Positions 1 through 35,769 of a DNA stretch of 35,769 nucleotides are shown in pieces (within the stretch, counting starts at the first letter, position 1; every line of letters begins with the position of its first letter). Location: contig JANXZM010000027.1 in NCBI GenBank assembly GCA_025355505.1, forward strand, positions 1 to 35,769, read 5' to 3'. Made by a program: the position numbers and the translations under genes. Source of the stretch: Acidobacteriaceae bacterium (GTDB taxonomy: Bacteria > Acidobacteriota > Terriglobia > Terriglobales > Acidobacteriaceae). The notes under the pieces were generated by a model, which saw only the letters and a list, made by a program, of their open reading frames with translations, had not been told where the DNA came from and ran no database searches.

Positions 1-60
1 CCGCGTCTTCTTCGTGTACCGTTCAAACCCGCTCTGCGCCGCCAGTGTCCGCTGTTTCAT
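1..60 (-). CDS. IS5-like transposase, N-terminal fragment cut by window edge
   Basis: Only the first 20 codons are inside the window, read leftward from an ATG at 58-60. The peptide begins MKQRTLAAQSGFERY and continues with a basic TKKTR stretch, which resembles the N-terminus of IS5-family DDE transposases (typically MKQxTLA..GFE...K.TRR). A purine-rich GGAGGGG lies 8 to 14 bases upstream of the start on the minus strand. The rest of the gene and the other IS end lie outside the window, so intactness cannot be judged. No terminal inverted repeat could be identified between 61 and 138. The call rests on a short peptide match recalled from family knowledge. Confidence 0.55.
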   Translation of the reverse strand, partial: MKQRTLAAQSGFERYTKKTR

Positions 61-138
61 CCTCGCCACCCCTCCGATGCTCTCCCCTCAATCTATCCTG
101 AACATCAGTGGAAAATGGAGAACTTAATCAGAGTCTCC

Positions 139-1779
139 CTAGACCTCCGCCTTGGCTGCGATGGGGAATCTCCGGCCATAGCCGAACGCCTTGGCGGAGA
201 TCTTGATTCCTGGCGCGGCTTGTTGCCGCTTGTACTCGCTGCGCTCCACCATCCGGATCACCCGCCGCACCAGATCTGGATCGAAATTGTGAGCGCGAGC
301 AATCTGTTCCGCCGAGCACGACTCCTCCACGAAATCTTCGAGAATCGCATCGAGCACGTCGTAGGGCGGGAGTGAATCTGAATCTTTTTGATCGGGGCGC
401 AATTCCGCAGACGGCGGCTTCTTGATCGTCGCCTCCGGAATTATTTTGCGCCGCGAGTTCACGTAAGCGCTCAGGCGGTACACCAGCGTTTTGGGCACGT
501 CCGAGATGACCGCCAGCCCACCCACCATATCGCCGTATAGCGTGCAATATCCGACGGCCAATTCGCTTTTGTTGCCGGTCGAAAGCACCAGCGCGCCGAA
601 CTTGTTGGACATGGCCATCAGCAGCATGCCGCGGGTGCGGGACTGAATGTTTTCTTCGGTGACGTCTTCCGGCAGGCCGGCAAACACGGGCGCAAGCGTC
701 AGGCGTGCGGCCTCGTAGATGTCGCGGATCGAGAGCAGCTCGAAGCGAATTTTGAGGTTATTGGCCAGTGCTCGCGCGTCGTCAATCGACCCTGGCGACG
801 AATAGGGCCCGGGCATGCCGACGCCGATGACGTTCTCGGGTCCAAGCGCATCGGCCGCAATCGATGCGGTGAGCGCGGAATCGATGCCGCCGCTGAGTCC
901 GATGATCGCCCGCAGGAAGCCGCATTTGTGCACGTAATCTCGCGTTCCCAGAACCAGCGCTTCATAAGCGCTCGCTTCTTCACCCTCGACTTGTGGGTGC
1001 ATATTTCCGCTGAGCTTCTCGGAATCGAAATAGATCAGGTCTTCCTCGAACGACTTCGCTTGCGCGATCACCCGACCGTCGGGCGCAATCACCAGGCTCG
1101 ATCCGTCGAAGACCAGGCTGTCGTTGCCCCCGACCTGGTTTACCATGGCGACCGGGACATTCTGATTCTGCGCGATGGCCGTCAGCATGTCCCGGCGCAG
1201 TTCGCGCTTGCCCAGCCAAAACGGCGACGCGGAAATGTTGAGCACGAAGTTCCCGCCGGCGCGGACCAGCTCTTCGACCGGGTCAATGCGATAGAGCCGC
1301 CGGTTCCAGAAGCGCTTGTCGTTCCAGGCATCCTCACAGATGGTCAACGCCATCTGCTTGCCGCAGAAGCTGAACAGTTGCTGGCTCTTGGCGGGAGCAA
1401 AGTTGCGCGCCTCGTCGAAGACGTCATAGGTGGGCAGCAGCATCTTGGACTGGATGAAGTCGACGCGCCCTTCGCGCAGCAGGGCGGCGGAGTTCATCAC
1501 TTTTTTGCCAGACTCCGCTTCAGCCGGGGTTACCGTGCCGCAGATCACGGTAATGCCCTGCGTCTCGGCGGCGATCCGCTCGACGGTCGCGCGACTGCGC
1601 ACTACAAACGACGGCCTCTCGACCAGATCACGCGGCGGGTAGCCGGAAACCGCAAGCTCTGGAAACAGAATGAGGCCAGCGCCAGCACTCCGCGCTTGAT
1701 GTGCAAACTGGATGATCTTGGCAGCGTTGCCAGAGAAGTCCCCGACGGTGGGGTTGATCTGGCCCAGGGCAATCTTCAC
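139..1779 (-). CDS. nadE: Glutamine-dependent NAD+ synthetase
   Basis: Converts nicotinic acid adenine dinucleotide to NAD+ with ATP and glutamine-derived ammonia, the last step of NAD synthesis in the cytoplasm. The 546-residue protein has an N-terminal nitrilase-type amidase domain with the expected triad visible as Glu41 (in PELAVSGYPPRDL), Lys112 (in SKMLLPTYDV) and Cys148 (in LTICEDAW). A C-terminal synthetase domain carries the PP-loop SGGIDS at about 296-301 and the STGNKSE motif. The start is set at a GTG at 1777-1779 because the family N-terminus VKIALGQINPTVGDF begins there and an AGGAG lies just upstream; a longer in-frame extension to 1887 has no family character. Length matches the two-domain bacterial form. 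A small unassigned reading frame ends 17 bases upstream on the same strand. Confidence 0.95.
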   Translation of the reverse strand: MKIALGQINPTVGDFSGNAAKIIQFAHQARSAGAGLILFPELAVSGYPPRDLVERPSFVVRSRATVERIAAETQGITVICGTVTPAEAESGKKVMNSAALLREGRVDFIQSKMLLPTYDVFDEARNFAPAKSQQLFSFCGKQMALTICEDAWNDKRFWNRRLYRIDPVEELVRAGGNFVLNISASPFWLGKRELRRDMLTAIAQNQNVPVAMVNQVGGNDSLVFDGSSLVIAPDGRVIAQAKSFEEDLIYFDSEKLSGNMHPQVEGEEASAYEALVLGTRDYVHKCGFLRAIIGLSGGIDSALTASIAADALGPENVIGVGMPGPYSSPGSIDDARALANNLKIRFELLSIRDIYEAARLTLAPVFAGLPEDVTEENIQSRTRGMLLMAMSNKFGALVLSTGNKSELAVGYCTLYGDMVGGLAVISDVPKTLVYRLSAYVNSRRKIIPEATIKKPPSAELRPDQKDSDSLPPYDVLDAILEDFVEESCSAEQIARAHNFDPDLVRRVIRMVERSEYKRQQAAPGIKISAKAFGYGRRFPIAAKAEV

Positions 1780-1796
1780 ACTCCTAGTGTAGAAGG

Positions 1797-1982
1797 TCAG
1801 GTGTAGAAGGTCGAGGCAGGAAGGCGCTCTAACGGAACAAGCTCGGGACTGGTTAACTTGATGAGGTGGCGATAGTCCGCGATCCACTGTTCGGCATCGA
1901 GCGACGGCAAAGGTTCCGCATGAAGGAAAAGGTTTTGCTCCACTTCATTGCGAACCACCGCAGCCAGCACCAGCTTGCACAC
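1797..1982 (-). CDS. Small hypothetical reading frame upstream of nadE
   Basis: A 61-codon frame with a GTG start, ending 17 bases before the nadE start on the same strand. The peptide starts MCKLVLAAVV and ends with an acidic-to-hydrophobic segment (AEQWIADYRHLIKL, then PELVPLERLPAS). I do not recognise it. It could be a real leader-proximal small protein, the tail of a decayed gene, or chance. No clear ribosome binding site precedes the GTG. The short duplication of CCTTCTACAC across its stop and the nadE leader suggests local slippage. Low confidence that it is translated. Confidence 0.25.
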   Translation of the reverse strand: MCKLVLAAVVRNEVEQNLFLHAEPLPSLDAEQWIADYRHLIKLTSPELVPLERLPASTFYT

Positions 1983-2064
1983 TTTGATTGAATCACTGAG
2001 TCATTAAGCCATTGAGTCAAAGAACTGAAACCTACGAGCCTTTGAATTTGAATGATTCAATGCC

Positions 2065-3087
2065 TCAATCGCGCAATAACGCAATAGTCTTAGTCCAGTT
2101 GGGCCCTGGGTCTTTCCCGGGGTCGGTCGGTTGCGGCGCGCCCATCGGTGGCGTGCTGGACGGGTTTGCCGGATTCGACTCCGGCAACTCTTCTCCGGGA
2201 CGCCGCAACGTGGGTACGTTCACTCGGAGTTCTTCCTGTTTCCTGGCAACGGTTGGCGCGCCCAGATCAACTTCCTTTTCGAGGCGCACGACTTTCTGGC
2301 CATCCACCTGCATGGTCTCGACCCGCACTACTTCGTCGCCAACGAAGCGCACGAAATCCACGTCCTGCGGAGGAGTGCCGAAGATCCATTCTTCGTACTC
2401 AACTTCGTCGGCACGCTCGCGCACTTTCTTTGGCGGACGTCCCTTGGCATAGATCACCATGTCGTGATTCATGCCCACCAGCACGTGGTGATTCTTGATG
2501 GCATCTTTGACCTGGGGAGAAACGGTTTCCAGATAGGCGTCGAGCGCCGACTTGGCATCGAAATCAAACACCGGACGCAGCAACAGCTTCAGTTCGGGCC
2601 CGGTCATCTCCGGAACATACTTGTCGAAGTAGAGATCGACGAAAGAGCCGCGGGCATTGGCGGAAGAATCCGATGGCGCAATCGGAGCCGATGAACTCCC
2701 ACCGGAAATCTCGATACGCTGATACCACTTTTTTCGCTTGATGGGACCGCCGTTGATCTCAAAGCGGATATGGTCTTCCTTGATGACGACGTCGCTGATG
2801 CGGGCCCGGTCGCCGGGTTTCGCGGCTGGTCCAAAGAGCGCCATCAAACGTTGCAACTCCGGGCCGCTGGGGGTTGCGATTCCGTTGCTGAGCTTCAGCC
2901 CAGTCTTTCCCATCGGAAAATTCGCACGGATGTAAACCAGCTCCTCACTGAAGGCGTGAACAATTTCTCGGCGGGTTTCCTTGGAAATTCTGGGGGGCGG
3001 CGTATTCCCGGCGAGCGCCCTCGAGGAGCAGACCAGAACAATCGCCAACAGCCTTGAACAAACGCAGTAAACATGGAAGGACCGCAT
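2065..3087 (-). CDS. Secreted hypothetical protein
   Basis: A 340-residue protein with a plausible Sec signal peptide: a hydrophobic core (LLAIVLVCSS) followed by a signal peptidase-like ALA-G at about residue 26. The mature part is mixed alpha/beta with no motif I recognise. It contains a GRPPKKVRERADEVEYEEWIFG segment, and the C-terminal 50 residues are Pro/Ser/Asn-rich and probably disordered. No transmembrane segment is seen after the signal, so an exported periplasmic or surface protein is inferred. It is transcribed away from the HD-GYP gene that starts about 210 bases beyond its 5' end. Function unknown. Confidence 0.75.
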   Translation of the reverse strand: MRSFHVYCVCSRLLAIVLVCSSRALAGNTPPPRISKETRREIVHAFSEELVYIRANFPMGKTGLKLSNGIATPSGPELQRLMALFGPAAKPGDRARISDVVIKEDHIRFEINGGPIKRKKWYQRIEISGGSSSAPIAPSDSSANARGSFVDLYFDKYVPEMTGPELKLLLRPVFDFDAKSALDAYLETVSPQVKDAIKNHHVLVGMNHDMVIYAKGRPPKKVRERADEVEYEEWIFGTPPQDVDFVRFVGDEVVRVETMQVDGQKVVRLEKEVDLGAPTVARKQEELRVNVPTLRRPGEELPESNPANPSSTPPMGAPQPTDPGKDPGPNWTKTIALLRD

Positions 3088-3295
3088 GCAGCACCCCGGG
3101 CCGACTGGCTTAATTATAGACCGGCGATGGCGCCAAAATCAGTCCTCAGTTTTCTGTATCGAATTTCGGCGCTTCTCACTGAGAACTGACAGGGTTGCCC
3201 GGCGATAGAGACCTCAGTGACCGGCGTTGTGGGTACTTCGGTAACGGTGAGATGTACTTTAAGCACCTGAGGTCAGCCGTGCAAACCGACATAGA
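3088..3295. other. Divergent intergenic region
   Basis: About 208 bases between two divergent genes, so it should hold promoters for both. Segments TCAGTTTTC near 3147 and GAGAACTGA near 3180 form an imperfect inverted repeat. I could not pick a convincing -35/-10 pair. No small gene or RNA is evident. Confidence 0.4.
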
Positions 3296-5185
3296 ATGGA
3301 TACAGGACGGACCAACTCATCCCCGCGCTTGGGCCGACAGGATTGCGTTTTGCCATTGAAGCTTCCCATTCCCGCGCGCATTCCGCTGCTTTACGTCATC
3401 CTTGGCGTGCTGTTGGCCATCAGCGTCCTCCCGATGTACTTTTACTCAGCGCAAATCGAGGCCATGAACCGGGAGCGCTTGAAAACCAACGAAATGCTGC
3501 TGCAAAACACGGTCACGCGATCGCTCGCCGACGACATTTTCCAGCACCAGGAAACGCTGCGTATGATCCTGACCAATTTGTCGTCGTCGATTCAGGTAAT
3601 GATGCTGGCCAATCCTAGCGGGAACGACCTTAGCACTCAGAACTTTCTGACGCCAGAGCTGCGGGCCATGCTTGAGAATTTTGTATCGTCGTCCAACGAT
3701 ATTGCGTATGCGACGCTACTGAATGCCGATGCCAAAGGAGTTTCCGCCGGGCGTATTGAGCCCGACGCTTTTCTGCAACGGGAGCTGGAGCGCGCCTATC
3801 AAGCCGCCCGCGAAGGACGTGTCTACAGCGGCCAGCCCCTGGTGGTGGGCGGCGGAAAATCTGCGCGAACTGTGATGCTGGTCAGCTCGCCGATCATGTA
3901 TGACAAACGCTTTCTGGGGATGATCGGGTCGGTGGTAGATATGGACTACCTGATCCGCCGCCTGCAGCAAGTCAGTCTGAGCGGATTGACGCCGTACGTC
4001 GTGGATAGTCAGGGAAGGCTGGTGGCGGCCGCGACTGCGCAATATGCGACCGGACAGGAAATGACCCACTTCGAGATCGTCCGCAGTTTTGTGGATGTAG
4101 GCTCGAAAGCCCAATTAGCAGCGACCCGCGAATTCACGATTCGAAACGGGAAAGACACTATCGAGATGCTTGGAACGTACAGTCCGGTGACCTCGCTGGA
4201 TTGGGCGGTGGTGGTGCAAAAGCCGCGGGAGGACGCGTATCGCGGAATCTACGAGATGCAGCGCACGGGGCGTTTGCTGGCATGGCTGGCCGTGTTTGTG
4301 AGTGTGGGTCTGAGTATTTTGTCGGCGCGCAGGATCACGAACCCGCTGCAAGTGCTGGCCCATTCCAGCCGGGCCATTGCGCGCGGTGATTTCTCCCAGC
4401 GCGTGCACCTGAAAACGCGCACGGAAATCGGCGAACTGGCCACTACGTTCAACACGATGTCGGAAGAACTGGAACAGTTCGTCGAGGACCTGAAGCGCGC
4501 CGCCGAAGAAAACAAGAATTTATTCATGGGGTCGATCCAGATGCTGGCGGGCGCCGTCGACGAAAAAGACCCATACACGCGCGGCCATTCCGACCGGGTT
4601 ACGAAATACTCGATCATGATCGCGAAAGAGATGGGGCTGGATCCGGGATTTCTGGAGATACTGCGGATCTCGGCACAACTGCACGATGTCGGGAAAATCG
4701 GCATTGAAGACCGCATCCTGAAAAAACCCGGCGCTCTGACGCCGGAAGAATTCGAGATCATGAAGACGCACACCACCAAGGGCGCGAACATCCTGCGTCC
4801 GGTGCCGCAGCTGCGCGAAATGCTGCCCGGAATCGAGCTGCACCATGAGGCGCTGAACGGGCGCGGATATCCTTACGGTTTGAAAGGCGACGAGATCCCT
4901 CTGCTGGCGCGCGTGATTGCGGTCGCGGACACCTTCGACGCTCTCACCACCAACCGTCCTTACCAGAAGGCGCATGATCCAGTGGAAGCGTTGCGCATCA
5001 TTCAGAATCTGTCGGGACAGCGCCTTGACCCCAAGGCGGTGGCCGCGCTCATGGCGGTGTTTCAGCGGGGAGAAATTCGTATCCATAAATCACTGACGCA
5101 GATGATGCCGCTGGAATCGGCCGCACCCGGTCCGGTGCCGCTCCAACCCGTTACCCCACTCACCGTCGAAACCACGCACACCTGA
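3296..5185 (+). CDS. Membrane sensor with HAMP and HD-GYP domains (c-di-GMP phosphodiesterase)
   Basis: Predicted to hydrolyse the second messenger c-di-GMP in response to an extracytoplasmic signal. The 629-residue protein has a first membrane helix at about 30-50, a periplasmic Cache-like sensor region to about 320, a second helix at about 325-345, a HAMP linker at about 345-395 and an HD-GYP domain from about 410 to 595. The HD pair is His463-Asp464 in LHDVGKIG, and the signature HHE-ALNGRGYP at 516-526 is complete, so the enzyme should be active. The ATG at 3296 is used; it leaves a 25-residue cytoplasmic N-terminus before the first helix. The last 30 residues are Pro-rich. ftsY follows after 58 bases on the same strand, probably by chance. 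Confidence 0.93.
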   Translation: MDTGRTNSSPRLGRQDCVLPLKLPIPARIPLLYVILGVLLAISVLPMYFYSAQIEAMNRERLKTNEMLLQNTVTRSLADDIFQHQETLRMILTNLSSSIQVMMLANPSGNDLSTQNFLTPELRAMLENFVSSSNDIAYATLLNADAKGVSAGRIEPDAFLQRELERAYQAAREGRVYSGQPLVVGGGKSARTVMLVSSPIMYDKRFLGMIGSVVDMDYLIRRLQQVSLSGLTPYVVDSQGRLVAAATAQYATGQEMTHFEIVRSFVDVGSKAQLAATREFTIRNGKDTIEMLGTYSPVTSLDWAVVVQKPREDAYRGIYEMQRTGRLLAWLAVFVSVGLSILSARRITNPLQVLAHSSRAIARGDFSQRVHLKTRTEIGELATTFNTMSEELEQFVEDLKRAAEENKNLFMGSIQMLAGAVDEKDPYTRGHSDRVTKYSIMIAKEMGLDPGFLEILRISAQLHDVGKIGIEDRILKKPGALTPEEFEIMKTHTTKGANILRPVPQLREMLPGIELHHEALNGRGYPYGLKGDEIPLLARVIAVADTFDALTTNRPYQKAHDPVEALRIIQNLSGQRLDPKAVAALMAVFQRGEIRIHKSLTQMMPLESAAPGPVPLQPVTPLTVETTHT

Positions 5186-5243
5186 AGGTCGCCTGGAAAA
5201 CCTGCCTTCCCTTCCCGCCTATATAATTGGTGGCGGATACCTC

Positions 5244-6200
5244 ATGATTCAGACCCTTTTTGGCAGCCTGGACGAAGAACAGAAACCAAGTTTTATCGAG
5301 CGCATGAAGGAAGCCGTCTGGCGCACGCGCGAGAACCTGGCCCAGCGCATCGAAGATGTCGTCTCCATCGGCAAGGAAATCGACCGCTCCACACTCGACG
5401 ATCTGGAAGCCACGCTGATCGGCGCCGACCTCGGCGTGACTACCACCCATGAGGTTCTGGAGAAGCTGCGCGACAAAGCCGATCGGAAGCAGATCAAGGA
5501 TGTGAATGAACTGAAACGGCTGCTGCAAGAGGAACTGCTGGCGATTTTGACCTCGACTGCTTCACGACCCCCGACCAAAGTGGAGGGTCCACCGGAAGTG
5601 ATCATGGTGGTTGGCGTGAACGGCGCCGGCAAAACAACGACGATCGGAAAATTAGCGCAAGTATTTCGGGCGCAAGGAAAAACGGTGCTGCTGTGCGCGG
5701 CGGATACGTTCCGGGCGGCGGCGATCGAGCAACTTGAAATTTGGGGCCAGCGCACGGGGACCGAAGTGATCAAGACGAAGGCTGGCGGTGATCCATCGGC
5801 CGTACTCTTTGATGCCCTGCGGGCGGCAACCGCTCGCAAAACCGACTACGTGATCGTGGATACAGCGGGGCGTCTGCACACCAAACAAAACCTGATGCTC
5901 GAACTCGAAAAGATGAAGCGCACGGCACAACGCATAGTGCCCGGCGCGCCGCACGAGACTTTGCTCGTGATGGATGCCACCACCGGTCAGAATGGATTGC
6001 AACAAGCGCGGCAATTCACGCTATCGTCCGGAGTCACGGGAATTGTACTGACCAAGCTCGACGGCACGGCCAAAGGCGGCGTGGTGGTTGCAATCTCGCG
6101 GGAGCTGGGACTGCCGGTCCGGTTTGTGGGCGTCGGAGAGAAGGCGGGGGATCTGCTGCCGTTTAATCCTAAAGAGTTTGTGGAGTCGTTGTTTGCGTAA
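5244..6200 (+). CDS. ftsY: Signal recognition particle receptor FtsY
   Basis: GTPase that docks SRP-ribosome complexes at the inner membrane for co-translational insertion. The 318-residue protein is the short form, lacking the long acidic A domain of E. coli FtsY. It has an N domain (about 1-110) and a G domain with the P-loop [10 protein letters not shown] at 124-133, the insertion-box motif DTFRAAA at 154-160, DTAGR at 206-210 and [10 protein letters not shown] at 270-279, all diagnostic of SRP GTPases. The ATG at 5244 gives the usual amphipathic N-terminal helix; a TATAAT at 5222-5227 is close upstream but without a good -35. A long perfect palindrome follows the stop. Confidence 0.96.
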
Positions 6201-6210
6201 AGTCCGGCTT

Positions 6211-6246
6211 TTCGCTGTTGGCTTTTCGCGAAAAGCCAACAGCGAA
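6211..6246. repeat. Perfect 36-base palindrome between ftsY and ribD
   Basis: TTCGCTGTTGGCTTTTCG at 6211-6228 is followed immediately by its exact reverse complement at 6229-6246. A run of T occurs shortly after (about 6258-6263), so the transcript could end here in the ftsY direction, but ribD starts only 20 bases further on. GCTTTTCGC-type strings are a common intergenic repeat flavour in acidobacteria, so a mobile palindromic repeat is also likely. Confidence 0.75.
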
Positions 6247-6266
6247 GAGCGAACAGCTTTTTTCTC

Positions 6267-7427
6267 ATGACCATCGACGAACAGCACATGCGGCGGGCGC
6301 TAGAGTTAGCGCAAGCGGGGGTTGGGCTCGTATCGCCTAATCCGGCGGTGGGGGCGGTCGTGGTGGACGCGTCGTGCCGCGAAGTTGGGGCGGGCACGCA
6401 CACCTATGACGGGGTGAAGCATGCCGAGGTTCTTGCACTGGAGCAGGCAAGGGATGGGGCACGGGGCGGAACTCTCTATCTGAATCTGGAACCATGCTCG
6501 CATCAGGGCCGGACCGGGCGGTGTGCCGATGCCGTGATCGCGGCCGGAGTGAATCGCGTGATCTGCTCCATGGAAGATCCGAATCCGCGTGTGGCGGGTC
6601 AAGGATTTGCCAAGCTCCGCGAGGCGGGGATCACCGTACAGGTCGGCTTATACGAGGAGGAAGCGAAGAAGCTGAACGAAAGTTTTGCCAAGTACATCCG
6701 GCTTGGCAAACCGCTGGTCACGCTGAAATCGGCCATGACTCTCGATGGAAAAATTGCTGCGGCCAAGAAACCGGGCACGGAGCCTGGCTCAGCCACGCCT
6801 GTATCGGAGGGAGCGCGCAGCGGGCACGAGTGGATCACGGGCGAGGCGGCCCGCGCGCATGTGCAGCAGCTACGCCATCGGAATGACGCGATCCTGGTCG
6901 GAGTGGGCACGGTGATGGCAGACGATCCGCTGCTGACCGACCGGAGCGGCCTGCCGCGGCGGCGCAAGCTGCTGCGCGTGATCCTGGATTCTTACTTGCG
7001 GATTCCGCTCACGTCGCGAGTGGTCCAAACGGCGGATCATGATGTTCTTGTACTGTGTTCGACGGCAGAAGAGGAATTGAAACAAGCGCTCGAAGCCAAG
7101 GGGATTCGCGTGCAACAGATTTCGGCGACCGCGGGCGGGCGGCCCGACTTTGCCGCAATTGTCCGGAGCCTGGGAGAACTGGAGATCACCAGCTTGCTTA
7201 TCGAAGGTGGAGCGCTGGTGAACGGCGCGGCCCTGGCTTCAGGCGAGGTGGACAAAGTGTTTCTCTACTACGCACCGAAGATTCTTGGCGAGGGCGCAGT
7301 TCCCTTCATCGACGGTGAGAGTTTGCACGGGAGGGCGCAGTGTGTGCAGCGTTTCGAGTTGCACCGCTTCGGCGAAGACTTTGCGCTGGAAGGCTATCTC
7401 CGCGACCCGTACGCGGCGCAAGCGTAA
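6267..7427 (+). CDS. ribD: Bifunctional riboflavin deaminase/reductase RibD
   Basis: Catalyses the deamination and side-chain reduction steps of riboflavin synthesis after GTP cyclohydrolase II. The 386-residue protein has an N-terminal zinc deaminase domain with HAE at 52-54 and PCSHQGRTGRC at 76-86 (zinc ligands His52, Cys77, Cys86), and a C-terminal reductase domain (about 150-370) recognisable by VTLKSAMTLDGKIA and SLLIEGG. An 11-residue Pro/Gly/Ser-rich insertion follows the DGKIAAAKK segment. Riboflavin synthase lies 69 bases downstream on the same strand, a typical partial rib operon; ribBA and ribH are not in the window. No FMN riboswitch is seen upstream. Confidence 0.95.
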   Translation: MTIDEQHMRRALELAQAGVGLVSPNPAVGAVVVDASCREVGAGTHTYDGVKHAEVLALEQARDGARGGTLYLNLEPCSHQGRTGRCADAVIAAGVNRVICSMEDPNPRVAGQGFAKLREAGITVQVGLYEEEAKKLNESFAKYIRLGKPLVTLKSAMTLDGKIAAAKKPGTEPGSATPVSEGARSGHEWITGEAARAHVQQLRHRNDAILVGVGTVMADDPLLTDRSGLPRRRKLLRVILDSYLRIPLTSRVVQTADHDVLVLCSTAEEELKQALEAKGIRVQQISATAGGRPDFAAIVRSLGELEITSLLIEGGALVNGAALASGEVDKVFLYYAPKILGEGAVPFIDGESLHGRAQCVQRFELHRFGEDFALEGYLRDPYAAQA

Positions 7428-7496
7428 GTTCGCGTGAGACCCTAGCGTAGTCGTTTTCGATATTTGTCACCAAAGAAAAACCGAGGCATAAATCAT

Positions 7497-8153
7497 ATGT
7501 TTACCGGAATAGTCGAAGAAGTGGGAAAAGTCGTAAGAATCGAGCAGCGCGGTGAGAACCGGCGCATCACCGTTGAGGCGGCGAATACTCCAAAAGAATT
7601 GGGAACTGGCCACAGCGTTGCGGTAAGCGGCGTTTGCCTGACGGCGCTTGACATCAACCCAAAAACATTCTGCGCCGATCTGGCGCCGGAAACGTGGGCA
7701 CGAACTTCGTTCTCACGGATGCACGAGGGCGCGCTAGTGAACCTGGAGTTGCCGATGAAGGCCGACGGGCGCTTCGATGGCCATATTGTTCAGGGGCACG
7801 TGGATGGCGTGGGCAAACTGATCGAGCTCGAGCGCATCGCGGATTCCGAGAACTGGTGGCTGCATATTGAAATCCCCTCCGAGGTCGAGAAATACACGGT
7901 GTTCAAGGGATCGATCTCGATCGAAGGCATCAGCCTTACGGTCGCCAGGCTCGAACGGAACCGCTCTGCGTTCCTGTGTAAGATCGCGATCATTCCCCAT
8001 ACGGTTGAGATGACCAATCTTGGATCGCTGAAGCCGGGAGACCCGGTGAACCTGGAAGCCGACGTGATCGCCAAGTACGTGGAGAAGATGATGAAAAGCG
8101 AGGCCGTGCCGAGTTCGCTCACGGTGGAGGAATTGGTGCGGCAGGGCTTTTAG
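7497..8153 (+). CDS. ribE: Riboflavin synthase alpha chain
   Basis: Dismutates two molecules of 6,7-dimethyl-8-ribityllumazine to riboflavin. The 218-residue protein begins with the invariant MFTGIVEEVG and shows the internal duplication typical of the family (VQGHVDGVG introduces the second barrel). The ATG at 7497 is chosen over a TTG 33 bases upstream because the family starts at MFTGIVE; GAGG about 10 bases upstream can act as a ribosome binding site. It follows ribD and ends 11 bases before the convergent ABC gene. The symbol ribC is used for the same enzyme in some species. Confidence 0.95.
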   Translation: MFTGIVEEVGKVVRIEQRGENRRITVEAANTPKELGTGHSVAVSGVCLTALDINPKTFCADLAPETWARTSFSRMHEGALVNLELPMKADGRFDGHIVQGHVDGVGKLIELERIADSENWWLHIEIPSEVEKYTVFKGSISIEGISLTVARLERNRSAFLCKIAIIPHTVEMTNLGSLKPGDPVNLEADVIAKYVEKMMKSEAVPSSLTVEELVRQGF

Positions 8154-8164
8154 AGGCACTGCCT

Positions 8165-8932
8165 TTACGCTTCTATCTTCAATTCATCCAGTTCCAGGAA
8201 CTCATGAATGATGGGCTCGGTCGATTTCTCCATTTCCTTGTAGGTGCCAAAGAAGATCGCACGGGCTTCGTGCAGGAAGACGATGCGGTCGGCCAGTTTT
8301 TTGGCCAGGCGCATGTCGTGCGTGACCACGACCGAGGTCAGGTGGAGCTGCAACTTGAGCCTGGCGATGAGGTCGCCGAGCAGATTCCCCATCAGCGGGT
8401 CCACCATGGTGGTGGGCTCGTCGTAGAGCACGCACTCGGGTTGCGCGGACAGCGCTCGCGCGATGGCGACGGAACGTTTCATCCCGGTAGAAAGGTCCGA
8501 AGGCAGCAGGTCGCGCATTTCCTTGACTCCAACCATTTCGAGCAGGCCATCGACGACCTGGTAAATCTGCTCTTCTGAAAGCTCTCTTTTTTCGCGCAAG
8601 GGGAAAGCAACGTTTTCACCGACGGTTAAGGAATCGAAGAGGGCGCCGTTCTGGAACACCATCGTGACTTTCTTGTGGATATCTTCCAGCTGTTTCTCGT
8701 TGTAGTCGGTGATGTCCTGACGGGCAACAATGACCCGGCCTGAATCCGGCTTAAGGAAGCCCATGATGTTGTGGAGCGCCACCGATTTTCCGACGCCGCT
8801 CCGTCCCAGAATGCACACCATCTCACCCGGCAACACATCGAAGCTGACGTTCTGGAGAATGACCCGATCTCCAAACGCCTTGGAAACATCTTTAAATTCG
8901 ATGTAGGGAGATAGTGTGTCCGCAGCAGCCAT
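8165..8932 (-). CDS. ABC transporter ATP-binding protein, MlaF/Ttg2A-like
   Basis: Predicted ATPase of a phospholipid or other lipid transport complex of the Mla/MCE type. The 255-residue protein has Walker A GRSGVGKS at 43-50, Q-loop at Gln94, signature LSTGM at 147-151 and Walker B VLYDEP at 168-173 followed by TTMVDP, the layout seen in MlaF-like ATPases. The ATG at 8930-8932 is preferred over one 30 bases further out because the conserved part begins soon after. The matching permease (MlaE) and MCE substrate-binding protein are not adjacent, so this ATPase is an orphan here and must pair with proteins encoded elsewhere. Assignment to MlaF rather than another ABC family is moderately certain. 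Confidence 0.8.
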   Translation of the reverse strand: MAAADTLSPYIEFKDVSKAFGDRVILQNVSFDVLPGEMVCILGRSGVGKSVALHNIMGFLKPDSGRVIVARQDITDYNEKQLEDIHKKVTMVFQNGALFDSLTVGENVAFPLREKRELSEEQIYQVVDGLLEMVGVKEMRDLLPSDLSTGMKRSVAIARALSAQPECVLYDEPTTMVDPLMGNLLGDLIARLKLQLHLTSVVVTHDMRLAKKLADRIVFLHEARAIFFGTYKEMEKSTEPIIHEFLELDELKIEA

Positions 8933-9016
8933 GGCTATCAGGATGGCATGAGATGCCAGCACAGCTCAAGCGCTAAGCGGTTTAGGTAGTGGGTCAGTTT
9001 CAAGATGCAACCGGCA

Positions 9017-9111
9017 AAACCCTGAACCACCAAAGGCACCAAGTATGACGAAGGCTTTTGGCCACGGGCGTTTCGTTCGCGTACCTGCGTGGCCTTTGTG
9101 GTGAACGGTTT
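9017..9111. repeat. Imperfect inverted-repeat element (ACCAC-AAAGGC type)
   Basis: Left arm at 9017-9037 contains ACCACCAAAGGC and right arm at 9092-9111 contains GCCTTTGTGGT, extended by AAACC / GGTTT at the outer ends. The 95-base element fills most of the gap upstream of the ABC ATPase gene. Related text occurs at 22032-22104, 28150-28210 and inside argS, so this is one copy of a dispersed family. Confidence 0.6.
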
Positions 9112-9135
9112 CGCAAATTGACGCACTACCTCAGC

Positions 9136-9780
9136 TTAGAAGGATTGGTTTTCGGCTGCCCTGCGGTCCTGAGGGGTGTTCACGTTGAAAAAACTCCGCT
9201 CTGAAAAGCCGGCCGCTGTCAGTTCGACCTCTTCGATCACGCGGACGGACACAGCGGAAAACGAAGCATCGATCTTGTACTTCCCTGCCCGCAGCGCCTG
9301 CTCGGCGACAGGGACAAAGGCGCGTCGATAGACGGCACAAAGCGGCTGCAGTGCCTTGCTGGAGCGCGGCACGGTGACGATGGCGTCGTTGTTTTCGGCC
9401 ACCGCGAAAAGAAATGCCAGAAGTTGGCTGGAAACGAAGGGCATGTCCACGGCGAGGATCAGGTTCAAGTCGGTAAGCGAATCCAGGAGCGCGGCGTGAA
9501 TGCCGGCGAGGGGACCGCATCCGGGAAAAATGTCGGGCACCACTGCTCTATATTTTGTGGAAGCAGATTGTGTGGAAGCAGATTGTGCAGATCCGTATTT
9601 CGCGAACTTGACAGGGTCGCCGACGATGGTCACGCGGTCGCAGACCGCGCCCAGCGCAGTGAGCGCGCGATCCAGAAGTGTTTGGCCGCCAAAATCCAAG
9701 AAGGCTTTGTCGGCGCCCATACGGGAACTCTTGCCTCCGGCCAGCAGAAACGCCATGCGCGACAGTTCGGTTCGTGCCAT
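9136..9780 (-). CDS. mobA: Molybdenum cofactor guanylyltransferase
   Basis: Attaches GMP to molybdopterin to form the bis-MGD cofactor of DMSO-reductase family enzymes. The protein (214 residues from the ATG at 9778-9780) carries the nucleotidyltransferase signature LAGGKSSRMGADKAFL near the N-terminus, then FPGCGPLAGIHAAL, the metal-binding DMPF segment and a C-terminal NVNTPQD, all typical of MobA. The start is uncertain: in-frame ATGs lie at 9813, 9792 and 9756. An odd Ser/Thr/Ala/Gln insertion of about 15 residues (SAQSASTQSAST) follows FAKYG and comes from a tandem 15-base duplication. It is divergent from the PilZ gene. A MocA-like paralogue lies at 34062. Confidence 0.9.
   Translation of the reverse strand: MARTELSRMAFLLAGGKSSRMGADKAFLDFGGQTLLDRALTALGAVCDRVTIVGDPVKFAKYGSAQSASTQSASTKYRAVVPDIFPGCGPLAGIHAALLDSLTDLNLILAVDMPFVSSQLLAFLFAVAENNDAIVTVPRSSKALQPLCAVYRRAFVPVAEQALRAGKYKIDASFSAVSVRVIEEVELTAAGFSERSFFNVNTPQDRRAAENQSF
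9556..9585. repeat. Two tandem 15-base units inside mobA
   Basis: TGTGGAAGCAGATTG occurs at 9556-9570 and again at 9571-9585, followed by a partial third copy TGCAGAT. The unit is five codons, so the mobA frame is kept and the protein gains SAST-type repeats. Confidence 0.85.
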
Positions 9781-9890
9781 ATGGGGAAGCATAAGTCCAA
9801 GACCGCGATACACGAAAGTAACCTATCCAGAACGGCCAAGCCGTCGGAAGATGGATGTGTCCGATTAGTACGGGAGCACTACTCGTCATC

Positions 9891-10424
9891 ATGCCGCAAA
9901 AACTCATGGATGTTCTCATGCTGGGACGCTGTTCGCACGAGTTTTCCTGGCCGCGCCGCTCGGCGAATGAAGAGTTTTACCAGGTCTGCATGGTGTGCGC
10001 GACCGCTTACCAGTACGATTGGAAGACCATGCGTCGCGGAAATCGGGTCGATAACCCAGTGGCGGAGACGCCCACCGTCCGACGCCGCTCCGGTCAAATA
10101 CAGCCGACCTGGATACCCCGGGCACGTCGGCTGCGGTCGAAGCTTCCGGTTCGATACCGCGGGAAGAATCTTAGTACGTGGTACGAGGGTATGATTCAGA
10201 ACATCAGCCAGTCGGGCGTGCTGTTTCACGGCCCACAGCAACTGCCGGCGAATGCGCTGGTGGAACTGATCTTCGAGATGCCCGAGGAAATCTCCGGCCA
10301 AAAGAATAGCAATGTCCTTTGCCAGGGGAGGATGATTCGCACCAAGGATGCGGTTGACAATATCGAAGATGCTTTTGGATTGGTGGCCTCCATCCTGGAC
10401 TACAAGTTTCTCCACCAGGACTGA
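9891..10424 (+). CDS. PilZ domain protein with N-terminal zinc-ribbon-like segment
   Basis: Probable c-di-GMP receptor. The 177-residue protein starts at the ATG at 9891 (an upstream ATG at 9855 is possible). Cys14, His16, Cys33 and Cys36 (GRCSHEFSWPRR, then YQVCMVCATAYQYDW) look like a small zinc-binding module, a layout I associate with acidobacterial PilZ proteins. The PilZ domain spans about 78-175, with a basic RARRLR segment followed by NISQSGVLF, corresponding to the RxxxR and (D/N)xSxxG c-di-GMP-binding motifs. The gene is divergent from mobA. No membrane segment or signal peptide is seen. What the zinc module binds is unknown. Confidence 0.85.
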   Translation: MPQKLMDVLMLGRCSHEFSWPRRSANEEFYQVCMVCATAYQYDWKTMRRGNRVDNPVAETPTVRRRSGQIQPTWIPRARRLRSKLPVRYRGKNLSTWYEGMIQNISQSGVLFHGPQQLPANALVELIFEMPEEISGQKNSNVLCQGRMIRTKDAVDNIEDAFGLVASILDYKFLHQD

Positions 10425-10614
10425 GCTGCGAATTGCCTTAAGAACCAGCAAGCTACGCATAACTCTTGCTGTTTCTTTTGAATTCTGTTTCGCTTAGGCA
10501 AGACGATCCCCGGGGTACCTCCCGCGTCAGCTTCTGGTTCCAATTCTCCAGTCCCCAAATCGCCCGCCTGCATCTAAACTAAGCATAATTATCTTTGGTT
10601 GCTTGGGAGCGTTT
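10425..10614. other. Intergenic region upstream of BON lipoprotein gene
   Basis: 190 bases without a gene. A CATAAT-like -10 candidate lies near 10584 but has no matching -35. GGGAG at 10605-10609 is a good ribosome binding site for the ATG at 10615. Nothing else recognised. Confidence 0.35.
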
Positions 10615-11703
10615 ATGAAGTTCACGGCAGGTAAATATTCTTCAGCGATTCTGTTGGCGGGCATCCTGGCCATCGGTTTGGCATGCACCAAAGCGCCGGA
10701 TGACCGCCAGGTGACCGGCCAGATTCAATCCAAGCTCAATGAGGATTCCGGGCTGCGCGGCAAGCCGATCACGGTGCAGGCCTCCGACGGCGTGGTGACG
10801 CTGTCTGGGACAGTCGAGAATGAAACGCAGCGTGAGGCAGCGGCCCGCTATGCGTCGGCGACCCCAGGGATCAAGCAAGTGGTGAACAATCTGGAGACTA
10901 CGTCGGCGCCAGCAACGCGCGCCACCGGCCGGATAGCGCAGGCGCCACCGCCGGCAGCGGTAAAGTCATCGGAGAAACCCCGTCCGAGCACGCCGCGTCA
11001 TCCGAGGAAGCCTGATTCCGAAGAGATGGCGGCAGCGGCCGCTCCGCCGCCCGCAGTAGCAGACAACACCAAGGCGGACGAGAATCGTGCGGCGGCGGCA
11101 GGAGTGCCGGCCCCGCCAGCACCTCCAACGCCGCCGCCTGCGAAAAAAGTCACAGTGCCATCGGGAACGTCCATGGCAATTCGGCTGCTCGATGCTATTG
11201 ATTCCGAAAAGGCGCAGCCTGGAGAAACTTTCCGGGCAACCCTCGACGCGCCTCTGCCGTCGGATGGGGACTCAGCGGTACCATCGGGATACGACGTGAA
11301 GGGCCACGTTGTGGACGTGAAGAGTGCGGGAAAATTTGCGGGACAATCGCTGCTGGTTCTGCAACTGGATTCGATCTCGGTTAGCGGCAAGCTGTATGGC
11401 ATCGAGGCGGACCCATACCGGCGCCAGGGCAGCAATCGCTCGACGAATACGGCGAAGAAGGTGGGTGCCGGTGCGGTGATCGGGGCCATCATAGGAGGCA
11501 TCGCCGGGGGTGGGAAGGGCGCGGGCATCGGGGCGGCGGCAGGTGGCGGCCTCGGCGGCGGCGTGCAGGCGGCAACCAAGGGTCAGCAGATTCACCTGCC
11601 GTCGGAGACCGTGCTGAACTTCACCTTGCGATCGCCGTTGACGGTGACGTTGGCAGACCAAGGCCCCGACTCCAATCGCCGAAAGTTGGACGCTCCCCAG
11701 TAA
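10615..11703 (+). CDS. BON-domain lipoprotein with glycine-zipper segment
   Basis: Probable envelope lipoprotein. The 362-residue protein starts at the ATG at 10615 and has a signal peptide ending at Cys24 (IGLAC), then a BON domain at about 28-90 (typical DGVVTLSGTVEN segment and GIKQVVNNL end). A Pro/Ala-rich low-complexity linker of about 85 residues follows. The C-terminal half opens with VPSGTSMAIRLLDAIDS, seen in acidobacterial envelope proteins, and has a Gly/Ala-rich stretch at about 280-315 (GAVIGAIIGGIAGG) that resembles glycine zippers thought to insert in or pack against membranes. BON domains bind membranes or phospholipid. It is monocistronic here. Exact role unknown. Confidence 0.8.
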   Translation: MKFTAGKYSSAILLAGILAIGLACTKAPDDRQVTGQIQSKLNEDSGLRGKPITVQASDGVVTLSGTVENETQREAAARYASATPGIKQVVNNLETTSAPATRATGRIAQAPPPAAVKSSEKPRPSTPRHPRKPDSEEMAAAAAPPPAVADNTKADENRAAAAGVPAPPAPPTPPPAKKVTVPSGTSMAIRLLDAIDSEKAQPGETFRATLDAPLPSDGDSAVPSGYDVKGHVVDVKSAGKFAGQSLLVLQLDSISVSGKLYGIEADPYRRQGSNRSTNTAKKVGAGAVIGAIIGGIAGGGKGAGIGAAAGGGLGGGVQAATKGQQIHLPSETVLNFTLRSPLTVTLADQGPDSNRRKLDAPQ

Positions 11704-11712
11704 CGAAGAGAG

Positions 11713-11754
11713 CTTGCCGCGTCTTTCGCAGCGTTTAAACGGAGACGGGGCAAG
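11713..11754. repeat. Inverted repeat after BON lipoprotein gene
   Basis: CTTGCCGCGTCT at 11713-11724 pairs with AGACGGGGCAAG at 11743-11754 with one mismatch. The following CTCGTCTCTAC resembles the arm of a palindrome found inside argS (20201-20228). It may serve as a weak terminator but has no T run. Confidence 0.55.
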
Positions 11755-11907
11755 GCTCGTCTCTACGGGTTGCGACGATGTTGCGCGCTGCGGTTGCCGC
11801 GCGCCTCTGCTACTGCTAGAGTTTTCTTAGGACATCGAAAGCAGTCTTGCTGGTTCTGGTCTAACACCGCTAAGTCCACTAGGTGGAGCCGGCAGCCTCT
11901 TAAACAA

Positions 11908-13359
11908 ATGTCTGGAATTGGGGCCAATCTGAAGAGTTGGGTCGCGCGGAATCGGTATTCGGCGCTGGTGCAATACGGAGGAGCCGCGCTCGCCATTTGG
12001 GTGGCGCTCAGTTTCTGGACTCTTTCTCCCATTCTGCAGCGGCATCTCTTTGCGCTTTTGCTGGCCACGGTGCTTTTCACCGCTCGTTTCCTCGGCTTTG
12101 GTCCCGCGATTTTCAGCTCGCTGGTTTCGACCGCTTGCCTGGATTTTTTCGTAGTTCCGCCCCACTTCAGCTTCGGTATCCGCTCGGGCGCCGAACTGGA
12201 GCGGCTGGCGGTTTTCCTGGCCATCTCCATTTTTGCCGGGAGCATGGCCCGGCAAAAAACGTTGGCGGAATCGCGCGCAGATCGCACCACCCGCGAGATG
12301 GCTGCCATCGTGGAATACTCCTCTGACGCAATTTACAGCACCCGTCCCGACGGCACGATCACCAGTTGGAATCGCGCTGCTGAAAATCTCTATGGCTACA
12401 CTGCGGAGGAGGCAGTCGGGGTGACGGTAGCGCTGCTAGCGCCGCTGGACCGCCGCGACGAAGTGGAACGCAACCGCGAAATACTCAATAGCGGCGGGCA
12501 CGTAGCTTCCTATCGGACCGAGCGCATGCGCAAGGACGGCACACGCTGGCCGGTACTGCTGTCGGTATCGTCGCTGCGCAACGCCCGCGGCCAGATCGTG
12601 GGAGCGTCGGCCATCGTACGCGATATTTCTGCTGAGAAACAATCCGAAGAAGCCATTCGCCGCAGCGAAAAGCTCGCCACCGCGGGACGGCTCGCCGCTT
12701 CGATTGCGCACGAGATCAACAATCCGCTCGAGGCCGTCGTCAACCTGCTCTACCTGGCCCGCCATGACTCCAACCACGCCGGGGAATATCTGACCCTGGC
12801 AGAACAAGAGATCGGTCGCGTGGCGCAGTTGACACAACAGACTTTGGGACTTGTCCGCGATGGCAGTTCTCCGGCTTCGATGGATCCTGCCGCCATCATG
12901 GACGAGATTCTGCAGTTGTATTCCCGCAAACTGGAAAGCCGGCATACCCACGTGACGCGACGCTACCGCAGCGACTGCCACATCAGTGGCTACTCCGGCG
13001 AGTTGCGGCAGTTACTGGCCAATCTTCTGGTGAATGCGGTGGATGCGATGGCGGACGGAGGTTCTCTGCAAGTCCGCGTGGCGACGGGCCGCGACTGGTC
13101 CAGCGGCATGGCGGGAGTCCGCATCACGGTGGCCGACAACGGCAGCGGGATTCCCCGCAAGAACCTCCGCCAAATCTTCGAACCTTTCTACACCACGAAA
13201 AAGGACACCGGGACCGGGCTGGGATTGTGGGTCTCGCACGGCATTGTGCAGAAACACGGAGGATCGATTCGGGTGCGGAGCCGGGCCGATGGCCGAGCGA
13301 CCGGAACGGTGTTTTCGATTTTTTTGCCCCAGGGGCACGAAATCAGCCGGGTGGCGTAA
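11908..13359 (+). CDS. PAS-domain sensor histidine kinase with DUF4118-like membrane region
   Basis: Two-component sensor kinase of 483 residues from the ATG at 11908; a 46-codon upstream extension lacks family character. The N-terminal 120 residues form a compact set of membrane helices like the DUF4118 region of KdpD-type kinases. A PAS domain covers about 130-250 (SSDAIYSTRPDGTITSWNRAAE, then GASAIVRDISAEK). The phospho-acceptor His is in SIAHEINNPL, and the ATPase domain has the N box (NLLVNAVDA), G1 (VADNGSGIP), F box (FEPFYTTK) and G2 (GTGLGLW). All catalytic motifs look intact. No response regulator gene is adjacent, so its partner is elsewhere. The signal is unknown. Confidence 0.9.
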   Translation: MSGIGANLKSWVARNRYSALVQYGGAALAIWVALSFWTLSPILQRHLFALLLATVLFTARFLGFGPAIFSSLVSTACLDFFVVPPHFSFGIRSGAELERLAVFLAISIFAGSMARQKTLAESRADRTTREMAAIVEYSSDAIYSTRPDGTITSWNRAAENLYGYTAEEAVGVTVALLAPLDRRDEVERNREILNSGGHVASYRTERMRKDGTRWPVLLSVSSLRNARGQIVGASAIVRDISAEKQSEEAIRRSEKLATAGRLAASIAHEINNPLEAVVNLLYLARHDSNHAGEYLTLAEQEIGRVAQLTQQTLGLVRDGSSPASMDPAAIMDEILQLYSRKLESRHTHVTRRYRSDCHISGYSGELRQLLANLLVNAVDAMADGGSLQVRVATGRDWSSGMAGVRITVADNGSGIPRKNLRQIFEPFYTTKKDTGTGLGLWVSHGIVQKHGGSIRVRSRADGRATGTVFSIFLPQGHEISRVA

Positions 13360-13444
13360 GAGCTTTCCCCTCATTACTTACAATAACTTGCCGACGACGG
13401 AGGTACAGTGACCTTCGTACTTAGAAAGCCCCGCCCCAGCCGCT

Positions 13445-13450
13445 TATAAT
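13445..13450 (+). promoter_or_regulatory. Possible -10 element for the prepilin peptidase gene
   Basis: A perfect TATAAT at 13445-13450 lies 35 bases before the GTG start at 13486. The spaced -35 position (TTAGAA at 13421-13426, 18 bases away) matches the consensus poorly, so this is tentative. Confidence 0.3.
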
Positions 13451-13485
13451 CATACAAATCCAAGCACACTGAGCACTTAGCCGAC

Positions 13486-14418
13486 GTGGAACCTTTTCTT
13501 GCAGTTGCGATCTTCGCCTTTGGGCTGTGCTTTGGCAGCTTCCTGAACGTGTGTATCTACAGGTTGCCGCGTGGCAAGTCGGTGGTGACGCCGCGCTCCG
13601 CCTGTCCGCACTGCGGAGACCCGATCCCGCTCTACCACAACCTGCCCGTACTGAGCTGGCTGATTCTTCGGGGAAAGTGCCGCGGGTGCAAGCAGCCCAT
13701 ATCGCCACGCTACCTTGTGATCGAACTACTCACGGGCTTGCTCTTTCTCGGCTGCTACGTCCATTTTGGTTTGACGCTGGCGATGTTGAAGTGCATCGTG
13801 CTCGGCTACCTGCTGCTGGGGTTGGTCTTCACCGATGCGGAAACCAAGCTTCTTCCCGACGCGATGACTCTGCCCGGGCTGGTTCTGGGAATCGGGTTCA
13901 GCCTCCTGGTTCCGGTGAATGACCTGGCTTCCCGAATCATGCCAGGTCTGGTATCGCCCGCGATGGGAAGCGGGATTACGTGGCGCTTGTGGTCCCTGTC
14001 AGACTCGCTGCTGGGAGCGGCGGTGGGCGCCTCGTTTCTATACGGCGCAGCCGCGATTTACCTGAGAGCCCGCGGCGTGGAAGGGATGGGATTTGGCGAC
14101 GTCAAGCTGATGGCGTTGATCGGCGCATTCCTCGGAACCAAGCTCACGGTCTTAACCATTTTTTCCTCATCGCTGGCGGGTTCGCTGTTTGGGCTCAGTA
14201 CAGTTCTCGCGGTTTGGATCAAGCGCACTCGCCGGTTTGAGGCGCGCGGCACTGCTTCGGGCATTTCCTCGCGCGAAGCCCGCCGTCGCGCATGGCAATC
14301 GGCGCGGCTGGCGCTCCGCTATTACGAAATGCCGTTTGGCGTATTTCTCGGCGGCATGGGGCTTTTGTCGTTCCTGTTTGGCAACCGCCTCCTGCATTGG
14401 TATTGGAGCGCGCTGTGA
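13486..14418 (+). CDS. pilD: Prepilin peptidase (type IV leader peptidase)
   Basis: Membrane aspartic protease that cleaves and usually N-methylates type IV prepilins and pseudopilins. The 310-residue protein starts at a GTG at 13486 (a short hydrophobic N-terminus with GSFLNVCIYRLP follows). It has the cytoplasmic loop with two CxxC pairs (CPHC and CRGC, about 40-69), indicating a zinc-binding methylase-type domain, and both catalytic Asp motifs: TDAETKLLPD near 116 and GFGDVK near 205. Several membrane helices follow. A 90-residue C-terminal region beyond the last motif is longer than in E. coli-type enzymes. Its stop overlaps the start of the next gene, implying translational coupling. Confidence 0.93.
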   Translation: MEPFLAVAIFAFGLCFGSFLNVCIYRLPRGKSVVTPRSACPHCGDPIPLYHNLPVLSWLILRGKCRGCKQPISPRYLVIELLTGLLFLGCYVHFGLTLAMLKCIVLGYLLLGLVFTDAETKLLPDAMTLPGLVLGIGFSLLVPVNDLASRIMPGLVSPAMGSGITWRLWSLSDSLLGAAVGASFLYGAAAIYLRARGVEGMGFGDVKLMALIGAFLGTKLTVLTIFSSSLAGSLFGLSTVLAVWIKRTRRFEARGTASGISSREARRRAWQSARLALRYYEMPFGVFLGGMGLLSFLFGNRLLHWYWSAL

Positions 14419-15287
14419 AGCTGATGATGAATCCGATGGTGCTGCGCATGGGCCTACTCATGTTCGCTGCCATCGCGGCTTTCGGGTTGGGCGTATTCGT
14501 GATTCGGCGCCTGCGGAAGAATCTCGTACCGGAACCCGAATCGCTGAATTACGCTCCGTTGGCGGAGGAGGGATTGCCGGTGCACGCCTATCACGCCGTG
14601 ATTCAACAACTGAAGCAGCAAAAACATGAGCTCACCACCCAGCAACTTTCGGACCGCAGAAAAGCCAAGGCTTCGGACACGCTGAGCGCGACCATACTTT
14701 CCAACCTTTCCTGCGGTGTTCTGTTCCTGGGTACCAACGGACTGACGCGGCAATCGAACTCGGCGGCGCGCAAGTTGCTGGACTTCGCCTCGCCGGTCGG
14801 ACTTCATGCCTCCGATCTTTTCCGCGCGGCAACTTTGCGCCCGGAAAACAACGATTCGGCTTTGGGTTCGCAATCGAGCGTCGAGCAAGCTCTGGCTCCC
14901 GCGCTGGCGGGGAAATCAGTGGTCCGAGGGCTGGTGCTGAACTACTTCCGGCGGGACGGAGAAAGCAATGTACTTGAGGTGACCGCCTCTCCGGTTCTGG
15001 CCGAGGATGCGAGTCTCATGGGCACGACGCTTGTGCTCACCGACAAAACCGACATCGAGCGCATCCGGCACGATCAAAAAGTGCATCGGGAACTTTCCTC
15101 GGAACTCGCGCACGGACTACGCGACTCTCTGACTACGATTGCGGGATATGCGCAGCAACTGGCGTGCAGCCAAGACCCGGAGCTGGCACATCAGCTGGCC
15201 GACGCCATCGCCCGCGAAACGACGCAGGTGGACCGGACCATCGGCAGTTTTCTGGGAGGCGCCCGGGCTGCCACCACAAGTTCTTGA
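14415..15287 (+). CDS. Membrane-anchored PAS protein ending in a histidine phospho-acceptor region, no ATPase domain
   Basis: A 290-residue protein whose GTG start (14415) overlaps the prepilin peptidase stop by three bases. It has one N-terminal membrane helix (about 8-30), a coiled segment (about 55-80), a PAS-like domain (about 90-220; ILSNLSCGVLFLG, then VLTDKTDIERI) and a kinase-type DHp region with SSELAHGLRDSLTTIAGYAQ, where the His fits the H box of histidine kinases. The protein ends about 50 residues after this His, so the catalytic ATP-binding domain is missing. Either it is phosphorylated in trans, acts as a dimerising scaffold, or is a truncated kinase. Overlap with the peptidase gene suggests a role in pilus or secretion control. 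Confidence 0.75.
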   Translation: MKLMMNPMVLRMGLLMFAAIAAFGLGVFVIRRLRKNLVPEPESLNYAPLAEEGLPVHAYHAVIQQLKQQKHELTTQQLSDRRKAKASDTLSATILSNLSCGVLFLGTNGLTRQSNSAARKLLDFASPVGLHASDLFRAATLRPENNDSALGSQSSVEQALAPALAGKSVVRGLVLNYFRRDGESNVLEVTASPVLAEDASLMGTTLVLTDKTDIERIRHDQKVHRELSSELAHGLRDSLTTIAGYAQQLACSQDPELAHQLADAIARETTQVDRTIGSFLGGARAATTSS

Positions 15288-15300
15288 TATGGGCGATTGC

Positions 15301-15323
15301 AGGCCGCGATTAAATCGCGGCCT
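15301..15323. repeat. Perfect hairpin, 10-base arms
   Basis: AGGCCGCGAT at 15301-15310 and ATCGCGGCCT at 15314-15323 with a TAA loop. It sits between two plus-strand genes and has no T run, so it is better read as a REP-like palindrome than a terminator. Confidence 0.7.
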
Positions 15324-15340
15324 TGCGAAAGGATGATCAC

Positions 15341-15940
15341 ATGAAAAACATGAAACACATCGCAGTTGGTACTCTGCTTCTTTTGGGGATCGGCAGCGCA
15401 GCCGCTCAGTCACTTGGGGATTACGCGCGGACGGCTCGCAAGCACAAAGTCGAGCCGCTTACGACCAGCCGCCACTACGACAACGACAATCTCCCTACCG
15501 GCGAAAATCTGAGCGTAGTCGGACCGCCACCGACGAGCGATGCCGGCGCTGGGCAAGCGCCTGGGAATGCGAACTCCGCGCCGGCCGCGAAAGCGTCCGC
15601 CGTCGATCCCGCTAAGGTCGCTGCCGAAAAGCAGAAGACAGCGGACGAATGGAAGCAGAAGCTCGACAAGCAGAAAGCGAAGATCGATTCTCTGAACCAC
15701 GAGCTCGACCTCGATCAGCGCGAATACCGCCTGCGCGCGGCCGCGATGTATGGCGATGCGGGCAGTAAGCTGCGAAACGCGGCCCAGTGGGATAAGCAAG
15801 ACACCCAGTACAAAAGCGACGTGGACGAAAAGCAGAAATCGCTCGATGCCGCCCGGCAGGAACTCGACGAGATGCAGGAGCAGGCGCGCAAGGCAGGCAT
15901 TGTAGAAAAGGACAAGGACAGGGACGACGCCAAGAAGTAA
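15341..15940 (+). CDS. Exported coiled-coil protein
   Basis: A 199-residue protein with a Sec signal peptide (MKNMKHIAVGTLLLLGIGSAA, cleavage near AAA-QS). The start at 15341 is supported by AAAGGA at 15328-15333. After a Pro/Ala/Gly-rich stretch, residues from about 85 to the end are charged and helical with heptad-like spacing (KQKTADEWKQKLDKQKAKID, then DEKQKSLDAARQELDEMQ), so a periplasmic coiled coil is inferred. I do not recognise the family. It ends in a very charged KDKDRDDAKK tail. A hairpin terminator-like structure follows. Confidence 0.75.
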   Translation: MKNMKHIAVGTLLLLGIGSAAAQSLGDYARTARKHKVEPLTTSRHYDNDNLPTGENLSVVGPPPTSDAGAGQAPGNANSAPAAKASAVDPAKVAAEKQKTADEWKQKLDKQKAKIDSLNHELDLDQREYRLRAAAMYGDAGSKLRNAAQWDKQDTQYKSDVDEKQKSLDAARQELDEMQEQARKAGIVEKDKDRDDAKK

Positions 15941-15948
15941 CACTTGTT

Positions 15949-15983
15949 GGTGGAGTGCCGGGCGAGACGCGCGTCGCTCCACC
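15949..15983. terminator. Hairpin between convergent genes
   Basis: GGTGGAG at 15949-15955 pairs with CTCCACC at 15977-15983 around a GC-rich middle containing GGGCGAGACGCGCGTC. It lies between the ends of two convergent genes and could act in both directions, but there is no T run. It resembles the element in metG at 25114-25136, so it may be a repeat rather than a dedicated terminator. Confidence 0.45.
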
Positions 15984-15990
15984 GTTTAAC

Positions 15991-16497
15991 TCATCGGGAT
16001 TTCCCCATCCGCTCCCGAATCTGCCGCGCGTGATGCCGCCCGTGGACCCAGTGGAACCTGCGCCACTCGCCGGCCGTCAAAGGTCCAAGGAACGGGTGGT
16101 CCATGATTTTCGTGCGGGCCCCAAACCTGCGCTCGCAATCGTCCAGGCCGGAACCCATCTTTTGAAGCTCAGGCGCGATGGCTTGTTGAACCTCTTGCGG
16201 CAACATTCCGCGCGGAGCAACACCTTCCGGGGCCTTGCGGCCTCCTGGGAGATACCCGAGATTTACCACCAGCAGAGTGGCGAAGCGTTGCTGCAGCGTA
16301 GTGCGCGTAGCCAGCGGAGCACCCTTGTCCAGGCATTTTGCCAATCCGCGGTTGGTGTTTTTGTAGGTAAGAAAAAGGTGTTCCAGTATCTGGGAAGCAT
16401 TCCACTTTCCAGCAGGAGCCTGAGCCAGGGCGCTCGGGCTGGCACCGCCTGTTGCATCTTCGAGTTCCTGCCGCAAACGTTCGAGATAGGAATTCAT
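15991..16497 (-). CDS. DinB-like (DUF1569-type) protein
   Basis: A 168-residue protein resembling the DinB/DUF1569 four-helix metal-binding fold. Visible family features are the N-terminal helix followed by WNASQILEHLFLTYKN (first His) and a C-terminal GEWRRFHWVHGRHHARQI carrying further metal-ligand histidines. Members are often tied to bacillithiol or glutathione-like thiol transfer, or have no known role; the substrate cannot be told from sequence. The ATG at 16497 fits the family length. It is divergent from the lipoprotein gene at 16596. Confidence 0.75.
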   Translation of the reverse strand: MNSYLERLRQELEDATGGASPSALAQAPAGKWNASQILEHLFLTYKNTNRGLAKCLDKGAPLATRTTLQQRFATLLVVNLGYLPGGRKAPEGVAPRGMLPQEVQQAIAPELQKMGSGLDDCERRFGARTKIMDHPFLGPLTAGEWRRFHWVHGRHHARQIRERMGKSR

Positions 16498-16595
16498 GGC
16501 GCCGGTTCAGTACAATGATTTGCGAAACCACATTCGCGCATCGAAAGCCAAACTGCTACAGCAAGCCTGATCGGGAAATCATCGATGAAAAAGCT

Positions 16596-17195
16596 ATGAT
16601 GAAAAACTTATTTGTGGCAATTCTAACAGCAGGATTCATGGCCGGGTGCTCTTCGGAACCAAGTAAGCCGGCAACGTCGGAGACGCCCAAGCCGAAGGCT
16701 CCGGAGGCAATCACCGGAAGCAGCGCGTTCTACAAGTGCTACATCTCCGCCCGCGGCTGGGCGCAGGATGCTCAACCCTATCGGGTGGAGTCACACCCTG
16801 AAGCGGACTCCAAGGGCCGGGACGGCAAGGCGGGAGAGTGGCGCGCCGGATTCGCCTCACCGTCGCAGCACGCGACCAAGTTCTATACCTGGGCAAACGG
16901 CGATATTTCTCACGGAGTCGACGACACCTACAGCCCGACAAATTCCAGCACTCAGATTTTCAATGTCCAGTTTCTGAAAGTGGATGCGGATAAGGCCTTT
17001 GCCGTCGCTCAGCAGCACGGCGGAGGCGAACTGCTGGAGAAGGAACCCGACACGCCAGTTTTTTATGTGCTGGACTGGAACCGGCAGACGAACGAACTCC
17101 TGTGGCACGTAATCTACGGCACGGGCCGGGACACCGCCAAGTTGAGGGTGTCCGTAAACGCATCCACCGGGGAGTTTTCGCGAGTGGAGAAATAG
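16596..17195 (+). CDS. Hypothetical lipoprotein
   Basis: A 199-residue protein with a lipoprotein signal peptide (MMKNLFVAILTAGFMAGCSS) and lipidation at Cys18. Two ATGs in a row at 16596 and 16599 are alternative starts. After a Lys/Pro/Thr-rich linker the domain has segments FYKCYISARGWAQDA, FYTWANGDISHGVDDTY and LLWHVIYG. The end (LRVSVNASTGEFSRVEK) resembles PepSY-like endings, but I cannot assign a family. It is probably anchored to a membrane and faces the periplasm. Confidence 0.7.
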   Translation: MMKNLFVAILTAGFMAGCSSEPSKPATSETPKPKAPEAITGSSAFYKCYISARGWAQDAQPYRVESHPEADSKGRDGKAGEWRAGFASPSQHATKFYTWANGDISHGVDDTYSPTNSSTQIFNVQFLKVDADKAFAVAQQHGGGELLEKEPDTPVFYVLDWNRQTNELLWHVIYGTGRDTAKLRVSVNASTGEFSRVEK

Positions 17196-17535
17196 GAAGT
17201 CTGGCAGCCCGTGATGTAAGTAAGATTCGTATCAGGGGGTGCCTTCAGGCATGCCGCAAGTACATTCGCATTGACGCGCCCGCGACGGCTTAGCGGCGAC
17301 TGTCAGCCGTGACACGGTGTTCGGTCGCGTACACTGCCAACGTCGGCGGTTTTCGGCTGGAGGGCGGCTTGGGTGCGACGGTAATCTGCACGTCCTGGCC
17401 GAGTGACCGCAGGAAGCGAAATAGCCGCTCCCTTGAAAATTCCGTGAGTATGCGGAACGGCCAAGACTCCGAGAATCGGAACTATCCATCTGATTCCGCG
17501 ATGAACCAACCCTATTCCGAGACCCCGTCGAAAGT
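17196..17535. other. Gap with decayed gene remnant
   Basis: 340 bases between convergent genes. The only recognisable content is the antitoxin-like remnant on the minus strand at 17290-17481. The rest shows no reading frame with family character and no clear terminator. Confidence 0.4.
17290..17481 (-). pseudogene. Remnant of an XRE/HigA-like antitoxin C-terminus
   Basis: On the minus strand a 63-codon open stretch with no ATG reads ILTEFSRERLFRFLRSLGQD followed by VQITVAPKPPSSRK and ends at TAA (17290-17292). The FSxERLxRFLxxLGxDVxIxV pattern matches the C-terminus of small XRE-family antitoxins of the HigA type. The DNA-binding helix-turn-helix expected upstream is missing: an in-frame TAG occurs at 17482-17484 and no start codon is available. 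No toxin gene is next to it. It is best read as a decayed fragment; the family call comes from a short motif. Confidence 0.5.
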
Positions 17536-18066
17536 CTACTGCGCTTTCGCGAGCCGCTCCAGCGACCCCTGCGCTTCTTTTGCAAATGGGCCCAAGGGAA
17601 GAATCTTCAGGTACTGCTCGTAGTATTTCTTCGCTTCGGCTTTATCTCCGAGCTTTTCCTGGCACACGGCGAGACGGAAGCTGGCAAGGGCGTCGCCATC
17701 CTTGTAGTAAAGCGCTTCCTTGTAGCGTTCGAGCGCGGCTTTGTAGTTTTTGCGCTTGAAGTAAAAGTCGCCCACCTCAATATTTTTCAGCGCCTTCATC
17801 GGGTTCCAGGGGTGGAACTCCTGCACGCCGGAAGGGTCAATGTTTTCGGGGATGTCGAGATCTTCCAGAGCCGCCTTGCTGCCGGGGTGGTTCTTGGCGT
17901 CGTCCTTGGGCGCACTGATATCGATTCTCGTATCGTGGCTGGAGCTCTCCTCGGCCTCGCGACTGCGGGCGGCAGCCTTGTCCGAAGCCGTCTTGTCGGT
18001 CGAATCCTGTGCCACCGAAATCGTCGTCAGCAGCGCCAAAACAATAATTAGGAATCGAATGCGCAC
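17536..18066 (-). CDS. Exported TPR-repeat protein
   Basis: A 176-residue protein from a GTG at 18064-18066, where a signal peptide starts (VRIRFLIIVLALLTTISVAQ). A charged Ser/Lys/Glu-rich linker follows, then about two and a half tetratricopeptide repeats (NIEVGDFYFKRKNYKAALER, then DALASFRLAVCQEKLGDKAE, then AKKYYEQYLKILP). TPRs mediate protein contacts, so a periplasmic or outer-membrane assembly role is possible. An upstream ATG at 18222 would add 52 residues that destroy the signal peptide. It lies downstream of the OmpA-type gene on the same strand but is separated by a terminator. Confidence 0.8.
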   Translation of the reverse strand: MRIRFLIIVLALLTTISVAQDSTDKTASDKAAARSREAEESSSHDTRIDISAPKDDAKNHPGSKAALEDLDIPENIDPSGVQEFHPWNPMKALKNIEVGDFYFKRKNYKAALERYKEALYYKDGDALASFRLAVCQEKLGDKAEAKKYYEQYLKILPLGPFAKEAQGSLERLAKAQ

Positions 18067-18220
18067 GCCCCTATTGTATCGCTTCAGAGCCAGGTCGAAG
18101 CAGGGCGTCCCCAGCCGTATGAACGGAAGCGATAGCGAATCTAGATTTGCTGCGACTACACACAGTCTGCCGAGTTGCGCTCGGCGTGGACGCCCATATC
18201 TCCACGAGGTGGGAGCCAGC

Positions 18221-18258
18221 AAAAAAAGTCAGGCCGCCCACATTATGGGACGGCCTGA
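18221..18258 (-). terminator. Rho-independent terminator of the OmpA-family gene
   Basis: On the minus strand TCAGGCCG (18258-18251) pairs with CGGCCTGA (18236-18229) with further CCC/GGG pairing towards the loop, followed by C and seven T (18227-18221). Strong stem plus T run, 40 bases past the stop codon. Confidence 0.9.
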
Positions 18259-18297
18259 TTTGGCAAAGTCCTCCGGGGAGGAGGGGTAAACTTATAC

Positions 18298-19047
18298 TTA
18301 CAAAGACGGTGGATTCGCGCTCGCCGTCGGAGTCTGATTGCTGGGCTTGTCAGTTGGGGTTGTTCCGGCCCCAGTATTGGTCATCAGGCGGATTTCCACG
18401 CGGCGGTTCTTGGCGCGGCCGTCGGCAGTTTTGTTGGTCTCCACCGGCTTATCCTTACCCAGCCCGATCAAATAAATCTTGTAACCCGGAACGTTTTTCT
18501 CCGCTGCCAGGTACTGAATCACAGCATTGGCTCGGCGTTGGCTCAGATCGTAGTTGTACTCCGCGCCGCCCACCGAGTCGGTCGCGCCCTCTACCGTGAT
18601 GATGTAGCCCTTGGTAGTGGCAACGCTGGCGGCAAGCTGATCGATGGCTTCCCTGGCGTCCTTCGTTAGATTGTCTTTGTTAAACCCGAAATGCACCGCC
18701 GTCTCCACCACTGGGCGATAGTTATCCAAGTTGACGACCGCGTTGGTCAGAACGTCCACGCGCTGGGTAGCGTTGTTCGCCGAGAGTTGCGCCTTCTCGG
18801 CCTCGCTTCCCGCAGCCAATGCCTTCTGGTCCACCTCTACGGCGCGGGCCTGCACGGCCTGAATACCGGATTGGGCGCGCTGATCCACGTCCTTGACGTC
18901 TTTAGAATTCTTTGCCGTCAGGTCGTCGAGTTCATTGGTTTTGTTGATCAGCGGCGTGGTCTGTTGACGCACGTAATTCTTGCTTGTACATCCGATGGAT
19001 GCGGCCATTGTCACCGCCAGCATTAGGGTCAACGAAATGCGATTCAT
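18298..19047 (-). CDS. OmpA-family peptidoglycan-binding lipoprotein
   Basis: A 249-residue protein with lipoprotein signal (MNRISLTLMLAVTMAASIGC, Cys20). A helical region at about 25-105 with Lpp-like small-residue and Asn/Asp/Ala patterns (coiled coil) follows. A C-terminal OmpA domain at about 110-225 carries VHFGFNKDNLT, GATDSVGGAEYN.DLSQRRA and NRRVEIRL, the usual diaminopimelate-binding region. It should tether the outer membrane to peptidoglycan. The last 25 residues are Thr/Pro/Ser-rich. The ATG at 19045-19047 is chosen because the signal peptide starts there. A strong terminator follows. Confidence 0.9.
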   Translation of the reverse strand: MNRISLTLMLAVTMAASIGCTSKNYVRQQTTPLINKTNELDDLTAKNSKDVKDVDQRAQSGIQAVQARAVEVDQKALAAGSEAEKAQLSANNATQRVDVLTNAVVNLDNYRPVVETAVHFGFNKDNLTKDAREAIDQLAASVATTKGYIITVEGATDSVGGAEYNYDLSQRRANAVIQYLAAEKNVPGYKIYLIGLGKDKPVETNKTADGRAKNRRVEIRLMTNTGAGTTPTDKPSNQTPTASANPPSL

Positions 19048-19381
19048 ATAGGTTGCGGGCTCCTTGCCCAAATATTGCACTCTACTGAGTCTTTCGGATC
19101 CTGGTAAGAGTCTGTGAACTGGACCCACTCCCAGCTAATGCACGGGGGATGCCACTTGACGTTCCCAAAAAACAAATTTAACTCATTTTATATCAGTGCC
19201 TTGGAAGTTAGCTGTGGGAAACACACAAACCCCGCACCCAGGCAATCCCGGCATAAACCGTAGAAATTTTATACTGTGTTCTTTTCCCGTAGCGAATTAT
19301 AGCTCCTGGCAACTGCGTCCGTTCGCTGCAAGCAAAATACCTCGGGCATCCGACTGGGAAGGTGGGATGGGAGGTGCCAGC
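19048..19381. other. Intergenic region upstream of the OmpA-family gene
   Basis: 334 bases between two minus-strand genes. It should hold the promoter of the OmpA-family gene and the end of the next one. AT-rich stretches at 19165-19195 and 19262-19280 stand out from the GC-rich surroundings, but I could not fix a promoter pair with correct spacing. No gene is seen. Confidence 0.35.
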
Positions 19382-19825
19382 TCAATTCGTGATCTTGTCC
19401 CAGGCTTTCTCAAACTGCGAAAATAGCGGCATCTCGCTCTTCTGCAACCCGCCACGCCCCATCACACGCCAGAGATATATCTGCGAAGGCCCGCTGTCTG
19501 CATCACCGCTGTGTGCATCATAGACCGCCAGCACATCCTCTGACGGACGAGACTCCACCGCCATGATGATGTCGGCATGCTGCCGCCGATACACCACCGT
19601 AAGTTTGCCCCACTTATAAATTGCGTCTTGGACCCGAGCAATAGCGGCGCGGTCATCCGGCAACAGTTGGGGATCGAATTGATCGCCATCGTAGGCCGTG
19701 ACGTAAACAAAGCGCGCGTTGGCCAGAGTGCGCGGCAACTCCGAAGCGTTTCCGGAAGCGGTCGCAGCGCTTAACGTCACCAGTGCCAAACTCAGCAGCA
19801 CCATTGCAAAAATGTTCTTTTTCAT
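19382..19825 (-). CDS. Exported hypothetical protein
   Basis: A 147-residue protein with a Sec signal peptide (MKKNIFAMVLLSLALVTLSA, cleavage near TAS-GN). The mature part (ARFVYVTAYDGDQFDPQLLP, DRAAIARVQDAIYKWGKLTVVY, ADIIMAVESRPS) is a compact alpha/beta domain of a type common in acidobacteria but with no function I can name. A start at 19840 would add five residues. It sits between argS and the OmpA-family gene on the same strand. Confidence 0.7.
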   Translation of the reverse strand: MKKNIFAMVLLSLALVTLSAATASGNASELPRTLANARFVYVTAYDGDQFDPQLLPDDRAAIARVQDAIYKWGKLTVVYRRQHADIIMAVESRPSEDVLAVYDAHSGDADSGPSQIYLWRVMGRGGLQKSEMPLFSQFEKAWDKITN

Positions 19826-19899
19826 CTGCGCTATCCCCACTTGCTATTCAGTGGGATGCTGGCCGGAGCGCCCGGAGTTGTCAGGCTTCGACGACCGGC

Positions 19900-21906
19900 T
19901 CACATTACCGGCGGCGCAGTAATCCCCATGGCCCCGAGAACGCGAATGAGCTCGCGGCGAACCACGGCTGCGGTTACCAGCAGAAATTTCTTTCGTCCCA
20001 CATTCGCTTCGCTCAGGATGGGATAGCGGTGATAGAAGGTGTTGAAAAGCTGCGCCAGTTGGAAGCCATGTTTCGCAAGATAAGCAGGTTCGGTGGTTGC
20101 GATGCACTGGCCCACGATGTATGAAGTTTTCGCAGCCGCCAGCCACAGCTCCCAGATGTCGTTGCCGGATTCGCCAGTGAGGTACTTCGCGAAATCTTCC
20201 GTAGAGATGCGGTCAGCCGCGTCTCTACAGAAACTCTCCGGATCGTATCCACCTTTGCGAAAAATGTTGGAAGCGCGCACCACCGCGTACTGGACGTAGG
20301 GTCCGGTTTCACCTTCAAAACTGAGCGCGTCGTTGAAGTCGAATGCAATCACCGAAGGCTTGGTGAACTTCAGCATAAAGAAACGCAACGCCCCGATGGC
20401 GACCTGCGTAGCAATGCCGGCGCGCTCCACTTCGCTCAACTCGGGATGACGCGCATCCACTTCTTTGCGAGCCGAGGCGATGAGAGCGTCCAGGAGATCG
20501 TCCGCCTTCACGCCGAATCCCTTGCGGCCGGAGACCTCAATCCACGACCTCGCCTTATCCTCGTCGCTCAGTGTGTAGCCAAGTTCGGCGGCGCAGCGCG
20601 GCGTGAGCGCGACCATCTCGTAGGAGAAGTGAGTGTAGCGGTCGGCGGCTTCGCCGTGGCCAAGTCCGCGCAAAGCTTCGATTACCGTGTTCTGCGGTTC
20701 GGACTGCCGCGCATCGATGACGTTGTAGATCTCGGCCACCTCGCCGAAGTGAGGATGATCCTTCTCGCCGTCGGTCGTCGAGATCCAGCAGTCGTGAGCA
20801 TTGGGATAGCGATAGAATTTCCGGTAGCCGAAATCGCGGCCCAGCAGACCGAACTTCCACATGTGATAAGCGATATCTTTGCCGACGTAACCAACCGTGC
20901 CGTTGGATCGCACAATAACTTTCTGGTCTTCCTCTTTTATCTCAGCGTTCTCCGCGTTTACCTCGGCGTCCTCCGCGTTAGTCTTTGCGTGTTTTGCCGT
21001 TCCAGCACGACGCATCACCCAGCAGCCCGAGTTCTTTCCATCGTTCTCGTAGGTGAGCACCCCCGCTTCCTTGAGCTTGGTAAAGGCCGCATCCCAAAAG
21101 TGAAGATGAAGTATCTCGCTCTCGCGCGGCAGGAAGTCGTACTCAATGTCGAGCCGGTCCATGGTTTCCAGATGACGCTTCAGGACGGCAACAGAAATCA
21201 AGTCCGCAATCGCCGCCGTCTCGTTGTTCCCTTCCTCAATCGAGTGCAGCGTGGCAGCACGCGCCTGCAGGTTCGCCTTGTCCTCTTCATACCAATGCGC
21301 GACGCGGGCATAGAGATCCCAGCACACGTAATCGAAGCGGGGGGCGGCGGCGAGCGCTTCGATCTGAGCCCGTGACTTCCGCTCGATATGCAGAAATCCA
21401 ACCACCACATCCGCGACCTGCGCGCCGGTGTTGTCAATGTAGTTCTGGACATCCACTTCCCTGCCCGCAAAGCGCAGCAGCCGGACGAATGTGTCGCCGA
21501 GAATGGCATTGCGCAGATGCCCGATATGCGCTGCCTTATTGGGATTGATGCTGGAATGCTCGACCAGCACTTTGCCGGGCCGAACATCCGCGGCCGGGGA
21601 TTGATCCGCAGCTACCGCAGTGGCGAACTCGGCGCGGCTTAAGCGAACGTTGATGTACCCGGCGCCCGCCACTTCAAATTTCTCAAAGCCGGAAATCTCA
21701 CCGACGCCGGCGACGATCTCTTCGGCAATCTTGCGCGGCGCCTTGCGAAGAGAGCGGGCAAGTTCGAAAGCGACCGGCAGCGCATACTCGCCAAATTCGA
21801 TTTTCGGCGGCTGCTCAACCACGATGTTCGCTGTTTCCAAGTCGTAAGTACGACGCAAAAACTCCCGCAGATGCTCGACCAGTCGGCGTTCCAGATGTCG
21901 ATACAA
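19900..21906 (-). CDS. argS: Arginyl-tRNA synthetase
   Basis: Charges tRNA-Arg. The 668-residue class I enzyme starts at a TTG (21904-21906) with AAAGGG just upstream. It has the N-terminal additional domain, the HIGH motif in NPNKAAHIGHLRNA, VQNYIDNTGAQVAD, catalytic core segments GYVGKDIAYHMWK and FEGETGPYVQYA, and a C-terminal anticodon-binding domain ending in RVLGAMGI. As usual for ArgS, no canonical KMSKS is present. It is longer than typical (about 560-590 residues). Two stretches look inserted: residues about 302-326 (AKHAKTNAEDAEVNAENAE) and 560-569 (CRDAADRIST), both encoded by repeat-like DNA. Confidence 0.95.
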   Translation of the reverse strand: MYRHLERRLVEHLREFLRRTYDLETANIVVEQPPKIEFGEYALPVAFELARSLRKAPRKIAEEIVAGVGEISGFEKFEVAGAGYINVRLSRAEFATAVAADQSPAADVRPGKVLVEHSSINPNKAAHIGHLRNAILGDTFVRLLRFAGREVDVQNYIDNTGAQVADVVVGFLHIERKSRAQIEALAAAPRFDYVCWDLYARVAHWYEEDKANLQARAATLHSIEEGNNETAAIADLISVAVLKRHLETMDRLDIEYDFLPRESEILHLHFWDAAFTKLKEAGVLTYENDGKNSGCWVMRRAGTAKHAKTNAEDAEVNAENAEIKEEDQKVIVRSNGTVGYVGKDIAYHMWKFGLLGRDFGYRKFYRYPNAHDCWISTTDGEKDHPHFGEVAEIYNVIDARQSEPQNTVIEALRGLGHGEAADRYTHFSYEMVALTPRCAAELGYTLSDEDKARSWIEVSGRKGFGVKADDLLDALIASARKEVDARHPELSEVERAGIATQVAIGALRFFMLKFTKPSVIAFDFNDALSFEGETGPYVQYAVVRASNIFRKGGYDPESFCRDAADRISTEDFAKYLTGESGNDIWELWLAAAKTSYIVGQCIATTEPAYLAKHGFQLAQLFNTFYHRYPILSEANVGRKKFLLVTAAVVRRELIRVLGAMGITAPPVM
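20201..20228. repeat. Hairpin element inside argS
   Basis: GTAGAGATGCGG (20201-20212) and CCGCGTCTCTAC (20217-20228) are reverse complements with one mismatch, around a TCAG loop. It encodes CRDAADRIST in argS. A related CGTCTCTAC arm lies near 11757. Confidence 0.7.
20931..21003. repeat. Repeat-like insertion inside argS
   Basis: The plus strand reads as near-repeats of a CGTTCTCCGCGTTTACCTC type (CAGCGTTCTCCGCGTT at 20943-20958, GGCGTCCTCCGCGTT at 20965-20979, TTTGCGTGTTTTGC). On the coding strand this becomes Ala/Glu/Asn-rich repeats. It matches the style of a dispersed intergenic repeat family known from acidobacterial and other soil genomes. Confidence 0.65.
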
Positions 21907-22031
21907 GGATGCCCTTTAACCTATTGAACGAACAGTGATTCTAACAAACTCACGGAGGAGCGGCGGGTTTGACGGAGGTGGCGGGCTTGCCTATGATGAA
22001 AGTTCCACGCGTTGTCGACGAAGAACCCATA

Positions 22032-22104
22032 ACCACAAAGGACACAGATGGACACGGGGCACTCTTTCTGGATTTCCTCTGTGATCCTCCGTGTCCCCTG
22101 TGGT
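22032..22104. repeat. Inverted-repeat element upstream of larC
   Basis: ACCACAAAGGACACAGATGG at 22032-22051 and CCTCCGTGTCCCCTGTGGT at 22086-22104 form imperfect arms. The element belongs to the same family as 9017-9111. It lies directly before the larC ribosome-binding region. Confidence 0.6.
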
Positions 22105-22120
22105 CCAAGGTTTTGAATTT

Positions 22121-23407
22121 ATGCGCATCGCCTACCTCGACTGTTTTTCCGGCATCAGCGGCGACATGTTTCTAGGCGCCCTGGTAGATGCCGGAGTGTC
22201 TCCAAAGCTCCTGGAAGACACGGTCGCGGCGCTCGATATCGGTGCGCGGTTGGAAATTTCGCGGGTGACGCGCGGCGGAATTTCGGCAACCAAAGTGGAT
22301 GTGTACGCCAACGGCGAAAAAGATTTGCCGCGCGAAGTTTTTTGGGAGCGGCATGGGCACGATCATGGGCACTCTCACGAACATCATGACCACGATCACG
22401 GTCGCGGGCTGACGGAAATTCGCGCGATCATCCATAAAGCGGCCATCCGCAGCACGGCAAAGGCAACCGCAATTCGCATCTTCGAGGCGCTGGGTGAGGC
22501 CGAGGCCGAGATTCACGGCACGTCGGTCGAGCAGGTCCACTTTCACGAAGTCGGCGCCGTCGATGCCATGGTTGATATTGTCTGCGCCGCCGTCGGAGCG
22601 GAATCTCTTGCCGTCGAAGAATGGGTATGCTCGCCGCTGAACGTGGGCGGCGGCACCGTTCAGTGCGCGCACGGAACCCTCCCCGTCCCGGCGCCGGCAA
22701 CGCTAAAGTTGCTTCAGGATGCACCGGTGTATTCGTCGGGACCACAGGTCGAACTGGTGACGCCGACAGGCGCGGCAATTGTGAAGACGCTAAGCGCCCG
22801 GTTCGCACCGTTTCCAGCGATGAAGATTGAGAAGGCAGGATACGGCGCGGGAACTCGAGAATTCCCGGAGCATCCGAACCTGCTGCGGCTGACGATTGGA
22901 GAAGCTCTGCCGGCGGATAGCGCAAGTACATCGCAGAGTACATCGTCAAACGCATTGAATGACAGGATCACGGTGCTCGAAGCGAATCTCGATGACCTGA
23001 GCCCGCAGGTGCTGGCCTACGCCATGGAACGGTTGCTGGCGGAAGGCGCGCTGGATGTGTTCAGCGTCCCCGTGCAAATGAAGAAGAGCCGCCCCGGCGC
23101 ACTGCTCACCGTGCTTGCGAAAATGGAAGACGCAAATCGTTTGACCAAGCTCATCTTTGCCGAGACCACAACTCTCGGCGTGCGCCGCCGCGAAGAACAA
23201 CGGGAGACGCTCGCGCGACGATGGGAAACGGTGGATACGACGTGGGGTCCGGTGCGGATCAAGATCGCCAGCATGAATGGCACGGTCTCAAACTATGCGC
23301 CCGAATACGAGGACTGCCGGGCGCTGGCGGAGGCGCAGCAAGTGCCGCTTCGCACCGTGATGCAGGAAGCGATCCAGCAGTACCTGCGAGGCGAGCGAAA
23401 AGCGTGA
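22121..23407 (+). CDS. larC: LarC-like nickel insertion protein (DUF111 family)
   Basis: Nickel chelatase that completes the nickel-pincer nucleotide cofactor of lactate racemase-type enzymes. The 428-residue protein starts at the ATG at 22121 with the family N-terminus MRIAYLDCFSGISGDMFLGA. It carries the His-rich metal-binding run (HGHDHGHSHEHHDHDHG, about 82-98) and the segments VEQVHFHEVGAVDAMVDIVC and LETNLDDLSPQ-like EANLDDLSPQ. In Lactobacillus plantarum LarC is made by ribosomal frameshifting from two frames; here it is one continuous frame. larB, larE and larA are not nearby, so its partners and client enzyme are unknown. Confidence 0.9.
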   Translation: MRIAYLDCFSGISGDMFLGALVDAGVSPKLLEDTVAALDIGARLEISRVTRGGISATKVDVYANGEKDLPREVFWERHGHDHGHSHEHHDHDHGRGLTEIRAIIHKAAIRSTAKATAIRIFEALGEAEAEIHGTSVEQVHFHEVGAVDAMVDIVCAAVGAESLAVEEWVCSPLNVGGGTVQCAHGTLPVPAPATLKLLQDAPVYSSGPQVELVTPTGAAIVKTLSARFAPFPAMKIEKAGYGAGTREFPEHPNLLRLTIGEALPADSASTSQSTSSNALNDRITVLEANLDDLSPQVLAYAMERLLAEGALDVFSVPVQMKKSRPGALLTVLAKMEDANRLTKLIFAETTTLGVRRREEQRETLARRWETVDTTWGPVRIKIASMNGTVSNYAPEYEDCRALAEAQQVPLRTVMQEAIQQYLRGERKA

Positions 23408-23457
23408 ACCAAATTTCGTATAAGGAGTTTCGGATAGAGGCATCGGTTTCGTATCAG

Positions 23458-23477
23458 GGCATCGCTTTAGCGATGCC
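23458..23477. repeat. REP-like hairpin with TTTA loop
   Basis: GGCATCGC (23458-23465), TTTA, GCGATGCC (23470-23477): perfect arms. Upstream of metG. Confidence 0.75.
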
Positions 23478-23498
23478 GAAAGTTCCTCGAAATCAGAC

Positions 23499-23512
23499 GC
23501 CCCTTTAGGGGC
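23499..23512. repeat. REP-like hairpin with TTTA loop
   Basis: GCCCC (23499-23503), TTTA, GGGGC (23508-23512): perfect arms, 21 bases after the previous hairpin. The pair lies between larC and metG. Confidence 0.7.
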
Positions 23513-23533
23513 TGGGCGCCGGCAATCGAAATC

Positions 23534-25567
23534 ATGAGTAAAAAGTTTTACATCACGACCCCCATTTACTACGTCAATGCGCGTCCGCATATTGGACACG
23601 CATACACCACCATTGCCTGCGACACCATCGCGCGGCGGCACCGCATGCTGGGAAATGACACCTGGTTCCTGACCGGCACCGACGAACACGGTCAAAAAAT
23701 CGAGCGTGCCGCCCAGGCTGCGAACAAAACACCGCAGCAGTTCACCGATGAAATCTCCGCGGAATTCCGTGCGCTCTGGGAGCGCATGGGCTTGACGCAC
23801 GACGATTTCATTCGCACCACCTCCCCGCGGCACCAACTGGGCGTGCAAGCGTTGTGGCGCAAGATCCGCGATAACGGATACATCTACAAGGGGACCTACA
23901 CCGGTCAATACTGTGTTTCCGATGAGCTTTACGTGGATGCGGTCGGGCCGGGCGCTCTCTGTCCGGATTGCGGCCGCCCGACGGAAACCGTCCACGAAGA
24001 AAATTACTACTTCAAGCTCTCGGCGTTTCAGGATCAACTGATTCGCCTTTACACCGAGCAGCCCGATTTCATTCGCCCCGAAACGCGGCGCAATGAAGTG
24101 CTCTCGTTCGTGCGCGGCGGCCTGCGCGATCTTTCCATCAGCCGCTCGACTTTCTCCTGGGGCATCCCCGTACCGGATGATCCCAAGCACGTGATCTACG
24201 TCTGGCTCGACGCGCTGGCGAACTACATCACCGCGCTCGGCTATGGATCAAACGATACGAGTAAGTTCGACAAATACTGGCCCGCCGACGTGCACATGAT
24301 CGGCAAAGAGATTGTGCGCTTCCATTGCGTTTACTGGCCGGCGTTCCTGCTCGCCGCCGGGTTGCCGTTGCCCACGAGCATCACGGCGCACGGCTGGCTG
24401 CTGTTTGAAGAAAGCAAAATGTCGAAGTCGCGCGGTAATATCGTGCGCGCAGAAACCATCGTCGAGGTGCTCGGCGCCGACGCTCTCCGATACTTCCTGC
24501 TGCGGGAAGTCGTCTTTGGGCAGGATGGATCGTTTAGTTTCGATGCGCTGGTGCAGCGGTATAACTCCGATTTGGCGAACGGTCTCGGTAACCTGGCCAG
24601 CCGTACTCTCACCATGATCACGCGCTATTTCAAAGGAGAAGTGCCCTACCCTTCGCAGACCGCACACACTCCGGCGGACGCCGCGATTGCGGATGCGGCA
24701 AGCAAAACGATCGCCGACTGCGGCACATTGTTTGACCAGTACCAGTTCTCGCGGGTGCTCGAAACCGCCTGGGGACTGGTCAGTGCCGTGGACAAGTACA
24801 TCGTCGAGAACGAGCCCTGGGCTCTGGATGAAAAGAAAGACGAAGAGAGCCGCGCGCGCCTGGCAACCGTGCTCTACACCAGCGCTGAAGCTCTGCGGAT
24901 TGTAACGGCGCTAGCACATCCGGTGATGCCCGACGCCACCGCGAAAATCTGGGTTCAGATGGGCCTCGGAGACATCAAGAAGTTTGACCTGACGCAATTG
25001 CAATGGGGACAGCTGCCTCTCGGCACAAAGTTAGGCGAGGTGCAAGCCGTGTTTCCGCGAGCAGACAAATCGGCAGTAGAGAGGATGCAGAAAATGGAAG
25101 AACAAAAAGATAGTGGAGCGACGGGCGTCCCGCCCGAACAGCCGAGCGAAGCTCGGCAGCCCGCCGCGATGCCGGCCGGCCAGACGGCGCCGGCCAAGCC
25201 GGAAGCGTCCGCAGCCAAGCCTGCCGCCATAATTCCGGAGGGCAAGATCAGCATCGACGACTTCGCAAAGATAGAATTGCGCGTCGGGCAGGTGAAGACT
25301 GCGGAACGCGTAAAGGGCGCCGACAAATTACTGCGCCTGGAAGTCGATCTCGGAACCGAAGTGCGCCAACTAGTGGCCGGAATTGCCGAAGCTTATGAGC
25401 CGGAAGCACTCATCGGACGCAAGGTCGTAGTCGTGGTAAACCTCGCACCCCGCAAGCTCCGCGGACTGGAATCAAACGGCATGATCGTCGCCGCCTCACC
25501 GGAAGGTGGCAAGCCGGTGCTGGCTAGCTTTCTAGAAGACGTACCGGTCGGCACGCGGCTGAAGTGA
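23534..25567 (+). CDS. metG: Methionyl-tRNA synthetase with C-terminal tRNA-binding domain
   Basis: Charges initiator and elongator tRNA-Met. The 677-residue class I enzyme starts at the ATG at 23534 and has the HIGH motif in ARPHIGHAYTT (20-23), a reduced zinc site (CPDCGRP near 145), KMSKS near 295 and an anticodon-binding helical domain (about 370-510). A C-terminal EMAP-II-like tRNA-binding domain (about 575-677, starting IDDFAKIELRVGQV) aids dimerisation and tRNA binding. The Pro/Ala-rich linker (about 525-570) is partly encoded by two palindromes at 25122-25157. tatD follows on the same strand after a hairpin-containing gap. Confidence 0.96.
   Translation: MSKKFYITTPIYYVNARPHIGHAYTTIACDTIARRHRMLGNDTWFLTGTDEHGQKIERAAQAANKTPQQFTDEISAEFRALWERMGLTHDDFIRTTSPRHQLGVQALWRKIRDNGYIYKGTYTGQYCVSDELYVDAVGPGALCPDCGRPTETVHEENYYFKLSAFQDQLIRLYTEQPDFIRPETRRNEVLSFVRGGLRDLSISRSTFSWGIPVPDDPKHVIYVWLDALANYITALGYGSNDTSKFDKYWPADVHMIGKEIVRFHCVYWPAFLLAAGLPLPTSITAHGWLLFEESKMSKSRGNIVRAETIVEVLGADALRYFLLREVVFGQDGSFSFDALVQRYNSDLANGLGNLASRTLTMITRYFKGEVPYPSQTAHTPADAAIADAASKTIADCGTLFDQYQFSRVLETAWGLVSAVDKYIVENEPWALDEKKDEESRARLATVLYTSAEALRIVTALAHPVMPDATAKIWVQMGLGDIKKFDLTQLQWGQLPLGTKLGEVQAVFPRADKSAVERMQKMEEQKDSGATGVPPEQPSEARQPAAMPAGQTAPAKPEASAAKPAAIIPEGKISIDDFAKIELRVGQVKTAERVKGADKLLRLEVDLGTEVRQLVAGIAEAYEPEALIGRKVVVVVNLAPRKLRGLESNGMIVAASPEGGKPVLASFLEDVPVGTRLK
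25122..25157. repeat. Two palindromes in the metG linker
   Basis: CGGGCG-TCC-CGCCCG (25122-25136) and GCCGAGC-GAA-GCTCGGC (25141-25157) are perfect hairpins inside the coding sequence, in the low-complexity linker. The first resembles the hairpins at 15949-15983 and 25594-25609. Confidence 0.75.
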
Positions 25568-25593
25568 CGCTGCCGAACTTCGCTCGACTTGCG

Positions 25594-25609
25594 CGGGCGA
25601 GGCCGCCCG
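25594..25609. repeat. Hairpin after metG
   Basis: CGGGCG (25594-25599), AGGC, CGCCCG (25604-25609). No T run follows. Likely another copy of the GGGCG-type palindrome rather than a true terminator. Confidence 0.55.
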
Positions 25610-25634
25610 TCCCTACACCATCTTGCTAACACCC

Positions 25635-26477
25635 ATGTTCATCGACTCTCACGCCCATCTCGAAGGCAAGCGTTACGACAGCGATCGCGAAGAAGTATTG
25701 GCGCGTGCAAAACAGAACGGGATCGAAGCCTATCTCGCCATCGGAAACGGCGACGGACCTGACACAGCCGACTGCGGGATTCAGTTGGCTGAAAAATACG
25801 ACGGGAAACCGGAATATCCTCGAATCTGGGCGAGCGTGGGAATTCATCCTCATGAAGCAAACCTTGCGAACGAAGCGGCTGATGCCAAAATGTTGCAATG
25901 GGCCCGGCATCCCCGTGTGATCGCCTGGGGAGAAATCGGCCTGGACTATTTCTACGACCATTCGCCCCGAGAAATGCAGCGGACGGTTTTCCTGAAACAG
26001 ATGGAACTGGCGCGGACGGCGAAGTTGCCCATCATCATTCATTGCCGCCCATCCGACAATAGCGAGAACGCATGGGATGACTGCCTGGCGCTGATCGCCG
26101 AGCACTGGAGCGCCAGCGGATTGGGCGGCATTCTGCACTGCTTCACCGGAAGCGTCGAACATGCGCGACGCGCGCTGGATATGGGTTTCATGATTTCTTT
26201 TGCCGGCAACATCACCTTTCCCAAGGCGCAGACCATTCGGGACGCGGCGCAAATGGTTCCGCTTGACCGCATGCTGATCGAAACCGACTCGCCTTACCTG
26301 GCGCCGATTCCGTATCGCGGCCAGCGCAACGAACCGGCATTTGTGAGGGAAGTGGCCCGCCAGATCGGCGAACTGCGCGGCTTGCCCGCGGAAGAGATCG
26401 GCTCGCGCACCGCGCAGAATTTCTGGAAATTCTTTGGACTTAAGCTGGAAACTCCACATCTCGAAACCCGCGCATAG
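25635..26477 (+). CDS. tatD: TatD-family metal-dependent hydrolase
   Basis: Predicted Mg-dependent DNase/hydrolase of the TatD family. The 280-residue TIM-barrel protein begins MFIDSHAHL (metal-binding HxH) and has GEIGLDYFYD (Glu ligand), IIHCRP and LHCFTGS (His ligands) and ETDSPYLAP (Asp ligand); all ligands are present. The ATG at 25635 is preferred over the frame opening at 25623 because the family starts here. It follows metG, a very common bacterial pairing, which supports both calls. Confidence 0.94.
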   Translation: MFIDSHAHLEGKRYDSDREEVLARAKQNGIEAYLAIGNGDGPDTADCGIQLAEKYDGKPEYPRIWASVGIHPHEANLANEAADAKMLQWARHPRVIAWGEIGLDYFYDHSPREMQRTVFLKQMELARTAKLPIIIHCRPSDNSENAWDDCLALIAEHWSASGLGGILHCFTGSVEHARRALDMGFMISFAGNITFPKAQTIRDAAQMVPLDRMLIETDSPYLAPIPYRGQRNEPAFVREVARQIGELRGLPAEEIGSRTAQNFWKFFGLKLETPHLETRA

Positions 26478-26639
26478 CGAACCTTCGCAGATAATGCCTC
26501 TTCTGTTACCCTCATGGGTACATGTTTGGGGTGTGCGATCCGTGGGACTCTGCATTTCGATCGAGCATCCCTCAGCATGACCCTCTGGAGATTTAGAAGG
26601 CCGTCATTTTTTTGACAGCGGCTTTGACAGTGACATCCC
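26478..26639. other. Short gap before yajQ
   Basis: 162 bases. GTTACCC-TCAT-GGGTAC near 26507-26522 is a small hairpin, and CCGTCA followed by T7 and TGACAGCGG near 26604-26624 is another imperfect one. A promoter for the yajQ-prenyl synthase pair is expected but was not identified. Confidence 0.35.
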
Positions 26640-27137
26640 ATGCCCGATAACAGTTTCGATATCGTCAGCAAGATCGACCTCGCGGAAGTTGCCAACGCCA
26701 TCCAGCAGGCGATGAAAGAAGTTAGCACGCGCTTCGACTTGAAGGACTCGAAGTCACAGATTGCGATGGAAGGAACCGACGCGATCCTGCTTCACTCCGC
26801 CGATGAATTCAAGATGAAGGCAGTGAACGACGTTTTCCAGACGAAGCTGGTGAAACGCGGCGTACCGCTGAAAGGCTTGACCTACGGCCCGCTGGAGCCG
26901 TCCGCCGCAAGCTCGGTGAAACAAAAAATCACCCTGCAACAAGGCATCCCGATCGAAAAAGCAAGAGAGATCGTGAAGCTGGTCAAGAATTCAAAGAGAA
27001 AAGCGCAAGCCTCGATTCAGGGCGATGTAGTGCGGATCAGCAGCAAGGACCGCGACACGCTGCAGGAAGTGATCGCGATGGTCAAGCAGCAGGACTTTGG
27101 CATCGACCTGCAGTTCACGAATTACCGGAGCAACTAA
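26640..27137 (+). CDS. yajQ: YajQ-family nucleotide/c-di-GMP-binding protein
   Basis: Small cytoplasmic protein of the YajQ/DUF520 family; in Xanthomonas a member binds c-di-GMP and works with a transcription factor. The 165-residue length and sequence match the family well: FDIVSKIDLAEVANAIQQA at the N-terminus, STRFDLKDSKS, and the second ferredoxin-like half ending in DFGIDLQFTNYR. The prenyl diphosphate synthase starts five bases after the stop, so the two are cotranscribed, although no functional link is known. Confidence 0.95.
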   Translation: MPDNSFDIVSKIDLAEVANAIQQAMKEVSTRFDLKDSKSQIAMEGTDAILLHSADEFKMKAVNDVFQTKLVKRGVPLKGLTYGPLEPSAASSVKQKITLQQGIPIEKAREIVKLVKNSKRKAQASIQGDVVRISSKDRDTLQEVIAMVKQQDFGIDLQFTNYRSN

Positions 27138-27142
27138 AACAA

Positions 27143-28132
27143 TTGAGTACGACGACGTCCATCAACGGGAAAGAAATATTTGACCTTCTGCGTGACGACA
27201 TTGTCGCGATCGAAGAACAATTCGGACGCGACACGGTCTCCAATGTTGCGGCGATTACGGAGATTGGCGAGTACCTGCGCGTCGGCGGGGGCAAGCGAAT
27301 CCGCCCCGCGCTGTTGCTGCTCTCCGCCAAACTTTTCGGCTACAAGGGCAAGGGCGCGGTAAAGCTCGCTTCCGTCGTCGAGATCATCCACACCGCAACG
27401 CTCGTCCACGACGACATCATCGACGAGGCCCAGGTCCGCCGCGGCCGTCCCGCCGCCAACACGCAGTGGGGCAACTCGATGTGCGTGCTGGCCGGCGATT
27501 GGCTTTACATGCAGGCATTCAAGATCGCGGTGCAGGAGCGCAATTTCCGCATAGTGGACGTGCTGATCGAAGTGACCCAGCAGATGGTCGAAGGCGAACT
27601 ACTCCAGATGGAGAAACTCGGCAAGCTGATCTCTCTGCAGGAGCATCTCGATCTGATCGATCGCAAGACGGCGTGCCTGTTCTCGGTGTGCATGCGAGCC
27701 GGCGGCATCCTGGGCGGCGCCACTGAGCAAGAGGAAGAACGCCTTAGTCAGTACGGACGCGATCTTGGTTTAGCCTTCCAAATCGTGGACGATGTGCTCG
27801 ACCTCACGGCTTCAGAGAGTGTGCTGGGCAAGCCCGTTGCCAGCGACCTGCGTGAAGGTAAAGCCACCATGTCTGTCATTCATGCTCTGGAGCGCTGCAC
27901 CGCCGCCGAGCGCCACCATATCGAGACCATCCTGCACGACCGCGCGTTCAACGGCGTCACCCATGCCGACATCCTGACCATTCTCAACCGTTATGGTTCT
28001 CTCGAATTCGCCTCCAAAGAGGCGGCCCGCTACGCCGAATCCGCACGCCAAGCCATCTGCACCTTCCCAGACTCGGAGATTAAACGCGCGCTGTTGTGGG
28101 CGCCGGAGTTCGTGGTGGCAAGAGAAAAGTAG
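27143..28132 (+). CDS. ispB: Trans-polyprenyl diphosphate synthase (long chain)
   Basis: Elongates farnesyl-type diphosphates with isopentenyl diphosphate to the side chain of menaquinone or ubiquinone. The 329-residue protein has GGGKRIRPAL, the first Asp-rich motif DDIID near 93-97, LAGDWLY, and the second motif QIVDDVLDLT near 213-222. A medium-to-long product is suggested by family resemblance to IspB/HepT; chain length cannot be read with confidence. The start is a TTG at 27143 with GGAG 12 bases upstream. It follows yajQ closely. Confidence 0.92.
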   Translation: MSTTTSINGKEIFDLLRDDIVAIEEQFGRDTVSNVAAITEIGEYLRVGGGKRIRPALLLLSAKLFGYKGKGAVKLASVVEIIHTATLVHDDIIDEAQVRRGRPAANTQWGNSMCVLAGDWLYMQAFKIAVQERNFRIVDVLIEVTQQMVEGELLQMEKLGKLISLQEHLDLIDRKTACLFSVCMRAGGILGGATEQEEERLSQYGRDLGLAFQIVDDVLDLTASESVLGKPVASDLREGKATMSVIHALERCTAAERHHIETILHDRAFNGVTHADILTILNRYGSLEFASKEAARYAESARQAICTFPDSEIKRALLWAPEFVVAREK

Positions 28133-28149
28133 CGTCCGGCCAACAAGCG

Positions 28150-28215
28150 TTTCCTTCGTCTTACTTAGTACGTGACTTAGTGCCCTTCGTGGTTGCTTTA
28201 TGCCCTTCGTACCCG
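28150..28215. repeat. Dispersed repeat copy after the prenyl synthase gene
   Basis: TGCCCTTCGT occurs at 28181-28190 and 28201-28210, and ACTTAGT occurs twice around ACGTG at 28163-28181. The reverse strand reads as the ACCACGAAGGGCACTAAG style also visible at 9025-9055. Confidence 0.5.
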
Positions 28216-28228
28216 AGTAAAACTGTCG

Positions 28229-28639
28229 CTAGCCCTTCACCGCAATCCCCAGCATCTCAAAACGTCCCTTCATCAGAAGAGTGCCCGATCCCAGAAACGC
28301 GCGGGCGGGAAACTCCCGCGAGAACAGCTTCACGTAGGCAGCGTTGAACCGTTGCCACAAAGAAACATCCGGCGAATAGACCTGCACTCATACCAGGTCG
28401 TCCATTGCCATGCCAGCTTCGCGGAGAACAGACTGGAAGCCGCCAAATAAAAAATCGATCTCGGCATCAATACTCTCTGGCGCGTTGCCAGTCGCCGGGT
28501 CGAGGCCGATCCGTCCGGAGATGTACAGAGTATTGCCCACCAGCACGGCGTCGCTGAAAGGAAGACCGGCGGGACGATTTGGAAGATTGATGTAGCGCCG
28601 GATCGAGGCTGGCAAAAGTTTCTCCTGAAGTCGTATCAC
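28229..28639 (-). pseudogene. RidA-family gene interrupted by one in-frame TGA
   Basis: RidA proteins hydrolyse reactive enamine/imine intermediates. The minus-strand frame reads as a nearly complete RidA-like protein: NTLYISGRIGLDPATGN, FLFGGFQSVLREAGMAMDDL, then TGA at 28390-28388, then without frame change VQVYSPDVSLWQRFNAAYVK and EFPARAFLGSGTLL to a TAG at 28231-28229. The total of about 128-136 codons is a normal length. Everything but the single TGA looks conserved, including the C-terminal FPARAF segment. A TTG at 28615 preceded by AGGAG is the best start; a GTG at 28639 also fits. A nonsense mutation, sequencing error or UGA recoding are possible. Confidence 0.8.
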
Positions 28640-28722
28640 TTTAGCAGGAGTTGTTTCGCCAAGGTCAACCGGACTGGCGCCATTGCGGGATTGTTATACT
28701 GAACAAGCTCCTTCGATCCACA

Positions 28723-29694
28723 ATGACCAACTTGCTCTCGTCGCTTTCGCACCATGGCTACCTGCTCTTAGGGTTGGTCTGCTTCGCGGAGGCGGTCGGC
28801 CTTCCGTTACCCGCCGCGCTCGCCATCCTCACCGCCGGCGCGGTCGCTGCCTACGGAGATCTGCATCTCTATCTCGTGTTCGGCATCGGCACACTGGCGA
28901 TGGTCAGCGGCGATGTCATTCTCTACTTCATGGGCCGAATCAGCGGATGGGCCTTGTTGGGCCTCCTGTGCCGCCTTTCGGCGAATCCGGAAACCTGCAT
29001 TCTGCGATCGGCGGAATATTTCTACCGGCGCGGCAAGCAGACACTGCTTTTTGCCAAGTTCATTCCGGGCATCAACACCATGTCTCCGCCGCTAGCCGGA
29101 AGCATGAAAATGCGTCTCGGCGATTTCCTGATTTACGATGCCCTCGGAGCAATTTTCTACGTGGGCGCATACTCGCTCGCGGGATACCTCTTCAGCGACG
29201 CGCTGCGCGCCATCACGCGCGGACTGCACTCCGCTGGCTTTGCCGCTGAGGTCATCTTCGCCATCGGACTCGCAGCCTACGCTCTCTACCGCATCTGGGT
29301 TTACCGCAAATACCGTCTGCTCGACGTGATTCCTCGCATACCTGCAGAGGAACTAGCCCGAAGACTAGCCTCCGATGCAGTGAAGAACATGCTGATCGCC
29401 GATGTCCGCAGCCACGGCTACTACGATGCCGACTCCGAACGCATTGCGGGATCGATCCGCATTGAACCCAACAACCTCATTGAAGAAGTCAAGCACCTGC
29501 CCAAGGGGCAAGAAATTTATCTCTACTGTACTTGACAACGCGAAGCCACGAGCGCCCGGGTGGCGCACCAATTACAGGATCTCGGATTCAAAGTGTTCGT
29601 CATCGCCGGGGGTCTGCGTGCCTGGCGCAAGGCTGGACACCCCGTCGAACAAGTTCCACACGACGATCTGGTCAAACTACCAACTTTCACCTAG
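28723..29694 (+). CDS. DedA-rhodanese fusion with in-frame TGA at the expected catalytic Cys (possible selenoprotein)
   Basis: Start ATG at 28723. The N-terminal 200 residues form a DedA/SNARE-associated membrane domain (EAVGLPLPAALAILTAGAVA, FAKFIPGINTMSPPLAGSM), a family of lipid or proton-linked transporters. A rhodanese domain begins near 215 (LIADVRSHGYYDADSERIAG) and reaches EIYLYCT, where TGA occurs at 29533-29535 (codon 271). The frame then continues QREATSARVAHQLQDLGFKV, VIAGGLRAWRKAGHPVE and ends at TAG (29692-29694), giving 323 residues. The TGA is six positions before the conserved Ser, as is the catalytic Cys in CxxGxRS. Either Sec is inserted or the gene is cut to a DedA protein with half a rhodanese. 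Related DedA-rhodanese proteins carry YCTC here, from memory. Confidence 0.8.
29552..29566 (+). promoter_or_regulatory. SECIS-like hairpin downstream of the TGA
   Basis: GCGCC (29552-29556) pairs with GGCGC (29562-29566) around a CGGGT loop, with the loop 21 bases after the TGA and a G in its second position, as in bacterial SECIS elements. An alternative stem is GCCAC (29545-29549) with GTGGC (29560-29564). GC-rich coding DNA often gives such stems, so this is weak evidence. Confidence 0.3.
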
Positions 29695-29880
29695 AGGGAA
29701 ACTCTGGTCAAGTTGGTTCCCGGGCAGCTTTGAATGGGCATGACTTCAGCCCATGCCGTTAGAACCCGCCACACAAGCGGCTTTAGCCGCCGAGGGTCGC
29801 CCCTTCCGAGCATCCAGTCTTGCCCACCTGGACTGAATCAGACAATCCCTAGCTGAAGTTCACCGCTCCCCGAAACCGCC
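29695..29880. other. Gap with REP-like hairpins
   Basis: 186 bases between convergent genes. It contains GGCATG...CATGCC (29737-29757, with CTTCAG in the middle) and GCGGC-TTTA-GCCGC (29777-29790). No T-run terminator and no gene. Confidence 0.45.
29777..29790. repeat. REP-like hairpin with TTTA loop
   Basis: GCGGC (29777-29781), TTTA, GCCGC (29786-29790), the same design as the two hairpins before metG. Confidence 0.7.
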
Positions 29881-31578
29881 TTATTTGCGCTTCTTCTTGG
29901 CCCCGGCCTTCGCCTTCGCTTTAGCAGCTGGCTTCGTAGGCTTGGCTGGCTTACTCGGCTTCTTGATCGCAGGAGCCTTGGTTGGCTTGCTCACCTTGGC
30001 CGCCACAGCAGGCTTCGCTGGCAGTGCCTTTGCAACCGCCACCGGCTTTGCTGGCACCGCAGGCTTCGCTGGCAGTGCCTTTGCAGCCGCCACCGGCTTT
30101 GCTGGCACCGCAGGCTTCGTCGCTGCGGCGAACTTGTCTTTGATCGGGACGACCGGCGCTGCTGGAGCTGCCGCTACTTTTCCCTTGCCCTTAGCGCCCG
30201 GCTTGCCGATCGCCACTGCCGGAGGAGCAACAACAGCAGCGACGGCAGCAGCCTTAGCTCCTCTGCCCCGCTTGGCGGATGGAGGTGGTGGTGGTGGTGG
30301 TGGTGGCGGCGCCAGCGGCTTCAGAAACTTCAGTGTCTCCGTCCGCGAACGCAGCTTGCCATCCAACAAAAGCAAGAAAACATCGTTCGCGATCTTGGGA
30401 TACGTCGGCATCTGCGGCGTGATGCGAAGTTCCGTCATCTCCGGCAACGGAATCTTCTGCTGCACCTGCCGCCACTTGGTGAAGAAATTCTTGATCTTCT
30501 GCGTCACCGCCTGCTTCCGCGCCGTGATCGCCAGAAACAGAATCATCTCGGGACGCGCCGACGACAGCAATTGCCACGTCCGCGAAGGCGTCGCCGCTTC
30601 CTTACCCGATAAGCGTTTGGCGAGGCTGTGCGCGTTCGAATCCAGATCCTTCCACGCCTCGACCAGATCCTTGCGAGGAATCGCCCGGCGCAAATCCGAA
30701 ATATCCTTGTCGCCCAGCCGCTCGGTAAGAAAATGCAGCACCGCCGGCGCCACCTCCGGCGTGTAGCCAAGCTCGTTCATTTGCTGTCGGGTCTTCATCA
30801 GCCCGCCCAATCCGGCCGTGTCCACTTTGGCTACGCTCCAGCGCGGATTCAACACCTTCAGCCATCCCTCTTTTTCGTACGCCTTCAGAACCCCGTGCGC
30901 ATCGTCCTCATACGCCAGTTGTTCGATCTCGTGTCCAATGCTCGAACTGCGGATATGCTCGATATAGTTATTTTCTTTTCCCGATTCATAGCGCGCCTGC
31001 GTCCGCTCTTCAAGCGGCCAATGGAAGCGCGTGCTAAAGCGCGTGGCCCGAATCATCCGCGACGGATCCTCCAGAAACGCGTAGTTATGCAACACGCGGA
31101 TCACTTTGGCTTCGATGTCGGCTACCCCGTTGAACGGATCCATCAACAAGCCGCGCGACCCTTCGTTCAGCGACAGGGCCATGGCGTTTACGGTAAAATC
31201 GCGCCGGCGAAGATCCTCAATAATTGTAGCCGGGGCCATCTGCGGAGCTTTGCCAGGCTTGTCGTAGCGCTCCGACCGCGCCATCCCAATCTCAACCCGC
31301 ACGCCCCCAGGCAGCGTCAGCAGCAAGCTCCGCGTTTCGGCGTCGGCGCCACCAACCACCGCGCCCGCGCGCTCCAAATCTTTCTGCAATTTAAGCGCGT
31401 TGCCCTGAACCGTGAAATCCAGATCGCGGATAGGGAAACCCGTAATGATGTCGCGGATAGCGCCACCAGTAAGATATAGGTTCATCCCAGCCGCCTTGGC
31501 GGTGTCTAGGACGAGCGTGACTGCCTTCTGTTGATCCGGCGTGAGCCGGGTTTCCAGCGTGTATATGTAATCGGCCAT
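29881..31578 (-). CDS. tRNA nucleotidyltransferase/poly(A) polymerase family protein with Lys/Pro/Ala tail
   Basis: Class II nucleotidyltransferase, most likely CCA-adding or a related enzyme. The 565-residue protein has the catalytic signature LTGGAIRD (GG at 38-39, RD at 42-43) followed by RDLDFTV (Asp52, Asp54), then RRRDFTVNAMA and RMIRATRFSTRF, typical of the family. The head and neck end near 420. From about 422 there is a run of ten Pro and then about 130 residues of Ala/Lys/Pro/Val (KPAVPAKPVAAAKALPA repeats, ending AKAGAKKKRK), like histone H1 or AlgP tails. The start ATG is at 31576-31578. Whether it adds CCA, part of it, or poly(A) cannot be told from sequence. Confidence 0.9.
   Translation of the reverse strand: MADYIYTLETRLTPDQQKAVTLVLDTAKAAGMNLYLTGGAIRDIITGFPIRDLDFTVQGNALKLQKDLERAGAVVGGADAETRSLLLTLPGGVRVEIGMARSERYDKPGKAPQMAPATIIEDLRRRDFTVNAMALSLNEGSRGLLMDPFNGVADIEAKVIRVLHNYAFLEDPSRMIRATRFSTRFHWPLEERTQARYESGKENNYIEHIRSSSIGHEIEQLAYEDDAHGVLKAYEKEGWLKVLNPRWSVAKVDTAGLGGLMKTRQQMNELGYTPEVAPAVLHFLTERLGDKDISDLRRAIPRKDLVEAWKDLDSNAHSLAKRLSGKEAATPSRTWQLLSSARPEMILFLAITARKQAVTQKIKNFFTKWRQVQQKIPLPEMTELRITPQMPTYPKIANDVFLLLLDGKLRSRTETLKFLKPLAPPPPPPPPPPSAKRGRGAKAAAVAAVVAPPAVAIGKPGAKGKGKVAAAPAAPVVPIKDKFAAATKPAVPAKPVAAAKALPAKPAVPAKPVAVAKALPAKPAVAAKVSKPTKAPAIKKPSKPAKPTKPAAKAKAKAGAKKKRK
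30008..30119. repeat. 51-base tandem repeat coding for the basic tail
   Basis: GCAGGCTTCG recurs at 30008, 30059 and 30110, giving two nearly identical 51-base units (17 codons) and the start of a third. A separate GGT microsatellite at about 30284-30306 encodes the Pro run. Confidence 0.85.
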
Positions 31579-31881
31579 GCCTTCCTAGTCGCCTCGCGGT
31601 GCGGGACCGGGGCGTTATTCACAGGATTTCCACAGGCAGGCCGCTCGCAACTTAGCGTACTGCCTGCCACCGGAATCTAACTCTCTCTAGACATTAGACT
31701 TATACCGCAATCTTACAATTCCAGCAAGCTACAGAAAATAACACAAGGTTTACCGTTTGGCTACTACGAAGGCACAAACTGTCCCAATTCATCCGGAAAG
31801 TGCGAGAATCCCTTCTGGAGCTTCCATTCACCCGCCGCGGACGGCCCTGTCCGTGCGGCCTTTGAAAGCGTCCCGATCCCC
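31579..31881. promoter_or_regulatory. Divergent intergenic region with DnaA-box-like sites
   Basis: 303 bases between divergent genes. TTATTCACA at 31615-31623 fits the DnaA box consensus TTATNCACA and TTTCCACA follows at 31627-31634. An AT-rich stretch lies at 31675-31755. It may hold promoters for both flanking genes; no dnaA or dnaN gene is near, so calling an origin is not justified. Confidence 0.35.
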
Positions 31882-32361
31882 ATGTCCTCGACCCACAAGA
31901 AAGTCATCGTAAGGAAACACGACCGCGACTCGGTCAGCGGTTTCGTAGCTCCCGCCAATTTTGTGGTGGACGGTAAACTCGAACTGCTCAACACTTCCGG
32001 CAACGTTGTCGCCATCGACCTGCGAGACATCAAGGCCGTTTATTTTGTCCGTGAATTCTCCGACACCGACTCGATGATGCGCAAGACCTTCACCACTCGC
32101 CCAAGGACCGAAGGCCTGTGGGTGCGCCTGAAGTTCAAAGACAGCGAAGTAATTGAAGGCATCCTGCCCAACGACCTAACCCAAAATCCTCCCGAAGGAT
32201 TCTTAATGAACCCTCCCGACCTGCGCTCGAACATCCAGCGAGTGTTCGTGCCCCGCGAAGCCCTGACTTCGGTGACGGTGATTGCCGTCATCGGCTCAGC
32301 GAATCGCCGCCGCAAAGGTGGGCAACCCGATACGCGCCAGGTCACGCTGTTTGAGCAGTAA
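31882..32361 (+). CDS. Small conserved hypothetical protein
   Basis: A 159-residue soluble protein. It begins MSSTHKKVIVRKHDRDSVSG and has FVVDGKLELLNTSGNVVAID, IKAVYFVREFSD, FTTRPRTEGLWVRLKFKDSE and a C-terminal FVPREALTSVTVIAVIG. The beta-rich pattern and phrases are like a small protein family frequent in acidobacteria (possibly the one called DUF6982; not verified). No signal peptide or membrane helix. Function unknown. Its neighbour lpxD lies 216 bases downstream. Confidence 0.75.
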   Translation: MSSTHKKVIVRKHDRDSVSGFVAPANFVVDGKLELLNTSGNVVAIDLRDIKAVYFVREFSDTDSMMRKTFTTRPRTEGLWVRLKFKDSEVIEGILPNDLTQNPPEGFLMNPPDLRSNIQRVFVPREALTSVTVIAVIGSANRRRKGGQPDTRQVTLFEQ

Positions 32362-32531
32362 GAATCCAGGCCTTAAGCCCGGACGGCTGGCGATTCAAAT
32401 CCGTCCCTTCGTACCTACCTCTTCCCCGGTGTTCTTCTGGTTTCCCCGGTCTTCCCCTGTACCCCCTGGGGTTCAAGCTTTTCTCTGTCCCCTCCAAGAC
32501 CTACCGGACTACACTTTCCTTGAAACCGCCA

Positions 32532-32560
32532 TTAAGACCTGCGACGCTGATTGCTACAAT
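32532..32560 (+). promoter_or_regulatory. Candidate promoter of lpxD
   Basis: TTAAGA at 32532-32537 (4 of 6 to the -35 consensus) and TACAAT at 32555-32560 (5 of 6 to the -10) with a 17-base spacer. The leader to the ATG at 32578 would be short, about 10 bases. Confidence 0.35.
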
Positions 32561-32577
32561 TCCCCGAGACACCGCTT

Positions 32578-33591
32578 ATGAAACTAGCCGACATCGCCAA
32601 AGCCCTAAACGCTCGCATCGAAAACGCCGCCCCCGACACCGAAATCACCGCAGTATCCGGCATAGAACAAGCCGCCCAAGGCCAGCTAACCTTCGTCTCC
32701 AATCCCAAGTACAACACCGCCGCCAAGACCACCAAAGCGTCGGCCGTAATCGTAGCCGAAAACTTTCCCGCCATATCCACGGGAATGCTCCGCAGCAAGA
32801 ACCCATACCTGGCCTGGGCCAAAGCCCTGGAACTTTTCTACCAGCCGCCAGGCTACGCCCCAGGAGTCCATCCCACCGCCGTAGTTCACGCCAAGGCCAA
32901 GCTAGGCAAGAACGCGCACCTGGGCCCCTACGTAGTCATCGACGAAGACGCCGTCATAGGAGACAACGCCGTCCTCCTGGCCCACGTAGTCATCTATCGC
33001 GGAGTAACCATAGGCAACAATTTCTTCGCCCACGCCCACGCCGTAGTAAGAGAATTCTGCCACCTGGCAGACAACGTTCGACTCCAGAATGGCGCAGTAG
33101 TAGGCTCCGACGGTTTCGGTTTCGCCAAGAATGAAGAGACCGGCCACTGGCACAAGATCGTCCAGTCCGGCAACGTAGTAGTAGAAAGCGACGCCGAGAT
33201 CCAGGCCAATACCTGCATCGACCGAGCCAGCATAGGCGAGACCCGCATAGGACAAGGCGCAAAAATCGACAACCTGGTCCACATAGGCCACAGCTGCACC
33301 ATAGGCCATGACACCTTGCTCTGCGCCCAGGTAGGCCTCGCCGGCACAACCGACATAGGCAACCACGTCATCCTAGCCGGACAAGTAGGCGTCTCCGGCC
33401 ACGTCAAAATCGGCGACGGAGCCATCGCCATAGCCCAAAGCGGCATCCCCCACGACGTTCCCCCCGGAGCCATGGTAAGCGGCGCCCCTGCCATCGATCA
33501 CCGCTTGTGGTTAAAATGCTGCGCCGCCTACGCCAAGCTGCCGGAGATTGCCAGGGCTGTAAGGAAGTTGTCGGAGCGTCACTCCCCATAA
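32578..33591 (+). CDS. lpxD: UDP-3-O-acylglucosamine N-acyltransferase
   Basis: Adds the N-linked hydroxyacyl chain in lipid A synthesis. The 337-residue protein starts at the ATG at 32578 (MKLADIAKALNARIE), has the N-terminal uridine-binding domain (VSGIEQAAQGQLTFVSNPKY), then a left-handed beta-helix of hexapeptide repeats (about 100-290) with the catalytic His region NLVHIGHSCTIG and the FGFA loop. A C-terminal helix (AAYAKLPEIARAVRKLSER) forms the trimer tail. It is not next to bamA, fabZ or lpxA, so this copy is solitary. Codon choice is unlike its neighbours: about 18 GTA and 10 ATA codons by hand count. Confidence 0.95.
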   Translation: MKLADIAKALNARIENAAPDTEITAVSGIEQAAQGQLTFVSNPKYNTAAKTTKASAVIVAENFPAISTGMLRSKNPYLAWAKALELFYQPPGYAPGVHPTAVVHAKAKLGKNAHLGPYVVIDEDAVIGDNAVLLAHVVIYRGVTIGNNFFAHAHAVVREFCHLADNVRLQNGAVVGSDGFGFAKNEETGHWHKIVQSGNVVVESDAEIQANTCIDRASIGETRIGQGAKIDNLVHIGHSCTIGHDTLLCAQVGLAGTTDIGNHVILAGQVGVSGHVKIGDGAIAIAQSGIPHDVPPGAMVSGAPAIDHRLWLKCCAAYAKLPEIARAVRKLSERHSP

Positions 33592-33862
33592 AATGCTGTT
33601 ACGAATTCCGAACAAACGGCGAGAACGCGCTCAACGGGGAAAGAGTTGTTGTATCGTGACCCGCATCTGTCACGACTCTCCGGTCCCGCAAGGCATGCCT
33701 TCCCCCTCGTCGGCAAGCGGGGCCGTTGAGTCAGTTCCAAGGGAGTAAGGGGGGGGCTCGTTCTGGTTCTGTGCAGAGCCGCGTGCCCACCCTTCGTCTT
33801 TTGCAGCGTGCCATTCCACGTCCGCCCACCGCTTGGGATTTTCGCTTTTGCTTAGAAGGGGC

Positions 33863-33932
33863 GCGCGCCGCGTATATGAAGCTGCCCGAACTGGTTAAAG
33901 CCATGCGGACAAAGAGCAAAAGCGCCGACTAG
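33863..33932 (+). pseudogene. Fragment resembling the LpxD C-terminal helix
   Basis: The frame ending at TAG 33930-33932 reads RAAYMKLPELVKAMRTKSKS, which lines up with the end of the intact LpxD upstream (CAAYAKLPEIARAVRKLSER). Nothing upstream in the frame looks like LpxD. It could be the tail of a second, deleted lpxD-like acyltransferase copy. The match is only about 16 residues long. Confidence 0.4.
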
Positions 33933-33954
33933 CGCGGCGGAATTTGGCTGTTGT

Positions 33955-33998
33955 TAGCAAGTTAAAATGTCCGCTTTTTGTAGCAAGTGAAATGTCCG
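33955..33998. repeat. Two direct repeats like an insertion-sequence end
   Basis: TAGCAAGTTAAAATGTCCG (33955-33973) and TAGCAAGTGAAATGTCCG (33981-33998), period 26. Paired TAGCAAGT...TGTCCG strings resemble multiple transposase-binding sites at the ends of some integrase-type insertion sequences. No transposase gene is adjacent. Confidence 0.5.
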
Positions 33999-34061
33999 GT
34001 TTCGTTAATCTCCCGTAGCCGCCGCCTTGGCAGAGTTGCAGCAGTTTGTTATCGTGCCCTT

Positions 34062-34700
34062 ATGGGGCGAACGCCGAGTTTTTGCGCAGTAATTCTTGCG
34101 GCAGGGGAATCCTCACGCATGGGGCGCGACAAAGCGCTGTTGCCGTGGCCTCCATCGGCGCAGGGAAACACGTTCCTCTCCGCTGCCATACGGCTCTTCT
34201 TTTCTCACGTCGATGTCGTGCTGGTCGTAGCCGGCAAGAATGAAGCCGCCTTGGCCCCCGTCGTGTACGCCAACGGAGCGTCCCTGGTGGTGAACCCCGA
34301 TCCGGCGCGCGGGCAGTTCAGCTCCTTGCGAGTTGGCCTGCATGAGGTTCTGAGCCGAGGCCGCGATGCCGCGATGGTTACGCTCGTTGACCGGCCGCCC
34401 GTCCTGATGAAAACGCTTGAAACACTCGAAGCGGCGTTCGAACAAGCCATGACACAAAGGAAATGGGCGGTGATCCCCGATTACCAGGGAAAACACGGGC
34501 ATCCAATTCTGGTGGGCCGCGAGATGATGGAGGCGTTTCTCCGGGCTCCGGAAACATCGAGCGCGCGCGAGGTTGAGCACGCGCACCCGAGTAAGATCGA
34601 GTACATTCCCGTGGACGACCCGCTGGTTGCGGTCAACGTGGATACTCCGGAGCAGTATGCGACGTTGGATTCGCCGCCACAGCTTCTGCCCTCGAGTTAA
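34062..34700 (+). CDS. MocA-like nucleotidyltransferase (molybdenum cofactor cytidylyltransferase family)
   Basis: A 212-residue protein from the ATG at 34062 with the signature LAAGESSRMGRDKALLPW, ANGASLVVNPDPARGQFSSL, VDRPPV (metal-binding Asp equivalent of the DxP motif) and HGHPILVGREM. This arrangement fits MocA, which makes molybdopterin cytosine dinucleotide for xanthine-oxidase family enzymes, better than MobA. A related MobA is at 9136. No xanthine dehydrogenase or CoxF-like gene is in the window, so the cofactor type is inferred. The following HAD gene is 23 bases away on the same strand. Confidence 0.85.
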   Translation: MGRTPSFCAVILAAGESSRMGRDKALLPWPPSAQGNTFLSAAIRLFFSHVDVVLVVAGKNEAALAPVVYANGASLVVNPDPARGQFSSLRVGLHEVLSRGRDAAMVTLVDRPPVLMKTLETLEAAFEQAMTQRKWAVIPDYQGKHGHPILVGREMMEAFLRAPETSSAREVEHAHPSKIEYIPVDDPLVAVNVDTPEQYATLDSPPQLLPSS

Positions 34701-34723
34701 TTCCTGCCAAGGCCCAACACTTC

Positions 34724-35437
34724 ATGACGCGTCTCACATCTGTGCAATCCGAATTCATCGAAAGTGTACTCCGCCTCAAACCGCTCATCGCCACGTTCGA
34801 CTGCGACGGCACGCTCTGGTCCGGAGACGCCGGAGAAGGATTTTTCTCCTGGGAACTGGAACAAAGCCTGGTGTCAAAAGAAATCGCACAATGGGCTCGC
34901 TCGCGCTACGCCGACTACAAAGCGGGCCAGGTCGCCGAAGATGTCATGTGCGGCGAAATGGTCACCATGCACAGCGGACTGCAAGAAGAAGTCGTACAGC
35001 AGGCGGCCGACACCTACATTGCCCAGGGAATCGCGTCCAATATTTTTCCGGAGATGCGCGAATTAGTGCACCGCCTGCGCCAATCCGGATGCGACGTCTG
35101 GGCCGTCTCTTCTTCGAACCAGTGGATCATCCGCTCCGGCATGTGCAGCTTCGGCATCCCGCAAAATCGCATTCTGTCCGCCGAAGTGGCGGTCGAGAAT
35201 GGAACCATCACGGACCGGCTCATTCGAATTCCCAGCGGCCCCGGAAAATCCGAAGCGATTCGATCCGTCCTGAAGGCCGCGCCCGATTGTGCGTTTGGCA
35301 ACGCGATCTGGGACCGTGAGATGCTGGCAATGTCCAACCACCCGTTCGCCATCAACCCAAATCCAAATCTAAAAGAGATCGCGCTCACCAACGGCTGGAC
35401 GGTGTATCAGCCAGAGGCAAACCATCAGGGACGGTAG
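34724..35437 (+). CDS. HAD-family (SerB-like) phosphatase
   Basis: A 237-residue haloacid-dehalogenase phosphohydrolase. Motif I is FDCDGTLW (nucleophile Asp26, Asp28), motif II is the AVSSSNQW segment, motif III Lys is in GPGKSEAI, and motif IV is FGNAIWDREML, with Asn where many HAD enzymes have Asp; Asn at this site also occurs in HAD-IB relatives. A helical cap lies between motifs I and II. Substrate unknown; phosphoserine phosphatase-like enzymes act on small phosphomonoesters. Probably cotranscribed with the MocA-like gene. Confidence 0.85.
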   Translation: MTRLTSVQSEFIESVLRLKPLIATFDCDGTLWSGDAGEGFFSWELEQSLVSKEIAQWARSRYADYKAGQVAEDVMCGEMVTMHSGLQEEVVQQAADTYIAQGIASNIFPEMRELVHRLRQSGCDVWAVSSSNQWIIRSGMCSFGIPQNRILSAEVAVENGTITDRLIRIPSGPGKSEAIRSVLKAAPDCAFGNAIWDREMLAMSNHPFAINPNPNLKEIALTNGWTVYQPEANHQGR

Positions 35438-35769
35438 CTTAGAGCGCCGCATAAGGTGTGGCCGTCCGCCATCAGCCGCCAACGTCTCGAGAGCCAGGAA
35501 AAACAAACTGGGGATGGCCTTATTGTTTTCGCGAAGGGTGGGTGGCAGTCTGATCGCACAGCGCTCTGACCTGCCCCCTATTTCCGCACACGGAAACTCG
35601 GAAACAGACGGGACGTTTTCCATTCCTTAATCCTACCTAGTTTCGATGCGTCGCATTTTTCCTGTCGGTGCCCGTTTCCCTCAAGTGTTGTTGCCCGTGG
35701 GGAACGTCCCGTCTGTCCCCGCATTTTTGGTGCTCATGGTGCTTCGCTTGTACTTATTAGGGGCGCAAG
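35438..35769. other. Right-edge intergenic region
   Basis: 332 bases with no convincing gene. It contains the CGAAGGGTGGG string (35532-35542) and the inverted-repeat element at 35604-35716. Confidence 0.4.
35604..35716. repeat. Inverted-repeat element with 14-base perfect arms
   Basis: ACAGACGGGACGTT (35604-35617) and AACGTCCCGTCTGT (35703-35716) are exact reverse complements, extended with mismatches to about 22 bases. The 113-base unit has no coding sequence. GACAGACGGGACGTT-type arms are, as far as I recall, widespread in acidobacterial intergenic DNA. Confidence 0.75.

Follow-up and report, generated by a model that had tools for sequence, protein, structure and literature searches.

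Comparative evidence for selenocysteine at an in-frame UGA in a DedA–rhodanese fusion protein of Acidobacteriota

Rhodanese selenoproteins have been catalogued in five forms, the nearest to the protein described here being form 3 (PMC13188914, available in part). The corresponding NCBIfam model, NF041203 (rhodanese_LYCAU, 'rhodanese-like domain-containing protein form 3', CxU), describes a rhodanese with a cysteine two residues before a position held by selenocysteine (Sec) or cysteine; it spans 126 positions and covers the rhodanese domain only. Forms 1, 2 and 4 also carry Sec in the rhodanese domain, within UxxS or UxxG motifs, and the available part of the catalogue names no DedA domain for them (PMC13188914). 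TsoB (NF045694), a rhodanese/DsbD fusion-like selenoprotein, likewise unites a rhodanese, a membrane-type protein and Sec, but it is distinguished by a UxxxxU motif with two Sec residues (PMC13188914, same portion). DedA proteins of COG0586, which include UptA and YghB and belong to the VTT family, are regarded as undecaprenyl-phosphate flippases that depend on a pair of arginines in the second re-entrant helix; rhodanese fusions are reported within this group, and the link between DedA and rhodanese is called unclear (PMC10127716, in the part accessible). Fusions annotated as 'DedA family protein/thiosulfate sulfurtransferase GlpE' are described from Proteobacteria, for example PA1209 (PMC12893004, in extract).

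The locus considered here lies in a stretch of 35,769 nucleotides from an Acidobacteriaceae bacterium (GCA_025355505.1, JANXZM010000027.1, positions 1 to 35,769), the whole of which is referred to below as the window. The gene encodes a DedA (VTT) domain fused to a rhodanese domain, with a TGA codon in the active-site loop of the latter (Table 1). This is the only in-frame TGA, around which the translation reads ...EIYLYCT-U-QREATSARVA...VIAGGLRAWRKAG..., and the frame is otherwise open. Both domains exceed the gathering scores of their Pfam models and the rhodanese match runs across codon 271, in agreement with the original prediction, made from the sequence alone, that the frame is rhodanese-like on both sides of a single TGA. 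The domain also matches solved rhodaneses, both by sequence (9 distinct PDB sequences with the window protein as query, 22 with a profile) and by fold (40 Foldseek matches in the PDB with E-values no higher than 0.001, which include many rhodanese-domain proteins). There are six rhodanese matches in the genome, and only the one described here has an internal stop.

Table 1. Coordinates of the DedA–rhodanese gene and its features in the window
Feature	Position	Strand	Basis
DedA–rhodanese gene, predicted selenoprotein of 323 aa with Sec at UGA 271, ending at TAG 29692-29694	28723..29694	+	Open frame if TGA is Sec
DedA/VTT membrane domain, residues 34-155	28822..29187	+	Pfam PF09335, 46.3 bits, cut-off 33.9
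Cys83 codon, first Cys of CX8C in DedA domain	28969..28971	+	Cys in 145/146 aligned loci, gap in 1
Cys92 codon, second Cys of CX8C in DedA domain	28996..28998	+	Cys in 146/146 aligned loci
Rhodanese domain, residues 208-303	29344..29631	+	Pfam PF00581, 46.3 bits, cut-off 22.2
Cys269 codon, Cys of C-x-U motif	29527..29529	+	Cys in 146/146 loci
TGA, predicted Sec codon, residue 271	29533..29535	+	TGA 86, TGC 44, TGT 16 of 146 loci
Putative bacterial SECIS hairpin	29552..29566	+	Stem 29552-29556/29562-29566, loop 29557-29561 (CGGGT), 21 nt after TGA

Relative to the described systems, the window protein is closest to NF041203 and adds an N-terminal DedA domain to it. All 23 representatives scanned match this model, which was the best NCBIfam match in each of the five examined fully, but the cut-off of 115 bits is not reached by the window protein (83.9 bits), by the four others (95.7, 90.9, 89.1 and 76.2 bits) or by the best of the 23 (E-value 3.5e-28, from which a score of about 98 bits was judged). 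Against NF045694 (TsoB) the window protein scores 19 bits, the cut-off being 805. The proteobacterial DedA/GlpE fusions (e.g., Xanthomonas sacchari WP_043095768.1) share its domain order, and five plasmid-borne examples align with it at 29-34% identity; all five read YCxC, with cysteine rather than Sec in the loop, which suggests that Sec replaces the second cysteine of an older CxC motif.

The proposal that a DedA protein with a Sec-dependent rhodanese would be a new combination therefore holds only in part. Fusions of DedA with rhodanese were already known (PMC10127716, PMC12893004), and among the rhodanese-related selenoproteins mentioned in the original prediction a CxU form had already been named (NF041203; PMC13188914), as far as the accessible portions of these sources go. 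A DedA protein containing Sec was not encountered: the 2026 catalogue of 119 selenoprotein families has no DedA/VTT member, and the terms DedA, VTT and SNARE are absent from such of its text as was available (PMC13188914). No literature combining selenoprotein, rhodanese and DedA was found, in searches that did not cover preprints and most subscription journals, and no DedA selenoprotein appears in the titles or abstract beginnings among the matches listed for DedA with selenocysteine. A Sec-containing DedA fusion thus seems to be unreported in the literature searched and in the 119-family catalogue. For the phylum itself, the table of a 2006 survey credits Acidobacteria with three selenoprotein families and four proteins (PMC1794560, partial text), and the deep-Sep paper, to the extent available, credits the acidobacterium Occallatibacter riparius with three selenoprotein genes that were known and none that is new. 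With the window gene the selenoprotein catalogue seems to gain a membrane member linked to a transporter, from a phylum with few listed. It may be inferred that standard annotation would tend to truncate such genes at the UGA, so that a conserved protein may be missed.

The TGA is a trait common to many relatives in the Acidobacteriota. A scan of GTDB r220 contigs yielded 16 relatives, each titled as some form of Acidobacteria and each with TGA at codon 271. From the named members among these, the class is inferred to be Terriglobia and the phylum Acidobacteriota. A class-wide search of 399 genomes gave a match in 271, of which the best-scoring 130 loci, from 128 genomes, were compared. In the resulting set of 146 loci, which includes the window (L044) and has no two members identical over the compared stretch, no codon other than TGA, TGC or TGT occurs at this position. 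Species may be shared between part of the 16 contig loci and genomes of the class set. A phylum-wide search of 376 genomes found a match in 68, 27 of them outside the class; the 28 loci examined from it comprise 26 from 25 of these 27 genomes and two from the window's own family, while the matches in the remaining two genomes stop short of the site. TGA is present in 25 of the 28 and cysteine in three (23 and three outside the class). The criterion for a bacterial selenoprotein, that an in-frame UGA aligns with cysteine or UGA in homologues, is satisfied at all 146 loci and at all 28 further ones, so that the comparison of homologues that had been proposed as a check came out in favour of Sec.

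The same counts dispose of the view, raised as the competitor in the original prediction, that the TGA is a recent nonsense mutation, the mark of a pseudogene or a read error. It is true that a single TGA breaks an otherwise open frame, and that the genome is a draft in 119 contigs for which no read check was made. However, independent homologues have the TGA too (86 of 146 loci, the other 60 having cysteine, and 25 of the 28), which refutes this view; the downstream codons are under purifying selection, and all 17 close orthologues compared, the window among them, keep the natural stop at the identical position. The view retains virtually no credibility. Two irregular homologues may be recorded: the start of L043 (from 3001) is poorly readable in the frame used by the remainder and contains a stop, probably owing to a frameshift of the assembly or the gene, and the copy L214 (G567:C53:4751-5680) is reported with two TGA codons inside its match.

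Selection beyond the TGA was compared in the same 17 orthologues, in which dN/dS is 0.102 for the DedA part, 0.13 for the rhodanese part before the TGA and 0.118 for the part after it. As judged from these alignments, the codons after the TGA are constrained as strongly as those before, and the check on downstream constraint was thus met. Codons +4 to +11, where the putative hairpin lies, have a higher dN/dS of 0.206, because pS is low there (0.18 against 0.52-0.63 elsewhere).

A further alternative is that the TGA is a genuine stop, the product being a DedA protein of 270 residues with a clipped rhodanese domain. Ordinary genes in the window, those for methionyl-tRNA synthetase and for nickel insertion, do have TGA as their stop. 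On the other hand, purifying selection acts downstream, relatives with a cysteine codon continue past the site, and in the class set the hairpin described below is kept almost only where the TGA is present, so that a plain stop is scarcely tenable. Nor do the data leave appreciable room, if any, for the UGA encoding some other amino acid through suppression or a changed code: the frame would be open under any sense reading, but TGA serves as a stop in other genes of the window, relatives without it at this site invariably have cysteine, and Sec machinery is present in the genome. A change of code was rejected.

The preferred explanation is that SelB with Sec-tRNA(Sec) would decode UGA 271 as Sec, directed by a short downstream mRNA hairpin (SECIS). 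Of the two hairpins suggested after the TGA, the one whose loop stands 21 nt downstream of it was confirmed and is conserved, whereas the other is not. With the T of the TGA numbered 0, the pairs of the conserved hairpin are 19-33, 20-32, 21-31, 22-30 and 23-29. Free folding of each locus gave mixed structures, and the five fixed pairs, picked after viewing those sequences, were then counted. All five form in 85 of the 86 loci with TGA, as opposed to 4 of the 60 with Cys (a further 14 Cys loci have four), the frequency expected for the same protein with each gene's codon usage being 4.8% in the TGA set and 2.6% in the Cys set. Among the TGA loci a single codon is used throughout for Ala at +7 (GCC, 82/82), for Val at +9 (GTG, 80/80) and for Ala at +10 (GCG, 83/83), with AGC for Ser at +6 in 85 of 86, whereas the majority residues of the Cys set vary synonymously by 1.73 bits (Val+7), 1.68 bits (Val+9), 1.76 bits (Ala+10) and 0.66 bits (Ser+6). 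The second loop base is G in every one of the 86 TGA loci and is always followed by U or G. At pair 21-31 a G-C to A-U replacement in L067-L069 is compensatory, and it changes the protein from Ala to Thr and from Ala to Val; these loci (family code f10) have a distinct hairpin, GCACC-AGGCT-GGTGC, the loop in L069 being AGGTT. Across nine independent Sec/Cys pairs the hairpin differs in the same direction in six to eight (mean 7.5) and in the opposite direction in none (median p 0.008, range 0.008-0.031).

The published model of bacterial SECIS elements asks for an upper stem of 4-16 bp, a loop of 3-9 nt with G in its first two positions, 16-37 nt from the UGA and a minimum free energy of at most -7.5 kcal/mol (PMC13188914, from the portion available). 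The window hairpin has a stem of 5 bp, the loop CGGGU and a spacer of 21 nt, and its 17 nt folded by themselves give -9.1 kcal/mol; it fits this description, yet a competing fold wins in the 45-nt context. Single-sequence folding was considered as evidence in its own right and found weak, since neither fold stands out from shuffles: the 17-nt hairpin alone is not unusually stable (14 of 200 shuffles fold as well, z -1.72), and the 45 nt after the TGA prefer a different fold, which 61 of 200 shuffles equal (z -0.40). The case therefore rests on conservation. Among the 25 TGA loci of the phylum set, 17 have five pairs, six have four and two have three, and the three Cys loci there keep four, which makes the contrast between Sec and Cys weaker. 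The two orthologues with only three of the five common pairs, L208 and L209, may use another SECIS.

The assembly to which the window belongs (119 contigs totalling 4.16 Mb, completeness 96%) was searched for the machinery needed for Sec incorporation, and all four components named in the original prediction are present, each above its cut-off. The tRNA-Sec scores 69.7 bits against a gathering score of 47 and is called SeC(tca) by ARAGORN, the sole other match to the model above that score (47.2 bits) being a tRNA-Ser; SelA scores 540 bits, SelB 387 bits and SelD 267 bits (360 with its second part). Among 14 control genomes the cut-offs were passed in five by the tRNA-Sec model, in one by SelA, in two by SelB and in two by SelD. 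The SelD gene (L024, G000 contig C57, match 28311-28937) itself contains an in-frame TGA, ...AAG-U-ASKLSP, in accord with UxxK, the motif listed for SelD selenoproteins (PMC13188914, in part), which means that a known selenoprotein is also present in the genome. SelD would be the second selenoprotein of this organism.

SelA and SelB were also searched in the same 399 class genomes as the DedA–rhodanese gene. The 70 genomes with TGA have both proteins in 62 cases, one in seven and neither in one (G092, 84% complete, 370 contigs); the 58 genomes with cysteine have both in 26, one in three and neither in 29. At least one of the two thus occurs in 69 of 70 TGA genomes against 29 of 58 Cys genomes (Fisher p = 1.4e-11, which overstates the co-occurrence because related genomes are not independent). 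One genome, G262, has SelA and SelB, yet both of its examined DedA–rhodanese copies (L058 and L111, with TGC and TGT) encode cysteine; these two sit inside mainly TGA clades.

Collectively, the comparative evidence for SECIS-directed Sec at UGA 271 is strong, even though incorporation itself has not been shown and there are no protein or selenium data. That the codon is read as Sec we regard as close to certain; the complete account, a membrane selenoprotein with SECIS-directed decoding and a relay that is only inferred, is marginally less secure but still very probable. The selenoprotein reading offered by the original prediction is strongly supported, and none of the refutation tests that were run went against it.

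The distribution of Sec and cysteine also bears on whether the UGA might act as a selenium-dependent switch, giving the full-length protein when selenium is present and, in its absence, a product of 270 residues in which the DedA domain is complete. At Sec UGAs, insertion of Sec is in competition with termination, and the Sec codon is located after the entire DedA domain, both of which speak for a switch. The tree of the 146 loci (a quick method, with SH-aLRT as the only branch support) demands 12 changes between Sec and Cys, nine of them forced by supported branches; this repeated exchange suggests that the full-length protein is the selected form, and a switch is for this reason improbable, though it is not dismissed. 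The repeated exchanges, together with gain and loss of the SECIS hairpin, form a natural series in which the reason for using Sec can be studied.

If UGA 271 is read as Sec, its exact position in the rhodanese loop is less clear. The TGA had been placed exactly at the catalytic cysteine, the position in the six-residue loop where an active rhodanese carries its nucleophile. This stands when residues are counted back from the conserved Ser, which lies six residues after the TGA, but not in part of the alignments, where Cys269 takes that place; the loop in the window family is two residues longer, between the strand and the Ser, than in classical rhodaneses. Profile alignments put the catalytic-type cysteine of L002, L004, 6mxv domain 1 and 1yt8 domain 2 on residue 271, and that of L003, 6mxv domain 2 and 3tp9 on Cys269 (L001 was not counted); a sequence search with the window protein likewise puts the catalytic cysteine of 6mxv domain 2 on Cys269. 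With the alignments split in this way, the claim that Sec is exactly at the classical catalytic position was lowered to undecided. The nucleophile could be residue 271 or Cys269, the remaining one serving as partner, and sulfurtransferase activity is itself inferred, without assay data. An AlphaFold model built from 16 close sequences, with Sec modelled as Cys, puts residue 271 in a loop between the strand 264-269 and the helix 274-286. The mean pLDDT is 56, with blocks of residues at 63-86 over 201-310 and at 30-55 over 1-200, and because the DedA part is so poorly modelled no claim is made on the distance of Cys83 and Cys92 from residue 271.

Apart from Cys269 and the masked residue 271, the columns of Cys83 and Cys92 are the only ones with cysteine in at least half of the 146 sequences. 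The CX8C string that they form is found in all 28 phylum-set loci and is aligned in four of the five proteobacterial fusions. It is absent from L174 and L176, two other DedA proteins of the window genome (the remaining two of its four other DedA matches, L175 and L177, did not align well enough for a comparison of cysteines). The idea that CX8C is a hallmark of the fusion alone was not upheld, as the non-fused DedA protein L225 has it and the fusion L224 does not.

From these residues a mechanism may be sketched. A selenol at position 271, with Cys269 as partner, would accept sulfane sulfur or become oxidised, and the pair would close as a selenenyl sulfide; the sulfur or redox charge would then pass to the invariant Cys83/Cys92 pair of the DedA domain, whereby rhodanese chemistry would gate or feed the membrane domain. 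A thiol/selenol relay between the two domains remains a tentative inference that we hold to be possible without favouring it, the link to Cys83/Cys92 resting on conservation only and no activity data being at hand. More doubtful is the specific version in which a selenium-driven relay from Sec271 through Cys269 to Cys83/Cys92 would link the chemistry of sulfane sulfur, or redox chemistry, to transport of a lipid or a sulfur compound, the transporter being a DedA protein without the undecaprenyl-phosphate arginine. The pattern of CxU with CX8C makes the link between DedA and rhodanese testable.

As for the cargo, the two arginine positions were located by way of L174 and L176, DedA proteins of the same genome, and not by way of YghB itself. 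The first (112) is Lys in 139 and Arg in seven of the 146 loci. At the second (118), Arg is found in none of the 146, the residues being N in 71, S in 32, G in 31, A in 11 and T in one. The criterion of a flippase for undecaprenyl phosphate, two essential arginines in the second re-entrant helix, is thus not satisfied in these loci, which differ in this respect from UptA and YghB; with the second arginine missing throughout, the predicted cargo is probably something other than undecaprenyl phosphate handled in the classical way.

The surroundings of the gene suggest a different role, in which the rhodanese head would donate sulfur or selenium for maturation of the molybdenum cofactor and the DedA domain would be a mere anchor. 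What points to it is a gene for a MocA-like NTP transferase, which comes next on the same strand in 13 of the 16 close relatives (sequence clustering gives 12 of them and Pfam adds L034, three of the 13 being identified by Pfam), at distances from an overlap with the stop up to about 365 nt. In the window, however, the MocA-like gene is not adjacent, and what follows is a gene of poly(A)-polymerase type on the opposite strand. Two MocA-like proteins were scanned, and their scores of 124 and 117 bits fall short of the cut-off, which is 186; the strong conservation of the DedA core and its cysteine pair also speaks against a mere anchor. A donor role for the cofactor is consequently unlikely, without being ruled out.

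Directly downstream in the close relatives, the MocA-like gene (13/16) is accompanied by one for a HAD hydrolase (14/16), as at L030:3995-5418 and L033:3977-5540, and both are absent from that place in the window. Upstream, at 25623-28132 of the window, are genes for TatD, YajQ (DUF520) and a polyprenyl synthetase, the last two recurring in 12 and TatD in 10 of the 16 close relatives, some of whose flanks are short. The nearest upstream gene in the window is about 590 nt away, and no operon is therefore claimed. The poly(A)-polymerase-type gene, on the minus strand, has a 3' end (29881-30200) that looks repetitive by eye.
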